From Streptomyces filamentosus (GTDB lineage Bacteria > Actinomycetota > Actinomycetes > Streptomycetales > Streptomycetaceae): a stretch of 64,000 nucleotides of DNA. The stretch covers positions 214,501 to 278,500 of the forward strand of contig NZ_BNBE01000003.1 of NCBI RefSeq assembly GCF_014654895.1. Reading direction: 5' to 3'. The notes beneath the pieces are model-generated. The model searched no databases. It had not been told where the DNA came from and was given only the letters and a program-made list of their open reading frames with translations. The first letter of the stretch is position 1; every line of letters starts with the position of its first letter. A program made the position numbers and the translations under genes. Of this stretch, positions 1 through 64,000 are shown one piece after another.

Positions 1-1
1 G

Positions 2-481
2 GTCGCCATGATGATCAACGGCCCGTGGGCCGTGGCCGACACCTACGCCGGCAAGGAGTTCACCGACAAGGCGAACCTCGGCATCGCCCCGGTCCCGGCC
101 GGCTCCGGCGGCCAGGGCGCCCCGCAGGGCGGCCACAACCTCGCGGTCTACGCGGGCTCCAAGAACCTCGACGCCTCCTACGCCTTCGTCGAGTACATGA
201 CGTCGGTCGAGAACCAGTCGAAGATCACGAAGGAACTCAGCCTGCTCCCGACCCGCCAGTCCGCGTACCTCGACAAGACGGTCGCGAACAACCCGATGAT
301 CGGCTTCTTCAAGCCGGTCGTGGACAAGGCCGTCGAGCGTCCCTGGATCCCGGAGGGCGGCAGCCTCTTCGACCCGATCAAGGTCCAGTACACCAAGGTC
401 CTCACGGGCCAGACCACCCCGGAGACGGGAGCCAAGGCGGTCGGCGACAGCTACCGCAAGCTCCTGAAGGACTGGAAGTAA
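2..481 (+). CDS. malE: maltose/maltodextrin ABC transporter substrate-binding lipoprotein, 3' part
   Basis: The open frame runs in from the left edge (159 residues visible), so the signal peptide and N-lobe are missing. The visible part matches the C-lobe of MalE-type solute-binding proteins: a segment beginning VAMMINGPWAV, a proline/glycine-rich PVPAGSGG stretch, then the helix with FVEYMTSVENQ and a LLPTRQSAY motif, ending in a basic tail. These proteins capture maltodextrins outside the membrane and deliver them to MalF/MalG. The gene lies 19 bp before malF, so it heads the transporter operon. Substrate is inferred mainly from the alpha-glucosidase and amylase genes downstream. Confidence 0.9.
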   Translation, partial: VAMMINGPWAVADTYAGKEFTDKANLGIAPVPAGSGGQGAPQGGHNLAVYAGSKNLDASYAFVEYMTSVENQSKITKELSLLPTRQSAYLDKTVANNPMIGFFKPVVDKAVERPWIPEGGSLFDPIKVQYTKVLTGQTTPETGAKAVGDSYRKLLKDWK

Positions 482-500
482 GAGGAAGGCTGACCGGCTG

Positions 501-1511
501 ATGGCTGTGGACACTCCCAGCCAGTCGGTGGTGAAGGCCGCGGGCGACCACGCCCGCGGCCGGAGCCGCGGGACTGGTCCGAAGCGGCGGGCGCCCAAGC
601 GCTCCCTCGCCACCCACTGGTACGCCTGGGCCATGGTGGCCCCGGTGGTGATCGTGATCGCCGTGATCATCGGTTACCCGTTGGGACGCGGCATCTACCT
701 GTCGCTGACCGACGCCAACGAGCGCAACGTCGCGCGGACCATCGGCGTCAACGAGATCCCGGCCACCTACGAGTTCGTCGGCCTGGACAACTACAAGGCC
801 GCCCTCACCGGCAGCCAGTTCCTCTCCACCCTCGGGTGGACGGTCCTGTGGACCGTCTCCTGCGTGACGATCACCTTCGCCCTCGGCCTGGTCTTCGCCA
901 ACATCCTCAACCGGAAGTTCGCCGGCCGCTCGGTCTACCGGATGATGCTCATCCTGCCCTGGGCGATCCCCGGCTTCGTCTCCGTCTTCGCCTGGCGCTT
1001 CCTCTACGACGAGCGCCGCGGCATGCTCAACCAGATCCTCACCGGCGCGGGCCTCGACGGCGTCCCGTGGCTGAACGACCCCACCTGGGCCAAGTTCGCG
1101 GTCATCGCCGTCAACGTCTGGCTCGGCGTGCCCTTCATGATGGTGGCCCTCCTCGGCGGCCTCCAGTCCATCCCCGGCGAGCTGTACGAGGCCGCCGAGA
1201 TGGACGGCGCCAACGCCTGGCAGCGCTTCCGGAACATCACCCTGCCGGGGCTCCGCTCGGTCTCCACCACCGTGCTGCTGCTCTCCACGATCTGGACCTT
1301 CAACATGTTCCCGGTGATCTTCCTCCTCACCGGCGGCGGACCCGGCGACGCGACGCAGATCCTCGTCACCCAGGCGTACCAGTTCTCCTTCCAGATCAGC
1401 CCGCGGGACTTCGCCCAGTCGTCCACCTGGGGCGTCCTCATCCTGGTGCTCCTGATGGCCTTCGCCGCGATCTACCGGCGCGTCCTCCGCAAGCAGGGAG
1501 AAGTCTGGTGA
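501..1511 (+). CDS. malF: maltose/maltodextrin ABC transporter permease MalF
   Basis: 336 residues. After a basic cytoplasmic N-terminus (about 1-38) come hydrophobic segments beginning AMVAPVVIVIAVIIGYPLG, in the usual MalF-type binding-protein-dependent permease pattern. The EAA loop that contacts the ATPase is clear: EAAEMDGANAWQRFRNITLP, at about residues 230-250. It would form the membrane channel with MalG. An AGAGGAAGG ribosome site lies at 481-489. The stop overlaps the malG start by 4 bp. No ATPase gene is present here; in Streptomyces these transporters usually use the shared MsiK ATPase encoded elsewhere (family knowledge). Confidence 0.95.
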   Translation: MAVDTPSQSVVKAAGDHARGRSRGTGPKRRAPKRSLATHWYAWAMVAPVVIVIAVIIGYPLGRGIYLSLTDANERNVARTIGVNEIPATYEFVGLDNYKAALTGSQFLSTLGWTVLWTVSCVTITFALGLVFANILNRKFAGRSVYRMMLILPWAIPGFVSVFAWRFLYDERRGMLNQILTGAGLDGVPWLNDPTWAKFAVIAVNVWLGVPFMMVALLGGLQSIPGELYEAAEMDGANAWQRFRNITLPGLRSVSTTVLLLSTIWTFNMFPVIFLLTGGGPGDATQILVTQAYQFSFQISPRDFAQSSTWGVLILVLLMAFAAIYRRVLRKQGEVW

Positions 1512-2377
1512 CCACCACGACCCCCACCCCCCAGGCCGTGAACGCCCCGATCCGGGGACGCCGCTCCCCGCTCGCCTCGGTGGCGCTGCACCTCACCCTG
1601 ATCGTCGCCTCCGTCATCGCCGTCTTCCCGGTGCTGTGGGTCCTGCTGACCTCGCTCAAGCCCGCGAAGTACGCGACCACCACGGACTTCTTCAAGGAGA
1701 CGACGGTCGAGAACTACACGAACCTGCTGAGGGACACCCCGTTCCTCACCTGGTTCGGGAACTCGCTCCTCGTCGCCGGACTCACCACCGTCGTCGGCGT
1801 GTTCATCTCGGCCACCACCGGCTACGCGGTCAGCCGCTTCCGCTTCCCGGGCAAGCGCGGCCTGATGTGGACCCTGCTCATCACGCAGATGTTCCCGGTC
1901 GCCGTCCTCATCGTGCCGATCTACAACATCATGGCGTCGCTGGGACTGCTCAACCGGTCGGCCGGCCTGGTCATCACCTACCTGACCATCGCCGTCCCGT
2001 TCTGCGCCTGGATGATGAAGGGCTTCTTCGACGGCATCCCGCGCGAGATCGACGAGTCGGGGTACGTCGACGGGCTCACCCCCTTCGGCACCTTCTGGCG
2101 GCTCATCCTGCCGCTCGCCAAGCCGGGCATCGCGGTGACCGCGTTCTACTCCTTCATCACCGCCTGGGGCGAGGTGGCCTACGCCTCCGCCTTCATGGTC
2201 GGCGACGAGAACATGACGCTCGCCGGCGGTCTCCAGAAGTTCGTCAACCAGTACGGGGCCCAGTGGGGTCCGATGACGGCGGCCTCCGTCCTCATCGCCA
2301 TCCCCGCCGCCCTGGTGTTCCTCTTCGCCCAGCGCCACCTCGTCACCGGCATGTCCGCCGGTGCGGTGAAGGGCTGA
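1508..2377 (+). CDS. malG: maltose/maltodextrin ABC transporter permease MalG
   Basis: 289 residues from a GTG that overlaps the malF stop (GTGA), showing translational coupling. Six hydrophobic segments are expected; the first is VALHLTLIVASVIAVFPVLW. The EAA-type loop reads EIDESGYVDGLTPFGTFWRL at about residues 180-200. The C-terminus is short and basic, as in MalG. It partners MalF in maltodextrin uptake. The alpha-glucosidase gene follows after 50 bp with no terminator, so the imported sugar and its hydrolase are likely on one message. Confidence 0.95.
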   Translation: MTTTTPTPQAVNAPIRGRRSPLASVALHLTLIVASVIAVFPVLWVLLTSLKPAKYATTTDFFKETTVENYTNLLRDTPFLTWFGNSLLVAGLTTVVGVFISATTGYAVSRFRFPGKRGLMWTLLITQMFPVAVLIVPIYNIMASLGLLNRSAGLVITYLTIAVPFCAWMMKGFFDGIPREIDESGYVDGLTPFGTFWRLILPLAKPGIAVTAFYSFITAWGEVAYASAFMVGDENMTLAGGLQKFVNQYGAQWGPMTAASVLIAIPAALVFLFAQRHLVTGMSAGAVKG

Positions 2378-2427
2378 CGGCCCTGAGCGCCGAACCCGTA
2401 CGCCCCTCCTTACCTCCCAGGGAAGAC

Positions 2428-4095
2428 ATGACCCAGCACCTCGCCACCGCCGCCGACGCCCCCACCACCGGCACCGACACCGGCTGGTGGAGAGAAGCGG
2501 TGATCTACCAGGTCTACCCGCGCAGCTTCGCCGACGGCAACGGCGACGGCATGGGCGACCTGGTGGGCATCCGCAGCCGGCTGCCGTACCTCAAGGAGCT
2601 CGGCGTCGACGCCGTGTGGCTCTCCCCCTTCTACGCCTCCCCGCAGGCCGACGCCGGGTACGACGTCGCCGACTACCGGGCCATCGACCCGATGTTCGGC
2701 TCGCTGCTCGACGCCGACGCCCTGATCCGCGAGGCCCACGACCTGGGCCTGCGGATCATCGTGGACCTGGTCCCCAACCATTCCTCGGACCAGCACGAGT
2801 GGTTCCAGCGCGCCCTGCGCGAGGGCCCCGGCTCCCCGCTGCGCGAGCGCTACCACTTCCGCCCCGGCAAGGGCGAGACCGGCGAACTCCCGCCGAACGA
2901 CTGGGAGTCCATCTTCGGCGGCCCGGCCTGGACCCGCACCGAGAACCCGGACGGCGCCCCCGGCGAGTGGTACCTCCACCTCTTCGCCCCCGAGCAGCCG
3001 GACTTCAACTGGGAGCACCCGGCCGTCCGCGACGAGTTCCGCTCGATCCTGCGCTTCTGGCTCGACATGGGCGTCGACGGCTTCCGCGTCGACGTCGCCC
3101 ACGGCCTCGTCAAGGCGGCCGGCCTGCCCGACATCGGCGCCCACGACCAGCTCAAGCTGCTCGGCAACGACGTCATGCCCTTCTTCGACCAGGACGGCGT
3201 CCACGAGATCTACCGCTCCTGGCGGCAGATCCTCGCCGAGTACGACGGGCAGCGCGTCCTCGTCGCCGAGGCGTGGACCCCGACCGTCGAGCGCACCGCC
3301 AACTACGTGCGCCCCGACGAGATGCACCAGGCGTTCAACTTCCAGTACCTGGGCACCCACTGGGACGCGACCGAGCTGCGCACCGTCATCGACGCCTCGC
3401 TGGAGGCGATGCGCCCGGTCGGCGCCCCCACCACCTGGGTGCTGTCCAACCACGACGTCACCCGGCACGCCACCCGCTTCGCCAACCCGGCGGGCCTCGG
3501 CACCCAGCTGCGCACCGCCGGCGACCGCGAGCTCGGTCTGCGCCGGGCCCGCGCGGCGACCCTGCTGATGCTGGCGCTGCCCGGTTCGGCGTACGTGTAC
3601 CAGGGCGAGGAGCTGGGCCTCCCGGACGTCACGGACCTGCCCGACGAGGTCCGCCAGGACCCGTCGTTCTGGCGGGCCAGCGGCCAGGACGGCTACCGCG
3701 ACGGCTGCCGGGTGCCGATCCCGTGGACCGCCGCCGGCTCCTCGTACGGCTTCGGCGACGGCGGCTCCTGGCTGCCGCAGCCCGCGGCCTGGGGCGAGCT
3801 GAGCGTCGAGGCGCAGACCGGCGACCCCGGCTCCACCCTGGAGCTGTACCGCAGCGCGCTCGCCGTACGGCGCGAGCGCCCCGAGCTCGGTGCGGGCGAG
3901 GGCGTCGAGTGGCTGGAGGCACCCGAGGGTGTGCTCTCCTTCCGCCGCGACGGCTTCGTCTGCACCGCCAACACCACCGGCCGGGCCATCACCGTCCCGC
4001 TGCCCGGCCGGTATCTCCTCTCCAACGAGGAGGTCCGCGTGGTGGACGACGAGGCGGAGATCCCCGCCGACACCACCGTCTGGTGGGCGGTGTGA
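2428..4095 (+). CDS. aglA: intracellular alpha-glucosidase (GH13)
   Basis: 555 residues with no signal peptide, so cytoplasmic. A TIM-barrel GH13 enzyme of the oligo-1,6-glucosidase/alpha-glucosidase type: N-terminal WWREAVIYQVYPRSF, region I DLVPNHSSDQHEW, region II GFRVDVAHG with nucleophile D222, region III VAEAW with acid/base E281, region IV LSNHDVTRH with D343. It should release glucose from imported maltose and maltodextrins. The ATG is preceded by GGGAAG. It follows malG on the same strand and its stop overlaps the LacI-regulator start by 4 bp. Trehalose synthase is a related fold but is normally longer with different flanking motifs. Confidence 0.93.
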   Translation: MTQHLATAADAPTTGTDTGWWREAVIYQVYPRSFADGNGDGMGDLVGIRSRLPYLKELGVDAVWLSPFYASPQADAGYDVADYRAIDPMFGSLLDADALIREAHDLGLRIIVDLVPNHSSDQHEWFQRALREGPGSPLRERYHFRPGKGETGELPPNDWESIFGGPAWTRTENPDGAPGEWYLHLFAPEQPDFNWEHPAVRDEFRSILRFWLDMGVDGFRVDVAHGLVKAAGLPDIGAHDQLKLLGNDVMPFFDQDGVHEIYRSWRQILAEYDGQRVLVAEAWTPTVERTANYVRPDEMHQAFNFQYLGTHWDATELRTVIDASLEAMRPVGAPTTWVLSNHDVTRHATRFANPAGLGTQLRTAGDRELGLRRARAATLLMLALPGSAYVYQGEELGLPDVTDLPDEVRQDPSFWRASGQDGYRDGCRVPIPWTAAGSSYGFGDGGSWLPQPAAWGELSVEAQTGDPGSTLELYRSALAVRRERPELGAGEGVEWLEAPEGVLSFRRDGFVCTANTTGRAITVPLPGRYLLSNEEVRVVDDEAEIPADTTVWWAV

Positions 4096-5150
4096 CGATC
4101 CCCCTGCCGCGGGGCGCCGGGAACGGTGCCCCGCGGCTCGCGGACATCGCGGCCCAGTCCGGGGTCAGCGAGGCCACCGTCAGCCGGGTCCTCAACGGCA
4201 AGGCGGGGGTGGCCGGCGCGACCCGGCACAAGGTGCTCGCGGCGCTCGACGTGCTCGGCTACGAGCGTCCCGTCCGGCTCAAACGCCGCAGCGCGGGCCT
4301 CGTCGGGCTCGTGGTGCCCGAGCTGACCAACCCGATCTTCCCGGCCTTCGCGCAGGTCGTGGAGCAGGTGCTCGCCGGGCACGGCTACACGCCGGTGCTC
4401 TGCACCCAGATGCCCGGCGGCGCCACCGAGGACGAGCTGGTCGACCAGCTCGTCGAGCGCGGGGTGGCCGGCATCGCCTTCCTCTCCGGGCTGCACGCGG
4501 ACGCCACCGCCGACCCGGGGCGCTACTCCCGGCTGACCGAGCGGGGCGTGCCGTACGTCCTCATCAACGGCTACCACGAGCGGATCGACGCCACCTTCGT
4601 CTCGCCGGACGACCGGGCCGCGGCCCGGATGGCGGTGCGGCACCTCGCCGAGCTGGGGCACGAGCGGATCGGCCTGGCCATCGGCCCGACCCGCTACGTG
4701 CCCTCGCGCCGCAAGGCGGAGGGCTTCGCCGCCGAGCTGTACGAGTGCCTGGGCGTGGAGCGGGCGGAGGCCGAACGCTTCGTGCGGCCCACCCTGTTCG
4801 GCGTCGAGGGCGGACACGCCGCCGCCGAGATCCTGCTCGACGAGGGGTGCACCGGCATCGTCTGCGGTTCCGACCTGATGGCGCTCGGCGTCGTCCGGGC
4901 GGCCCGCGCCCGGGGCCTCGACGTGCCCCGGGACGTCTCCGTCGTGGGCTTCGACGACTCCCCGCTGATCGCCTTCACCGATCCGCCGCTGACCACCGTG
5001 CGCCAGCCCGTGCAGGCCATGGCGACGGCGGCGGTCGGCGCGCTCCTGGAGGAGATCGAGGGCAATCCGGTGCAGCGCACCGAGTTCGTCTTCCAGCCGG
5101 AGCTGGTCGTGCGCGGGTCCACCGCGCAGCCGCCGCAGCCCGCGCGGTGA
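4092..5150 (+). CDS. LacI-family transcriptional regulator of maltodextrin/amylase genes
   Basis: 352 residues from GTG at 4092, overlapping the aglA stop. The LacI headpiece is textbook: LADIAAQSGVSEATVSRVLNG at about residues 15-35, followed by the hinge region and a periplasmic-binding-protein-like sensor domain (GLVVPELTNPIFPAFAQ onward; C-terminal FDDSPLIAFTDPPLTTV). It resembles the Streptomyces MalR/Reg1 group that represses maltose and amylase genes until maltodextrin is present. Here the gene is co-directional and coupled to aglA. In S. coelicolor the related malR is, as I recall, divergent from malE. The inverted repeat in front of the amylase gene downstream is its obvious candidate target. 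The window does not show what lies upstream of malE. Confidence 0.88.
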   Translation: MTIPLPRGAGNGAPRLADIAAQSGVSEATVSRVLNGKAGVAGATRHKVLAALDVLGYERPVRLKRRSAGLVGLVVPELTNPIFPAFAQVVEQVLAGHGYTPVLCTQMPGGATEDELVDQLVERGVAGIAFLSGLHADATADPGRYSRLTERGVPYVLINGYHERIDATFVSPDDRAAARMAVRHLAELGHERIGLAIGPTRYVPSRRKAEGFAAELYECLGVERAEAERFVRPTLFGVEGGHAAAEILLDEGCTGIVCGSDLMALGVVRAARARGLDVPRDVSVVGFDDSPLIAFTDPPLTTVRQPVQAMATAAVGALLEEIEGNPVQRTEFVFQPELVVRGSTAQPPQPAR

Positions 5151-5189
5151 CTCCTCGCGCGATCCCTCACGAGGGGCGTGCCGGAAGTA

Positions 5190-5218
5190 TTGACCGCACG
5201 CCTGTACGCCCCTACGGT
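5190..5218 (+). promoter_or_regulatory. predicted promoter of the alpha-amylase gene
   Basis: TTGACC (5190-5195), a 17-bp spacer and TACGGT (5213-5218) match the vegetative sigma HrdB pattern of Streptomyces. Transcription would start near 5225, about 78 nt before the ATG. The inverted repeat at 5233-5253 then sits just downstream of the start site, where a LacI repressor would block transcription. Confidence 0.65.
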
Positions 5219-5232
5219 CGCGGCTGAAAACA

Positions 5233-5253
5233 GTTGCTGAGATTTTCGGCAAC
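5233..5253. promoter_or_regulatory. inverted repeat, candidate MalR/LacI operator
   Basis: GTTGC-N11-GCAAC, followed at once by CTTCTTGCGAAC, in an AT-richer pocket. Streptomyces amylase promoters are known to carry repeats of this TTGC/GCAA type that mediate glucose repression and maltose induction. Position just after the predicted promoter supports a repressor site. Binding by the neighbouring LacI protein is inference. Confidence 0.55.
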
Positions 5254-5302
5254 TTCTTGCGAACAGCTCTCGACACGACAGGGACGTCGTCCAGGAGGAA
5301 GC

Positions 5303-7006
5303 ATGGCAAGAAAGACCGTGGCCGCTGCACTCGCCCTCGTGGCGGGAGCCGCTGCGGCCGTCACGGTGAACGCCCCGGCCCAGGCCACCCCGCCGGGGAC
5401 CAAGGACGTCACCGCGGTGATGTTCGAGTGGAACTTCGCCTCGGTGGCCAGGGAGTGCGCCGACCGCCTCGGCCCCGCCGGCTACGGCTACGTGCAGGTC
5501 TCCCCGCCCCAGGAGCACCTCCAGGGCGGCCAGTGGTGGACCTCGTACCAGCCCGTCAGCTACAAGATCGCCGGCCGGCTCGGGGACCGCGCCGCCTTCC
5601 AGAACATGGTGAACGCCTGCCACGCGGCCGGCGTGAAGGTCATCGCGGACTCGGTCATCAACCACATGGCCAACGGCTCCGGCACGGGAACGGGCGGGAC
5701 CCCGTTCTCCAAGTACGACTACCCGGGCCTCTACTCCGGCTCCGACATGGACGACTGCCGGTCCTCGATCTCCAACTACCAGGACCGCGCCAACGTCCAG
5801 AACTGCGAACTGGTCCAGCTCCCCGACCTCGACACCGGCGAGGACTACGTCCGCGGCAGGATCGCGGGCTACCTCAACGACCTCCTCTCGCTGGGCGTCG
5901 ACGGCTTCCGCATCGACGCCGCCAAGCACATGCCGGCCGCCGACCTGGCGAACATCAAGTCCCGGCTGACGAACCCGAACGCCTTCTGGAAGCTGGAGGC
6001 CATCCACGGCGCCGGAGAGGCCGTCTCCCCGAGCGAGTACCTCGGCAGCGGCGACGTCCAGGAGTTCCGCTACGCCCGCGACCTCAAGCGGGTCCTCCAG
6101 AACGAGAAGCTCGCCTACCTGAAGAACTTCGGCGAGGCGTGGGGCTACATGCCCTCCGGCCAGTCCGGCGTCTTCGTCGACAACCACGACACCGAGCGCG
6201 GCGGCGACACCCTGTCCTACAAGGACGGCGCGAACTACACCCTCGCCTCCGTCTTCATGCTCGCCTGGCCCTACGGCTCCCCGGACGTCCACTCCGGCTA
6301 CGAGTGGACCGACAAGGACGCGGGACCGCCCAACGGCGGCCAGGTGAACGCCTGTTACAGCGACGGCTGGAAGTGCCAGCACGCCTGGCGCGAGATCTCC
6401 TCCATGGTCGCCTTCCGCAACACCGCCCGCGGCGAGGCCGTCTCGAACTGGTGGGACAACGGCGGCAACGCCATCGCGTTCGGCCGCGGCTCCAAGGCGT
6501 ACGTGGCGATCAACCACGAGTCCTCCGCGCTGACCCGCACCTTCCAGACCTCCCTGCCGGCCGGCACCTACTGCGACGTCCAGTCGAACAGCCCGGTCAC
6601 CGTCGCCGCGAACGGCCAGTTCACGGCCACCCTCGCCGCGAACACCGCCCTCGCCCTCCACACGGGCGCCACGAACTGCGGCGGCACCACCGCCCCCACC
6701 ACGCCCCCCGCCACCGCGGGCGCCTCCTTCAACGTCACCGCCACCACGGTGACGGGCCAGAACATCTACGTCGTCGGCAACCGCGCCGAACTGGGCAACT
6801 GGGCCCCCGCCGCCGCCCTCAAGCTCGACCCCGCCGCCTACCCCGTGTGGAAGCTGGCCGTGAACCTGCCCGCCGGCACGGCCTTCGAGTACAAGTACGT
6901 CCGCAAGGACGCGGCCGGGAACGTCACCTGGGAGTCCGGCGCCAACCGCACCGCGACCGTCCCGGCCTCCGGCCAGGTCACCCTGAACGACACCTTCCGC
7001 AGCTGA
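5303..7006 (+). CDS. amy: secreted alpha-amylase with C-terminal starch-binding domain (GH13-CBM20)
   Basis: 567 residues. A signal peptide ends at about AQA-28, so the enzyme is exported. The GH13 barrel has all four conserved regions: DSVINH (D116), GFRIDAAKH (nucleophile D205), [10 protein letters not shown] (acid/base E232) and VDNHD (D296). A Thr/Pro linker near residue 465 joins a CBM20 starch-binding module ([14 protein letters not shown] ... FEYKYVRKD). This is the endo-acting 1,4-alpha-glucanase layout of Streptomyces amylases. The ATG is preceded by AGGAGGAAGC. It has its own promoter and operator and is followed by a terminator hairpin. Confidence 0.96.
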
Positions 7007-7022
7007 ACCCCCTCCCTCCGCA

Positions 7023-7046
7023 GGGCCGCCCCGACCGGGGCGGCCC
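7023..7046 (+). terminator. hairpin terminator after the amylase gene
   Basis: A perfect 10-bp stem (GGGCCGCCCC / GGGGCGGCCC) with a GACC loop, 17 nt after the amylase stop and before the pullulanase ribosome site. It has no U-tract, as is usual in Streptomyces. It may only attenuate read-through into the next gene. Confidence 0.7.
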
Positions 7047-7074
7047 CCTCTTCCCGTACCTCCAGGGAGCCCCC

Positions 7075-12369
<5,295 letters not shown>

Positions 12370-12384
12370 CGTTCCTGACCGGAC

Positions 12385-12423
12385 CACGGGCCCCGGCCGC
12401 CACTTGTGCGGCCGGGGCCCGTG
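12385..12423. terminator. strong hairpin terminator of the starch locus
   Basis: A perfect 16-bp stem (12385-12400 with 12408-12423) and a 7-nt loop, starting 15 nt after the pullulanase stop. It closes the starch-utilisation locus. Confidence 0.85.
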
Positions 12424-12468
12424 CCGTGAAGCTGTGGCCCGACATCCGTACCAGCAGGAGACGCCGTC

Positions 12469-12801
12469 ATGCCGCAGATCACCGTCGACTACTCCGCGCC
12501 CCTGGACCGGCGCGGCTTCGCGCTCGCCCTCCACCCGCTCGTGGCGGAGGCCACCGGCGCCCCGCTCTCCGCCTGCGCGACCCGCTTCCGGGAGGTCGAG
12601 GAGACCGTCGTCGGCGACGGCGCCACCGAGCGGGCCGTGGTGCACGTCGACATCGTCGTGCGCTTCGGGCGGACCGACGACGACAAGCGCCGCCTCTCGA
12701 AGGCCGTGCTCGCCCTGCTGCCCCGCCACCTCAAGACGGCCGAACGGGCGCGCCTCTCGGTCGAGGTCCGCGACTTCGAGAACTCCTACCTGGAGGGCTG
12801 A
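12469..12801 (+). CDS. 5-carboxymethyl-2-hydroxymuconate isomerase-like (tautomerase superfamily) protein
   Basis: 110 residues. The N-terminus is MPQITVDYS, so removal of Met leaves Pro-1, the catalytic base of the tautomerase superfamily. Length, the AxxLHPLVAEATG segment and the later FGRTDDDKRRLSKAVL helix fit the CHMI family. CHMI isomerises a homoprotocatechuate-pathway intermediate, but no other genes of that pathway are here, so the real substrate is unknown. Start supported by AGGAGA 7 nt upstream. The 3' end overlaps the convergent TetR gene by 16 bp. Confidence 0.75.
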   Translation: MPQITVDYSAPLDRRGFALALHPLVAEATGAPLSACATRFREVEETVVGDGATERAVVHVDIVVRFGRTDDDKRRLSKAVLALLPRHLKTAERARLSVEVRDFENSYLEG

Positions 12802-13499
12802 GCCGGTATGCCGGGGGCGAGCGAGAGCAACCGGCCCACCAGCTCCGCGAACGGCCCGTCCGCCGGCTCCGCCGCCAGGATCGCCGCCAGCACCCCCGCC
12901 GTCTGCTCGTCGTCGACCGCGCTCACCGCCGTCAGGGCGGCGAAGTCGTGCACCAGCTTCCGCTCCAGCTCCGCGCGCGGCACCCGCCGCCCGTCCAGCC
13001 ACAGCAGCGCCGTCGACTCCGCGAGCGACACCCAGGACCGCACGACCAGTTCGAGCCGCGGCGAGGGCTCCGCCACCCCGAGGTGGGCGACGATCTGCTC
13101 GTACGCGGCCTGCCGCACCTCGTCGATCATCGCGTTGGTCGTCGACGAACCCACCGCGGGGCCGCCCCGCATCAGCGCCGCGAACCCCGGGCCGTGGTCG
13201 TCGACGAAGTCGAAGAAGCGGCCCATCACCCGCAGCAGCCGCGCCCCCAGCGGACCCTGCGGCGGCTCCAGGAAACGGGCCGCCAGCTCGTCGGCCGCCC
13301 GCCGCAGCGCCGCCTCGTACAGACTCTGCTTGCCGGGGAAGTAGTGGTAGACCAGCGGCCGGGAGATGCCCGCGGCGGCGGCGATCTCGTCGATGGAGAC
13401 CTCGTCGGGGGAGCGGCTGCCGAAGAGTTCGAGGGCCACCCCGATCAGCTGCTGCTTGCGCTCCTCGACGCCCATCCTGCGCCGTACACCGGTCGTCAT
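12786..13499 (-). CDS. TetR-family transcriptional regulator
   Basis: 237 residues. The N-terminal HTH is typical: RKQQLIGVALELFGSR, then VSIDEIAAAAGISRPLVYHYFPGKQSLYEAA at about residues 33-65. The remainder is the ligand-binding helical domain and gives no hint of ligand. It is divergent from a small membrane-protein gene, with only 37 bp between the two starts, and that gap contains a perfect 6-3-6 palindrome likely to be its own operator. It converges on, and slightly overlaps, the isomerase-like gene. Confidence 0.9.
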   Translation of the reverse strand: MTTGVRRRMGVEERKQQLIGVALELFGSRSPDEVSIDEIAAAAGISRPLVYHYFPGKQSLYEAALRRAADELAARFLEPPQGPLGARLLRVMGRFFDFVDDHGPGFAALMRGGPAVGSSTTNAMIDEVRQAAYEQIVAHLGVAEPSPRLELVVRSWVSLAESTALLWLDGRRVPRAELERKLVHDFAALTAVSAVDDEQTAGVLAAILAAEPADGPFAELVGRLLSLAPGIPAQPSR

Positions 13500-13509
13500 A
13501 CGAACAGCC

Positions 13510-13524
13510 TAACGGGGTCCGTTA
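13510..13524. promoter_or_regulatory. palindrome TAACGG-GGT-CCGTTA, candidate TetR operator
   Basis: A perfect inverted repeat in the 37-bp gap between the divergent TetR and membrane-protein genes. It overlaps the only available promoter space for both, which fits autoregulation plus control of the neighbour. Confidence 0.55.
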
Positions 13525-13536
13525 CGCTCCTCGTCC

Positions 13537-13902
13537 ATGAGCGCTTCCGACCGTGACACCCCGGCCCCAGAGGCCCCCGAGACGGACGAGCCCGACGAGG
13601 TGCTGGAGGAGGAAGAGCAGGACGAGGAGGAAGCGGCGCCCGGCGAGGGCATGACCCCCAAGCAGGCGAGACGGCTGCGCGTGGCGGCCGCCTCGGTCCT
13701 GCTCGTGGTGATGGGCGTGATCCTGGTGGTCCGCCTCGCGAGCCGCACCTCCGTGCTGGTCGTCGGCGTCTACGGCCTCGCGATGATCCTCTGCGGCGTC
13801 GTCATCGAGCTGTCCCGCAACGGCCGCACCCGGCTGGGCACCTGGCTGCTGGCGGGCGGCCTCGCGGCCGCCCTCGCCCTCGACTGGCTGGTCCTGCCCT
13901 GA
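13537..13902 (+). CDS. small acidic-tailed membrane protein of unknown function
   Basis: 121 residues. The first 45 or so residues are disordered and very acidic (DEPDEVLEEEEQDEEEAA). They are followed by a short basic region and three hydrophobic segments (VAAASVLLVVMGVILVVRL, SVLVVGVYGLAMILCGVVI, TWLLAGGLAAALALDWLVL). No enzyme motif is visible. It is divergent from the TetR regulator and probably under its control. Confidence 0.7.
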   Translation: MSASDRDTPAPEAPETDEPDEVLEEEEQDEEEAAPGEGMTPKQARRLRVAAASVLLVVMGVILVVRLASRTSVLVVGVYGLAMILCGVVIELSRNGRTRLGTWLLAGGLAAALALDWLVLP

Positions 13903-13911
13903 CCCCGGCGG

Positions 13912-14973
13912 CTACAGGTCCAGGACGAGCTTCCCCCCGGCGCAGCGCGAGACGCAGATCAGCATCGAGCCCGCCCGCTCCGCGTCGGTGAGCAGCTCGT
14001 CCCGGTGGTCGACCTCGCCCGCCAGGACGGTCTGCCGGCAGGTGCCGCAGAAGCCCTGCGTGCAGGAGTACATGAGGCCCGGCACCTCCGGGCGCACCGC
14101 CTCCAGCACCGACTGGCCGGCGGCGACGGCCACCGTCCGCCCGGAGCGCCGGAGTTCCACCTCGAAGGGGGTGCCGCCGGCCGGGGCGAGCGCCGAGAAG
14201 CGCTCCAGGCGCGGGGTGCGTCCCTCCGGCAGCGCGGCGGACACGGCGTCCATCAGCCCGTCGGGACCGCAGCAGTAGACGAGCGTCTCGGCGGGCGTCT
14301 GCGCCAGGAACGACAGGTCCGGATACCCGGACTCGTCCTCCGCGACGACCGTCACGCGGTCCCCGCCGAGCCGGACGAGGTCCGCCAGGTACGGGATGGT
14401 GGCGCGGGACCGGCCGCAGAGGACCAGCCGCCAGTCCGCGCCCGCCGCCTCGGCGGCCCGCACCATCGGCAGGACCGGCGTGATCCCGATGCCGCCGGCG
14501 ACGAAGACGTACGCGGGGGCGGCGAGCAGCGGGAAGCGGTTGCGGGGCCCCCGGATCTCGATCTCGATGCCCTCGTGGAGCTGCTCGTGGACCTCGCGCG
14601 AGCCGCCCCGGCCGCCCCGCTCCTCCTCGACGAGCCGGGCCGCGATCCGGTAGACGTCCGGCTGCCCGGGGTCGCCGCAGAGCGAGTACTGCCGGACCTG
14701 GCCGGAGGGGAGGACGACGTCGATGTGGGCGCCGGGCTCCCAGGACGGCAGGCGCTCGCCCTCCAGGCGCAGTTCGACGACGCCCTCGGCGGGGACGGAC
14801 CGGCCGGTGACGAGCACCCGGCGCGGGACGGTCGCGCCGCGGCCGTAGCCGGACACCGGGGTCTCCAGGGACGGCATCGGCCACAGCGGCGCGCTCGTCA
14901 TCCGGGAGCGGACCGCCCGGCGGACCAGGAGCGCGGCGCCCGCGACGAGGGCGACGGTGGCGAACCGGGGCAT
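13912..14973 (-). CDS. ferredoxin-reductase-type oxidoreductase with C-terminal [2Fe-2S] domain
   Basis: 353 residues. A short N-terminal hydrophobic segment (VALVAGAALLVRRAV) is followed by an FAD-binding beta-barrel (RQYSLCGDP), an NAD-binding lobe (FVAGGIGITPVLPMVR; CCGPDGLM) and a plant-type ferredoxin domain with CTQGFCGTC (C-x4-C-x2-C) and a last Cys in MLICVSRC. This is the phthalate-dioxygenase-reductase layout: it passes electrons from NAD(P)H through FAD to the iron-sulfur cluster and an oxygenase partner. The ATG overlaps the stop of the upstream ExxH-protein gene by 1 bp, so that protein is its likely partner. Confidence 0.88.
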   Translation of the reverse strand: MPRFATVALVAGAALLVRRAVRSRMTSAPLWPMPSLETPVSGYGRGATVPRRVLVTGRSVPAEGVVELRLEGERLPSWEPGAHIDVVLPSGQVRQYSLCGDPGQPDVYRIAARLVEEERGGRGGSREVHEQLHEGIEIEIRGPRNRFPLLAAPAYVFVAGGIGITPVLPMVRAAEAAGADWRLVLCGRSRATIPYLADLVRLGGDRVTVVAEDESGYPDLSFLAQTPAETLVYCCGPDGLMDAVSAALPEGRTPRLERFSALAPAGGTPFEVELRRSGRTVAVAAGQSVLEAVRPEVPGLMYSCTQGFCGTCRQTVLAGEVDHRDELLTDAERAGSMLICVSRCAGGKLVLDL

Positions 14974-15857
14974 CAGCGGCCTCCGTTGGCGCCGGGGGAG
15001 GCGGCGAGGTAGGCCACGGCCTGCGCGGTGTCGCCCTCCTGGGAGGGGTGGTAGGCGCGGCTCAGGTAGCGGGGGATGGAGCGCAGCACGGCCGGGGTGG
15101 CGGGCAGCACGCCCTCGCGGCCCTTGCGGTAGAAGTCCGCCCAGGACGCCTTGGGGTCGAGCAGGCTGGGGTCGTTCTCCAGGAAGAAGCGGACCCCGCG
15201 CTGCCAGAGGAAGACCAGCGCGCCGAAGGCGAGCGCCCAGGTGCGGGCGCGGCGCCGGTAGCCGCCGTCGAGGTGCATGAAGAGCTCGAAGGCCACCGCC
15301 CGGTGCTCGACCTCCTCGGCGCCGTGCCAGCGCAGCAGGTCCATCATCATCGGGTCGGCGCCCCGCCGGTCCAGTTCCTCGGCGTTGAGCACCCAGTCGC
15401 CGAGGAAGGCGGTGTAGTGCTCGATCGCGGCGATCAGCGCGACCCGCTCCATCAGCCACCAGCGGCGGGCCCGGCCCGGCGGCAGCGTCCGGTCGCCGAG
15501 CAGCTTCTCGAAGAACCAGTCGACCTGCGCGGTGTACGGCGTCGGGTCGAGGCCCTGCGCGCGCAGGTGCGGCAGGACGTCGTCGTGCGCCTGGGAGTGC
15601 ACGGCCTCCTGGCCGATGAAGCCGATGACGTCCTCGCGCAGCCGGTCGTCGGTGATGTACGGCAGCGCCTGCTGGTAGACGTGCACGAACCACCGTTCCC
15701 CGGCGGGGAGCAGCAGGTGCAGCACGTTGATCGTGTGTGTGGTGAAGGGGTCGCCGGGTACCCAGTGGAGCGGGGTCTCCTGCCAGTCGAAGGCCACCTT
15801 GCGGGCCTTGAGCTCGACGTGTTCCGACGCCACCGGAGCAGGCTGCGTATTAGACAT
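14973..15857 (-). CDS. predicted metal-dependent hydrolase / diiron-type protein (PF10118-like)
   Basis: 294 residues from the ATG at 15857; a GTG 27 nt upstream is possible. Two ExxH-type motifs stand out, EAVHSQAH near residue 100 and EEVEHRAVAFE near residue 180, as in ferritin-like diiron proteins. The family is usually annotated as predicted metal-dependent hydrolase. Coupling to a [2Fe-2S] reductase gene suggests an oxygen- or electron-dependent reaction on a lipid-like substrate, but that is inference. A TACATT -10 box 7 nt before the ATG suggests a leaderless transcript and favours this start. Confidence 0.75.
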   Translation of the reverse strand: MSNTQPAPVASEHVELKARKVAFDWQETPLHWVPGDPFTTHTINVLHLLLPAGERWFVHVYQQALPYITDDRLREDVIGFIGQEAVHSQAHDDVLPHLRAQGLDPTPYTAQVDWFFEKLLGDRTLPPGRARRWWLMERVALIAAIEHYTAFLGDWVLNAEELDRRGADPMMMDLLRWHGAEEVEHRAVAFELFMHLDGGYRRRARTWALAFGALVFLWQRGVRFFLENDPSLLDPKASWADFYRKGREGVLPATPAVLRSIPRYLSRAYHPSQEGDTAQAVAYLAASPGANGGR

Positions 15858-15863
15858 GCCGTC

Positions 15864-15869
15864 AATGTA
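15864..15869 (-). promoter_or_regulatory. -10 box placing transcription start at the ATG (leaderless mRNA)
   Basis: TACATT on the minus strand, 7 nt before the ATG at 15857, with no ribosome site in between. The -35 is weak (TGTTCG at 17-bp spacing). Confidence 0.4.
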
Positions 15870-15930
15870 CTGAGGAGTAAGCACGGCGAACAGAGCCCTG
15901 CACGGGCTTTTTCACCCCGCGCGGGAGAGA

Positions 15931-15980
15931 CCGGGGGCGGTGCGGCGGCGACCCGGGGGACCGCCCCGGGCCGCCCCCGG
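15931..15980 (-). terminator. nested hairpins after the sigma-like membrane protein gene
   Basis: Just downstream of the stop at 15986. A 7-bp hairpin (CCCGGGG / CCCCGGG) lies inside a 10-bp outer pairing (CCGGGGGCGG with CCGCCCCCGG). A second short hairpin with a T-run on the plus strand lies at 15894-15912. Confidence 0.5.
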
Positions 15981-15985
15981 GGCCT

Positions 15986-18139
15986 TCACCGCAGGGCGGG
16001 CATCCGGCGGCCGTCCTCCAGGGTGGCGCTCAGCTCCGCGCGGGTGCCCGCCGCCGCCTTCGCGGCCAGGGCGGGACCGTCCGCGCGGGCCGTCACCGCG
16101 CCCGTCACCGCCACCGACGCCACGTCGGGACCGCCCGCCGCCAGCACGTACCAGCCGCCGCCCGGCGCCTGCCACAGCGCGCCCGCCAGCACCCTCGGCT
16201 CCCGCACCCCGCACGCCGGGGCGTCCTGGGCACGGGCGGCGAGCGCGGCCGGCGCCTTCCGGTCCGGCGGCAGGAACTGCGCGAGCACCCGGGGGCCCGT
16301 GCCCCGCCAGGTCTCCGCCCGGGTGCACACCCAGGCCGCCCGCCCCGCCCCCTCCGGCAGCGTCTGCCGGGCGAACCGCCAGGCCCGCACCGACCGCACC
16401 CCCTGCCCGAGGACCGTCGACATCTGACAGGCCGTCCGCGCCCACACCGCCCGCGCCTCGCGGCCCGTCGCGTCCACCGGCGCCCCGGGCGGACCCCACA
16501 GCAGCCGGGCGGGCAGCAGCTCGCCGAGGTCGCCCAGGACCCGGCTGCCGGAGTCGTCCTCCAGCTGGAGGGTGTTCCACCGCTCGCACTCCCTCGCGAG
16601 CGCGGGGCTGGGCACGGCGTCGGTCACCCCGTGCGCGTCCCGCCCCAGCGCCCACGGCTCCTTCCCGGGCATCAGCAGGTCCCGTACGGAGGCGCCGGTC
16701 ACCCAGGGCGCGGTGAGGTAGCGCACGTTGCCGTCCGCGCGGGACACGACGACGGCCTCCGCCTCGGGGCCCTCCGCCGCGTCCGCGCGGGCGAAGTCCA
16801 GCGCCGCGCCCGCGGTGCCCGCCACCGGCTCGGCGTACCGCACGACCCGCAGCCCGTCGTGGAGGAGCACCACCCTGGTCCCGTCCACCCGCCCCGCGAA
16901 GAGGAGCTGGGGCGGCCCCATCGGCGGCCCGACCGGAGTCCCCGGCGTCGCCGAGGACTCCACCGCCCCGCCGGGCCGCGCCCACACCGCCAGCGCCCGC
17001 CGCAGCAGCGCCGCGTCCCCCACGAGGTCCCCGCGCGCGGGCCACACCGAGAAGTCCCGCCGCACCGCCCCCGGCCACACGGCCGGCCCGACCCGCTTCA
17101 CCGCGGCCGGGTCGAGCGCGGCCTCGGCGGCGGGGTTGCGGGCGTAACTGGGCGCCGCAGCACCGTTTCTGCCCCAGCCGTCGCCGGGCAGCCCGAGCAG
17201 CGTCCCGCACACCAGCAGCGCCGCCGCGCCCACCAGCACCGCCCGTCCGTGCTGCCGCCGGCGCAGCAGGTCGCCGGGCCGCGCCTGGAGGGTGCACGGG
17301 TCGAACTCCGCCGATTCGAGCAGCGAGGCACCACTGAGCCGCCGCCCGGCGGGACCGCCGTCCGGGGCTGCTTCCGGGGGCGGGCCCGTGCCCGCGTTCG
17401 CGCCCGTGTCCCCGATCGCTCCCCCGGTCGCTTCCGCGGTCGCTTCCGGCGGCGGGGGAGCGGTGGCGTGACGGCTCCGGCCGGGGCCGGCCTGCTCCGC
17501 CACCCGCTCGGGGCGCTCGCCGCCGCGCGGGGCCCGCGCCTCCTCCCGCGCCTCCGGGTCCTCCCCTTCCGGCCCGTCCTCCAGGCCGGCCAGCTCGGCG
17601 AGGGCGGACTCCGGGTCCTCGGCCCCCACCGAGGCGAGCACCCGCAGGACCTCCGCGTCGCCCTGCCGCTCCAGGCCGCGCAGCACGTACGCGGCGCGGG
17701 CCGGGCCGGAGAGGCGGGAGAGCAGCTGGTCCAGGGCGAGTTCGTCCGCCCCGCCGGCCCGGGGGTAGAGCCTCAGCCCCCACACCTGCGGCAGCAGCGG
17801 CGGCAGTTGCGCGCGCCGCGGCACCGCGAGTCGCCGCAGCGGCCGGCCGGCCACCAGCGCCTGCCGCAGCACCTCGCCCCGTACGTACGCGTACCCGGGG
17901 TCCACCGCGTCCTCGGGCCGCCGGGGTTCGGGCACGGCGGGCCCCGGCACCCGGCGGCGCGGCAGCGCCCGCTGGACCAGCGCGTGCGCGGTCAGCACCC
18001 GCCGGCTGCGGCCCATCGTCGGCGGCAGGACCAGATAGGCGATGCGCACGAGGCGCGGATAGCGCTCGACGAGGGCGGCCTCGGCCTGCTCGACGTCGAC
18101 GGGGCCCACGGGCGAGGGAACGAGATCCTGGGTGCTCAC
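15986..18139 (-). CDS. membrane protein with degenerate sigma-factor-like N-terminus
   Basis: 717 residues from GTG. Residues about 15-170 look like a decayed ECF sigma factor: YPRLVRIAYLVLP and ALVQRALP recall region 2, while LLSRLSGPARAAYVLRGLERQGDAEVLRVL recalls region 4. Conserved promoter-contact residues are not obvious. A charged, Pro/Glu-rich linker follows, then one membrane segment (AVLVGAAALLVCGTLLGLP near residue 315) and about 380 residues that would lie outside the cell. No enzyme motif was recognised. It may have become a membrane regulator or structural protein. Confidence 0.7.
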   Translation of the reverse strand: MSTQDLVPSPVGPVDVEQAEAALVERYPRLVRIAYLVLPPTMGRSRRVLTAHALVQRALPRRRVPGPAVPEPRRPEDAVDPGYAYVRGEVLRQALVAGRPLRRLAVPRRAQLPPLLPQVWGLRLYPRAGGADELALDQLLSRLSGPARAAYVLRGLERQGDAEVLRVLASVGAEDPESALAELAGLEDGPEGEDPEAREEARAPRGGERPERVAEQAGPGRSRHATAPPPPEATAEATGGAIGDTGANAGTGPPPEAAPDGGPAGRRLSGASLLESAEFDPCTLQARPGDLLRRRQHGRAVLVGAAALLVCGTLLGLPGDGWGRNGAAAPSYARNPAAEAALDPAAVKRVGPAVWPGAVRRDFSVWPARGDLVGDAALLRRALAVWARPGGAVESSATPGTPVGPPMGPPQLLFAGRVDGTRVVLLHDGLRVVRYAEPVAGTAGAALDFARADAAEGPEAEAVVVSRADGNVRYLTAPWVTGASVRDLLMPGKEPWALGRDAHGVTDAVPSPALARECERWNTLQLEDDSGSRVLGDLGELLPARLLWGPPGAPVDATGREARAVWARTACQMSTVLGQGVRSVRAWRFARQTLPEGAGRAAWVCTRAETWRGTGPRVLAQFLPPDRKAPAALAARAQDAPACGVREPRVLAGALWQAPGGGWYVLAAGGPDVASVAVTGAVTARADGPALAAKAAAGTRAELSATLEDGRRMPALR

Positions 18140-18293
18140 GTTCAGCAGAACGAGCGATTCTTCCGATGGTCACCCCGGCGGGGATCCGGCGGGGGCCCGG
18201 CGAGGTGCCACGCGGGCGCCGTGCGGTGCGCGGTGAGGCGTGCCGTACGGGGCGTGGTCCGGTGTGCCGTGCGGGTCCTTCCCCGGCCGCGCC

Positions 18294-19094
18294 TCAGGCC
18301 GCGTACACCGTCAGCCGCTCCCTGACCAGGTCGGCGAGGTCGTCCGGGACGCCGAGGCCGTCGCGCACGTACGCCTCCATCGACCCGTGCCGGTCCGCGA
18401 CCTCCTCCAGCGCCGCGTCCAGGTACTCCGGGAGCACCCCGACCATCGCGAGCACCAGATCGGGGTCGCCGCCCTGGGTGACGAAACCCTCGATCATCGG
18501 CGCGAACGCCTGCCGCACCGCCGGGTTCACCGCCAGGTACTCCTCCCGTACGGTCGTCTCGTCCGCCCCGAGCAGCGAGAGCAGCACCGTCGCCGCCCAG
18601 CCCGTGCGGTCCTTGCCCGCCGTGCAGTGGAAGAGCAGCGGCCCCGCGCCCGGCGTGCCCAGCTCGGCCAGGAGCGCCCGGTAGGAGGCGCGGGCCGAGT
18701 CGCTGGTGACGAAGGCGCGGTAGGTGCGCCGCATCGCCTCGTGGATCCGGCCGCCGCCGAGGTGCTGCTCGGCGAGGGCCGGATCGGCGAGGAGCGTCTT
18801 GAGCCGCGCGGCCGGCGGGAGCCCGCTCGCCGCCAGGTGGTCGGCGAGCACGTCCGCCACGAGCACCCGCGTCCCGTCCGGGAGCAGGTCGGGCCGCTCC
18901 GTCCGCTCGGCCTCGGTCCGCAGGTCGACGACGGTGCGCAGGCCGAGCCCGGACACGAGCGCCTCCGCCGGGTCCAGCCGGTCGAGCTGCCCGGAGCGCA
19001 GCACCAGGCCGGAGCGCACGGACCGCCCGCCGCCCAGCGGCAGGCCGCCGAGGTCCCGGAGGTTGGCCACGGAGACGGCGGGTATCGCGGGCAT
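18294..19094 (-). CDS. protein-tyrosine/serine phosphatase (IphP-type)
   Basis: 266 residues. The phosphatase loop is LLFHCTAGKDRTGWAA, with nucleophile C157 and R163 (C-x5-R). The N-terminal NLRDLGGLPLGGGRSVRSG and VDLRTEAER segments are the family hallmarks. It should hydrolyse phosphotyrosine (possibly also phosphoserine) and is cytoplasmic. A GGAGGAG ribosome site lies 9 nt before the ATG. No kinase gene is adjacent. Confidence 0.92.
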   Translation of the reverse strand: MPAIPAVSVANLRDLGGLPLGGGRSVRSGLVLRSGQLDRLDPAEALVSGLGLRTVVDLRTEAERTERPDLLPDGTRVLVADVLADHLAASGLPPAARLKTLLADPALAEQHLGGGRIHEAMRRTYRAFVTSDSARASYRALLAELGTPGAGPLLFHCTAGKDRTGWAATVLLSLLGADETTVREEYLAVNPAVRQAFAPMIEGFVTQGGDPDLVLAMVGVLPEYLDAALEEVADRHGSMEAYVRDGLGVPDDLADLVRERLTVYAA

Positions 19095-19187
19095 GGGGTC
19101 GGGCTCCTCCCGTCGTGCGGTTCTCCCCCGACCGTATGCGCCCCCGGTCCGCTCGGCACCACGAGCCGGGCCCCCTCCGGGACCCGG

Positions 19188-19775
19188 TCACGGAAGGTAC
19201 TTGTAGCCGACCCGTCGCACGGTCTGGATCGCGTGGCGGTGCTCGGCGCCCAGCTTGCGCCGCAGCCGGGCCACGTGGACGTCGACGGTGCGGCCGTCGC
19301 CCACGTGCCCGTAGCCCCACACCGTCTGCACCAGCTGGTCGCGGGTGTGCACCCGGTGCGGGTGGGCCACGAGGTGGGCCAGCAGCTCGAACTCCAGGTA
19401 CGTCAGGTCGAGCGCCCGCCCGTCGACGGTCGCGATCCGCCGCTCGCCGTCGATGCCGACGGGCCCCTCGGCGACGACCGGGCCGTCGGCCGGTCCCGCG
19501 GCGGGGGAGGGGACGGGGGAGGGCGGGGCGAGGGGCGAGGGCAGCGGTACGGGCGGATGCTCCTCGGCGGGCAGCAGCACCAGGTATCCGACCATCGGCG
19601 GGCGGCCCGGCAGCGTGGGCAGCGCGTGCGGCGGGGCCGGCAGGAGCGTGGCGCCCGGCGGCAGGAAGTCGGCGACCCGGGCGAGGCCCGCGATCTCGTC
19701 GCGGGCGACGGCGCGCAGCCGGGGACGCTGGTGGGGAGCGGCGAACGGGGTGGCGGCGGTCTGGGTGTGGGCCAT
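19188..19775 (-). CDS. OmpR-type winged-helix regulator without a receiver domain
   Basis: 195 residues. Only the C-terminal 95 or so are a Trans_reg_C winged helix: LDLTYLEFELLAHLVAHPHR, then VWGYGHVGDGRTVDVHVARLRRKLG and VRRVGYKYLP. The N-terminal half lacks the Asp/Lys residues of a receiver and is Pro/Ala-rich, so it is not a standard phosphorylated response regulator. No histidine kinase is nearby. It may act constitutively or bind a ligand. It lies about 450 bp downstream of glnII on the same strand but is separated from it by a terminator. Confidence 0.85.
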   Translation of the reverse strand: MAHTQTAATPFAAPHQRPRLRAVARDEIAGLARVADFLPPGATLLPAPPHALPTLPGRPPMVGYLVLLPAEEHPPVPLPSPLAPPSPVPSPAAGPADGPVVAEGPVGIDGERRIATVDGRALDLTYLEFELLAHLVAHPHRVHTRDQLVQTVWGYGHVGDGRTVDVHVARLRRKLGAEHRHAIQTVRRVGYKYLP

Positions 19776-19876
19776 GGGAGGTCAGCTCTTTCGCGCGAGT
19801 GGACGGACGGACGGGCGTCGAACGTCATGCGCGTCGGCCGAAGGCCGGGGGACCGGACACGTCTCCGGTCGAGGCT

Positions 19877-19999
19877 TTAGAGGGCCGACGCGTTCCCCAC
19901 GCGCCGACAGCACCGATCGAAGTCGTGGTGCTGGCGGGAAGGCCAGAAGGGCTCGAGGTCGGGGCGACCCGTCGCGGTGTCCTTCTTCATGCTGGCCAT
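19877..19999 (-). CDS. possible 40-residue small protein
   Basis: Reads MASMKKDTATGRPDLEPFW and onward, with His/Asp/Arg and a CC pair near the end, and stops at TAA. It lies in the otherwise gene-free stretch between glnII and the winged-helix gene. The sequence just before the ATG is unusually AT-rich (TTTAATAGGGAT), which fits expression signals, although the ribosome site is weak. I could not assign a function. It could be non-coding. Confidence 0.4.
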   Translation of the reverse strand: MASMKKDTATGRPDLEPFWPSRQHHDFDRCCRRVGNASAL

Positions 20000-20174
20000 A
20001 TCCCTATTAAAGCAGGAGGGAACGGCTCCGGGCAGCCATCGTCCGGTCAACGCCCCTTCCGTCCCACTCTCTGGACACTCCCTCAGCTCACCGGCCCTCA
20101 CCGGCCCCACGCGTCACGGAAGGGCGCGGAAGGGGGGAAACGCCTCGGGTGCGCGGAAGGGGCTTCGGGCACGC
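20000..20174. other. gene-free stretch with GCGGAAGGGG repeats
   Basis: Together with 19776-19876 this makes about 450 bp between the winged-helix gene and glnII holding only the small candidate gene and the glnII terminator. Three GCGGAAGGGG-like copies lie near 20129, 20153 and 20173. The last one is part of the terminator stem. Confidence 0.4.
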
Positions 20175-20214
20175 GGAAGGGGCGCCCACCGCGTCGGCGG
20201 TGGGCGCCCCTTCC
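20175..20214 (-). terminator. strong terminator of glnII
   Basis: A perfect 18-bp stem (20175-20192 with 20197-20214) and a GTCG loop, 15 nt after the glnII stop. Confidence 0.85.
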
Positions 20215-20229
20215 CCGGGTGCGGGCGGA

Positions 20230-21261
20230 TCAGACCTGGCCGGCCTTCTCCAGGGCCTCGCAGCAGGTGTCCACGATGAGGCGGGTCACCACGTACGGGT
20301 CCACGTTCGCGTTCGGACGGCGGTCCTCGATGTAGCCCTTCTGGTCCTGCTCGACCTGCCACGGGATGCGGACCGAGGCGCCGCGGTCGGAGACGCCGTA
20401 GGAGTAGCGGTCCCACGGGGCGGTCTCGTGCAGACCGGTCAGGCGCTCGTCGATGCCGGCGCCGTAGTTCTTGACGTGGTCGAGCGGCTTCGAGCCCTCG
20501 CCCAGCGACTCGCACGCGGTGATGATCGCGTCGTAACCCTCGCGCATCGCCTTCGTGGAGAAGTTGGTGTGCGCGCCGGCGCCGTTCCAGTCGCCCTTGA
20601 CCGGCTTCGGGTCGAGGGTCGCGGAGACGTTGAAGTCCTCGGCCGTGCGGTAGAGCAGCCAGCGGGCGATCCACAGCTGGTCGGAGACCTCCAGCGGGGA
20701 CAGCGGGCCGACCTGGAACTCCCACTGGCCGGGCATGACCTCGGCGTTGATGCCGGAGATGCCCAGGCCCGCCGTGAGGCAGTTCTCCAGGTGCGCCTCG
20801 ACGATCGGACGGCCGTGGATCTCGTCCACGCCGACGCCGCAGTAGTAGCCGCCCTGCGGGGCCGGGAAGCCGTTGACCGGGAAGCCCAGCGGACGGGTGC
20901 CCTCGAAGAAGGTGTACTCCTGCTCGATGCCGAAGATCGGCTCCTGGGAGCCGTACTTCGCGGCGACCTCGGCGAGCGCGGCACGCGTGTTGGACTCGTG
21001 CGGCGTCATGTCCGTGTTCAGGACCTCGCACAGCACCAGGATGTCGTCGCCGCCGCGGATCGGGTCCGGGCAGGAGAAGACCGGCTTGAGGACGCGGTCC
21101 GACGCGTGGCCCTTGGCCTGGTTGGTGCTGGAACCGTCGAAGCCCCAGATCGGCAGCTCCGCCAGCGGCAGGACCTCGCCCGCGATGATCTTCGTCTTGG
21201 AGCGAAGCTTCGCGGTCGGCTCGGTGCCGTCGATCCAGATGTACTCAGCCTTGAAGGTCAC
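20230..21261 (-). CDS. glnII: glutamine synthetase type II
   Basis: 343 residues from GTG with AAGGA 7 nt upstream. This is the short eukaryote-like GSII: starts MTFKAEYIWIDGTEPT and has LPIWGFDGSSTNQA, EQEYTFFEGTRPLGFP, and NGAGAHTNFSTKAMR with the ATP-site NGAGAH signature. It makes glutamine from glutamate, ammonium and ATP. GSII lacks the adenylylation loop of GlnA, so control should be mainly transcriptional. A four-box GlnR site lies about 150 bp upstream. Confidence 0.97.
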   Translation of the reverse strand: MTFKAEYIWIDGTEPTAKLRSKTKIIAGEVLPLAELPIWGFDGSSTNQAKGHASDRVLKPVFSCPDPIRGGDDILVLCEVLNTDMTPHESNTRAALAEVAAKYGSQEPIFGIEQEYTFFEGTRPLGFPVNGFPAPQGGYYCGVGVDEIHGRPIVEAHLENCLTAGLGISGINAEVMPGQWEFQVGPLSPLEVSDQLWIARWLLYRTAEDFNVSATLDPKPVKGDWNGAGAHTNFSTKAMREGYDAIITACESLGEGSKPLDHVKNYGAGIDERLTGLHETAPWDRYSYGVSDRGASVRIPWQVEQDQKGYIEDRRPNANVDPYVVTRLIVDTCCEALEKAGQV

Positions 21262-21410
21262 GGGGTCATCCTTAGGGCGTGGCGTGCTGCTGCGGGTCTC
21301 CGCGGCGGCTCGCGACGCTGCGAGAAGCTGCGGGCGGCGCCGAACGCCCGGCCGGGGCCCGGCCTGCCGTCTGTGACGCCTTTCGTGTGACCGCAGCTTC
21401 GCAACACGGG

Positions 21411-21448
21411 ATTTCCCTTCGGTTGCCCGTTTGTGAACCCCGTGTTAC
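21411..21448 (-). promoter_or_regulatory. GlnR binding site upstream of glnII
   Basis: Read on the minus strand: GTAAC-n6-TTCAC-n6-GCAAC-n6-GAAAT. Spacing is exactly that of the known Streptomyces GlnR a1-b1-a2-b2 box (gTnAc/GaAAc). GlnR activates glnII and glnA under nitrogen limitation. The first b half-site is the weakest. The site lies about 150 bp before the start codon and close to the convergent-side gene end at 21449. Confidence 0.75.
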
Positions 21449-22651
21449 TCAGCCTTCCTGCGATTCCCGAGCCGCCCGTGCGAGCCCGTTCGCGTCGAGC
21501 AGTCCGCCGAAGCCCGCCGCCCGGATCCGCCGCACCAGCTCGTCGCGCACGATCCCCAGCTCCCCCGCCGTCCGCTCCAGGTGCCAGTCCTGGAAGGCCA
21601 GCCTGCGCAGCAGATAACCCCGTCTGACCTGGGCGTCCGACAACCGGAAGGTCTTCAGGTAGGCCGTCCGCCCCTTGCGGTCGGCGATCAGCTCGCCGAT
21701 GTGCTGCTCCCGTCCGTCCCGCAGGAACGGCGGCAGGAACCGGTACAGGGCGAACGGCCCCGCCCGGTGGACCCGCTCGAAGGCGTACGTCGTCTCCAGC
21801 AGGTCCCGCGCCATCAGCCCGTCGTGCGCCACCGCCCAGCGCCGCTCCTGCTCCCGCGCCGCCGCCCGCAGGTCCGCGAGGTCCCGGATCCCGCCGGCGC
21901 CGTCCCGGATCCGCGCCGCGAACGCGGGCACCGGGCCGCCGTAGTGCGCGTACTGGTGCACCAGCTCGCCGTACAGGTCCTCCACCAGCGTCGGATGGAG
22001 CAGCCGGTAGTCCTCCGGATGCGGGACGACGAAGGCCGCCGCCAGCGCGTCCGCCGCGTACACCAGCACCCCGCACTGGCCCGGGTGCACCTCGAAGACC
22101 CGCAGCGCCTCCGCCAGCCCCGGCACGTCCACGCCCGCGTGCGCCGCCTCGGCCCGCGGCGACAGGCCCCGCCGCAGCGCCTCCCGCGACCACTCCTCCC
22201 ACAGCACCGGCGGCCCGCCGAAGTGCAGCGCCAGATACCCCTCCAGGGCCAGGTGGAGCGGGAGGAACCGCAGCCGCCGCTCGCCGCGCCGCAGCTTGGC
22301 GAGCCGGTGGTGCGGGGCGCGCACCGGCACGGTCGCCGGGGAGCCGTCCCCGAGCCGGGTGCCGTACGCGGCCGTCTCCCGGTCCTCGCCGGACCAGTCC
22401 GCGACGAAGCCGTGCGGGACGTACGAGGTGTAGACGGTGCCGTCGCCCACGTCCACCGGAGAGGAGGGGCCGGGGGACGAGGCGTACCCGCAGTCCCGCC
22501 CGCCGTCGTCGAGCCGGGCCCCGCCGCCGTACACCTCCCGGTGCAGCCGCAGCCCCTCGACCGGCTCGGCCCGCACCAGCGGCACCAGCCGGATCCCGCC
22601 CCACACCTGCGAGGGCCGCACCTCCAGGCCGGTCAGATCGATCCGCGTCAC
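21449..22651 (-). CDS. uncharacterised partner of the TROVE/vWA gene (ARPP-2-like)
   Basis: 400 residues from GTG, overlapping the TROVE gene stop by 4 bp, so the two are translated together. No catalytic motif is obvious. Landmarks are VWGGIRLVPLVRAEPVEGLRL at the N-terminus, a central HHRLAKLRRGERRLRFLPLHL and a C-terminal helical basic region ending in a helix-turn-helix-like ERTAGELGIVRDELVRRIRAAGF. Proteins with this N-terminus beside TROVE genes are often labelled ARPP-2 domain proteins. I assign this from memory with modest certainty. A role in RNA metabolism or stress is inferred only from the neighbour. Confidence 0.7.
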   Translation of the reverse strand: MTRIDLTGLEVRPSQVWGGIRLVPLVRAEPVEGLRLHREVYGGGARLDDGGRDCGYASSPGPSSPVDVGDGTVYTSYVPHGFVADWSGEDRETAAYGTRLGDGSPATVPVRAPHHRLAKLRRGERRLRFLPLHLALEGYLALHFGGPPVLWEEWSREALRRGLSPRAEAAHAGVDVPGLAEALRVFEVHPGQCGVLVYAADALAAAFVVPHPEDYRLLHPTLVEDLYGELVHQYAHYGGPVPAFAARIRDGAGGIRDLADLRAAAREQERRWAVAHDGLMARDLLETTYAFERVHRAGPFALYRFLPPFLRDGREQHIGELIADRKGRTAYLKTFRLSDAQVRRGYLLRRLAFQDWHLERTAGELGIVRDELVRRIRAAGFGGLLDANGLARAARESQEG

Positions 22652-24105
22652 GTCCCCGCCCCCTCTCCCGCCGCCTTCGCCTTCTTCTCCCTCTCCGCCT
22701 TCTCCCGCGCGTGCTCCGCGAGGAAGTCCGCCACCCGCCGGTCCAGATAGGACCGCAGCTCGGTCAGCCCGGTCCGGCCCTCCGCGAACCGCGCGATCTC
22801 CACGAGGGCCGGCAGGTCCTCCGCGTCCCGGATGCCGACCGCGGGCACCGAGGGGCCCAGCCGCCGCACGTCGAAGACCCCGGCGTCGTATACGGGGTTC
22901 ACATGGACCACGGCCGTCCGCCGCTCCGGATCGAGCCGCGTCCGCCACACCCGCAGCACCTCGCCCGCGAGCCCCGGCGGCGCGTTGTCCCAGCCGTCCG
23001 AGACGACCACCAGCCGCTCCGGCCCCGTGTCCAGGGCGTCGAGGATCCGCATCCCCAGCGGGGTCGGGCCGTACGGCCGGACCAGCAGCGGGTCCGTGCC
23101 GCCCGAGGTCCACAGACCGGTGTACGACCCCGGGGCCGCCAGCGCCTCCAGGAGGAAGTGGCCGCCGAGCGCCACGGCCAGCGGCCGGCGCCGCTTCACC
23201 GCGGAACCCGACGAGGAGAAGCTGTCGTCGAGCACCGCCGCGACCCGCCCCCAGCTCCCGGCGTACGGCCCCGCGGCCCGCCGCGCCGCCGCCCGCAGCG
23301 CCTCCGTCAGCTCGGCCCGCCGCGCAGCCCGCTCCGCGAACGGCAGACCCAGCACGTACAGCGCGAGCCGGGTCAGCGGCATCACGGCCAGGCCGGACGC
23401 CCCGGCGGGACGGCCGGCGGCCCGCTCGCTCCGCAGCCGTTCGAGCCGGGTCATCCGGGGCGCGATCCGCTCCAGGAACACCTTCCGCTCCACCCCGTGC
23501 TTCGCCGCGAACCCCTCGGCGACGGTGAACGGCAGCGCGTACAGCGCGTTCTCGTCGTAGTGGGCCCGCCGGTACGCCTCCAGGGTGCGGTTCTCGTAGC
23601 GCGTCCGCCTCCCCGGCGCGAAGAGGAAGTCGCCGGTCTCGGCGTCGGCGGCCGGCAGGTGCGCGTGCCGGAGGGCGTCCTTCACCCCGGCCCGGTACTT
23701 GACGGCGTCCAGCGCCGGATCGGGCCGCGCGGCCAGCCACTCCCGCACGATCGCGCGCGTGCGCCGGTTGTTCACCCCGGCCCCGCGCAGCGTCCGGAAG
23801 AGCCGGTACACCCGCTGCGGCGCCGTCCGCGCCAGCCGGGCCGCGATCAGCCGCCCCTCCCCGTCCCCGGCCTCGCCGGGCGTCCGCAGCAGGTGCTCCG
23901 CGACGAGCACGGCGTTGTGGTCGTTGATGTCGAGCGCGAGGCAGGAGGCGTACAGCGGGCGGTAGTTGACCCGCACGTACTCGTGCAGGAAGGCGAGCGA
24001 CAGCCGCTGCTCGGCGGCGGACGAGCGGAACTCCCGCTGTCCGGTGGCGGTGACGGCCGCGTTGACGAACAGCAGCACGTCCTCGGCCGCGACCAGTTCG
24101 GACAC
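22648..24105 (-). CDS. Ro-like TROVE/vWA domain protein
   Basis: 485 residues from GTG 24105, preceded by GGGGGA. The N-terminal two thirds are helical-repeat-like, with YRAGVKDALRHAHLP and basic TRYENRTLEAYRRAH segments as in the TROVE RNA-binding ring. The C-terminal part is a von Willebrand A domain with a MIDAS motif DDSFS (D-x-S-x-S) near residue 290 and VVVSDGWDNAPPG. This is the architecture of Ro60/Rsr proteins, which bind misfolded RNAs and Y RNAs. The upstream gap contains a foldable segment that might be such an RNA. The downstream partner is coupled by a 4-bp overlap. Confidence 0.8.
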   Translation of the reverse strand: MSELVAAEDVLLFVNAAVTATGQREFRSSAAEQRLSLAFLHEYVRVNYRPLYASCLALDINDHNAVLVAEHLLRTPGEAGDGEGRLIAARLARTAPQRVYRLFRTLRGAGVNNRRTRAIVREWLAARPDPALDAVKYRAGVKDALRHAHLPAADAETGDFLFAPGRRTRYENRTLEAYRRAHYDENALYALPFTVAEGFAAKHGVERKVFLERIAPRMTRLERLRSERAAGRPAGASGLAVMPLTRLALYVLGLPFAERAARRAELTEALRAAARRAAGPYAGSWGRVAAVLDDSFSSSGSAVKRRRPLAVALGGHFLLEALAAPGSYTGLWTSGGTDPLLVRPYGPTPLGMRILDALDTGPERLVVVSDGWDNAPPGLAGEVLRVWRTRLDPERRTAVVHVNPVYDAGVFDVRRLGPSVPAVGIRDAEDLPALVEIARFAEGRTGLTELRSYLDRRVADFLAEHAREKAEREKKAKAAGEGAGT

Positions 24106-24131
24106 GGCGTCCCCCTTCCTCACGTGTAGGC

Positions 24132-24221
24132 GTGCCGGCCGGGGAGAGGGAGCGTGATCAGCGAAGACGTTGCTTTACCAGGCAGGTTCCGGAAGTCACG
24201 CCGAAGTCCCGCGGCCGGCAC
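24132..24221. ncRNA. candidate structured RNA (Y-RNA-like) upstream of the Ro-like gene
   Basis: A 10-bp outer stem (24132-24141 with 24212-24221) encloses a symmetric internal-loop region and a second stem GCGTGA/TCACGC (24152-24157 with 24196-24201), capped by about 38 nt. Paired ends plus a large internal loop recall Y RNAs, whose genes often lie beside Ro genes. The strand is undetermined because the element is symmetric. Some GC-rich pairing is expected by chance, so this is a proposal only. Confidence 0.35.
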
Positions 24222-24348
24222 CCGAGCAAACTAACACCGTCCCGGGGACGCCGGGCCAGCGGATTTCGAGGCTGTGGACAACCGGCGTGCGCGCGATCGG
24301 CCTGTGGACGACGGGGACCCTGGGCCCCGGGCCGGGCAGACTGGCCCC

Positions 24349-25257
24349 ATGGCGCATCACTCCCTTCCCGACCGCCCCCGCATCGGCCTCCTCGGCACCG
24401 GCCCCTGGGCCGCCCGCACCCACGCCCCGGCGCTCGCCGCCCACGAGGGCGTCGAGTTCGCGGGGGTGTGGGGCAGGCGCCCCGAGGCGGCCGCCGAACT
24501 GGCCGCCGCCTCCGGCACGCGCGCGTACGACGACCTGGACGCCCTCCTCGACGCCTGCGACGCCGTCGCGGTCGCGCTGCCGCCGGACGTCCAGGCGCCG
24601 ATCGCGGCCCGCGCGGCCCGGGCCGGCCGCCACCTCCTCCTCGACAAGCCCCTCGCGACGACCGCCGGGGCGGCCCGCGAGGTCGTGGACGCGGCGGAGG
24701 AGGCGGGCGTGGCCTCGGTCGTCTTCTGCACCCTGCGCTTCGCCCGGCAGACGGCCGACTGGATCGAGGAACAGCGGGCCACCGGCGGCTGGTACCTGGG
24801 CGAGGCCCGCTGGCTCGGCTCCCTGTACGGCCCCGGCTCGCGGAGCGCGTACGCGGCCTCGCCGTGGCGGCGCGAGAAGGGCGGCCTGTGGGACGTCGGC
24901 CCGCACGTCCTCTCCGTCCTCGTCCCCGTCCTGGGCGACGTCACCTGGCTGCGGGCGGCGCGGGGCCCGGACGACACCCACCACCTGGTCCTCGGCCACG
25001 CCTCGGGCGCCAGCAGCACGGCGACGGTCACCCTGAGCGCCCCGCCGGAGGCCGCGGGCGCGTCGATCACCCTCCACGGCGCGGCGGGCCGCGTGGACCT
25101 GCCCCCGTGGGACGGCGCGGCGGACGCCTACGGCCGCGCCGTCGACGCCCTCCTCGCGGCGGCCCGCACCGGCACCCCCCACCCGTGCGACGCCCGCTTC
25201 GGCCTCCGCCTCACCGAGCTCCTCCTCCAGGCGGAACACGACGCGAAGACCACCTGA
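24349..25257 (+). CDS. Gfo/Idh/MocA-family oxidoreductase
   Basis: 302 residues. An N-terminal Rossmann motif IGLLGTGPWAARTHAPAL and the conserved DKPLATT (EKP-type) motif near residue 100 define the family. The C-terminal half is the substrate-binding alpha/beta domain (GGLWDVGPHVLSVLV). Members are NAD(P)-dependent dehydrogenases acting on sugars or inositols. The substrate is not evident here and the gene stands alone between divergent and convergent neighbours. Confidence 0.88.
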   Translation: MAHHSLPDRPRIGLLGTGPWAARTHAPALAAHEGVEFAGVWGRRPEAAAELAAASGTRAYDDLDALLDACDAVAVALPPDVQAPIAARAARAGRHLLLDKPLATTAGAAREVVDAAEEAGVASVVFCTLRFARQTADWIEEQRATGGWYLGEARWLGSLYGPGSRSAYAASPWRREKGGLWDVGPHVLSVLVPVLGDVTWLRAARGPDDTHHLVLGHASGASSTATVTLSAPPEAAGASITLHGAAGRVDLPPWDGAADAYGRAVDALLAAARTGTPHPCDARFGLRLTELLLQAEHDAKTT

Positions 25258-25280
25258 CCCCCGCCCGGCGCCCCCCCCGC

Positions 25281-25302
25281 GCGCCGGGCCCCGGCCCGGC
25301 GC
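25281..25302. terminator. bidirectional hairpin between convergent genes
   Basis: GCGCCGGG / CCCGGCGC with a 6-nt loop, between the convergent oxidoreductase and ArsC-like genes. It can serve both. Confidence 0.6.
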
Positions 25303-25312
25303 GGGGCGCCCC

Positions 25313-25675
25313 CTACCCCCGGCCGAGGGCGTCCCGGACGGCCTCCTCGGACCGCCCGACGACGGCGGTGCCGTCGTCCGCGGTGATGATCGGCCGCTGG
25401 ATGAGCTTCGGATGGGCGGAGAGCGCCTCGATCCACCGCTCGCGGTCGCCGGCCTCCCGCCCCCACTCCTTCACGCCCAGCTCCTTCGCCACGGCCTCGC
25501 CGGTCCGCGTGATGTCCCACGGTTCGAGCCCGAGCCGGTCCAGCACGCCCCGGATCTCCTCGGCCGAGGGCACGTCCTCCAGGTACTTCCGCACCGTGTA
25601 GTCGGCCCCCTCGGCGTCGAGCAGGGTGAGGGCGCTCCGGCACTTGGAACAGGCGGGATTGATCCAGATCTCCAT
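25313..25675 (-). CDS. ArsC-family protein (glutaredoxin-type arsenate reductase-like)
   Basis: 120 residues with NPACSKCR at the N-terminus (C9 and C12), RKYLEDVPSAEEIR, and the IQRPII segment that is conserved around the substrate-binding Arg of ArsC. The family covers arsenate reductases and related Spx/YffB proteins. No other arsenic genes are present, so true arsenate reduction is uncertain. Confidence 0.85.
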   Translation of the reverse strand: MEIWINPACSKCRSALTLLDAEGADYTVRKYLEDVPSAEEIRGVLDRLGLEPWDITRTGEAVAKELGVKEWGREAGDRERWIEALSAHPKLIQRPIITADDGTAVVGRSEEAVRDALGRG

Positions 25676-25798
25676 CCCCCCAAACTACCCCCGGACCCCG
25701 TCCGACCAGGCCCGATTGTCAGTCCCCGGCTTTAGAATGGGAGACGAAGGCAAGGGCCCCGGGGAGGGCCCCCGCCACCGTTCGCCAGGAGGTAGCCC

Positions 25799-26077
25799 AT
25801 GGCAGTAGCCGTGATCCGCAGGCCGTCCATCGAACCCTTCACGCCCCTCCAGAAGAAGGCCCTTCCGGCCGGCCGCCCCCGCGAGTGGTACATCACGCAC
25901 AACCGCCGCCTGAAGGCGATGCGCCTCACCATCGCCCTCCTCGACTCCGGCGTCTACATCCCCTCCAAGGCCACCAACGCGGCGATCCGCACCATGGCCG
26001 AGCGCATAGGCATCCACCCGCCCTCGGACACCACCTGCCGCATGGTCCGCACCCTCATCCGCTACAACAACCGCTGA
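25799..26077 (+). CDS. small basic conserved protein of unknown function
   Basis: 92 residues with an excellent AGGAGG ribosome site 7 nt before the ATG. The middle REWYITHNRRLKAMRLTIALL and the end TTCRMVRTLIRYNNR are strongly basic and helical. There is no signal peptide and no known motif. It might bind nucleic acid, judging only from its charge. A 19-bp terminator follows, shared with convergent glnA. Confidence 0.8.
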   Translation: MAVAVIRRPSIEPFTPLQKKALPAGRPREWYITHNRRLKAMRLTIALLDSGVYIPSKATNAAIRTMAERIGIHPPSDTTCRMVRTLIRYNNR

Positions 26078-26110
26078 GGTCCCGGCACCGCCCGGCGCCG
26101 ATCCGCACGG

Positions 26111-26152
26111 CGAAGGCCGCCGCCCCCGGGGTTCCGGGGGCGGCGGCCTTCG
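26111..26152. terminator. very strong bidirectional terminator between a small gene and glnA
   Basis: A perfect 19-bp stem (26111-26129 with 26134-26152) and a GGTT loop. It lies 25 nt beyond the glnA stop on the minus strand and about 33 nt beyond the small gene on the plus strand. Confidence 0.9.
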
Positions 26153-26176
26153 TGGTGGTGCGGGGTGCCTCGCGGT

Positions 26177-27598
26177 TTAGAGGTCGTAGTAGAGCTCGAA
26201 CTCGTGCGGGTGCGGGCGCAGCTGGATCGGGGCGATCTCGTGGGTGCGCTTGTAGTCGACCCAGGTCTCGATCAGGTCCGAGGTGAAGACGCCGCCGGCC
26301 TGGAGGTACTCGTTGTCCTCCTCCAGGGCCTTGAGGACGGCCTCCAGGTTGGTCGGGACCTGCGGGACGCTCGCGTGCTCCTCGGGGGCGAGCTCGTAGA
26401 GGTCCTTGTCGATCGGCTCCATGGGCTCGATCTTGTTCTTGACGCCGTCGAGGCCCGCGAGGAGGAGGGCGGAGAAGGCGAGGTACGGGTTCGAGGACGG
26501 GTCCGGCGCGCGGAACTCGACGCGCTTGGCCTTCGGGTTCGAGCCCGTGATCGGGATGCGCATGGCGGCGGAGCGGTTGCGCTGCGAGTAGACCAGGTTG
26601 ACCGGCGCCTCGAAGCCCGGGACCAGGCGGTGGTAGGAGTTCACCGTCGGGTTGGTGAAGGCGAGCAGCGACGGGGCGTGCTTGAGGATGCCGCCGATGT
26701 AGTAGCGGGCGGTGTCCGACAGGCCCGCGTAACCGGCCTCGTCGTAGAACAGCGGGGAGCCGCCCGACCACAGCGACTGGTGGACGTGCATGCCCGAGCC
26801 GTTGTCGCCGAAGATCGGCTTCGGCATGAAGGTCGCGGACTTGCCGTTCCGCCAGGCGACGTTCTTGATGATGTACTTGAACAGCATCAGGTCGTCGGCC
26901 GAGGCGAGCAGGGTGTTGAACTTGTAGTTGATCTCGGCCTGGCCGGCGGTGCCGACCTCGTGGTGCTGGCGCTCGACCTGGAGGCCGACCTTCTCCAGCT
27001 CCAGGGACATCTCGGCGCGCAGGTCGGCGAAGTGGTCGACCGGCGGGGCCGGGAAGTAGCCGCCCTTGTAGCGGACCTTGTAGCCGCGGTTGTTCTCCTC
27101 CGCACCGGTGTTCCAGGCGCCGGCCTCGGAGTCGATGTGGTAGAAGCCCTGGTTCGCGGAGGTCTCGAAGCGGACCGAGTCGAACACGTAGAACTCGGCC
27201 TCGGGGCCGAAGTACGCGGTGTCGGCGATGCCGGTGGAGGCGAGGTAGGCCTCCGCCTTCTTCGCGATGTTCCGCGGGTCGCGGCTGTAGGCCTCGCCCG
27301 TGATCGGGTCGTGGATGAAGAAGTTGATGTTGAGCGTCTTGTCGCGGCGGAACGGGTCCAGGCGGGCCGTGGAGAGGTCCGCGCGCAGCGACATGTCGGA
27401 CTCGTGGATGGCCTGGAAGCCGCGGATCGACGAGCCGTCGAAGGCGAGCTCCTCGGACGGGTCGAAGGCCGTCGCAGGGATCGAGAAGTGCTGCATCACG
27501 CCGGGAAGGTCGCAGAAGCGGACGTCGACCATCTTGACGTCCTCGTCCTTGATGAACTTCGCGACTTCGTCGGCGTTCTGGAACCCGTGCTTGGACAT
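26177..27598 (-). CDS. glnA: glutamine synthetase type I
   Basis: 473 residues from an ATG with GGAGGAG upstream. A classical dodecameric [29 protein letters not shown], the ATP-binding HQSLW region after [14 protein letters not shown], and NRSAAMRIP. The adenylylation loop is present ([12 protein letters not shown]401), so activity can be switched off by GlnE. It assimilates ammonium into glutamine. A canonical GlnR site is 100-137 bp upstream. It lies about 5 kb from glnII on the same strand. Confidence 0.98.
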
Positions 27599-27697
27599 CC
27601 AACTCCTCCTACTCCCGGCCCGGGGAGGGGCGGGGTTGCAGCTCGGTGATGCACCAGTGCGGTGGCGCACGCTCGGACCCGACCCTAGGCAGTCGGG

Positions 27698-27735
27698 ATT
27701 TCTCAAGCATGACCCATTTGTTTCGTCGAAGTTAA
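27698..27735 (-). promoter_or_regulatory. GlnR binding site upstream of glnA
   Basis: Minus strand: TTAAC-n6-GAAAC-n6-GTCAT-n6-GAAAT, the textbook Streptomyces GlnR box with both b-sites nearly perfect. It lies in the 221-bp divergent gap between glnA and the RDD gene, so GlnR might also influence the RDD gene. Confidence 0.85.
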
Positions 27736-27819
27736 CCGGGGCGGTTCTGGCCGGCTCGTGTCGCGCCCCATCCGCACCCGGACCGAAGTGATCGAAAACG
27801 GGCGCAGTACGGTGGTCGG

Positions 27820-28287
27820 GTGGACAACAGGCAAGCACTCGGATCGTGGCTCTCCGGCCCCCGCGCCGCCGCGGAGCAAGCAGGCGTGGACTTCGGCTAC
27901 CGGGGGCAGCAGCTGGGCCTCCCGGAGGAGGGACCCGGCTCCATCGCCCGGCCCGGGGCACGTCTGGGCGCCCTCGCCGTGGACTGGGCCCTGTGCAGCG
28001 TGATCGCATACGGACTCATCACCCAGAGCTATGGCCAGACCAGCCAGAACTGGGCCCTGCTCATCCTCTTCGTCCTGATGACCCTGACGATCGGCACCGT
28101 CGGCGCCACCCCGGGGAAGCTGATCTTCCGCCTCCGGGTCGTGTCCGTCCGCGGCGGCCGGCTCTCCCCGCTCCGCGCACTGCTCCGCGCGGCCCTCACC
28201 TGCCTGGCGATCCCCGCCCTCGTCTGGGACCGCGACGGCCGCGGCCTCCACGACCGCCTCTCCGGCGCCGTCCAGATCCGGGTCTGA
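27820..28287 (+). CDS. RDD-family membrane protein
   Basis: 155 residues from GTG. The RDD hallmark is visible: [14 protein letters not shown] at the first membrane segment, then [23 protein letters not shown] and a C-terminal [19 protein letters not shown]. There are three hydrophobic segments. RDD proteins are small membrane proteins, some of which transport ions or solutes; the function here is unknown. It is divergent from glnA. Confidence 0.85.
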
Positions 28288-28350
28288 ACCGTCCGGACCC
28301 GGGGATCCGGGACGGGGCGGACGTACGACCGGGACGGGGAGACGTACGAA

Positions 28351-28391
28351 AGGCGGTGCCCCGGGCCTCTCACAGGTCCGGGGCACCGCCT
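28351..28391. terminator. bidirectional terminator between RDD and DUF4191 genes
   Basis: An 18-bp stem with one mismatch (28351-28368 with 28374-28391) and a CTCAC loop, followed on the plus strand by CTTCC. It lies between convergent genes. Confidence 0.85.
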
Positions 28392-28410
28392 CTTCCGTCT
28401 CGTGCGCCGG

Positions 28411-29121
28411 TCAGCGCATCTTTCCGCCGCGCGGCATCTTCATGCCCTTGGGCATCGGGCCCTTCGGGAGCGGCATGTTGCTCATGAGGTCGCCCATCGC
28501 CCGCAGCCGGTCGTTGGCGGCCGTCACCTGGGGACCGCTGAGCAGCCGGGGCAGCTTCAGCATCTTGGTGCGGATCTTCTTGAGCGGGACCTGGCCCTGC
28601 TCCTCGTCGTTGCCGACGATGATGTCCGTGACCGGGACGTCGACCACGATCCGGGCCATCTTCTTCTTCTCGGCCGCGAGGAGGGGCTTCAGCCGGTTCG
28701 GGTTGCCCTCGCCGACCAGCACGATGCCCTGCCGGCCGACCGCGCGGTGCACGACGTCCTGGCTGCGGTTCATCGCGATCGCCGGGGTCACGGTCCAGCC
28801 GCGCCCGATGTTCTGGAGCACGGCCGCCGCCGCGCCGGGCTGTCCCTCCATCTGCCCGAAGGCCGCCCGCTCGGCGCGCCGCCCGAAGACGATCGCCATC
28901 GCCAGGAGCGCCAGGACGAAGCCCAGGATGCCCAGGTAGACCGGGTGTCCGATCAGGAAGCCGATACCGAGGAGGACGCCGAGCACGACGATGCCCACGC
29001 CGGCGACGACGAGCCCGACCTTGGGATCGGCCTTCCGGGTCATCTTGTACGTGAGGGCGATCTGCTTCAGTCGCCCTGAGTTCGCGGCGTCAGCGCCGCC
29101 CGTGTTTGCCTTCCTCGCCAT
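28411..29121 (-). CDS. DUF4191 membrane protein
   Basis: 236 residues. A basic N-terminus is followed by two membrane segments (VGLVVAGVGIVVLGVLLGIGFL and VYLGILGFVLALLAMAIVFG), then a cytoplasmic domain with NIGRGWTVTPAIAMNRSQDVVHRAVGR and a Lys/Met/Pro-rich tail. This family is a constant neighbour of lipA in actinobacteria but has no established function. Confidence 0.88.
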   Translation of the reverse strand: MARKANTGGADAANSGRLKQIALTYKMTRKADPKVGLVVAGVGIVVLGVLLGIGFLIGHPVYLGILGFVLALLAMAIVFGRRAERAAFGQMEGQPGAAAAVLQNIGRGWTVTPAIAMNRSQDVVHRAVGRQGIVLVGEGNPNRLKPLLAAEKKKMARIVVDVPVTDIIVGNDEEQGQVPLKKIRTKMLKLPRLLSGPQVTAANDRLRAMGDLMSNMPLPKGPMPKGMKMPRGGKMR

Positions 29122-29131
29122 GCCTTGAAGT

Positions 29132-29347
29132 CTACGTGGCCCGGGACGTCCGGCCGGACGCGGCCTCCAGGACGTGCTGGGCCTCCACGCGGTCCCTGGC
29201 TCGGCGGCGGTCCTCCAGGACGGAGGTCCAGGCGTTGCGCCGGGCGGTGCGCTGTCCGGCGCCGAGGAGCAGCGCCTCGACGGCCCGGAGGGTTCCGGTG
29301 ACAGACGGGAGGGCGCTGACGCGCACGTGCGTCGATGCGGCCGGCAT
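29132..29347 (-). CDS. small conserved protein of unknown function (71 residues)
   Basis: Starts MPAASTHVRVSALPSVTG and continues as one long basic, probably helical stretch (RTARRNAWTSVLEDRRRARDRVEAQHVL). GAGAGG precedes the ATG. It sits between lipA and the DUF4191 gene on the same strand, with a promoter-like sequence upstream, and ends 11 bp before the DUF4191 start. In-frame starts further upstream exist but have poorer ribosome sites. Confidence 0.65.
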   Translation of the reverse strand: MPAASTHVRVSALPSVTGTLRAVEALLLGAGQRTARRNAWTSVLEDRRRARDRVEAQHVLEAASGRTSRAT

Positions 29348-29431
29348 GAGGGGTCCTCTCGCGCGCGGGTGGTGACGAGGCGGGGGTGGGAGCGGTTCGG
29401 TGGCGGTGCGTGGAACCATGCTCACAGAACG

Positions 29432-29460
29432 GTGTTACCAGGGCATGACCCGGCGGTCAA
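29432..29460 (-). promoter_or_regulatory. predicted promoter for the 71-residue protein and DUF4191 genes
   Basis: Minus strand TTGACC (29460-29455), a 17-bp spacer and TAACAC (29437-29432). Start would be near 29425, giving a leader of about 78 nt. The 359-bp gap 29348-29706 otherwise contains only the lipA terminator. Confidence 0.5.
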
Positions 29461-29499
29461 ACACTGGTGAAACGCCGGTGCGGACCCCCCGGACGGCGG

Positions 29500-29547
29500 A
29501 GCGGCCCGCACCGCCCCGCTGAACTGCGGGGCCGTACGGGCCGCTCA
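29500..29547 (-). terminator. lipA terminator
   Basis: A 21-bp stem with two mismatches (29500-29520 with 29527-29547) and a 6-nt loop, 160 nt after the lipA stop. Confidence 0.75.
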
Positions 29548-29706
29548 CCCGGCAGGCACTACCTACCGGTAACCACCTGTGCGGCGACTCACACGACCGG
29601 CAGCCCGGCCGCGGCCGCCCCGCGCTTCTCGGGGCCCTCGGCCGAGCTCCGCCTCGCCACCGCTCCGGCCGCGTGCCCGCCCTCGTTCCTCGGACGGACC
29701 CGCAAC

Positions 29707-30660
29707 CTACGCTTCGACTCGGCTGCGCTTCTCCATGGCCTGCTGGTAGAGACGCCCCGCGCGGTAGGAGGAGCGGACCAGCGGGCCCGACATGACGCCG
29801 GAGAAGCCGATCTCGTCGGCCTCGTCCTTCAGCTCCACGAACTCCTGCGGCTTCACCCAGCGCTCCACGGGGTGGTGCCGGACCGAGGGGCGCAGGTACT
29901 GGGTGATCGTGATGAGCTCGCAGCCCGCGTCGTGCAGCTGCCGCAGCGCCTCGCTGACCTCCTCGCGGGTCTCGCCCATGCCGAGGATCAGGTTGGACTT
30001 CGTGACCAGACCGTAGTCGCGGGCCTGCCGGATCACGTCCAGGGAGCGCTCGTAGCGGAAGCCGGGGCGGATCCGCTTGAAGATCCGCGGCACCGTCTCC
30101 ACGTTGTGCGCGAAGACCTCGGGGCGGGAGTCGAAGACCTCCCGGAGCAGCTCCGGCACCGCGTTGAAGTCGGGGGCCAGCAGCTCGACCTTGGTGCGGC
30201 CGGCGGCGCGCTCCGCGGTCTGCTGGTGGATCTGGCGCACGGTCTCCGCGTACAGCCAGGCGCCGCCGTCCTCCAGGTCGTCGCGGGCGACGCCGGTGAT
30301 GGTGGCGTAGTTCAGGTCCATCGTGACGACCGACTCGCCGACGCGGCGGGGCTCGTCGCGGTCCAGCGCCTCGGGCTTGCCCGTGTCGATCTGGCAGAAG
30401 TCGCAGCGCCGGGTGCACTGGTCACCGCCGATGAGGAAGGTCGCCTCGCGGTCCTCCCAGCACTCGAAGATGTTGGGACAGCCCGCCTCCTGGCAGACCG
30501 TGTGCAGGCCCTCGCTCTTCACGAGGCTCTGCATCTTCGTGTACTCCGGACCCATCTTCGCGCGGGTCTTGATCCACTCGGGCTTGCGCTCGATGGGGGT
30601 CTGGGCGTTCCGGACCTCCAGGCGCAGCATCTTGCGTCCGTCGGGGGCGACTGCGGACAC
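29707..30660 (-). CDS. lipA: lipoyl synthase
   Basis: 317 residues from GTG with AGGAG 6 nt upstream. A radical-SAM enzyme with both clusters: the auxiliary cluster [12 protein letters not shown] (C-x4-C-x5-C) and the SAM cluster CTRRCDFC (C-x3-C-x2-C). The C-terminal SSYRAG motif is also present. It inserts two sulfurs into octanoyl groups on E2 and H-protein lipoyl domains. It lies 101 bp downstream of lipB on the same strand. Its E2 client is encoded at 46.5-48.2 kb. Confidence 0.97.
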
Positions 30661-30730
30661 ATCGGCTCCTGTAGCTTCGATTCTTCGGCGTACATCAGGG
30701 TACGCCCGTTGCTTCCATGCCTTGCTACGT

Positions 30731-30749
30731 CTGGCCAACCCGTGGCCAG
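30731..30749 (-). terminator. weak hairpin between lipB and lipA
   Basis: CTGGCCA / TGGCCAG with a 5-nt loop, 13 nt after the lipB stop. Possibly an attenuator rather than a full stop. Confidence 0.4.
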
Positions 30750-30761
30750 AGCCGGGCATTC

Positions 30762-31571
30762 CTAGGCCGGGGCCCGTTCCGTCTCGCGCGCGATCTCCCG
30801 GGGCCGGGGCTCCGCGCTCTCCAGCACGTCCCGCAGGTGCCGCTCCACCACCGGGAGGACCTCCTCGACGGTGACGTCGCGGCCCAGCTCGTTGGCGAGC
30901 GAGGTCACGCCCGCGTCGCGGATGCCGCACGGGATGATCCGGTCGAACCAGGCGTTGTCCGGGTTCACGTTGAGGGCGAAGCCGTGCATCGTGACGCCCT
31001 TGGCGACCCGGATGCCGATGGCGGCGAGCTTGCGGTCCTCGCGGCGCTGGCCGGCGTTGGAGGGGGCGTACTCGGGGCCGTTCAGGCGCGGGTCGAACTC
31101 CTCGTCCGTCAGCCGCGGGTCGAAGTCCAGCGAGAGCCCGCCGAAGGACGGCCGCTGCTCGACCGCGTCGCCCAGCACCCAGACGCCGCTGCGGCCCTCG
31201 ACCCGGGTGGTCGCCACGCCGAACTCGGCGGCGGTGCGGATCAGGGCCTCCTCCAGGCGGCGCACGTGCGCGACGACGTCCACCGGGCGGGGCAGCTTGA
31301 GGATCGGGTAGCCGACCAGCTGGCCGGGGCCGTGCCAGGTGATCTTGCCGCCGCGGTCGACGTCGACGACCGGGGTCCCGTCGAGCGGGCGCTCGCTCTC
31401 CTCCGTGCGCCGGCCCGCCGTGTAGACCGGGGGGTGCTCCAGGAGCAGACAGGTGTCGCCGGTCTCGTCGGCGAACCGCGCGGCGTGCACCTCGCGCTGC
31501 TTGTCCCAGGCCGCCCGGTACTCGACGGCGTCCTCGCCGAAGCCCAGGCGGACGAATTGCAGCTCACTCAC
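30762..31571 (-). CDS. lipB: octanoyltransferase LipB
   Basis: 269 residues from GTG 31571, which has GGAGGAGG at ideal 7-nt spacing. The ATG two codons upstream is only 1 nt from that ribosome site and is less likely. Family motifs: [41 protein letters not shown] and the HGFALNVN segment, with the catalytic Cys in [14 protein letters not shown]. It moves octanoate from acyl carrier protein to lipoyl domains, and LipA then finishes the cofactor. Confidence 0.95.
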
Positions 31572-31901
31572 GGCCATGCCTCCTCCTGGGTGCCCGCGGC
31601 CGGGTTCCGGGGATCTTCCCGGGGCGGGAGCCGGCCCGGCACCCTGCGTTTTACGCGCCCATGCCACTGTACGGCGGCGTCGGCGCGTTCCTTCGGGCAG
31701 GTGGAGGGCCCGGGGGACCGCGGGGAGCGGCCGGGCCGAGGTCAGCGCCGCGCGACAACGAGGGTTCCGGTTCCTCACACGATCGGATGAATGTGGGGCG
31801 AAGCTGGCGGTACGGGCCGGGATGACCGCTACATTCACGCCGTTCCATGAGGGTCCAAACGGGCTGCCACCTGCGCCCGAAGGCAGGAGACCGCACAGCC
31901 G
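31572..31901. other. 330-bp divergent intergenic region
   Basis: This separates lipB (minus) from the regulator gene (plus). I see no gene and no convincing -35/-10 pair. The AT-richest pocket (near 31785-31835, with GCTACATTCACG) is the likeliest place for the plus-strand promoter. Confidence 0.4.
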
Positions 31902-33395
31902 ATGACGGAACGACCACCGCAGCGCGTCCCGAACCGCCAGCTCGCCGCGCTCATCGCCGAAGCCGGGTTCTCCAACGCGGGGCTCGCCAGAAGGGTGGAC
32001 CAGCTGGGCCTGGAGCACGGCCTCGACCTGCGGTACGACAAGACCTCCGTGACGCGCTGGCTGCGGGGCCAGCAGCCGCGCGGCACCACCCCCGCCCTCA
32101 TCGCCGAGGTCTTCACCCGCCGCCTCGGCCGCCGGCTCTCCGCCCAGGACCTCGGGCTCGACGCCTGCGCCCCGGTCTACGCGGGCCTGGAGTTCGCCGC
32201 CACCCCCGAGGAGGCCGTGGACATCGTCAGCGGCCTCTGGCGCAAGGACTCCGGCAGCCACGCCGAGCTCCGCAAGATCGCCTTCACCCCGGCCGGCCTC
32301 GTCGTGCCCAGCCGCGACTGGCTCATCGGCCGCGCCGACGACCGGGTGGCCCGCGGCGAGCAGCCGCCCGTGCCGGTGGTCCGCCCGGCGGCCCAGGGCG
32401 GCCCGGTCCGCCCGATCGGCCAGGACCCCCGGGTGCCCGCGCAGGGCCGCTTCTCGGTGCCCCGCCAGCGCGGCACCGAGCGGGGCCCCGGCCAGCGGGT
32501 CTCCGGCGGCGACGTCGCCGCGCTGCGCTCCGTCGGCGACCTCTTCCGCACCCTCGACCACGCCTACGGCGGCGGCCACGCCCGCCAGGCCCTCGTCCGC
32601 TACCTGGAGCACGAGGCCGAGCCCATGCTCCGCGGCACCTACGGCGAGACCACCGGCCGCCGCCTCTTCGGCGCCGTCGCCGACCTCACCCGGCTCGCCG
32701 GCTGGACCTCGTACGACATCGCCGCGCACGGCCTCGCCCAGCGCTACTTCGTCCAGGCGCTGCGCCTCGCCCAGGCCGCCGGGGACCGGGCCTACGGCTC
32801 GTACGTGCTCCTCACCATGAGCTGCCAGGCCGTCTACCTCGGCCACGGGCGCGAGGCCGTGCAGCTCGCCCGGGTCGCCCAGCAGGGCGTCGGCTCCGCC
32901 GCCCCGCCCGCCGTCCAGGCGATGCTGAACGCCGTCGAGGCCCGCGGGCACGCCGTCCTCGGCGAGGCCCGCGCGTGCAGCGCCTCCCTCGTCCGCGCCG
33001 AGCGGGCCCTGGAGTCCGCCCGGCCCGGCGACGAGGCGCCAGCCTGGGCGCGCGCCTTCGACGAGGCCCAGCTCGCCGACGACCTCGGCCACTGCCACCG
33101 GGACCTCCAGCAGTACCGTCCCGCCGCCCAGCACGCCGAGCGGTCCCTCCAGCTCCGCGCCCCCGGCCACGCCCGCAGCCGCCTCTTCTGCCGGGTCGTC
33201 CTCGCCACCGCCCGGCTCGCCCTCGGCGAGCTGGACCAGGCGTGCGCGCTCGGCGCCGAGGCCGCCCAGCAGGCCGCCGAGATGCGCTCGGCCCGCGCGA
33301 TCGAGTACGTCCGCGACTTCGAGCGCCGCCTGGAGCCCTACCGCGACGCCCCGCCCGTCCGCACCTACCGCGACCGCGTGGCCGCCCTCGGCTGA
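31902..33395 (+). CDS. NsdA-like/TPR-type regulatory protein
   Basis: 497 residues. Residues 1-60 form a helix-turn-helix-like segment ([23 protein letters not shown] ... [16 protein letters not shown]). A middle region contains GLWRKDSG. The C-terminal half is TPR-like with repeated Ala/Leu helices ([45 protein letters not shown]). Streptomyces has several such regulators affecting development and antibiotic production. The specific target is unknown. The IS element lies 13 bp beyond the stop. Confidence 0.82.
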
Positions 33396-33402
33396 CCGCC
33401 GC

Positions 33403-33408
33403 CCTAGG
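33403..33408. repeat. target-site duplication, left copy (CCTAGG)
   Basis: This hexamer flanks the IS on the left and is repeated exactly at 34481-34486. NCTAGN is the known target of IS481. The CTA here (minus-strand TAG) is the stop codon of the transposase. Confidence 0.8.
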
Positions 33409-34357
33409 TGTATTGCCCTGTGAGGTTGGGGACGCGGCTGGCGGGTGGTTTGCCTGCGAGCGCGGTGTGTCCGCGGTGGTGATTGTAGGAGTGCAGCCAG
33501 CCGGGGAAGGTGTCGCGTCGTTCCTGCTCTGACCGGTAGGGCTTCGCGTAGGCCCATTCGTCGAGCAGGGTGCGGTTGAGGCGTTCGACCTTGCCGTTGG
33601 TCTGGGGTCGGTAGGGCCGGGTTCGCTTGTGCGCGATCCCGGCCCGGGCGAGGGCGTCGCGCCAGTCACGGGAGCGGTAGCAGGCTCCGTTGTCGGTCAG
33701 GACGCGCTCGACGGTGATCCCGACGCTGGTGAAGTAGGCGTGGGCCCGCTGCCAGAAGCCGGTGGCAGTCTCCTTCTTCTCGTCGGCCAGGATCTCGCTG
33801 TAGGCGAGGCGGGAGTGGTCATCGACGGCGGTGTGGATGTAGCTGTAGCCGACGCCTGCACGGTTCTTCCGGCCGGCCCGGCGGCCGAGGGTCTTGTGGC
33901 CGCCGCCGTCGGGGATGTTGCCGAGCTTCTTGATGTCGACGTGGACGAGTTCGCCCGCCCGGTCGCGTTCGTAGCGGCGTATGGTCCGGCCGGTGGCCCG
34001 GTCCAGGTGGGACAGGCGGGCCAGGCCGAACCTGTTCAGGACCCGGTGCACGGTCGAGGGCACCAGGCCCAGCAGGTGCGCGATGCGGGCCGGTCCCCAC
34101 CGCCGCGTGAGCCGGACCTTGATGATCCGGCGCTCGGTTCGGGTCGGCGTCCGGCGGGGGCTGTGGTGCGGTCGTGACGAGCGGTCGGTCATCCCGGCCT
34201 CGCCCAGCAGCCGGTAGCGGCCGGCCCACCGCTGGGCGGTTGTGGGTGAGACCTGGAAGCGTTCGGCGGCCCGGCGCAGCGGCCAGCCGTCCTCGACCAC
34301 GCAACGGGCCAGGCGCAGGCGTCCGGTCTCGGTCAGGGGTGCATTACGGTGGGGCAC
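33404..34357 (-). CDS. IS481-family transposase
   Basis: 317 residues from GTG 34357 ([14 protein letters not shown]). An N-terminal HTH ([18 protein letters not shown]) is followed by a second DNA-binding segment and an rve integrase core with D141 (VHVDIKK), D222 (VLTDNGACY) and E258 ([11 protein letters not shown]). The D-E interval is 35 residues, as expected for DDE transposases. It reads intact, with no frameshift. The last Thr codon and the TAG stop use bases of the duplicated target rather than of the element itself. Confidence 0.93.
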
Positions 34358-34480
34358 GAGGGCCTTTCTGGTCGCCGGTGCAGATGTCGCAATCCACACC
34401 AGGCCAGAAGGCCCTCGCCCATTTCAAGATCCCTCAGCCGAGACCTGCATCACCTGTCCACAACCTCCCGGGACAGAACA
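33409..34480 (-). mobile_element. IS481-type insertion sequence, 1072 bp, complete
   Basis: Terminal inverted repeats match at 19 of 25 positions: left 33409-33433 begins TGTATTGCCC, and the right end 34480-34456 read inwards begins TGTTCTGTCC. Both share GAGGTTG. It is flanked by CCTAGG direct repeats and holds one intact transposase gene. It is inserted between the regulator gene and the FAD-oxidoreductase gene without breaking either. Confidence 0.9.
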
Positions 34481-34486
34481 CCTAGG
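34481..34486. repeat. target-site duplication, right copy (CCTAGG)
   Basis: Exact copy of 33403-33408. Its CTA (34482-34484) is the TAG stop codon of the FAD oxidoreductase, so the duplication preserved that stop. Confidence 0.8.
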
Positions 34487-35912
34487 CCGCGTCCTCCAGC
34501 TCCGCCAGGGGCAGCGGGCGCAGCCCCAGGTCGGCGAGGACGGCGGCGGCCGCGCGCTCCCCGGAGGCGAGGGTGGAGCGCAGGGTGCCCGCCGCCCGGT
34601 GGTCGCCGCAGACGTACAGCCCGGCGAGCAGCCGCACCGAGCGGCACGGGTCGTGCGCCGGCGGGGTGGCGAGCACCGCGTCCCGCGTGTGGTGCAGCGC
34701 CAGCAGCTCCCACTCGTCGGTGGACGTGCCGTACAGCGCCGCCAGGTGCTTGCGGACCCGCCGCTCGGTGTCGTCCGGCGGCGTCCCGAGGACCGTCGAC
34801 GTGACCAGCGTCCGGCCCGCGGGCGCCCGCGTCGGGTCCACCGCGCTCATCACCGCCGTGTGCGCCACCGGCCCGCCCGGGTCCGACTCCACCAGCAGCG
34901 CCGGCTCCGCCGAGGGCGCCACCGGGGCGGTGTGGTGCAGCACCGTCACCGGGTGGTACGCCGGGACCCGCAGGCCCGGCAGCAGCCCGGCCGCCGTCCG
35001 TGCCCCGGTCGCGAGGACCACGGCCCGGCAGCCGACCGTCCCGTGCTCCGCCGTGACGACCCGGGCCGCCGACACGTCCACGACCCGGACGCCGGTGCGC
35101 ACCGTGCCCGGCGGCAGCAGCGCGGCCAGCCGTTCGGGGACCGCCGACGCCCCGCCCTCCGGCACCGACACCCGGCCCCGGGCGAAGGCCCGCAGCGCCA
35201 GGTCCGCCCGCCGGCTCGACACCTCCAGGTCCGGGTCGGCGAGGAGCGCCGCGAGCAGCGGCCGCAGCACGGTCTGCACGGTCCGGACGGGCAGCCGCCC
35301 CGACAGCGCCTCCTGCGCGGTCCGCTCCGGCCGGGCGAGGATCCGCTGGGTGGGGGTGGCCGCGAGCCGCACCAGGGAGGCGCCGAGCCGCGCCTGGTCC
35401 AGGGAGGCCGCCGGATGCCGGGGGGCGCTCGCGAGGGCGCGCGCCACGGTGAACGCGCCCCTGCGGTTCCGGGGGTGCGGCGCGCCCCAGCGGGCGTACC
35501 GCCCGTCGGAGTGGACCAGCACCCCCGGCGCGAAGGGGCGCGGCACCACGCCGCCGAGGCCCGGCAGGGCCCGCAGCTCCTCCGGCGAGAGGGTGAGCAG
35601 CCGGCCCACCCGGTCGAGCCGGAAGCCGTCGGTCACGGTGGTGGCGTGCCGTCCGCCGACGGACGGACCGGCCTCCAGGACCGCGACCGAGAGCCCCGCC
35701 CCGGTCAGCCGCCGGGCCGCGGCGAGCCCCGCGACCCCGGCGCCCACGACGACCACGTCGACGTCCCCCGGGTCACCGGGGCCGCTCCGGCCGTCCGCCG
35801 CCTGCCGGGGCCCCGGGACGGCCGTGTCCTGCGCGGCCGCCGGCACGGTGGTGACCTCCGTGGCGTCGTCCGCGTGCTGTGCCTGCTGTGCGGTGCGTGC
35901 GGTACTGAGCAC
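34482..35912 (-). CDS. FAD-dependent oxidoreductase (phytoene-dehydrogenase/amine-oxidase type)
   Basis: 476 residues from GTG. A disordered N-terminal 50 residues precede a dinucleotide-binding motif VDVVVVGAGVAGLAAARRL and the following LEAGPSVGGRHAT. The C-terminal FAD signature LYVCGDHRAAGTLRSTLASG is clear. The fold covers phytoene desaturases, amine oxidases and protoporphyrinogen oxidases; the substrate cannot be told. No carotenoid genes are nearby. The stop codon lies within the right target duplication of the IS. Confidence 0.85.
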   Translation of the reverse strand: MLSTARTAQQAQHADDATEVTTVPAAAQDTAVPGPRQAADGRSGPGDPGDVDVVVVGAGVAGLAAARRLTGAGLSVAVLEAGPSVGGRHATTVTDGFRLDRVGRLLTLSPEELRALPGLGGVVPRPFAPGVLVHSDGRYARWGAPHPRNRRGAFTVARALASAPRHPAASLDQARLGASLVRLAATPTQRILARPERTAQEALSGRLPVRTVQTVLRPLLAALLADPDLEVSSRRADLALRAFARGRVSVPEGGASAVPERLAALLPPGTVRTGVRVVDVSAARVVTAEHGTVGCRAVVLATGARTAAGLLPGLRVPAYHPVTVLHHTAPVAPSAEPALLVESDPGGPVAHTAVMSAVDPTRAPAGRTLVTSTVLGTPPDDTERRVRKHLAALYGTSTDEWELLALHHTRDAVLATPPAHDPCRSVRLLAGLYVCGDHRAAGTLRSTLASGERAAAAVLADLGLRPLPLAELEDAA

Positions 35913-35939
35913 GTGCCCCTCCCCAGGTCTGCGCCGCCT

Positions 35940-35961
35940 GTTGGGGGCCTATGCCCCCAAC
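35940..35961 (-). terminator. hairpin between the epimerase-type gene and the FAD oxidoreductase
   Basis: A perfect 9-bp stem GTTGGGGGC / GCCCCCAAC with a CTAT loop. It is 136 nt after the upstream gene's stop and 28 nt before the oxidoreductase start. It may be a terminator or part of the leader. Confidence 0.5.
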
Positions 35962-36096
35962 GGGCCCCCGGAATGCCCGAGTTCGCGATCCGTGTCGACT
36001 GGTGGGCATCGAGGGTAGGCAGCGCTCCCACGGCGGCGGCCCCGCGCGCGGCGGGCTTGCCGGAGCACGGGGGAGCGCAGGGAGCGCAGACCCGGC

Positions 36097-37011
36097 TCAG
36101 CGGGCCGCGGCGGCCCGGATGGAGTCGTCGATGGTGGGGAAGGCGAAGGAGAAACCTGAGGAGAGCAGCCGTCCGGGCAGCACCCGCTGGCTGCCGAGGA
36201 CGTCCTCCGCGAAGTCCCCGAGGGCGAGGCGCAGGGCGGGCGCGGGGACCGTCAGGAGGGTCGGACGGCGCAGCACCCGGCCCATCGCCGCGGTCACCTC
36301 GCGGTTGGTGACCGGCTCGGGGGCCGTCAGGTTCACCGGGCCCGACAGCGACGGGGTGTCCATCAGGTGCCGCAGGGCGGCGACCTCGTCGTGCAGCGAG
36401 ATGAAGGACCAGTACTGGGAGCCGTCGCCCATCCGGCCGCCGAGTCCCGCCCGGAAGACCGGGAACAGCCTTCCCCACGCGCCGCCCTGACGGGCCACCA
36501 CCAGACCGGTGCGGGCGTACGTGACGCGGATCCCGGCCTCCTCGGCGGGGGCCGCCGCGGCCTCCCACTCCACGCACACCGAGGGCAGGAAGCCGGTGCC
36601 GGCCGGGGCGTCCTCGTCCACCGCGCGGCTGCCGGTGTCGCCGTACCAGCCGAGCGCCGTGCCGCACACCAGCGCCTCGGGCGGCTCGGCGAGCCCGGCG
36701 AGCGCCCGCGCGATCGCGGTGGTGCCGAGCACCCGGCTGTCCCGGATCTCCTTCTTGTACGCCTCGGTCCACCGCCGCTCGCCGACGCCCGCGCCCGCCA
36801 GGTGCACGACCGCGTCCACGCCGACGAGCCCGGCCGCGTTCACGTACAGCCGCTTCGGGTCCCATTCGACCTCGTCGGCGGCGGCGGCGGGCCGGCGGAC
36901 GAGCCGGAGCACGTCGTGCCCGTCGGCGCGCAGGGAGTGGACGAGGGCGGCGCCGATGAGCCCGGAGGCCCCGGTGACGGCGACGCGCTTGCGGATGGCG
37001 GAAGGCTGCAT
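36097..37011 (-). CDS. TIGR01777-family (SDR39U1/YfcH-like) epimerase-type protein
   Basis: 304 residues. Extended SDR Rossmann motif RVAVTGASGLIGAALVHSL, VVHLAGAGVGERRW, and ALGWYGDTGSR with the conserved YG in place of the usual YxxxK. The C-terminal domain PVNLTAPEPVTNREVTAAMGRVLRRP is typical of this group. Members are putative NAD(P)-binding epimerases or division-associated proteins. No substrate is known. Confidence 0.9.
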   Translation of the reverse strand: MQPSAIRKRVAVTGASGLIGAALVHSLRADGHDVLRLVRRPAAAADEVEWDPKRLYVNAAGLVGVDAVVHLAGAGVGERRWTEAYKKEIRDSRVLGTTAIARALAGLAEPPEALVCGTALGWYGDTGSRAVDEDAPAGTGFLPSVCVEWEAAAAPAEEAGIRVTYARTGLVVARQGGAWGRLFPVFRAGLGGRMGDGSQYWSFISLHDEVAALRHLMDTPSLSGPVNLTAPEPVTNREVTAAMGRVLRRPTLLTVPAPALRLALGDFAEDVLGSQRVLPGRLLSSGFSFAFPTIDDSIRAAAAR

Positions 37012-37058
37012 GCCCCCATCCTGCCCCGGCCGGCCCGGGGCGTGGCACAGTGACGGCC

Positions 37059-37559
37059 ATGACCGAGCCGGAGACCTTCCTGATCAGGGCCGCCCTGCCG
37101 GGCGACGCCGAACCGCTGGGACTGCTGGACCGGGCCACCTGGTCCCCGCTGCACGCGGTGGTGCCCGCGCCCTCGGAGCCGTACCCGCCCTTCTTCGACG
37201 ACCGCCACCGGCCCGCGGACCACCTGGTGGCCGAGCGGGCCGGGACCCTGCTCGGCTACGTCCGGGTGGGGCACCCGACGCCGCTCGCCGCCAACGCCCA
37301 CGTCCGCCAGATCCAGGGCCTCGCCGTCGCCGACGGGGCCCGCGGCCAGGGGGTGGGCCGCGCCCTGCTGCGCGCCGCGCTGGTGAAGGCCCGCGCCGAC
37401 GGCGCCACCCGCATCACCCTGCGGGTCCTCGGGCACAACGTCCCGGCCCGCGCGCTCTACGAGGCGGAGGGCTTCGCCGTCGAGGGCGTGCTGCCCGGCG
37501 AGTTCCTCATCGACGGCGCTTTCGTCGACGACGTGCAGATGGGGCGCTCGCTGGACTAG
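37059..37559 (+). CDS. GNAT-family N-acetyltransferase
   Basis: 166 residues. Acetyl-CoA-binding motif [27 protein letters not shown] (Q/RGxGxG/A form), followed by VLGHNVPARALYEAEGF and a VEGVLPGEF strand. The substrate is unknown. It is divergent from the epimerase-type gene. A GTG three codons upstream is an alternative start. Confidence 0.9.
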   Translation: MTEPETFLIRAALPGDAEPLGLLDRATWSPLHAVVPAPSEPYPPFFDDRHRPADHLVAERAGTLLGYVRVGHPTPLAANAHVRQIQGLAVADGARGQGVGRALLRAALVKARADGATRITLRVLGHNVPARALYEAEGFAVEGVLPGEFLIDGAFVDDVQMGRSLD

Positions 37560-37588
37560 AAGCCACCGGGGGGAAGGGGAAGAGGGGA

Positions 37589-38245
37589 TCAGGCGGGCCC
37601 CAGCTCCCACAGCTTCACGCCGCCCGTCAGCTCGCGCAGGCAGCGCAGGGCGAGGGCGGCGGGGGAGCCGGGGCCCTCGACGGGGGCGTCGGACTCGGCC
37701 CAGCTCTCCAGGGCGACGCGGATGGCGTCGGTGGCCGCCGCGGCGGCGAGCCGTACCTCCAGGGGGTCGGCCCCGGGCCCGGCGAGGGTCGCCAGGACCT
37801 CCCGCAGCCGCTCCTCCGACTCCTGGTTGACCCGGTACCAGACGGCCCGCAGCGCCGGGTCCTCGGCCGAGGCGCGCAGCAGCCCCCGGGTCCAGCGCAG
37901 CCCCTCGGCCTCGGCCTCGTCGGCCGGGGTGAGGGAGGCGGTGATCGAGTCCTCCAGCGCGGCCGGCAGCGGGACCCCCGGGCCGGCCGCGGCGAGCGAC
38001 TCCCGCCAGCGGTCCGCGCCGCCCGCGAGGAGCGGGGCGACGGCGTCCTGTTTGGAGCGGAAGTACCGGTAGAAGGTGCGCAGCGCGACCCCGGCCCGCT
38101 GGGCGATGGACTCGGCGGTGGTGCCGTCGGGGCCGTCCTCGGTGAACAGCTCGGCCGCGGCGCGGGCGATGTCCAGCTGGGTGGCGGCCTTGCGGCGCTG
38201 GGTCAGGGAGGGCGTCGCGGCCGTCGTGTCGGGTCGGTTGCTCAC
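37589..38245 (-). CDS. TetR-family regulator of the adjacent dehydrogenase genes
   Basis: 218 residues from GTG 38245. The HTH domain is RKAATQLDIARAAAELFTED then TTAESIAQRAGVALRTFYRYFRSKQ. An Ala-rich helical sensor domain follows. It is divergent from two SDR genes, and a perfect 6-5-6 inverted repeat lies between the starts. The ligand is unknown. Confidence 0.88.
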   Translation of the reverse strand: MSNRPDTTAATPSLTQRRKAATQLDIARAAAELFTEDGPDGTTAESIAQRAGVALRTFYRYFRSKQDAVAPLLAGGADRWRESLAAAGPGVPLPAALEDSITASLTPADEAEAEGLRWTRGLLRASAEDPALRAVWYRVNQESEERLREVLATLAGPGADPLEVRLAAAAATDAIRVALESWAESDAPVEGPGSPAALALRCLRELTGGVKLWELGPA

Positions 38246-38292
38246 CGTACGAGGGTACGCCCCCCTCCCTCCGGCCTGCATGAAATGCATGT

Positions 38293-38309
38293 GTGGCAAA
38301 ACGTGCCAC
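38293..38309. promoter_or_regulatory. inverted repeat GTGGCA-N5-TGCCAC, candidate TetR operator
   Basis: Perfect palindrome in the divergent gap. It overlaps the predicted -35 of the SDR promoter, a classic repression geometry. Confidence 0.6.
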
Positions 38310-38322
38310 TCGGGCGTACGGT
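38294..38322 (+). promoter_or_regulatory. predicted promoter of the SDR operon
   Basis: TGGCAA (38294-38299), a 17-bp spacer and TACGGT (38317-38322). The start codon is about 42 nt beyond the -10. Confidence 0.45.
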
Positions 38323-38363
38323 GGCAGGCAAGCAAGGAAGCTTGAGATCGAGAGGTTGCCGCC

Positions 38364-39158
38364 ATGAACCAGCTCACCCGTTACGAAGGACGCCGCGCGC
38401 TCGTCACCGGAGGCGGTTCCGGCATCGGCCAGGCCACCGTCCTGCGCATGCTCGCCGAGGGCGGCCGGGTCGTCGCCGCCGACATCAGCGAGGACGGCCT
38501 CGAGGACACCGTCGCCAAGGCGGGCGACGCCGCCGACCGGCTCACCACCGTCGTCGTGAACGTCGCCGACGAGGCGTCCGTACGCGCCGGCGTCGCCGCC
38601 GCCGTCGACACCCTCGGCGGCCTCGACGTCCTGGTCAACGCGGCCGGCGTGCTCCGCTCCTCGCACACCCACGAGACCGGCCTCGACTCCTTCGAGCAGG
38701 TCATCCGGATCAACCTGACCGGCACCTTCCTCATGATCCGCGAGGCGATACCGGCGCTCCTGGAGGGCAACGGCTCCGCCGTCGTCAACTTCTCCTCCAC
38801 CTCCGCGATGTTCGCCCACCCCTACATGGCGGCCTACGCGGCCAGCAAGGGCGGCATCCAGTCCATGACCCACGCGCTCGCCGCCGAGTACGCCAAGCGG
38901 GGCATCCGCTTCACCGCCGTCCAGCCCGGCTCCATCTCCTCCGGCATGACCGACGGCTCCGGCGCCAGCAGGCAGTCCGTGGGCCCCGGCCTCCCCGCCG
39001 ACGCCGACATGTCCCTCTTCGTGAAGCTCGCCCCCGCCCTCGGCCAGGGCTTCGCCGGCCCCGAGACCGTCGCCGGCGTCGTCGCGATGCTCGCCAGCGA
39101 GGACGGCCGCTTCATCACCGGCACCGAGGTCCGCATCGACGGCGGGACGCACTTCTGA
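38364..39158 (+). CDS. short-chain dehydrogenase/reductase (3-oxoacyl reductase-like)
   Basis: 264 residues. Classical SDR: RALVTGGGSGIGQAT at the N-terminus, VLVNAAGVLRSS, the active-site Ser in VNFSSTSAM and YAASKGG (Y-x3-K), and a C-terminal TGTEVRIDGGTHF. It uses NAD(P)H; the substrate is unknown. The stop overlaps the next SDR start by 1 bp, so the two form an operon under the divergent TetR gene. Confidence 0.92.
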   Translation: MNQLTRYEGRRALVTGGGSGIGQATVLRMLAEGGRVVAADISEDGLEDTVAKAGDAADRLTTVVVNVADEASVRAGVAAAVDTLGGLDVLVNAAGVLRSSHTHETGLDSFEQVIRINLTGTFLMIREAIPALLEGNGSAVVNFSSTSAMFAHPYMAAYAASKGGIQSMTHALAAEYAKRGIRFTAVQPGSISSGMTDGSGASRQSVGPGLPADADMSLFVKLAPALGQGFAGPETVAGVVAMLASEDGRFITGTEVRIDGGTHF

Positions 39159-39997
39159 TGTCCTCGCGCGCCCTGAGGGAGTTCGCCGGCCGCGTCGCCG
39201 TCGTCACCGGAGCCTCCTCCGGCATCGGCGCCGGCCTCGCCCGGCACGCCGCGAAGCTCGGCATGAAGCTCGTCCTCGCCGACATCGCCGCCGACCGGCT
39301 CGCCGCCTTCGCCGAGGAACTGCGGGCCGCCGGGGCCGAGGTCGAGGCCGTCGTCACCGACGTCGCCGAACCCGCCTCCGTCGAGGCCCTCGCCGACACC
39401 GCGTACACCCGCTTCGGCACCGTCGACCTCCTGGTCAACAACGCCGGGATCATGGCCATGGGCTACTCCTGGGAGATCCCCGCCGAACGCTGGGACGCCA
39501 TGCTCCGGATCAACATCGGCGGCTACGTCAACGGCATCCGCGCCTTCGTCCCCCGCATGCTGGAGCGCGGCGAGAAGGCCTGGATCGTCAACGTCTCCTC
39601 CATCGGCGGCCTGCTGCCGAGCCCGCTCATGGCCCCGTACAGCGTCACCAAGTTCGGCACCCTCGCCCTCAGCGAGTCGCTGCACCACGAGATGCTGATG
39701 AAGGGCGCCCCGATCCAGGTGTCCGTCGTGACCCCCGGCTCGGTCAAGAGCGAGATCTTCAGGGCCGCCCGCCCCGGCGAGACCGCGCCCCCGGAGATCG
39801 CCGCCTTCAACGACCGGCTCCAGAAGCTCGCCGACGAACACGGGCTCACCCCCGAGGAGCACGCCGAGCGCGTCTTCGAGAGGGTCGCCGAGGGGAAGTA
39901 CTGGGCGATCCCGCAGCCCGAACAGCTCTTCCCCGCCCTCCAGCCGCGCACGGACATGATCCTCGCCCAGGAGAACCCCCGCCTCCAGACCGGCTGA
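39158..39997 (+). CDS. short-chain dehydrogenase/reductase
   Basis: 279 residues from ATG overlapping the previous stop. SDR motifs: VAVVTGASSGIGAGLARH, VDLLVNNAGIMAMG, IVNVSSIGGLL with YSVTKFG, and PGSVKSEIFRAARP. The C-terminal tail carries no membrane segment. It probably works with the upstream SDR on related hydroxy/keto substrates, but that is inferred from the operon only. Confidence 0.92.
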   Translation: MSSRALREFAGRVAVVTGASSGIGAGLARHAAKLGMKLVLADIAADRLAAFAEELRAAGAEVEAVVTDVAEPASVEALADTAYTRFGTVDLLVNNAGIMAMGYSWEIPAERWDAMLRINIGGYVNGIRAFVPRMLERGEKAWIVNVSSIGGLLPSPLMAPYSVTKFGTLALSESLHHEMLMKGAPIQVSVVTPGSVKSEIFRAARPGETAPPEIAAFNDRLQKLADEHGLTPEEHAERVFERVAEGKYWAIPQPEQLFPALQPRTDMILAQENPRLQTG

Positions 39998-40019
39998 CCC
40001 CTCACCCGCACCACCGCAC

Positions 40020-40050
40020 GGGCCCCGGCACCCCCTCCGCCGGGGCCCGA
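40020..40050. terminator. hairpin terminator after the SDR operon
   Basis: An 11-bp perfect stem CGGGCCCCGGC / GCCGGGGCCCG with a 9-nt loop, between convergent genes. Confidence 0.75.
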
Positions 40051-40086
40051 CCGGCCGCGAACCGCTCCCGCGGCCGGGCCGGGGGT

Positions 40087-40614
40087 CTAACCGGCCTTGA
40101 ACCGCTCCCACAGCCGGGGCAGCCGGGCCGCCAGGGCGGGGCCGTGCGCCAGGTCCAGGGGCACGCCCTCCGGCTCCCCGGCCGGCATCGCGATCCCCAG
40201 GTCCGGGGTCTCCGAGCCGGTCAGCGTCTCGTACGCCTCGTCCGCCGCGAAACCGAGCTCCTCGCCGTCCCCGTCCAGCTCCGGGTCGAACTCCTCCAGG
40301 AGCTCCGCCAGCCCGTCCGGATCGGCCACCCCGCCCTCGTACACCTCCCGGCCCTGCCCGATCAGCCAGCAGCGGAAGGCGTCGAAGCCCTCCTCGGCCG
40401 TCCCCGCCCCGTCGAGCAGCACCGCCGCCGCGCCCCACACGTCCCAGTGGTACGCGCGGTTGAAGCGGGCCTCGAAATGGCGCGCGTAGTCGAGCACCGT
40501 GTCCGGATCCAGCCGGGTCAGCCGTTCCACGAGCAGGTCGGCCTGCTCGTCGGGGTCGCCCTCGGCCTCCTCGCGGGTGGCGTCGATGATCTCCCAGAAC
40601 TCGGTCTCGTCCAT
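40087..40614 (-). CDS. DUF4240 domain protein
   Basis: 175 residues from ATG 40614 with GGAG 5 nt upstream; the GTG just before it is too close to that site. DUF4240 signature: MDETEFWEIIDATREEAEGDPDEQADLL at the N-terminus, then ARHFEARFNRAYHWDVWGAAAV and CWLIGQGREVYEGGVADPD. It is acidic and cytoplasmic with no known activity. Such proteins are scattered in actinobacteria, often as lone genes or near toxin-immunity clusters. Confidence 0.85.
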   Translation of the reverse strand: MDETEFWEIIDATREEAEGDPDEQADLLVERLTRLDPDTVLDYARHFEARFNRAYHWDVWGAAAVLLDGAGTAEEGFDAFRCWLIGQGREVYEGGVADPDGLAELLEEFDPELDGDGEELGFAADEAYETLTGSETPDLGIAMPAGEPEGVPLDLAHGPALAARLPRLWERFKAG

Positions 40615-40712
40615 CACGGCTCCAGGATCGGGGCTCGGACCGGAGGACGCACCCGGAAAGCCCGGATTCCATCCGGACAGAAGATGTCGGGTATTCCTGC
40701 CAGCCTGAAGCC

Positions 40713-41666
40713 ATGACCACCGACAGGAACACCGACGGGAACACCGACGCGAAGCCGCTGCGCGGCCGGATCTGCCTGGTCGCCGGGGCCACCCGGGGCG
40801 CCGGCCGGGCCATCGCCGTCCAGCTCGGCGCAGCCGGGGCCACCGTCTACGTCACCGGCCGCACCACCCGCGCCAGGCTCAGCGAGGTCGGCCGCGCCAC
40901 CGAGACCATCGAGGAGACCGCCGAACTGGTGACCGCCGCCGGCGGCGAGGGCACCGCCGTCCCCACCGACCACCTCGACCCCGGCCAGGTCCGCGCCCTC
41001 GTCGACCGGATCGACCGCGAGCAGGGCCGGCTCGACGTCCTCGTCAACGACGTCTGGGGCGGCGAGCACCTCCTCGTCGACACCTTCGGCAAGAAGACCT
41101 GGGACATCGACCTCGCCGCCGGCCTCAGGATGCTCGAACTCGGCGTGCGGACCCACCTCGTCACCTCGCACACCGCGCTGCCGCTGCTGGGCCGCCACCC
41201 CGGCGGCCTCGTCGTCGAGGTCACCGACGGTACCGACGCCTACAACGGCACCCACTACCGCGAGAACCTCTTCTACGACCTCGCCAAGAACGCGCCCCTC
41301 CGGATGGCCTTCGGCCTCGCGAAGGAACTCGCCGACTCCGGCGGCATCGCCGTCGCCGTCAGCCCCGGCTGGCTCCGCTCCGAGCAGATGCTCGCCCACT
41401 TCGGCGTCACCGAGGAGAACTGGCGGGACGCGACGGAGAAGCTCCCCGACTTCGGCGTCTCCGAGTCCCCCGTCTACATCGGCCGGGGCGTCGCCGCCCT
41501 CGCCGCCGACCCCGACCGCGCCCGCTGGAACGGACGCTCGCTCGACAGCGGCCGGCTCGCCCGGGAGTACGGCTTCACCGACGAGGACGGCTCCCGGCCC
41601 GACTCCTGGGGCTTCATCCTCGCCAAGGAGGCCGACCCGGACACCCGTATCGAGGACTACCGGTAG
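40713..41666 (+). CDS. SDR family oxidoreductase
   Basis: 317 residues. Begins MTTDRNTDGNTDAK, then RICLVAGATRGAGRAIAVQL with the TGRTT motif. NDVWGGEHL replaces the usual NNAG, and HYRENLFYDLAKNAPLR supplies the Y-x-x-x-K region in modified form. A longer C-terminal tail ends IEDYR. NAD(P)-dependent; substrate unknown. It is convergent with the WYL regulator gene downstream. Confidence 0.88.
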   Translation: MTTDRNTDGNTDAKPLRGRICLVAGATRGAGRAIAVQLGAAGATVYVTGRTTRARLSEVGRATETIEETAELVTAAGGEGTAVPTDHLDPGQVRALVDRIDREQGRLDVLVNDVWGGEHLLVDTFGKKTWDIDLAAGLRMLELGVRTHLVTSHTALPLLGRHPGGLVVEVTDGTDAYNGTHYRENLFYDLAKNAPLRMAFGLAKELADSGGIAVAVSPGWLRSEQMLAHFGVTEENWRDATEKLPDFGVSESPVYIGRGVAALAADPDRARWNGRSLDSGRLAREYGFTDEDGSRPDSWGFILAKEADPDTRIEDYR

Positions 41667-41670
41667 ACCG

Positions 41671-41741
41671 AGGTCCACCGGCGGCCCGTGGTCCACCGGT
41701 CGGCCGTGGAGCACCGGTCGGACCGCGGACCACCGGCCGCC
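41671..41741. repeat. four degenerate tandem repeats of about 18 bp
   Basis: Units of the form GTGGnCCACCGGTCGGCC follow one another at about 41671, 41688, 41706 and 41725, filling the gap between two convergent genes. Each unit carries CACCGG. They may help termination or may be replication-slippage debris. Confidence 0.6.
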
Positions 41742-41746
41742 GGGCG

Positions 41747-42712
41747 CTACCGGTAACGCTCGGCCGCCGCCCGCGCCGCCTCGGCGAACCGCGCGCGCAG
41801 GGAGGCGGGGGCCACCACCTCCGCCTCCGGGCCGAGCCCGAAGAGCTGCCCGAAGGCGACCTCCTCGTCCTCCACCCGCAGCGTCGCCGTCACCCGCCCG
41901 TCGACCTCCGGCACGGCCCCCGCCAGCGCCTCCTCGGCCGCCGCCCGGTCCGTCACGTACGGCAGCCGCCGCGCACCCGCCTCCGTCAGCCGCAGCACCA
42001 CCTCGGCCCGCAGCAGCGAGCGCGCGAACTCCAGCGCGCGCTCCGCCCAGAAGACCGGCAGGTCGAAATCCGGGTCCCGGTCGAAGCGCTCCCCGCCCAC
42101 CGCCACCGCCGTGAACCGGTCCACCCGGTAGGTGCGGTACGAACCGCCCGCGCGGGCGCACACGTACCAGACCCCCGCCTTCAGGACGAGCCCGTACGGC
42201 TCCAGCTCCCGCTCGACCTCCTCGCCGTCACCGCGCCGGTAGCGCGCCGACAGCCGCCGGTCGTCCCAGACCGCCTCCGCCACCGCGGGCAGCAGCTCCG
42301 GCGTCACCGGCTCCTGGTACCAGCCGGGCGCGTCCAGGTGGAAGCGGCGGGCCGCCGACCCCGGCGCGTCCGCCAGCGAGGGCAGCAGCGCCGCCGACAC
42401 CTTCAGCCGGGCCGCCGAGGCCGCGTCCTGGAGCCCCATGTCCCGCAGCGCGCCCGGGAGTCCGGACAGGAACAGCGCCTCCGCCTCGTCCTTCGCGAGC
42501 CCGGTCAGCCGCGTGCGGTACCCGCCGACCAGCCGGTACCCGCCCGCCCTGCCCCGCTCCGAAAACACCGGAACCCCCGCCTCCGAGAGGGCGAGGGCAT
42601 CACGGGTGACGGTCCGCTCCGACACCTCCAGCTCGGCGGCGAGTTCGGCCGCCGTCATGGAGGCGCGGTTCTGGAGGAGCAGGACCATCTTGATGAGTCG
42701 GGCGGCGCGCAT
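41747..42712 (-). CDS. WYL-domain transcriptional regulator (YafY/DeoR-like)
   Basis: 321 residues. N-terminal winged HTH (MVLLLQNRASMTAAELAAELEVSERTVTRD) followed by GRAGGYRLVGGYRT and a WYL domain (ELEPYGLVLKAGVWYVCAR, YRTYRVDRF). WYL proteins bind a ligand, sometimes a nucleic acid, to control transcription. The target is unknown. It lies just downstream of aceE on the same strand. Confidence 0.9.
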   Translation of the reverse strand: MRAARLIKMVLLLQNRASMTAAELAAELEVSERTVTRDALALSEAGVPVFSERGRAGGYRLVGGYRTRLTGLAKDEAEALFLSGLPGALRDMGLQDAASAARLKVSAALLPSLADAPGSAARRFHLDAPGWYQEPVTPELLPAVAEAVWDDRRLSARYRRGDGEEVERELEPYGLVLKAGVWYVCARAGGSYRTYRVDRFTAVAVGGERFDRDPDFDLPVFWAERALEFARSLLRAEVVLRLTEAGARRLPYVTDRAAAEEALAGAVPEVDGRVTATLRVEDEEVAFGQLFGLGPEAEVVAPASLRARFAEAARAAAERYR

Positions 42713-42748
42713 GAGGACATCATGCGCGCCGCCACCGACACGCGGCCC

Positions 42749-45451
42749 CTACAGGCCGTAGCGCTCGCGCGCCTCCTTGACCGCGGTGGCCGGGACCTCG
42801 CCGCGGCGGGCGAGCTGCGCCAGGGACGCGGCCACGATCGACTGGGCGTCGACGCCGAAGTGGCGGCGGGCTGCGGCGCGGGTGTCCGACAGGCCGAAGC
42901 CGTCGGCGCCCAGCGAGGAGTAGTCCTGCTCGACCCACTGCGCGATCTGGTCCGGGACCTGGCGCATGTAGTCGGAGACCGCCAGGACCGGCGACTCGAC
43001 GCCCGCGAGGGCCTGGCGCAGGTACGGCACCCGCTCCTCGCCGCGCAGGAGGGCGGCGTCCGCCTCCAGCGCGTCGCGGCGCAGCTCGGTCCAGGAGGTG
43101 GCGGACCACACGTCGGCGCCCACGCCCCACTCCTCGGCGAGCAGCTTCTGCGCCTCCAGGGCCCAGTGGATCGCGGTGCCCGAGCCGAGCAGCTGGATCC
43201 GCGGCGCGTTGGCGGGCAGGGTCAGCCCGGCCGACTCCGCCGTGTTGAAGCGGTACAGGCCCTTGACGATGCCCTCGTCGACGCCCGCGTGGCCCGGCTT
43301 GGCCGGCTGCGGCATCGGCTCGTTGTAGACCGTCAGGTAGTAGAAGACGTCCTGGTCCTCGCCCGGGGCGGCCTCGCCGTACATCCGGCGCAGACCCTCC
43401 TTGACGATGGCCGCGACCTCGTAGGCGAACGCCGGGTCGTAGGTCAGGGCGGCCGGGTTGGTGGCCGCGATGACGGGGGAGTGGCCGTCGGCGTGCTGGA
43501 GGCCCTCACCGGTCAGGGTGGTGCGGCCGGCGGTCGCGCCGACGAGGAAGCCGCGGCCGAGCTGGTCGCCGAGCTGCCACATCTGGTCGGCGGTCCGCTG
43601 CCAGCCGAACATCGAGTAGAAGATGTAGAACGGGATCATCGTCTCGCCGTGCGTGGAGTACGCGGTCGACGCGGCGATGAAGTCGGCCATCGAGCCGGCC
43701 TCGGTGATGCCCTCGTTCAGGATCTGGCCGTTGACGGCCTCCTTGTAGTACATCAGCTGGTCGCGGTCGACCGGCTCGTACGTCTGGCCCTTCGGCGAGT
43801 AGATGCCGAGCGAGGGGAAGAGGGACTCCATGCCGAAGGTGCGGGCCTCGTCCGGGACGATCGGGACCCAGCGCTTGCCGGTCTCCTTGTCGCGGACCAG
43901 GTCCTTCACCAGGCGGACGAAGGCCATCGTGGTGGCGATCGACTGCGAGCCGGAGCCCTTGTCGAAGGAGGCGAAGGCCTTCTCGGACGGGGCCGGGAGC
44001 GGGGCGACCGGGTGGACGCGGCGGGCCGGGGCGGGACCGCCGAGGGCCGCCCGGCGCTCCTGGAGGTAGCGAACCTCGGGGGAGTCGGCGCCCGGGTGGC
44101 CGTAGGGGACCACGCCGTCGACGAACTGCGCGTCGGAGATGGGGAGTTCGAGAAGGTCACGCATGTTCTTGAACTCGTCGGAGGTGAGCTTCTTCATCTG
44201 GTGGTTCGCGTTCTTCGACGCGAAGCCCTCACCCAGGGTGAAGCCCTTGACGGTCTGCGCCAGGATCACGGTCGGGGCGCCCTTGAACTCCAGGGCGGCC
44301 TTGTACGCGGCGTACACCTTGCGCGGCTCGTGGCCACCGCGCGAGAGGTGGAAGCACTCCAGGATCTTGTCGTCCGAGAGCAGCTGCGCCATCGCGACCA
44401 GCGCCGGGTCCTTGCCGAAGAAGTCCTGGCGGATGTAGGCGGCGTCGCGGGTCTGGTACGTCTGGACCTGCGCGTCCGGCACCTCGCGGAGGCGGCGGAC
44501 CAGGGCGCCGGTGGTGTCGAGCGCGAAGAGCTCGTCCCAGGCGTTGCCCCACAGGGTCTTCACGACGTTCCAGCCGGCGCCGCGGAACTGGGCCTCCAGC
44601 TCCTGCACGATCTTGAAGTTGGCGCGGACCGGGCCGTCGAGGCGCTGCAGGTTGCAGTTGATGACGAAGGTCAGGTTGTCCAGGCCCTCGCGGGCCGCCA
44701 GCGCGAGGGCGGCGGTCGACTCGGGCTCGTCCATCTCGCCGTCGCCGAGGAAGGCCCACACGTGCGAGGCGGAGACGTCCTTGATGCCGCGGTTGGTCAG
44801 GTAGCGGTTGAAGCGCGCCTGGTAGATCGCGGAGAGCGGGCCGAGGCCCATGGAGACGGTGGGGAACTCCCACAGCCAGGGCAGGCGCCGCGGGTGCGGG
44901 TAGGAGGGGAGGCCCTCGCCGCCCGACTCCTGCCGGAAGTTGTCGAGGTGCGACTCGTTCAGGCGGCCGTCGAGGAAGGCGCGGGCGTAGATGCCGGGGG
45001 AGGCGTGGCCCTGGATGTAGAGCTGGTCGCCCGAGCCGTCGCCCTCCTTGCCCTGGAAGAAGTGGTTGAAGCCGGTCTCGTAGAGCCAGGCCGCGGAGGC
45101 GAAGGTGGCGATGTGGCCGCCGACGCCGTGCTTGGAGCCGCGGGTGACCATCGCGGCCGCGTTCCAGCGGTTCCAGGCGGTGATCTTCCGCTCCATCTCC
45201 TCGTCGCCGTCGATGACGGGCTCGGAGGAGGTGGGGATGGTGTTGAGGTAGTCCGTCTCCAGGAGCTTGGGCAGGGCCAGGCCCGCGCCCTCGGCGTGCT
45301 GGAGCGTGCGGCGCATCAGGTAGGCGGCCCGGTGGGGGCCGGCGGCCTTGGTGACGGCGTCCAGGGAGGCCGCCCACTCGGCGGTCTCCTCGGTGTCACG
45401 GTCCGGGAGCTGGTCGAGCTCGCTCGGAATCTTGCCTACGGGATCGGTCAT
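42749..45451 (-). CDS. aceE: pyruvate dehydrogenase E1 component, homodimeric
   Basis: 900 residues, the normal size of the single-chain E1. The thiamine-diphosphate motif GDGEMDEPES lies near residue 235 and ends in the NCNLQRLDG segment. The transketolase-like central part (EGITEAGSMADFIAA) and C-terminal domain are complete. It decarboxylates pyruvate and acetylates the lipoyl group of E2. GGAAGG precedes the ATG. Two unusual palindromes lie in its leader/promoter region. The E2 and E3 genes lie upstream on the same strand, beyond a GntR-type gene. Confidence 0.97.
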   Translation of the reverse strand: MTDPVGKIPSELDQLPDRDTEETAEWAASLDAVTKAAGPHRAAYLMRRTLQHAEGAGLALPKLLETDYLNTIPTSSEPVIDGDEEMERKITAWNRWNAAAMVTRGSKHGVGGHIATFASAAWLYETGFNHFFQGKEGDGSGDQLYIQGHASPGIYARAFLDGRLNESHLDNFRQESGGEGLPSYPHPRRLPWLWEFPTVSMGLGPLSAIYQARFNRYLTNRGIKDVSASHVWAFLGDGEMDEPESTAALALAAREGLDNLTFVINCNLQRLDGPVRANFKIVQELEAQFRGAGWNVVKTLWGNAWDELFALDTTGALVRRLREVPDAQVQTYQTRDAAYIRQDFFGKDPALVAMAQLLSDDKILECFHLSRGGHEPRKVYAAYKAALEFKGAPTVILAQTVKGFTLGEGFASKNANHQMKKLTSDEFKNMRDLLELPISDAQFVDGVVPYGHPGADSPEVRYLQERRAALGGPAPARRVHPVAPLPAPSEKAFASFDKGSGSQSIATTMAFVRLVKDLVRDKETGKRWVPIVPDEARTFGMESLFPSLGIYSPKGQTYEPVDRDQLMYYKEAVNGQILNEGITEAGSMADFIAASTAYSTHGETMIPFYIFYSMFGWQRTADQMWQLGDQLGRGFLVGATAGRTTLTGEGLQHADGHSPVIAATNPAALTYDPAFAYEVAAIVKEGLRRMYGEAAPGEDQDVFYYLTVYNEPMPQPAKPGHAGVDEGIVKGLYRFNTAESAGLTLPANAPRIQLLGSGTAIHWALEAQKLLAEEWGVGADVWSATSWTELRRDALEADAALLRGEERVPYLRQALAGVESPVLAVSDYMRQVPDQIAQWVEQDYSSLGADGFGLSDTRAAARRHFGVDAQSIVAASLAQLARRGEVPATAVKEARERYGL

Positions 45452-45556
45452 GATCGCCGCCTTCCGGACAGATGGGGGTGGAGATAAAAACGGGGCCTTG
45501 TCTGGCAGGACAGGGCGAAGGGCCGGGTAGCGGCCCGCCGGAAACTGTAAACCGCC

Positions 45557-45571
45557 GATCGATGATCGATC
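45557..45571. promoter_or_regulatory. perfect 15-bp palindrome upstream of aceE
   Basis: GATCGAT-G-ATCGATC, about 105 bp before the aceE start, in an AT-richer patch. It is a plausible site for the FCD-type GntR regulator encoded just upstream. Binding is inferred. Confidence 0.5.
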
Positions 45572-45605
45572 AAAGGGTTGAAGGAGGAAACCTCTTCAGA
45601 TCGAG

Positions 45606-45652
45606 AAAGTCGGCACAGGGTGCCGCGAAAAGGGGCACCCGGTGCCGACTTT
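45606..45652. repeat. 19-bp inverted repeat with self-palindromic arms upstream of aceE
   Basis: Arms 45606-45624 and 45634-45652 pair with one mismatch across a 9-nt loop. Each arm itself contains GGCACC/GGTGCC-type symmetry. It could be a regulator site or a leader RNA structure of aceE. Confidence 0.6.
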
Positions 45653-45672
45653 TCGAACGGTGGGAGAACGCC

Positions 45673-45698
45673 GGGAGCCCCGCCGAAGCGGGGCTCCC
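45673..45698 (-). terminator. terminator of the GntR-type gene
   Basis: A perfect 11-bp stem GGGAGCCCCGC / GCGGGGCTCCC with a stable CGAA loop, 14 nt after the regulator's stop. It separates the regulator from aceE. Confidence 0.85.
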
Positions 45699-45712
45699 AC
45701 CTGCGAAAACGC

Positions 45713-46336
45713 TCAGGCGCGGGGCGCACAGCCCAGGACGTGGGCCTTCACCAGGGCCCCGATGTTCGGATCGCCCCGGCGGAAGGCCTCCACCAGCTCC
45801 TGGTGCTCCTCCGCGTACGACTTCTGCACCGTGCCCAGCCAGCGGATCGACAGGGCGGTGAAGACCTCGATGCCCAGCCCCTCCCAGGTGTGCAGCAGCA
45901 CGCTGTTGCCGGCCGCCTTCACCAGCTCGCGGTGGAAGGCCACCGTGTGCCGGACCTGCGCCGTGCCGTCGGAGCCCGCGTCCGCCTCGTACAGCGCCGC
46001 CACGTGCGGCTCCAGCGTCGAGCAGTCGGCGGACAGCCGGGGCGCCGCCAGCTCGGCGGCGATCTGCTCCAGACCGGCCCGGACCGGGTAGCTCTCCTCC
46101 AGGTCGGCCGCGGTGAGGTTGCGGACCCGGACGCCCTTGTTCGGCGCCGACTCGATCAGCCGCAGCGACTCCAGCTCCCGCAGCGCCTCGCGGACGGGCG
46201 TCTGGGAGACCTCCAGCTCGGTCGCGATCCGGCGCTCCACGATGCGCTCGCCCGGCTTCCAGCGGCCGCTGACGATCCCCTCCACGATGTGCTCGCGGAT
46301 CTGCTCGCGCAGCGAGTGGACGACGGGGACGGTCAT
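45713..46336 (-). CDS. GntR-family regulator with FCD domain
   Basis: 207 residues. N-terminal winged HTH: LREQIREHIVEGIVSGRWKPGERIVERRIATELEVSQTPVREAL. The C-terminal all-helical FCD domain shows the metal/ligand motifs around FHRELVKAAGN and the later HQELVEAFRRGD. FCD regulators usually sense carboxylic acids such as pyruvate, lactate or malonate. Its location between E2 and E1 genes of pyruvate dehydrogenase suggests a PdhR-like role. GGAGGAG precedes the ATG. Confidence 0.9.
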   Translation of the reverse strand: MTVPVVHSLREQIREHIVEGIVSGRWKPGERIVERRIATELEVSQTPVREALRELESLRLIESAPNKGVRVRNLTAADLEESYPVRAGLEQIAAELAAPRLSADCSTLEPHVAALYEADAGSDGTAQVRHTVAFHRELVKAAGNSVLLHTWEGLGIEVFTALSIRWLGTVQKSYAEEHQELVEAFRRGDPNIGALVKAHVLGCAPRA

Positions 46337-46380
46337 GGAACGGCTCCTCCGGGAGTTTCGTGACCCTTAGACAATACGGC

Positions 46381-46418
46381 GGTGCCCCCGCCCGGACCCA
46401 CATCCGGACGGGGACACC
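46381..46418 (-). terminator. terminator after the E2 gene
   Basis: A 16-bp stem with two mismatches (46381-46396 with 46403-46418). A second hairpin, TGAGGC-N10-GCCTCA, lies at 46424-46445. Confidence 0.65.
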
Positions 46419-46469
46419 GCTGGTGAGGCTCGTTACGTTGCCTCAGAGGCGAAGGGCCTCACCGAGTCC

Positions 46470-48245
46470 TCAGAGACCGAGGTCCACCTCGAACTCGCCG
46501 GCCTCCAGGATCGCCTTGACGGCCGTCAGGTAGCGGGCGGCGTCGGCGCCGTCCACCAGACGGTGGTCGTAGGAGAGCGACAGGTAGGTCATGTCGCGGA
46601 TGCCGATGACGGTGCCCTCCGCGGTCTCGATGACGGCCGGACGCTTGACCGTGGCACCGATGCCCAGGATGGCGACCTGGTTCGGGGGCACGATGACCGT
46701 GTCGAACAGCGCGCCGCGCGAACCGGTGTTGGAGATGGTGAAGGTCGCGCCGGCCAGGTCGTCCGGGGTGATCTTCGAGGCGCGCACGGCGGCCGCCAGC
46801 TCCGCGGTCTTCTTCGAGATGCCGGCGATGTTGAGGTCGCCCGCACCCTTGATGACCGGGGTCATCAGACCCTTCTCGGAGTCCACCGCGATACCGATGT
46901 TCTCGGTGTCGAAGTAGGTGATCGTGCCCTCGTCCTCGTTGATCCGGGCGTTGATGACCGGGTGGGCCTTCAGCGCCTGGGCCGCCGCCTTCACGAAGAA
47001 CGGCATCGGGGAGAGCTTGACGCCCTCGCGGGCGGCGAAGGCGTCCTTCGCACGGCCGCGCAGCTTCATCAGCTTGGTGATGTCGACCTCGACGACCGAG
47101 GTCAGCTGGGCCTGCGAGTGCAGCGCCTTCATCATGTTGTCGCCGATGACCTTGCGCATGCGGGTCATCTTGACGGTCTGGCCGCGGAGCGGGGAGACCT
47201 CCAGGGCCGGAGCGGCCTTCGACGCGGAGGCCGGGGCGGCAGCGGCGGCGGGGGCCGGGGCGGCCTTCTTGGCCTCGGCAGCCGCGAGGACGTCCTGCTT
47301 GCGGATGCGGCCGCCGACGCCGGAGCCCTTGACGGACGCCAGGTCGACACCGTTCTCGGTGGCGAGCTTGCGGACCAGCGGGGTCACGTAGGCGCCGTCC
47401 TCCGCCGGGGCGGGGGCGGCGGCCGGAGCGGCCGGGACCGGGGTGACCACGGCCGGAGCGATCGACGGCGCGGCCGGGGCGGCCGGAGCCTGCGCCGGGG
47501 CGGCGGCGGGCGCGGCCGGAGCGGCGGGAGCCGGGGCCGGAGCGGCCGGAGCCGGGGCGGCGGCCGGGGCGGCCGGAGCCGGGGCGGCGGGGGCGGCCGG
47601 AGCGGCACCCGCGGCACCGATGACGGCCAGCTTGGCGCCGACCTCGGCGGTCTCGTCCTCGCCGACCACGATCTCCAGGAGCACGCCGGAGGCGGGCGCC
47701 GGGATCTCGGTGTCGACCTTGTCCGTGGAGACCTCGAGCAGCGGCTCGTCGGCCTCGACGGTCTCGCCGACCGACTTCAGCCAGCGGGTGACGGTGCCCT
47801 CGGTGACGGACTCGCCCAGCGCGGGCAGGACGACGTCCGTGCCCTCGGCGGAGCCGCCGCCGGCGGCGGCCTCGGCGGTCGGGGCCGGAGCCGGCTCCTG
47901 GACCTCGGTGGACGGGGTGGCCTGCGGCGCCTCGGCGGCCGGGGCCTCGGCGGCCGGGGCCGGGGCGGCCTCGGCGGCGGGCGCCGGGGCGGCGGCGGGG
48001 GCGCCGGTGCCGTCGTCGATGATGGCGAGCTCGGCGCCGACCTCGACGGTCTCGTCCTCGGCCACCTTGATGGAGGCGAGGATGCCGGAGGCGGGAGCGG
48101 GGATCTCGGTGTCGACCTTGTCGGTCGAGACCTCGAGCAGCGGCTCGTCGGCCTCGACGCGCTCGCCCTCGGCCTTGAGCCAGCGGGTGACGGTGCCCTC
48201 GGTGACGCTCTCGCCGAGCGCCGGCAGGGTTACGGAAACCGACAT
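46470..48245 (-). CDS. sucB: 2-oxoacid dehydrogenase E2 (dihydrolipoamide acyltransferase) with two lipoyl domains
   Basis: 591 residues. Two nearly identical lipoyl domains carry the [12 protein letters not shown] motif with lipoyl-lysines K43 and K176, separated and followed by long Ala/Pro linkers. A peripheral-subunit-binding domain follows ([20 protein letters not shown], near 285-320), then a catalytic domain with [14 protein letters not shown]. Databases label this actinobacterial type succinyltransferase, but it is thought to serve pyruvate dehydrogenase and possibly oxoglutarate dehydrogenase. Its lipoate comes from LipB/LipA. AGGAG precedes the ATG, and the E3 gene is 63 bp upstream. 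Confidence 0.93.
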
Positions 48246-48308
48246 GGTTTCAGTTGCTCCTAACGAATTGCGGAAGTTGGTCGTCGCGCCCTGTGAGTGA
48301 CGTGAGCG

Positions 48309-49697
48309 TCAGTCGTGGGAGTGCAGAGGCTTGCCGGCCAGGGCCAGGTGGGCCTCGCCGAGCGCCTCGTTCTGCGTCGGGTGGGCGTGGATGAGCTGCG
48401 CGACCTCGGCCGGCAGCGCCTCCCAGTTGTAGATCAGCTGCGCTTCGCCGACCTGCTCGCCCATGCGGTCACCGACCATGTGGACGCCGACCACGGCACC
48501 GTCCTTGACCTGGACGAGCTTGATCTCGCCCGCGGTCTTCAGGATCTTGCTCTTGCCGTTGCCCGCGAGGTTGTACTTGAGGGCGACGACCTTGTCCGCG
48601 CCGTAGACCTCCTTGGCCTTGGCCTCGGTGATGCCGACGGAGGCGACCTCGGGGTGGCAGTACGTCACCCGGGGCACGCCGTCGTAGTCGATCGGGACGG
48701 TCTTCAGGCCGGCCAGCCGCTCCGCGACGAGGATGCCCTCGGCGAAGCCGACGTGCGCGAGCTGGAGGGTCGGGACCAGGTCGCCGACGGCGGAGATCGT
48801 GGGCACGTTGGTGCGCATGTACTCGTCGACCAGGACGTAGCCGCGGTCCATGGCGACGCCCTGCTCCTCGTAGCCGAGACCGGCCGAGACCGGGCCGCGG
48901 CCGATGGCGACGAGCAGCACCTCGGCCTCGAAGGTCTTGCCGTCGGCGAGGGTGACCTTCACGCCGTTCTCGGTGTACTCGGCGCTCTGGAAGAAGGTGC
49001 CGAGGTTGAACTTGATGCCCCGCTTGCGGAAGGCGCGCTCCAGCAGCTTGGAGCTGTTCTCGTCCTCGACCGGCACGAGGTGCTTCATGCCCTCGATCAC
49101 CGTGACGTCGGTGCCGAAGGACTTCCACGCGGAGGCGAACTCGACGCCGATCACACCGCCGCCGAGGATGATGGCGGACTCCGGCACACGGTCCAGGGTG
49201 AGGGCGTGGTCCGAGGTGATGATGCGGTTGCCGTCGATCTCCAGGCCCGGCAGGGACTTCGGCACGGAACCGGTGGCCAGCAGGACGTGGCGGCCCTCGA
49301 CCCGGCGGCCGTCGACGTCGACGGAGGTGGGGGAGGACAGGTGGCCGGTGCCCTCGATGTAGGTCACCTTGCGGGAGGCGACGAGACCCTGGAGGCCCTT
49401 GTACAGGCCCGAGATCACGTCGTCCTTGTACTTGTGCACGGCCTTGATGTCGATGCCCTCGAAGGTGGCCTTGACACCGAACTGCTCGGCCTCGCGCGCC
49501 TGGTCGGCGACCTCGCCGGCGTGGAGCAGGGCCTTCGTCGGGATGCAGCCGTTGTGCAGGCAGGTGCCGCCGAGCTTGTTCTTCTCGATCAGTGCGACGT
49601 CCAGGCCCAGCTGCGCTCCGCGCAGCGCCGCGGCGTAACCGCCGCTACCGCCGCCGAGGATCACTAGGTCGAAAACGGTGCTGGCGTCGTTCGCCAC
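48309..49697 (-). CDS. lpdA: dihydrolipoyl dehydrogenase (E3)
   Basis: 462 residues from GTG with GGAGG 7 nt upstream. FAD-binding FDLVILGGGSGGYAAALRG, redox-active disulfide GGTCLHNGC (C46, C51), NAD-binding ILGGGVIGVEFASAWKSFG, second FAD motif ISAVGDLV, and the C-terminal active-site HAHPTQNEALGEA. It reoxidises dihydrolipoyl groups on E2, passing electrons to NAD+. It is co-directional with the E2 gene. Confidence 0.97.
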   Translation of the reverse strand: MANDASTVFDLVILGGGSGGYAAALRGAQLGLDVALIEKNKLGGTCLHNGCIPTKALLHAGEVADQAREAEQFGVKATFEGIDIKAVHKYKDDVISGLYKGLQGLVASRKVTYIEGTGHLSSPTSVDVDGRRVEGRHVLLATGSVPKSLPGLEIDGNRIITSDHALTLDRVPESAIILGGGVIGVEFASAWKSFGTDVTVIEGMKHLVPVEDENSSKLLERAFRKRGIKFNLGTFFQSAEYTENGVKVTLADGKTFEAEVLLVAIGRGPVSAGLGYEEQGVAMDRGYVLVDEYMRTNVPTISAVGDLVPTLQLAHVGFAEGILVAERLAGLKTVPIDYDGVPRVTYCHPEVASVGITEAKAKEVYGADKVVALKYNLAGNGKSKILKTAGEIKLVQVKDGAVVGVHMVGDRMGEQVGEAQLIYNWEALPAEVAQLIHAHPTQNEALGEAHLALAGKPLHSHD

Positions 49698-50067
49698 GTC
49701 ACGTCCTCCATGCATGTGCGCTCGTCGCCGGTCTTCGGTGACCGGGCGGCGGCTGGTGTCCGGCCGCATTATGTCGGCCCTGTGGTGGGGGCCCTGTCCT
49801 GCCGAGAACCCATCTTCGCACTTGTTGACGGATGGCGGGACGCGGGGCCGGTGGATGAGACCGGGCGATCGTCCGTCCGGCCGCCCAGGAAGGCGTACGA
49901 ACCTACGGATTTCGTCGTCGGCGAACACCCGCGGGAGCGGGACGGGAGCGGGACGGCAGCGGCACGGGACCGCGCGGCGGGAGCGGACTCGGGCCGGGCG
50001 GAGCGAGCGGACGCGGGCCGGGCGGAGAGGAGCGGGCCGGGCGGAGGGAGGAGGGGGCGGAGACGGG
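49698..50067. other. gene-free region upstream of lpdA with G-rich repeats
   Basis: About 370 bp between the lpdA start and the pepA terminator. Three exact copies of CGGGCCGGGCGGAG lie at 49990, 50014 and 50033, next to GGGAGCGGGAC repeats near 49932-49953. Long open frames here are composition artefacts without ribosome sites. The lpdA promoter must lie in its first 200 bp, but I could not place it. Confidence 0.5.
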
Positions 50068-50100
50068 TGAGGGCCCCGGGCGGGAAGCCCGGGGCCCTCA
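50068..50100 (-). terminator. pepA terminator
   Basis: A perfect 14-bp stem (50068-50081 with 50087-50100) and a GGGAA loop, 12 nt after the pepA stop. Confidence 0.85.
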
Positions 50101-50112
50101 CCGCCGGCGTGC

Positions 50113-51621
50113 TCAGAGCTCGCCGGCCGCCGTCAGCTCGGCGAGGCGGACCAGGGTGCGGACCGAGGAGCCGGTGCCGCCCTTGGGGGTGTAGCCGTAC
50201 GGGGCGCCCTCGTGGAAGGCCGGGCCCGCGATGTCCAGGTGGGCCCAGGTGATGCCCTCGCCCACGAACTCCTGGAGGAACAGGCCGGCGACCAGGCCGC
50301 CGCCCATCCGGACGCCCATGTTCGCCATGTCGGCGGTGGGGGAGTCCATGCTCTTGCGCAGGTCCGCCGGGAGCGGCATCGGCCAGGACTGCTCGCCGAC
50401 CTCGCCCGCGATCTCGTGGATCGCGGTCCGGTAGTCGTCGTCGTTGGCCATGACGCCGAAGGTGCGGTCGCCGAGGGCGAGGACCATCGCGCCGGTCAGG
50501 GTCGCCACGTCGACGATCGCGTCCGGGTGCTCCTCGGACGCCTTGGTGATCGCGTCCGCGAGAACGAGCCGGCCCTCGGCGTCGGTGTTGAGGACCTCGA
50601 CGGTCTTGCCGCTGTACATGCGCAGCACGTCACCCGGGCGGGTGGCGGAGCCGGACGGCATGTTCTCCGCGAGGGCGAGCCACGCCGTGACGTTGACCTC
50701 CAGGCCGAGGCGGGCCGCGGAGACGACGGTGGCGAGGACGGCGGCGGCGCCGGCCATGTCGCACTTCATCGTCTCGTTGTGGCCGGCCGGCTTGAGGGAG
50801 ATGCCGCCCGAGTCGTAGGTGATGCCCTTGCCGACCAGCGCCAGGGACTTCTCGGCCTTCGGGTGGGTGTAGGCGACCTTGACCAGGCGCGGCGGGTTCA
50901 CCGAGCCGGCGCCGACGCCGAGGATGCCGCCGAAGCCGCCCTTGGCGAGCGCCTTCTCGTCGAGGACCTGGACCTTCAGGCCGTGGTCCTTGCCGGCGGC
51001 CTGGGCGACCGCGGCGAAGGCGGCCGGGGTGAGGTCGTTCGGCGGGGTGTTGACCAGGTCGCGGGCGCGGTTGATCTCCTCGGCCACGGCCTGGGCGCGC
51101 TCCGCGGCGGCCTTGTGGGCCTTGTCGCGGGGCTTGGCGCCGAGCAGGGCCACCTCGGCCGGCGGCTTCTTCGCGTCCTTCTGCTGCTCCTGGAAGGCGT
51201 CGAAGGAGTACGCGCCGAGCAGCGCGCCCTCCGCGACGGCGCCGGTGGCCTCGGCGGAGGCGACCGGCAGCGCGAACGCGACCTTCTTCGAGCCGAACAG
51301 CACGCGGGCGGCGGTGCCGGCGGCGCGGCGCAGGGTCTCGGTGTCGTACGCCTCGCCGTCCTCGGGGGCGGAGCCGAGGCCGACGGCCAGCACGACGGGG
51401 GCCTTCAGGCCGGCGGGCGCGGGCAGCTTGGTGGTCTCGCCCTCACCACCCGAGGCGCCCAGGGTCTCCAGGACGGCGGCGAGCCGACCGTCGAACGCCT
51501 TGTCGACGGCCTCCGCGCCGGGGGCGACCACGAGGGCCTTCCCGGTCTTCGCGACGCCGACGACGAGCGCGTCGGCGCGCAGCGTCGCCGCTCCGGCAGT
51601 GCTGAGAGTGAGAGCAGTCAC
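50113..51621 (-). CDS. pepA: leucyl aminopeptidase
   Basis: 502 residues from GTG. M17 family: KGITYDSGGISLKPAG and KCDMAGAAAVLA supply metal ligands, and the signature NTDAEGRLVLAD is intact. It is a cytosolic di-metal exopeptidase removing N-terminal residues during peptide turnover. There is no signal peptide. The ribosome site is weak, and the gene is divergent from the exopolysaccharide operon. Confidence 0.96.
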   Translation of the reverse strand: MTALTLSTAGAATLRADALVVGVAKTGKALVVAPGAEAVDKAFDGRLAAVLETLGASGGEGETTKLPAPAGLKAPVVLAVGLGSAPEDGEAYDTETLRRAAGTAARVLFGSKKVAFALPVASAEATGAVAEGALLGAYSFDAFQEQQKDAKKPPAEVALLGAKPRDKAHKAAAERAQAVAEEINRARDLVNTPPNDLTPAAFAAVAQAAGKDHGLKVQVLDEKALAKGGFGGILGVGAGSVNPPRLVKVAYTHPKAEKSLALVGKGITYDSGGISLKPAGHNETMKCDMAGAAAVLATVVSAARLGLEVNVTAWLALAENMPSGSATRPGDVLRMYSGKTVEVLNTDAEGRLVLADAITKASEEHPDAIVDVATLTGAMVLALGDRTFGVMANDDDYRTAIHEIAGEVGEQSWPMPLPADLRKSMDSPTADMANMGVRMGGGLVAGLFLQEFVGEGITWAHLDIAGPAFHEGAPYGYTPKGGTGSSVRTLVRLAELTAAGEL

Positions 51622-51915
51622 GGTGGTGAATTCTCGCTTCCATTGAGTTCTGTGGCGGTCGAGGGATGGGCCGACCGAGCCCGCCGCATCGTATTTCGGC
51701 CCGATGAGCGCCGAGAACGAGCCTACGCTCGCTCACCCGGTTCGCTCACGGCGGCGTCGATTCACTCATCCGTGGTGTCTCTTTCATGTTTGTCCTTCCG
51801 GCTCGCGCCCCGGCGCCACACTCGCCTCATTCACGCAAGCGCGGCACTCGCGCCTTCGTTTCATCTCCACAGGTCCTCCCGTGCCCGGGGACCTGCCGAG
51901 GGGGGTCACCACACC
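51622..51915. promoter_or_regulatory. divergent control region of pepA and the exopolysaccharide operon
   Basis: A 294-bp gap. The direct repeat TCGCTCAC occurs at 51729-51736 and 51742-51749, with a related CACTCATC shortly after. The region around 51750-51850 is AT-richer and rich in ACTC/TTTC on the plus strand. I could not place a convincing -35/-10 pair. It must contain the promoter for the five-gene operon downstream. Confidence 0.4.
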
Positions 51916-54039
51916 ATGCACACGAACAGATCCGGCATGCCCGCGGCCGCGCCGAAGAAGGCCGGAAAGCAGGGGACGGCCGAAAAGCGGGGGGCGGCGG
52001 GAAGGCGGGCGACGCCGCGCCGGGCCGGCCGCACCGCGGCCGCGCTCGCCGCCGCCGCGCTCCTCGCCGGCGTCCTCCCGTCCGCGCAGGCCGCCGCGGC
52101 CCCCGCGCCCCGGATCGACCTCACGGTCCTCGTCGTCGACGACGGCGGCAGCGCCGTGGAGGCCATCACCGCCGAACTGAAGGGCTCCGGAGTCCCGTAC
52201 CGGGTCGTCGACCTCGACGACCCGAACCGGCCGGTCCTCGACGCGGCCTTCCTCAGCGACACGGTCGACGGCCGGCCCCGCGCCAAGTACCAGGGCGTCG
52301 TCCTGCCCCACGAGACCGCCTTCGGCCCCGACTCCGCCGAGCACACCGCCCTCCAGGCGTACGAGCGGACCTTCGGCGTCCCGCAGGTCGACGCGTACAC
52401 CTGGTCCCACCCCGGCGTCGGCCTCGACTACACCACCGACGGCGGCTGGTCCGGCGTCCTCGACGGCACCACCGCGGGCGTCACCGCCGCCGGGAGGGCG
52501 GGCCCCTTCGGCTACCTCGCGGGCAGCCTGACCTTCGAGGACAACGACCCCGCGATCTCCGAGAGCTACGGCTACGCGGGCCGCCCCCGGGCCGGCTTCA
52601 CCAGCTACGTCGACGTGCCGGTCGGGGGCGGCGGCCGGGCCAGCCTGGTCGGCGAGTACACCGCGGACGGCCGCCGCGAACTCGTCGTCACCTTCGCCTA
52701 CAACCAGTACCAGCGGCAGTTCCGCGCCCTCGCCCGCGGCATCGTCGAATGGCTCACCCAGGGCGTCCACCTCGGCCGGTCCCGGAACTACCTCTCCGTC
52801 CACGTCGACGACGTCTTCGCCCCCGACGCCCGCTGGGACGCCGTCCGCAACTGCACCCCCGGCGACCTCGACTGCGCCGGCGGCGACGGCGAGGCCGAGA
52901 ACCCCATCCGGATGACCGCCGCCGACGCCACCTACGCCGCCGCCTGGCAGAAGGCCTCCGGCTTCACCCTCGACATGGTCTACAACGGCGGCCAGGGCGA
53001 GCAGTGGAGGACCGAGCACGGCGGCGCCGACCCGCTCACCGACCGGCTGCTCGCCGACCGCGCCCAGTACCGCTGGATCAACCACACCTACACCCACCCC
53101 TTCCTCGGCTGCGTGCAGGACAACACCACCGTCCCCTGGCGCTGCGCCACCGACGCCTCCGGCGCCACCCTCTGGGTCAGCCGCTCCGAACTCTCCGCGC
53201 AGATCCGCGACAACCTCGACTGGGCCTTCCGCAAGGGCCTCTCCGTCGACCGCTCCGAACTCGTCACCGGCGAGCACTCCGGCCTGAAGACCCTGCCCCA
53301 GCAGCCCGCCGACAACCCGAACCTCGCCGGCGCCCTCGCCGACAACGGCGTGAAGTGGACGGGCAGCGACAACTCCCGCGAACCCCTCCAGCGGGCCGTC
53401 GGCGCCGCGAAGACCGTCCCCCGGCACCCCATGAACGTGTACTACAACGTGGGCACCGCCGCCGAGATGGCCGACGAGTACAACTGGATCTACACCTCCC
53501 GCGCCGACGGCGGCAGCGGCGCCTGCGAGGACAACTCGGCCTCCACCTGCCTGCCCGCCCCGCTCGACACGACCACCGGCTACGCGACGCACATCGTCCC
53601 GCAGGAGGCCCGCACCGCCCTCGGCCACGTCATCGCCAACGACCCCCGGCCGCACTACGTCCACCAGTCGAACCTGGCAGAGGAACGCCTCCTCTACCCG
53701 GTCCTCGACAAGGTCCTCGCCGACTACAGGACGCTCTTCGCCGCGAACACCCCGATCGTCAACCCCTCCCAGAAGGACGTCGGCACCGAACTGGCCCGCC
53801 GCGAGGCGTGGGACGCCGCCCTCGCCGCCGGCAAGGTCACCGCCTACCGGATCGGCACCGCCGTCACCGTCAAGGCCCCCTCCGGCGTCCAGGTCCCCGT
53901 CACCGCCCCCGAGGGCACCCGCAGGCAACTCCTCCTCGGCACCACCGCCTTCGGCACCCCCTACGCCGGCGCCCGCTCCGCCTGGACCGCGCCCGAACTG
54001 CTCCAGACCTCCGTCACACTCCAGCTCCCGACCGCCTGA
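51916..54039 (+). CDS. secreted polysaccharide deacetylase, Agd3-like (CE18)
   Basis: 707 residues. A basic N-terminus and hydrophobic stretch ending in Ala-rich SAQAAAAPAP (near residue 60) form a signal peptide. Residues about 65-285 form a beta-rich, probably sugar-binding part. The catalytic part holds a metal-binding pair in SVHVDDVF (D298, D299) and NHTYTHP (H390, H394), the deacetylase triad arrangement. This matches Agd3, the Aspergillus enzyme that deacetylates galactosaminogalactan, more closely than ordinary NodB enzymes. It should remove acetyl groups from N-acetylgalactosamine-type polymer outside the cell. First gene of a five-gene operon. Confidence 0.75.
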   Translation: MHTNRSGMPAAAPKKAGKQGTAEKRGAAGRRATPRRAGRTAAALAAAALLAGVLPSAQAAAAPAPRIDLTVLVVDDGGSAVEAITAELKGSGVPYRVVDLDDPNRPVLDAAFLSDTVDGRPRAKYQGVVLPHETAFGPDSAEHTALQAYERTFGVPQVDAYTWSHPGVGLDYTTDGGWSGVLDGTTAGVTAAGRAGPFGYLAGSLTFEDNDPAISESYGYAGRPRAGFTSYVDVPVGGGGRASLVGEYTADGRRELVVTFAYNQYQRQFRALARGIVEWLTQGVHLGRSRNYLSVHVDDVFAPDARWDAVRNCTPGDLDCAGGDGEAENPIRMTAADATYAAAWQKASGFTLDMVYNGGQGEQWRTEHGGADPLTDRLLADRAQYRWINHTYTHPFLGCVQDNTTVPWRCATDASGATLWVSRSELSAQIRDNLDWAFRKGLSVDRSELVTGEHSGLKTLPQQPADNPNLAGALADNGVKWTGSDNSREPLQRAVGAAKTVPRHPMNVYYNVGTAAEMADEYNWIYTSRADGGSGACEDNSASTCLPAPLDTTTGYATHIVPQEARTALGHVIANDPRPHYVHQSNLAEERLLYPVLDKVLADYRTLFAANTPIVNPSQKDVGTELARREAWDAALAAGKVTAYRIGTAVTVKAPSGVQVPVTAPEGTRRQLLLGTTAFGTPYAGARSAWTAPELLQTSVTLQLPTA

Positions 54040-54065
54040 CCAGCACGCTCTGGGGGGACACGCAC

Positions 54066-55610
54066 ATGCCGAGCAGTGGCCGTCACGTCACCATGCTCAC
54101 CGAAGGCACCTACCCGCACGTCCACGGCGGCGTCAGCACCTGGTGCGACCAGCTCGTCCGGGGCATGCCCGAGGTCACCTTCGAGATCCTCGCCCTCACC
54201 GGCAGCGGCCGCGAACCCGTCACCTGGGAGCTGCCGCCCAACATCGCCCGGCACACCGCGTTCCCCCTTTGGGGGCACCCGCAGGGACCGGACGCGCCCA
54301 CCCGGGCGCGCCGGCCCCTGCGGGGGCGCGAACGCCGCCGCTTCCTCGCCACGTACGAGCACTTCCTGCTCGCCCTGCTCGACCCCGAGGCCGGCCACGA
54401 CCTCGCCGGCAGCCTCTACGGACTGGCCGCCCTCGCCCGTGACGGACGGCTCACCCCGGCCCTGCGCTCCGAGGCCGCCCTGCGCTCCCTCATGTGGATC
54501 TGGACCATGCCGCACCTGCCGACGCGTGCGGCCGGACCCACCGTCCACGACGCCCTCACCGCCACCGACCTGCTCGAACACGCCCTGCGGCCGCTCGGCG
54601 CCCGGATAGCCGACGGCAGCGTGGCGCACGCCGTCTCCAGCGGCCTCGCCACCCTGCCCGCGCTCGCCGCGCAGCACTTCGAAGGAGTGCCCTTCCTGCT
54701 CACCGAACACGGCATCTACCTCCGCGAGCGGTACCTCGGCTACCGCACCGAGGCCCAGCGCTGGCCCGTCAAGGCCCTCATGCTCGGCTTCTACCGCGAG
54801 CTCAACTCCCTCGGCTACCGCAAGGCCGACCTCATCACCCCCTGCAACCAGTACAACCGGCGCTGGGAGGAGCGCGGCGGCGCCCCCGCCGACCGCATCC
54901 GCACCGTCTACAACGGCGTCGACCCCGCCCTCTTCCCCGAGGCCGGCCCCGAACCGGAGACGCCGACGCTCAGCTGGTGCGGCCGGGTCGACCCGATCAA
55001 GGACCTGGAGACCCTCGTCCGGGCGTACGCGATCTCCCGCGCCGAACTCCCCGAGCTCAGGCTCCGCCTCTTCGGCCCGGTCCCCGCGGGCAACGAGGAC
55101 TACCGCACCCGCCTGGAGAAGCTCGCCGCCGAACTCGGCGTCGCCGACGGCGTCTCCTTCGAGGGCCGCGTCTCCGACGTCCCCTCCGCCTACGCGGCCG
55201 GCAGCGTGGTGGTGCTCTCCTCCATCAGCGAGGGCTTCCCCTTCTCCCTCATCGAGGCCATGTCCTGCGGCCGGGCGACGGTCTCCACCGACGTCGGCGG
55301 GGTGCGGGAGGCGGTCGGCGACGCCGGCGTCGTCGTCCCGCCCCGCGAACCCGCCGTCATGGCCGCCGCCGTCTCCGCCCTGCTGCGGGACGACGCCCGC
55401 CGCGCGGAGCTCGGCCGCCGCGCCCGGCAGCGGGTCGTCGACGAGTTCACCCTGCACCGCTCGGTCGACGGCTTCCGCCGCATCTACCGCGAACTCGCCG
55501 CCCCCCGCGCCCCCCTGCCCGCGTCCGTCCCCGTCCCCGTCCCGCTGCGCGTCAGCATCCCCGCCCCGCGCCGCGGCGCGCCCCGCGTCCCGGAAGGCAC
55601 CCCGGCATGA
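54066..55610 (+). CDS. GT4 glycosyltransferase, PelF/Gtb3-like
   Basis: 514 residues, cytoplasmic. The N-terminal EGTYPHVHGGVSTWCDQL (residues 13-30) is the hallmark of PelF-type enzymes. LLTEHGIYLRERYLGYR and RTVYNGVDP follow, and the C-terminal GT-B lobe has WCGRVDPIKD and SSISEGFPFSLIEAMSCG with the conserved E-x7-E. PelF uses UDP-N-acetylgalactosamine for Pel, and Gtb3 is its fungal counterpart. It is the likely polymerase here. A Pro/Arg tail precedes the stop, which overlaps the next start by 4 bp. Confidence 0.85.
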   Translation: MPSSGRHVTMLTEGTYPHVHGGVSTWCDQLVRGMPEVTFEILALTGSGREPVTWELPPNIARHTAFPLWGHPQGPDAPTRARRPLRGRERRRFLATYEHFLLALLDPEAGHDLAGSLYGLAALARDGRLTPALRSEAALRSLMWIWTMPHLPTRAAGPTVHDALTATDLLEHALRPLGARIADGSVAHAVSSGLATLPALAAQHFEGVPFLLTEHGIYLRERYLGYRTEAQRWPVKALMLGFYRELNSLGYRKADLITPCNQYNRRWEERGGAPADRIRTVYNGVDPALFPEAGPEPETPTLSWCGRVDPIKDLETLVRAYAISRAELPELRLRLFGPVPAGNEDYRTRLEKLAAELGVADGVSFEGRVSDVPSAYAAGSVVVLSSISEGFPFSLIEAMSCGRATVSTDVGGVREAVGDAGVVVPPREPAVMAAAVSALLRDDARRAELGRRARQRVVDEFTLHRSVDGFRRIYRELAAPRAPLPASVPVPVPLRVSIPAPRRGAPRVPEGTPA

Positions 55611-57037
55611 GCGGCTCCCTCTGGCTGAAGCCCCCCGCCAGCACCCCGCCCCTGGCCGCCCCGCCCCGGCCGCGCCCCGCCCCGGAGGTCCCCGCGGGCC
55701 CCGGCCCCGCCCCCGACCCCCTCGACGAACTCGCCGCCCGGCTGGACGCGTTCGTGGCCGCCGCCGTCCACCCGGACGAGATAGCCGCGCTCCTCGAATC
55801 GGACGGGATGACCGACGCCCACATCCGCCTCACCTACGGGCGGAACGATTCCTTCGCGCTCGCCGAGGACCTGTACGCGCGCGTGGAGCGGTGCCACCCC
55901 GAGCCGCCCCCGAGGACCCGCGGCGGCCGCGTCCGGGCCGAGGGGCTCGGCGGCTGCCTGCTCCGCGGGCTCGTCTTCGCGCTGCCCGGCCTCGCCTACG
56001 TCCTGGCCGGGCCGCTGCTCGCCGCCGGACCGGGGCGGTACGGACTCCCCGCCGGGACCGTCCCGCTGCTCGCCGGGGCGGTCACCGGCTGGGTGTGGAA
56101 CCAGGCCCTCTCCCACCGCGCCCACACCTGGCTCGGCCTCGGCGACCGGGCCGCCGCCGCCCGCGCCCTCCTCACCGGCGCCCCGGCCGGCGCGCTCGCC
56201 GGCACCGCCGTCGCCCTCGCCGCCGCCCGCGACGGCGAACTGCCCGCCGCCGTCTTCGCCGCCGGGCAGTCCCTCTACCTCGCCGCCGCCACCGTGCTCC
56301 TCGTCCTCGGCCGCGAACGGGCCCTGCTCGCCGCCCTGTCGCCGCTCGCCGGCGCCCTCCCCGCCCTCCGCTGGGACCTGCCCGACCCGTTCAGGGCCGG
56401 ACTGCCCGCCCTCTCGCTGGCCGCCGCCGTCCTCGTCGCCGCCCGCGCGCTGCGCCCCGGCACCGCGCGCGGAGCCGCCGGGCGGGGCGGACCGCCGCTC
56501 GGGACCTCCGTCCCGTACGGCCTCTTCGGCCTGGGCAGCGGCCTCCTCGTGCTGGACGCCGGGCTCGGCGAATCCCCGGCCGCCGGCGCCGGCGCGGTCA
56601 TCGCGCTCACCCTCTCCATGGGGCCCGCCGAGTGGCTGCTGCACCGCTTCCGGGGCGGCAGCCTCGCCCGGCTGCGGACCCTCACCACCGCCCGCGAGTT
56701 CCGCCGCGCGGTCACCGGCACCCTGGTCCTCTGCCTGGGCGGCTACCTCACCGTGCTCCTCGCCCTCGCCCTCGCCGCGACCCTGCTGTGGCCCGGCGCG
56801 CCCTGGCCGGCCCCGGAGCGGCTGCTCACCCTGCTGCTGCTCGGCACCGTGCTCTGGCTGGGGCTGCTCCTCCAGGCGTTCGGCGCCGTCCTCGGCGCGG
56901 CCGCCGTCTGCCTGCTGGCCGCCGCCGCGCAGACCCTGGAACCGGCCGCGGGACCGCTCGCCGCCGGGGGAGCGGCGGCCGTGCTGGCCGTCCTCACCCG
57001 TGCTCTGCTGGTACGACCGACCGCCCACCGCCTCTAG
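55607..57037 (+). CDS. polytopic membrane protein of the exopolysaccharide operon
   Basis: 476 residues, overlapping the GT4 stop by 4 bp. Residues 1-50 are Pro-rich. Residues about 50-100 form a soluble motif (HPDEIAALLESDGMTD, TYGRNDSFALAEDLY). The rest is about 10-12 membrane helices. I recognise no transporter motif. Size and position suggest the exporter, as PelG is for Pel or the membrane half of fungal Gtb3, but sequence similarity is not established. Confidence 0.7.
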   Translation: MSGSLWLKPPASTPPLAAPPRPRPAPEVPAGPGPAPDPLDELAARLDAFVAAAVHPDEIAALLESDGMTDAHIRLTYGRNDSFALAEDLYARVERCHPEPPPRTRGGRVRAEGLGGCLLRGLVFALPGLAYVLAGPLLAAGPGRYGLPAGTVPLLAGAVTGWVWNQALSHRAHTWLGLGDRAAAARALLTGAPAGALAGTAVALAAARDGELPAAVFAAGQSLYLAAATVLLVLGRERALLAALSPLAGALPALRWDLPDPFRAGLPALSLAAAVLVAARALRPGTARGAAGRGGPPLGTSVPYGLFGLGSGLLVLDAGLGESPAAGAGAVIALTLSMGPAEWLLHRFRGGSLARLRTLTTAREFRRAVTGTLVLCLGGYLTVLLALALAATLLWPGAPWPAPERLLTLLLLGTVLWLGLLLQAFGAVLGAAAVCLLAAAAQTLEPAAGPLAAGGAAAVLAVLTRALLVRPTAHRL

Positions 57038-57065
57038 GGCCACCGCACTCCGGGAGACACCCCAC

Positions 57066-57686
57066 GTGAAACGTTCCCTCCTGGTGCCGTTCTACGAGCA
57101 CCCCGCCGACCGCCCCGAGGGCTGGGCGGCCCTCGTCGCCGCCGCACCGGCCCTCCACGGCGTCGTCCTCAACCCGGCGAACGGGGCGGGCGAGGCCCCC
57201 GACCCGGCCTTCGCCGAGGCCGCCGCCCGGCTGCGCGCCGAAGGGGTGCGGATCCTCGGCTACGCGGACACCGCCTACGGCCGCCGCCCGCACGCCGAGG
57301 TCGTCGCCGACCTGCTCCGCCACCGCGAGTGGTACGGCGCGGACGGGGCCTTCCTCGACCAGGTCGCGACCGCGCCCGAGGCCCTGCCGCACTACCGGCG
57401 GCTCGCGGTCGCGGCCCGCGCCGCCGGGGCGGCGACCCTCGTCCTCAACCACGGCACCCGGCCCGACGAGGGGTACGCGGACCTCGCCGACCTGCTGGTC
57501 ACCTTCGAGGGCCCGTGGGACGCGTACCGCACCCTCGACCTGCCCGCCGCCCCGCACCACTGCCACCTCGTCTACGCGGCCCCGCCCGGCTTCCGCCCCG
57601 CGACCGAGGTCCACTGCGCGGTGCCGGGCACCGGCGCCCACCCCTGGGGCACCCTGCCGCACGAGGTCCCGGAGCCCGCCCGATGA
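57066..57686 (+). CDS. spherulin-4 family protein (Sph3/GH135-like)
   Basis: 206 residues from GTG. Family landmarks: LLVPFYEHP, VVLNPANGAGEAPDP (N36-P47), GYADTAYGRR (65-74), EWYGADGAFLDQ (D93, D98), LNHGTRP and VTFEGPW. In Aspergillus, Sph3 cuts galactosaminogalactan and is needed to make it. PelA carries a related hydrolase domain. The first residues (MKRSLLVPF) run straight into the first strand with no signal peptide, so this copy looks cytoplasmic, which is odd for the family. The stop overlaps the next start. Confidence 0.8.
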   Translation: MKRSLLVPFYEHPADRPEGWAALVAAAPALHGVVLNPANGAGEAPDPAFAEAAARLRAEGVRILGYADTAYGRRPHAEVVADLLRHREWYGADGAFLDQVATAPEALPHYRRLAVAARAAGAATLVLNHGTRPDEGYADLADLLVTFEGPWDAYRTLDLPAAPHHCHLVYAAPPGFRPATEVHCAVPGTGAHPWGTLPHEVPEPAR

Positions 57687-58474
57687 GACGCCGCCTGCCG
57701 CTCCTCGCGGCCCTGCTGCTGCTCGCCACGGCCTGCACCTCCGGCCCCGGCCCCGACCCCAAGCCGGAGGAGACCGGCCGCTGGCGTCCCACGGCCGGCC
57801 TCGCCTGGCAGTGGCAGCTCAGCGGGAGGCTGGACCCGACCGTCGACGTCCCGGTCTACGACATCGACGGCTTCGACCACCCGGCCGCGACCGTCGCGGA
57901 CCTGCACCGCCGGGGCCGGAAGGTGATCTGCTACCTCTCCACCGGCGCCTGGGAGGACTTCCGCCCCGACGCGGACCGCTTCCCGAAGTCCGTCCTCGGC
58001 CGGGGCAACGGCTGGGCCGGCGAGCGCTGGCTCGACATCCGCCGCACCGACGTCCTCGAACCCCTCATGGCGGAGCGGATCGACATGTGCCGCGCCAAGG
58101 GCTTCGACGCGGTCGAGCCGGACAACATGGACGGCTACCGCAACCGCACCGGCTTCCCCCTCACCGCCGCCGACCAGCTCCGCTACAACCGCCTGATCGC
58201 CCGCCTCGCCCACGACCGGGGCCTCGCCGTCGGCCTCAAGAACGACCTCGACCAGATCCCGGCCCTGCTCCCCGACTTCGACTTCGCGGTCAACGAGCAG
58301 TGCGCCGAGTACGACGAGTGCCACCGTCTCGCCCCCTTCGTCGCGGCCGGCAAGCCCGTTTTCCACGCCGAGTACGAACTGGCCCCCGCCGCGTTCTGCC
58401 CCGAGGCCCGGGAGCTGGGCCTCAGCTCGATGCGGAAGCGGTACGAGCTCGACGCCTGGCGCAGGCCCTGCTAG
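57683..58474 (+). CDS. GH114 endo-alpha-1,4-polygalactosaminidase-like lipoprotein (Ega3-like)
   Basis: 263 residues. A lipoprotein signal peptide ends LLLATAC with lipidated C18, so the enzyme is anchored outside the membrane. GH114 landmarks: WQWQLSG, VYDIDGFDH (D60, D62), VICYLSTGAWEDFRPD, FDAVEPDNMDGY (E145, D147), VGLKNDLDQ and FAVNEQCAEYDEC. The family cuts partly deacetylated galactosamine polymers. It ends the operon; the downstream gene is convergent. Confidence 0.87.
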   Translation: MRRRLPLLAALLLLATACTSGPGPDPKPEETGRWRPTAGLAWQWQLSGRLDPTVDVPVYDIDGFDHPAATVADLHRRGRKVICYLSTGAWEDFRPDADRFPKSVLGRGNGWAGERWLDIRRTDVLEPLMAERIDMCRAKGFDAVEPDNMDGYRNRTGFPLTAADQLRYNRLIARLAHDRGLAVGLKNDLDQIPALLPDFDFAVNEQCAEYDECHRLAPFVAAGKPVFHAEYELAPAAFCPEARELGLSSMRKRYELDAWRRPC

Positions 58475-58497
58475 GGGCAGACCCCGTACGGGCCCCG

Positions 58498-59667
58498 CTA
58501 GGAGACCTCGTAACAGGTGGTCAGCACCTCGGTGCCGGTGCCCTCCTCCGGGGGCGTCCACCAGGCCCAGATGCCCCGCCCGCAGACCGCCTGGCTGCGG
58601 GCCGTCGTCTCCTCCGGGTCCGCGCCGGGGGCGACCCGGTGCTGGCCGGTGATCCGGGCGTCGTGGGAGGCGCCGCAGGAGACGGTCACCACCTGGCGGC
58701 TGTTGCGCTGGCCGGTGGTGAAGTCGACGCAGCCGCCCTCGCGGACCTCGGCGATGTCCCGGACGACGTCCGCCGCCTTCAGCACCCGGTCGCCGGGGGC
58801 CGGGGAGGGCACCGGGGAGCCGTACCCGGTGAGGGTGAGATCCATGGTGAGGGTGGTGAAGGCGGTGAGGTCGCCGTCCTCGCGGAACGCGTCCTTCACG
58901 GTGATCCCGGCGCGGGTCAGCCGCCCCTGGCCGTCCACCTCGACGGCGAGCGGGACGGGCGGCCGCTGGGCCGCGCTCGCACCGGCCGTGACGAGGTGGG
59001 GCCCGAGGTCGGGCGGGAAGAGCAGCTCCAGCGTGGTGTCGGGCAGTCCCGCCCGGTAGACGCGGCCGCCGGCCTTCCCCTCGCGGTACGAGGTCGCCGT
59101 CCCGGCGCCCACCGCCTCCAGGAGGGTGCCGCCGACCGGGGCCTCGCTGCCGCGCAGGAACTCCAGGGGGTCCTCGCCGACGAACGACTTGGCGACGCCC
59201 TCGGTGTCCTCGGGGGCGTAGTCGATCCAGTACGGGGAGGAGGCCGCCCGGTAGCGGGTCCGGTCGCGGTCGACCAGATAGGTGCCGGAGGTCTCGCCGT
59301 CCTCCCGGGAGGGCGTGAAGCCGAGGACGGCGGTGCGCACCTTCGCGGAGGTCTTCGCGGGGAGGTCCCAGGTCACCGCGACGCTCCCGCGGTCCGCGGC
59401 GAAGTCGAGGCTGCCGGTCATGGTCCGGACGAGGTCGCCCTTCTTCCCCGCGAAGGTCAGCTTCTGGGTGAAGCGGGCGGTGCCCGCCTTCTGCGTCTCC
59501 CGCAGGGCGAGGAAGACCTGCCGGCCGGTCTTCTGGCCGAAGACCGGGTGGTCGGCGGTGGCCGAGGGGCCGGGCCGGGCGGAGTCCTGCCCTCCGGCCG
59601 AACAGGCGGTCAGGGAGAGGAGGACGGCGGCGAGTCCCGCGGCGGAGCGGACGAGTTTTCCGGTCAT
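58498..59667 (-). CDS. lipoprotein of unknown function
   Basis: 389 residues. Signal peptide and lipobox VLLSLTAC, so lipidated and extracytoplasmic. The central part (residues about 45-260: RFTQKLTFAGKKGDLVRTM, GTYLVDRDRTRYRA) resembles the LppX/LprG-like beta-barrel half-fold of actinobacterial lipoproteins. The C-terminal 120 residues hold several cysteines (GGCVDFT, VSCGASH, AVCGRG, TTCYEVS), probably in disulfides. It might bind lipid or report envelope state. It is convergent with the polysaccharide operon and so not part of it. Confidence 0.8.
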   Translation of the reverse strand: MTGKLVRSAAGLAAVLLSLTACSAGGQDSARPGPSATADHPVFGQKTGRQVFLALRETQKAGTARFTQKLTFAGKKGDLVRTMTGSLDFAADRGSVAVTWDLPAKTSAKVRTAVLGFTPSREDGETSGTYLVDRDRTRYRAASSPYWIDYAPEDTEGVAKSFVGEDPLEFLRGSEAPVGGTLLEAVGAGTATSYREGKAGGRVYRAGLPDTTLELLFPPDLGPHLVTAGASAAQRPPVPLAVEVDGQGRLTRAGITVKDAFREDGDLTAFTTLTMDLTLTGYGSPVPSPAPGDRVLKAADVVRDIAEVREGGCVDFTTGQRNSRQVVTVSCGASHDARITGQHRVAPGADPEETTARSQAVCGRGIWAWWTPPEEGTGTEVLTTCYEVS

Positions 59668-59740
59668 GCAGGGGTGACCCCCGCGGGGGACGGATGGTTG
59701 TCCGGCCCCCGGTCACGAAACGATCACCGCCGGCCCGGTG

Positions 59741-60505
59741 TCAGCCCAGGGCCAGCGCGACCAGGGTGACCGTCGCGGCCGTCTCCTCCACCGCGCCGAA
59801 GACGTCCCCGGTGACGCCGCCGAAGCGGCGGACGCAGCGGCGGAGGAGGAGGGCGGCGGCGGCGAGGCCGGCGCCCGCGGCGAGGACGGCGTGCAGGGAG
59901 TCGTACGGGGAGGACAGCAGCCCCGTGGCCGCGGCGAGGAGGAGGACGGCGGCGGTGCAGAGGGTCGCGGAGCGGACCGGCACCGTCGCGGCGACGATCG
60001 CGCCGAGGCCCTCGGGCCGGGCCGCCGGGACGCCGTGCCGGGAGGCGTGGGTGAGGGCGAGCCGGGCGACCGTGGCGGCCAGCACGACGGCGACCGCGCC
60101 GTGCGCCCAGCCCTCCCCGTACAGCTCGTACACGGCGGCGACCTGGGCGAGGAGGGCGAAGAGCAGGGTGATGACGCCGAAGGGGCCGATGTCGGACTGC
60201 TTCATGATGCGCAGCGCGTCCTCGGCGGGCTTGGCGCTGCCGAGCCCGTCGGCGGTGTCGGCGAGGCCGTCGAGGTGGAGGCCGCGGGTGAGCAGCGCGG
60301 GGACGGCGACGGTGACGACGGCGGCGAGGAGCGGTCCGGCGCCGAGGGGGAGGAGCGCCCCGCCGGCGGCGGCGGCGACGAGACCGACCGCGAATCCGGC
60401 GACCGGGGCGCAGAGCATGCCGCCGCGCGCCGCGTCCCGGTCCCAGCGGGTGATGCGGGCGGGGAACACGGTGAGGGTCCCGAAGGCGAAACGCAGGCCG
60501 TCCAT
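59741..60505 (-). CDS. cobS: adenosylcobinamide-GDP ribazoletransferase (cobalamin synthase)
   Basis: 254 residues from ATG 60505. CobS motifs: MDGLRFAFGTLTVFPAR at the start, LTRGLHLDGLADTADGLGS (the conserved HLDGLADTADG), and IMKQSDIGPFGVITLL, with several membrane helices. It joins alpha-ribazole to adenosylcobinamide-GDP in the last step of the B12 nucleotide loop. No other cobalamin gene is in the window, and I saw no cobalamin riboswitch upstream. Confidence 0.95.
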   Translation of the reverse strand: MDGLRFAFGTLTVFPARITRWDRDAARGGMLCAPVAGFAVGLVAAAAGGALLPLGAGPLLAAVVTVAVPALLTRGLHLDGLADTADGLGSAKPAEDALRIMKQSDIGPFGVITLLFALLAQVAAVYELYGEGWAHGAVAVVLAATVARLALTHASRHGVPAARPEGLGAIVAATVPVRSATLCTAAVLLLAAATGLLSSPYDSLHAVLAAGAGLAAAALLLRRCVRRFGGVTGDVFGAVEETAATVTLVALALG

Positions 60506-60543
60506 CCGGGCAGGGTAATCGCCGGACCGGGGCGGTAGATTTC

Positions 60544-60557
60544 CGATATCCGTATCG
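60544..60557. promoter_or_regulatory. palindrome CGATA-TCCG-TATCG in the cobS divergent region
   Basis: Perfect 5-4-5 inverted repeat in the AT-rich part of the 87-bp gap between cobS and the divergent membrane-protein gene. Candidate operator for either. Confidence 0.4.
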
Positions 60558-60592
60558 ATCTGGATCTCTCGGGCATACCGGAACGGGGTGGC

Positions 60593-61360
60593 ATGGGTCA
60601 CTGGTTCTCCCGCAACATCCTGGAGCCGGGCAAGCTGCCCATGCTCCTCGCCCTGACCTCCTTCGTCCTGACCTTCCTCCTCACCCGGACCGTCACCCGG
60701 CTCATCCGCGCGGGGAAGGGCCCCTTCCGGAACGTCTCCTCGGCGGGCGGGCTGCACATCCACCACGTCGTGCCCGGGGTGGTCCTCACCGTCCTCGGCG
60801 GCTTCGGCGCGGTCGCCAGCGGCCGGCACGGCTTCGGGGCGGCCGCCTTCGCCGTCGTCTTCGGGATCGGCGCAGGCCTCGTCCTGGACGAGTTCGCGCT
60901 CATCCTCCACCTCGACGACGTGTACTGGTCGGAGGAGGGCCGGCAGAGCGTCGAGGTCGTCGTGCTCACCGCCGCCCTCATGCTGCTGCCGCTCAGCGGC
61001 TTCTCCCCGCTCGGCGTCGACGGCGTCACGGCCGAGGAGCGGCAGGACCGGGTGGGCTTCCTCCTCACCCTGGCCCTGAACTTCCTCTTCATCCTGGTCA
61101 CCCTGGTCAAGGGCAAGCTGCGGATGGCGCTGATCGGGGTCTTCGTGCCCTTCGTGGCCCTGGTCGGCGCCGTCCGGCTGGCCCGCCCCGGCTCCTGGTG
61201 GTGGCGGCACCTCTACGGCCGCCGGCACCGGGCCCGCGCGCGGGGCACGGTCCGCGCCTACCGGCACGACAAGCGCTGGACCCGGGTGCGGCGCAGGGCT
61301 CAGGACCTGATCGGCGGCTTCCAGGAGCGGGTGCCCGGCCGGGGGACCGGCTCGCCCTGA
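60593..61360 (+). CDS. conserved integral membrane protein
   Basis: 255 residues with GGGGTGG before the ATG. About six membrane helices. Conserved-looking GGLHIHHVVPGVVLTVLGG and LDEFALILHLDDVYWSEEGRQS contain His and Asp/Glu residues at membrane edges, which hints at metal or proton handling, but no family function is known. The basic C-terminal tail overlaps the convergent rhomboid-like gene by 61 bp. Confidence 0.8.
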   Translation: MGHWFSRNILEPGKLPMLLALTSFVLTFLLTRTVTRLIRAGKGPFRNVSSAGGLHIHHVVPGVVLTVLGGFGAVASGRHGFGAAAFAVVFGIGAGLVLDEFALILHLDDVYWSEEGRQSVEVVVLTAALMLLPLSGFSPLGVDGVTAEERQDRVGFLLTLALNFLFILVTLVKGKLRMALIGVFVPFVALVGAVRLARPGSWWWRHLYGRRHRARARGTVRAYRHDKRWTRVRRRAQDLIGGFQERVPGRGTGSP

Positions 61361-62046
61361 CCCCGCCGCCGCCACGCCCGGACGGCGATCAGCACGAGCA
61401 CGCCCGCGATGGCCGCCAGGTGCTCCTTGCCCGCGAGGTTCGGCTTGACGAACACCTCGACCACCATCGCCACGACGACGGCCGCGCCCGTCCAGTACGC
61501 CCGCTGCCGCCAGCAGACGTAGACGGCGAGCCCCACCACGGCCGCCGAGGGCCCGGTGTCCACCACCTGCGCGTCGGAGGCGGGGAGCCCGAAGGGGGTG
61601 CCGGGGCCCAGCGCGATGCCCGCGCGCGCGTACAGCGTCCCGCAGAGCGTCGCCAGGTACGCGATCCCCAGCGTCCGCCCCCGCCCCAGGCACAGCTCCG
61701 CGATCCCGAAGACCAGCAGGACCTGCGCGAGCGCGCCCCAGACGGGCAGGTCGAGCGCGGGGACGAAGAGCGACAGCGGCGTGCGCAGCAGGGCGAGCCA
61801 CAGCGGGTCCCCGGCGCGCACCGCGCCGACCGCCTGCACCGGCCCGTACCCCCAGTCCTGGTTCTGCGCGAACTGGAAGAGGGCGGTGAGGCAGACCGCC
61901 GACAGCGTCAGCGGCACCGCCCGCCACCGCCGGGCCGCCGGCTCCCGCCGCAGGACGGCGAGGAGCGGCCCCCACTCGCGCCGGGCGAAGCGCCGTACGG
62001 GGGAGGTCCGGGGAGCCGGGGCGGACGGGGAGGACGGGGAGGTCAA
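61300..62046 (-). CDS. rhomboid-like multi-spanning membrane protein
   Basis: 248 residues from TTG 62046, overlapping the MprF-like stop (TTGA). About six hydrophobic segments. VVDTGPSAAVVGLAVYVCW contains a GxSx-like element, and EHLAAIAGVLVLIAV supplies a His in a following helix, as in rhomboid folds. Protease activity is uncertain because the usual GxSG is altered. Coupling to the MprF-like gene suggests a joint envelope role. Confidence 0.7.
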   Translation of the reverse strand: MTSPSSPSAPAPRTSPVRRFARREWGPLLAVLRREPAARRWRAVPLTLSAVCLTALFQFAQNQDWGYGPVQAVGAVRAGDPLWLALLRTPLSLFVPALDLPVWGALAQVLLVFGIAELCLGRGRTLGIAYLATLCGTLYARAGIALGPGTPFGLPASDAQVVDTGPSAAVVGLAVYVCWRQRAYWTGAAVVVAMVVEVFVKPNLAGKEHLAAIAGVLVLIAVRAWRRRGQGEPVPRPGTRSWKPPIRS

Positions 62047-63803
62047 CGCCCGCCCGCCAGGTGCTTGCGGTGCAGCCACTTCGGCAGGCCGGGCGCCTCC
62101 AGGAAGCCCTCGGCGCGCCCGGCGGCGAGACCGATGCGCAGCAGGTCGGCGCTCTTCTCGAAGAGCATGAAGCGGGGCTCCCAGATCGGTCGGTACTTGG
62201 CGTTGGCGCGGTACAGCGACTCGATCTGCCACCAGCGGGAGAAGAAGCTGAGCAGCGAACGCCACATGCGCAGCACGGGTCCCGCGCCGAGCTTCGAGCC
62301 GCGTTCGAAGACGGAGCGGAACATCGCGAAGTTCAGCGAGACCTGAGTGATCCCGATCTCCTTCGCCCCCTGGAGGAGTTCGATCACCATGAACTCCATC
62401 AGGCCGTTCTCCGACGCGCGGTCCCGCCGCATCAGGTCCAGCGAGAGCCCCTTCGGCCCCCACGGCACGAAGGAGAGCAGCGCCCGCAGTTCGCCCTCCC
62501 CGTCGGTGCACTCCAGCATCACGCAGCGCCCGTCGCGCGGGTCCCCGAGCCGCCCGAGTGCCATCGAGAAGCCCCGCTCGGTCGCCCCGTCCCGCCAGTC
62601 GTCGGCCTTCCGCAGCAGCTCGTCCATCTCCTCGGCGGGAATGTCCTCGTGCCGCCGGACCCGGACCTCGTACCCGGCCCGCTTGACCCGGTTGTACGCC
62701 TGCCGGACGGTCCGCATCGCCCGCCCGTCGAGGGTGAACTCGTCGGTCTCCACGATGGCCTCGTCGCCCAGCTCCAGGGCGTCCAGGCCGTGCCGGGCGT
62801 AGACCGTCCCGGCCTCCTCGCTCGCCCCCATGACCGCCGGGATCCAGCCGTGCTCGCGGGCCTCGGCGAGCCAGGGCTCGATCGCCCCCGGCCACGCCTC
62901 GGGGTCGCCGATCGGGTCGCCCGAGGCCAGCGACACCCCGCCCACCACCCGGTAGGCGATCGCCGCCTTCTCGCTCGGCGACCACACCACGCTCTTCTCG
63001 CGGCGCAGCGCGAAGTAGCCCAGCGAGTCGCGGTCCCCGTGCCTGTCGAGCAGCGCCCGCAGCCGCTCCTCGTCCTCCTCGGTCAGCGGGTCGACGGCCC
63101 GGCGCGAGCGGAAGGCGGCGAAGAGCACCGCGAAGAGCAGCAGCGTGGACATCACGTTGATGACCACGTCGACCCAGCCGGGCGTGGTGATGGTGGGGAA
63201 GCGGGAGTCGTCGGCGGCCAGCGTGACCAGCCGCATCACGCCGTACCGCCAGCGCTCCAGGAAGGTGGAGGAGCCGGCGGCCGTGTTGGTGGCGGTGACC
63301 AGGACGGCGGCGAGCAGCGAGGTGACGAGCAGTCCGCCGACGGCGACGAGCGCGGCGAGCAGCGGGTTGGAGCGGTCGCCCTTCGCGTAGAACTCCCTGC
63401 GGCCGAGGAGCAGGGCGGTGAAGAAGGCGGCGGTCAGGCCCAGCGAGATCCAGTTCTGGGCGTGCCGCCTGATCTCGGGGAAGAGCATCACCAGGGCGAA
63501 GAGCAGCAGGAAGAGGCCGCTCAGCACCGTGTTGAGGATCCACGCGGCCCGCTTGCGGCGCCGCATGGTGATCGCCAGGAAGAGCGTGAAGACGCCGGAG
63601 GCGAAGCCGGCGGTGAGCATGTAGGGCGTGAAGTAGTCGTCCTCGTTGTGCCGGCGCAGGTCCTGTCCGAAGGACACCCACACGGCGCTCAGGAAGTTGA
63701 TGAACGTGACGACGCGGAGGTACCAGACGGCGAACGCGGCACTGCGCCGCGTCCGGTCGGTGCTCCGGGACACTCCTTCGGCGGACAAACGGACCTCTCC
63801 CAT
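62043..63803 (-). CDS. MprF/LysX-like phosphatidylglycerol aminoacyltransferase-type membrane protein (DUF2156)
   Basis: 586 residues. About six N-terminal membrane helices (residues 25-235), then a cytoplasmic DUF2156 double-GNAT domain: LGYFALRREKSVVWSPSEKAAIAYR, GVSLASGDPIGDPEAWPGAI, VKRAGYEVRVRRHEDIP, FVPWGPKGLSLDLMRRD and ENGLMEFMVIELLQGAKEIG. Such proteins transfer an amino acid, typically lysine, from tRNA to phosphatidylglycerol, lowering surface charge. The amino acid cannot be told here. The transcript may be leaderless. Confidence 0.88.
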   Translation of the reverse strand: MGEVRLSAEGVSRSTDRTRRSAAFAVWYLRVVTFINFLSAVWVSFGQDLRRHNEDDYFTPYMLTAGFASGVFTLFLAITMRRRKRAAWILNTVLSGLFLLLFALVMLFPEIRRHAQNWISLGLTAAFFTALLLGRREFYAKGDRSNPLLAALVAVGGLLVTSLLAAVLVTATNTAAGSSTFLERWRYGVMRLVTLAADDSRFPTITTPGWVDVVINVMSTLLLFAVLFAAFRSRRAVDPLTEEDEERLRALLDRHGDRDSLGYFALRREKSVVWSPSEKAAIAYRVVGGVSLASGDPIGDPEAWPGAIEPWLAEAREHGWIPAVMGASEEAGTVYARHGLDALELGDEAIVETDEFTLDGRAMRTVRQAYNRVKRAGYEVRVRRHEDIPAEEMDELLRKADDWRDGATERGFSMALGRLGDPRDGRCVMLECTDGEGELRALLSFVPWGPKGLSLDLMRRDRASENGLMEFMVIELLQGAKEIGITQVSLNFAMFRSVFERGSKLGAGPVLRMWRSLLSFFSRWWQIESLYRANAKYRPIWEPRFMLFEKSADLLRIGLAAGRAEGFLEAPGLPKWLHRKHLAGGR

Positions 63804-63811
63804 GAAAAGCG

Positions 63812-63817
63812 ATCATA
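63812..63817 (-). promoter_or_regulatory. TATGAT -10 box of the MprF-like gene
   Basis: Minus-strand TATGAT ends 8 nt before the ATG at 63803 and there is no ribosome site between them, so the mRNA is probably leaderless. No good -35 is visible. Confidence 0.45.
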
Positions 63818-63909
63818 TGGGGCATCGCTTCCCGTGCGGCGACGCCGGAGGCGGCCGCCCGCGCGTCGCGGACGGCCGCCCCCGGACCTCAGCCGATGGG
63901 TGCGCCCCC

Positions 63910-64000
63910 TCAGACCGCTCCGACGGAGGCGGCCGCGTCCGGAGTGGTCGGCTCCGGACGCTCGGGCAGCTCGGCGGCGAGCGCCGCCGCGGCCCGGACG
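63910..64000 (-). CDS. C-terminal end of a gene cut by the window edge
   Basis: On the minus strand an open frame enters from the right edge and stops with TGA at 63910-63912. The 29 or so visible codons give an Ala/Pro/Glu-rich tail ending AAASVGAV. A possible hairpin (GGCGGCC/GGCCGCC, 63850-63880) follows. Too little is visible to identify it, and it may be non-coding. Confidence 0.35.
   Translation of the reverse strand, partial: VRAAAALAAELPERPEPTTPDAAASVGAV

Follow-up and report, generated by a model that had tools for sequence, protein, structure and literature searches.

A five-gene operon is conserved beside pepA

Within the 64,000-nucleotide stretch of Streptomyces filamentosus DNA analysed here (the window), five intact open reading frames, designated A through E, occupy positions 51916-58474 on the plus strand. 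Gene A (51916..54039, +) starts with ATG and encodes a secreted Agd3-like (CE18-like) deacetylase of 707 amino acids. After a 26-base gap, gene B (54066..55610, +) encodes a PelF-like GT4 glycosyltransferase of 514 amino acids that is predicted to be cytoplasmic. This gene overlaps by 4 bases with gene C (55607..57037, +), whose 476-amino-acid product is a 12-helix membrane protein with a predicted MOP (MATE/WzxE/MurJ) fold and an N-terminal helical domain. Gene D (57066..57686, +) begins with GTG 28 bases after C and encodes a leaderless spherulin-4 (GH135-like) protein of 206 amino acids, and overlaps by 4 bases with gene E (57683..58474, +), which encodes a GH114 endo-galactosaminidase-like lipoprotein of 263 amino acids. 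The intergenic region between A and the divergent pepA gene (51622..51915) is the presumed promoter region, and contains long blocks that are conserved in an alignment with 13 relatives. A previous sequence-only reading of this DNA had described five co-directional genes with small gaps or 4-bp overlaps, and this arrangement is confirmed, with all reading frames intact.

The gene-neighbourhood survey proposed in that reading was conducted with the best 80 of 298 relatives, all from Streptomyces, and reveals that the operon order is retained. The pepA gene lies divergently upstream of the operon in 79 of these 80. Among the 65 relatives with at least 6.5 kb of sequence downstream of A, genes B and C follow A in 63, and the order after A is B-C-D-E (51), B-C-D (9), B-C-E (3), D only (1) or none of these (1). 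The absence of E downstream in 9 of the 65 is counted against the main reading presented below. Given the conserved order beside pepA, the association of the five genes is not a product of chance.

Genes A, B and E encode candidate enzymes of an amino-sugar polymer pathway

Protein A carries an N-terminal hydrophobic stretch (residues 38-64). Because its score against the Pfam family Agd3_CE (PF25115) is 19.2 bits, below the gathering cut-off of 27.6, and its match to CBM87_Agd3 is weak (E 0.11), we describe the protein as Agd3-like rather than as a member of the filed family. Several additional results point to this relationship. PF25115 is matched by 25 of 31 homologues of A at E <= 0.01 (best 3.4e-7). 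The motifs reported for Agd3, comprising an Asp-Asp pair, HxxxH, a conserved Arg and a catalytic His (PMC7229062), have CM1-CM4-type counterparts in A that are retained in 76 of 76 aligned rows (D298 D299, H390-x3-H394, R488 and H580/H583), where R488 and the acid His are assigned by their order along the chain. A Foldseek search of the PDB with a low-confidence model of A (pLDDT 49.7) returned Agd3 (6nwz) as the top match (E 7.1e-7, 758 columns, TM ~0.3, rmsd 20). Furthermore, hhalign relates A across both the CBM and CE regions (E 9.7e-34) to the Agd3-like protein of L187, a locus in another actinomycete, and that protein itself exceeds the Pfam cut-offs for Agd3_CE and CBM87. Among PDB sequences, neither phmmer with A as the query nor a profile built from 31 of its homologues yielded anything relevant, and the profile did not retrieve Agd3. 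Heparan sulfate N-deacetylases were considered as another deacetylase family to which A might be closer, but these are the next Foldseek matches (E 1.3e-5 to 4.5e-5) and are weaker than Agd3. The earlier assignment of a secreted Agd3-like deacetylase is thus supported by the motifs, the 6nwz match, the alignment via L187 and the homologues that match PF25115. This Pfam model is a poor survey probe, which matched in one of 21 genomes and missed the A protein of the window.

Protein B scores 170.8 bits against the PelF model NF038011 (equivalog cut-off 100), spanning profile positions 2-489 of 489, which bears out the original designation of a PelF-like GT4 enzyme. Its Pfam domains are DUF3492 and GT4, and it has no hydrophobic stretch. 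Protein E matches GH114 (PF03537) with 299.4 bits (cut-off 27) and Ega3 (6oj1) with E 8.5e-60, and is the sole GH114 match in the genome. The lipobox residue Cys18 is present in 56 of 57 rows, and so the proposed GH114 lipoprotein is likewise borne out. The catalytic Asp/Glu pair, D147 and E205, is found in 57 of 57 rows, and its members are 58 residues apart, like D189 and E247 of Ega3.

Gene C encodes a membrane protein with a predicted MOP fold

Protein C matches no Pfam family over cut-off and no NCBIfam family. An AF2 model of the protein (pLDDT 79.2) was compared with known structures by VIA-align, in which helical models can reach Z ~14 without kinship. The first 48 matches (Z 18.1 to 10.0) are MATE/MOP, WzxE or MurJ proteins by title, except match 32 ('protein A'), with Z values of 18.1 for MATE, 14.4 for WzxE and 12.3 for MurJ. 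Matches to the ABC exporter PmtCD follow after these, with Z 9.4 and 8.1. Foldseek gave weak E-values with the same model (best 0.019). C is therefore predicted from modelling to be a 12-helix protein of the MOP exporter fold, which agrees with the original call of a polytopic membrane protein.

PelG is described as a 12-helix MOP protein in PMC13254593. A comparison of C with PelG, which had been proposed earlier, reveals no similarity in sequence: neither C nor 39 relatives match the PelG family PF16933, and hhalign of C against the true PelG of L187 gives a probability of 0.3%. A PelG search of the window genome gave no match, where the control matched in 1 of 14. C is not PelG by sequence, yet the two share the same predicted superfamily fold.

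The N-terminal helical domain of C (~65 amino acids; 55712..55906, +) is common to the C proteins of all three cluster types described below. Its profile matches two places in the genome, both in C proteins, with 150 of 295 first-look candidates scored. No known family was matched in PDB and Pfam searches. The weak PDB matches are 8vd6 (E 0.00022, with no single stretch passing alone) and Cue1 (E 0.15), and the best weak Pfam match is DUF2688 (E 0.0028, in 3 of 28 members). Padloc returned no match for C or D.

Gene D encodes a spherulin-4 protein that appears to be cytosolic

Protein D matches Spherulin4 (PF12138) with 94.9 bits (cut-off 30.2), and its profile matches Sph3 (5c5g) with E 6.9e-22. 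The catalytic pair is strongly conserved, with D98 in 65 of 65 rows and E148 in 64 of 65. In 26 of 63 relatives, the start of D overlaps the stop of C by four bases. Judged by hydropathy, D has no hydrophobic stretch, leader or membrane anchor, and the protein appears to stay inside the cell. Consequently, the spherulin-4 (GH135-like) family assignment stands, but the role of secreted hydrolase, as in fungi, does not fit a protein that has no leader. We also considered whether D is a truncated barrel that has lost its last strand, since the Pfam match ends at 169 of 239, but the conserved blocks HCAVPG and HPWGTLP near the C-terminus are retained in relatives. We instead interpret D as a barrel of compact form, in which the segment preceding these two blocks is shortened in the clade of the window.

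A survey of 198 genomes from across the phylum located spherulin-4 genes in 7. Five of the seven are in Streptomyces, including the genome of the window, in a sample drawn evenly from the phylum such that Streptomyces is under-represented.

Three related cluster types occur in Streptomyces

Streptomyces species carry three related clusters, which we call types I, II and III. Type I, represented by 25 of the 55 spherulin loci examined, has three nucleotide-sugar genes (L-N-P) between C and D that encode a LegB-like 4,6-dehydratase (SDR), a nucleotidyltransferase and a second SDR. The LegB-like SDR scores 452-454 bits, under the cut-off of 475. Type II is the window operon, beside pepA, and has none of these three genes. 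Type III is located beside a moeZ-like gene, is also present in the window genome, and is without the deacetylase and GH114 genes. The catalytic Glu of spherulin is retained in the types in which the gene is linked to A, namely type I (25 of 25) and type II (64 of 65), and the acid/base Glu is lost in all 23 type III loci.

In a PelF tree with a tentative root, type II nests inside type I. Because of this nesting and the nucleotide-sugar genes of type I, the absence of an epimerase gene from type II is probably a loss and not a primitive minimal state. The earlier view of the operon as a 'distinct, minimal version' is not supported, given that fuller type I operons exist and that the genome holds two galE genes over cut-off, as well as another cluster of related type that includes an SDR 'epimerase' gene. 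Although no epimerase gene lies within the window operon, the two galE genes make a supply of UDP-GalNAc possible. A search of this genome for the c-di-GMP receptor PelD gave no match, but the control likewise matched nowhere and so absence is not established by this search.

A proposed function for the operon and its alternatives

We consider it likely that the operon directs the synthesis and maturation of an extracellular polymer of the galactosaminogalactan (GAG)/Pel type, in which the amino sugar, most likely alpha-1,4-linked N-acetylgalactosamine, is partly de-N-acetylated. In this mechanism, B would work in the cytosol and polymerise an amino sugar from its nucleotide-activated form, and C would pass the chain outward in the role of PelG. 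Secreted A would then strip acetyl groups to yield a cationic chain, and lipid-anchored E would cleave deacetylated stretches outside the cell. D would reside at the inner face with B and C, where it may trim acetylated chains or serve as a synthase subunit. The GAG/Pel-type export-and-deacetylate logic of the sequence-only reading is supported. The computations establish the families, the catalytic residues and the conserved gene order, and show that A and E carry N-terminal export signals whereas D does not; the MOP fold of C is a prediction. We infer from sequence and models the sugar and its linkage, export by C, the partners of D and a biological role that may include hyphal adhesion. Besides the relatives without E, points that weigh against this reading are the Pfam score of A below the cut-off, its poor model and the failure of its profile to retrieve Agd3, together with the dissimilarity of C to PelG in sequence and the weak Foldseek E-values of C.

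Since D has no leader and the acid/base Glu is lost in type III, spherulin may act in the cytosol as a subunit of the synthase, in a role that is partly non-catalytic. A more specific proposal, which we hold only tentatively and regard as doubtful, is that Streptomyces spherulin-4 is a cytosolic synthase subunit and not a secreted hydrolase, working with the PelF-like enzyme and the new MOP-fold exporter via the N-terminal domain of the latter, and that in type III it does the same job as a dead enzyme.

An alternative is that the extracellular polymer contains another amino sugar, for example a 6-deoxy-N-acetylhexosamine that the L-N-P genes of type I would supply, with type II having kept the same donor or obtaining it elsewhere. 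The LegB-like SDR, NTP transferase and SDR genes between C and D of type I, the apparent ancestor of type II, suggest that, in type I at least, the sugar is not GalNAc. However, a close homologue of LegB is absent from the window genome, where the best match scores 138.9 bits, PMC12054363 characterises GH114 and GH135 as families of galactosaminidases, and catalytic pairs are retained in both enzymes; we judge this explanation unlikely. Less probable still is that C flips a short lipid-linked glycan like Wzx/MurJ, such that the operon decorates the cell wall and makes no free exopolysaccharide. Although the predicted fold of C matches WzxE and MurJ besides MATE, the five genes include no initiating sugar-phosphate transferase, Wzy-type polymerase or ligase, B exceeds the PelF equivalog cut-off, and an endo-acting GH114 enzyme suits a long chain. 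It is very improbable that the operon attacks or exploits GAG or Pel produced by fungal and bacterial competitors, as a secreted deacetylase with GH114 and a galactosaminidase activity reported without sequence for S. griseus (PMC7229062 and PMC12054363) might suggest, considering that in 63 of 65 loci A is followed by genes for a PelF-type synthase and a membrane exporter, and that no uptake transporter is present by family among the five genes.

Comparison with known systems

The general gene set is already published. Bamford 2020 (PMC7229062) described actinobacterial operons in which an Agd3 homologue is accompanied by a cytoplasmic glycosyltransferase, a membrane protein with multiple spans, GH114 and, in some cases, spherulin-4, and the window operon, with the same gene set, is a variant of these. 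In the portions of that paper's running text considered here, the membrane protein is unclassified, the location of spherulin is undiscussed and the three cluster types are undescribed. Among the literature matches listed, none reports the three cluster types or places a spherulin in the cytosol. The additions made here are the predicted MOP fold of C, the leaderless spherulin and the three cluster types.

The Aspergillus GAG cluster (uge3, gtb3, agd3, sph3, ega3) likewise combines a deacetylase, GH135, GH114 and a GT synthase, and its Ega3 and Sph3 proteins are sequence matches to E and D, respectively. In contrast, the synthase function would be divided between B and C in the Streptomyces operon, there is no epimerase gene in cis, and D is without the signal peptide or anchor of fungal Sph3, which is membrane-anchored or secreted. 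Pel operons (pelDEADAFG of Bacillus cereus; Pseudomonas pel) share with the window operon a PelF family enzyme, an extracellular deacetylase and, as predicted for C, a MOP-fold exporter, but C is distinct from PelG in sequence and the Streptomyces deacetylase is Agd3-like. Locus L187 also has PelF and Agd3-like genes with a spherulin gene nearby, but carries a true PelG (463.6 bits), and its spherulin has a hydrophobic leader and is encoded on the opposite strand.

Implications

The three cluster types separate the parts of this machine: one carries the nucleotide-sugar genes, one is without them, and in the third the spherulin is dead and the deacetylase is missing. Therefore, two points become testable: the need for the hydrolase in synthesis and the replaceability of PelG. 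Fungal Sph3 is a hydrolase, yet it is required for GAG synthesis, and a spherulin that is a synthase subunit would offer a possible answer to why. If the proposed function is correct, many Streptomyces could produce a cationic galactosamine-type polymer. Poly-N-acetylglucosamine has been reported for MatAB (PMC5972031), and a galactosamine-type polymer alongside the MatAB product would be relevant to the formation of pellets, to adhesion and to the control of biofilms with enzymes.

Operon layout and kinship with known systems

Genes A through E (51916 to 58474) are all intact on the + strand, with 26 bases between A and B, a 4-base overlap of B and C, 28 bases between C and D, and a 4-base overlap of D and E. 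Among relatives, a 4-base overlap is found in 51/66 B-C, 26/63 C-D and 47/53 D-E pairs. The window genome comprises 8.85 Mb in five contigs, and the nearest relatives of A (best 80 of 298) are all from Streptomyces (80/80). Automatic ORF calling in these 80, which is incomplete, recovered A in 75, B in 77, C in 66, D in 64 and E in 56.

The window operon is a variant of an already known kind according to excerpts of Bamford 2020 (PMC7229062) and Whitfield 2020 (PMC7112168), the latter describing Gram-positive pelDEADAFG operons, actinobacteria included, many with galE nearby. The sequence-only reading had called it a ‘minimal’ version. A locus outside the genus (L187:3010-10578, genome G141) carries PelF, true PelG and Agd3-like genes consecutively, with a HEAT/TPR protein ahead. 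Its spherulin has a hydrophobic leader and lies on the opposite strand, whereas window D is leaderless and lies on the + strand with the operon. L187 is a neighbouring state that links the Pel and galactosaminogalactan (GAG) gene sets.

The sugar of the polymer, its export step and the hyphal adhesion role proposed earlier are inferences from gene content. In an excerpt of PMC11356417, a Neurospora GH135 deletion remained adherent.

A lipoprotein gene lies immediately downstream of the operon (58498-59667, - strand); matches of 41-46% identity occur in 4/80 relatives' stretches, some of which end before that point. Further on, 62043-63803 (- strand) resembles the lysyl-phosphatidylglycerol synthetase part of LysX/MprF (LysX 655 bits, cut-off 742).

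Family assignments of the enzymes

B scores 170.8 bits against the PelF equivalog (cut-off 100), and E scores 299.4 bits against GH114 and aligns with Ega3 (6oj1) at E 8.5e-60. By sequence, A is the weakest family assignment among the operon's enzymes (A, B, D and E), reaching 19.2 bits for Agd3_CE (cut-off 27.6) and E 0.11 for CBM87_Agd3. Four observations argue for its kinship with Agd3. Homologues of A match Agd3_CE at E <= 0.01 in 25/31 cases (CBM87, 1/31). Motif residues of the Agd3 type, as defined in PMC7229062, are present in 76/76 rows (Asp-Asp 298-299, His390-x3-His394, Arg488 and His580/583). Foldseek against 350,542 PDB chains ranked Agd3 (6nwz, E 7.1e-7) first, followed by heparan sulfate N-deacetylases, from a poor model (pLDDT 49.7, TM ~0.3). 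Finally, A aligns by hhalign with the L187:6719-8674 protein (E 9.7e-34, 32% identity, 504 columns), which itself exceeds both Agd3 cut-offs (Agd3_CE and CBM87). However, an A profile did not find Agd3 among PDB sequences, which counts against kinship.

D matches Spherulin4 at 94.9 bits, and its profile (33 sequences) matches Sph3 (5c5g) at E 6.9e-22. Topology was judged by hydropathy, and D appears to be made without a leader. It has no hydrophobic stretch of 19 residues, and the top 15-residue hydropathy within its first 30 residues is 0.94 (65 window-type rows) or 1.31 (type I and III rows); comparison medians are 2.04 for A and 2.4 for E, whose rows reach as low as -0.48. Four lone spherulin-4 proteins (L114-L117), unusable as a hydropathy control because their automatic start is too late, have hydrophobic stretches ahead of the domain and extend well beyond it at the C-terminus; no further system part lies in the fetched stretch.

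The catalytic pair of D is D98 (65/65 rows) and E148 (64/65; in the exception, L055, the D match is a short piece only). We take the pair of Sph3 to be Asp166/Glu222, and presumably the adjoining Glu167 is also important; its position is Gln99 in D (65/65 rows). The spacing of the D-Sph3 alignment agrees with Asp166/Glu222, unlike the Asp196/Glu222 printed in PMC12054363.

Gene C encodes a predicted MOP-fold protein

C has no Pfam family above cut-off and no NCBIfam family, and its profile matched no PDB sequence. An AF2 model from 40 sequences (pLDDT 79.2) has an N-terminal helical domain followed by ~12 long helices. VIA-align rows 1-48 are titled MATE/MOP, WzxE or MurJ, except row 32 (‘protein A’), at Z 18.1 to 10.0, where helical models without a clear relative may give a best Z of ~14; the first rows past this MOP-type block are PmtCD (Z 9.4 and 8.1). 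Foldseek E-values are weak (best 0.019). The model thus predicts a MOP fold for C, and an excerpt of PMC13254593 describes PelG as a MOP protein with 12 helices. No alignment of C with true PelG was obtained by hhalign (probability 0.3%), and a PelG search of the window genome gave no match (control positive in 1/14 genomes). Because its predicted fold is that of PelG and neither comparison found PelG, C likely functions like PelG yet is no PelG. The C N-terminal domain profile marked two places in the window genome, both C proteins, with 150/295 first-look candidates scored.

Three cluster types and the direction of change

A second, paralogous cluster in the window genome (L003:9529-14754, - strand, contig C1) adjoins a putative moeZ-like gene, so named from its sequence. 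The GT4 enzyme of this cluster contains DUF3492, and its PelF score of 64.2 does not reach the cut-off of 100. The membrane protein and C have the N-domain in common (46% over 83 columns), and the other two products are an SDR ‘epimerase’ and a spherulin-4; no match to A or E was found in this stretch.

A spherulin search gave matches in 76/119 genomes, and 55 further loci (15 + 20 + 20) were chosen from this match list. They comprise 25 of type I, 3 of type II (the window type), 22 of type III, 4 lone spherulins and 1 without a match to D. Type I reads A-B-C-L-N-P-D, with E in 14 and one lacking an A match in the fetched stretch. Here L encodes a LegB-like 4,6-dehydratase (452-454 bits against a cut-off of 475), N encodes a sugar nucleotidyltransferase and P an SDR, an arrangement exemplified by L118:7031-9713 and L120:6846-9517, which suggests an unusual nucleotide sugar. 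Type II reads A-B-C-D, with E in two, and adjoins pepA in 3/3 surveyed loci and in 79/80 of the best 80 of 298 relatives. Type III reads B-C-P-D (one interrupted by a contig end), adjoins the moeZ-like gene in 22/22 and, on both strands of the 22 stretches, has no match to A or E.

The pepA-A intergenic region (51622-51915) holds long blocks near-identical across 13 relatives. Two Streptomyces loci, L042 and L043, carry A beside pepA, but the fetched stretch downstream has neither B nor C (D is present in L043); this state is possibly operon decay.

A FastTree rooted on L187 PelF covered 60 B proteins: 25 from type I, 22 from type III and 13 from type II, the last including the window's own and 9 from the best 80 of 298 relatives. 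Types II and III each form a single clade (support 1.0), and type II is nested within type I (joint clade support 0.984). The great length of the outgroup branch (3.4) makes the root tentative. Provided that it holds, the window type would have lost L, N and P. No close LegB homologue was found in the window genome (best 138.9 bits), and two galE genes are above cut-off (377 and 325 bits). The donor may be UDP-GalNAc via galE or the product of the type III SDR, both being candidates.

Type III spherulins lack the acid/base residue

The acid/base Glu of D is retained in surveyed type I (25/25) and type II (3/3) loci, and is missing in type III (23/23, the 22 surveyed plus L003). Its replacements are Ser (15), Ala (3), Arg (2), Thr (1) and Gln (1) in the 22, and Ser in L003; the nucleophile position is Asp in 15/22 and in L003. 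Thus, the deacetylase gene and the spherulin hydrolase residues go together, both being found in types I and II while type III has no match to A. Because the spherulin protein persists without its hydrolase residues, these findings, although short of proof, point to a second, non-catalytic function that the spherulin may have.
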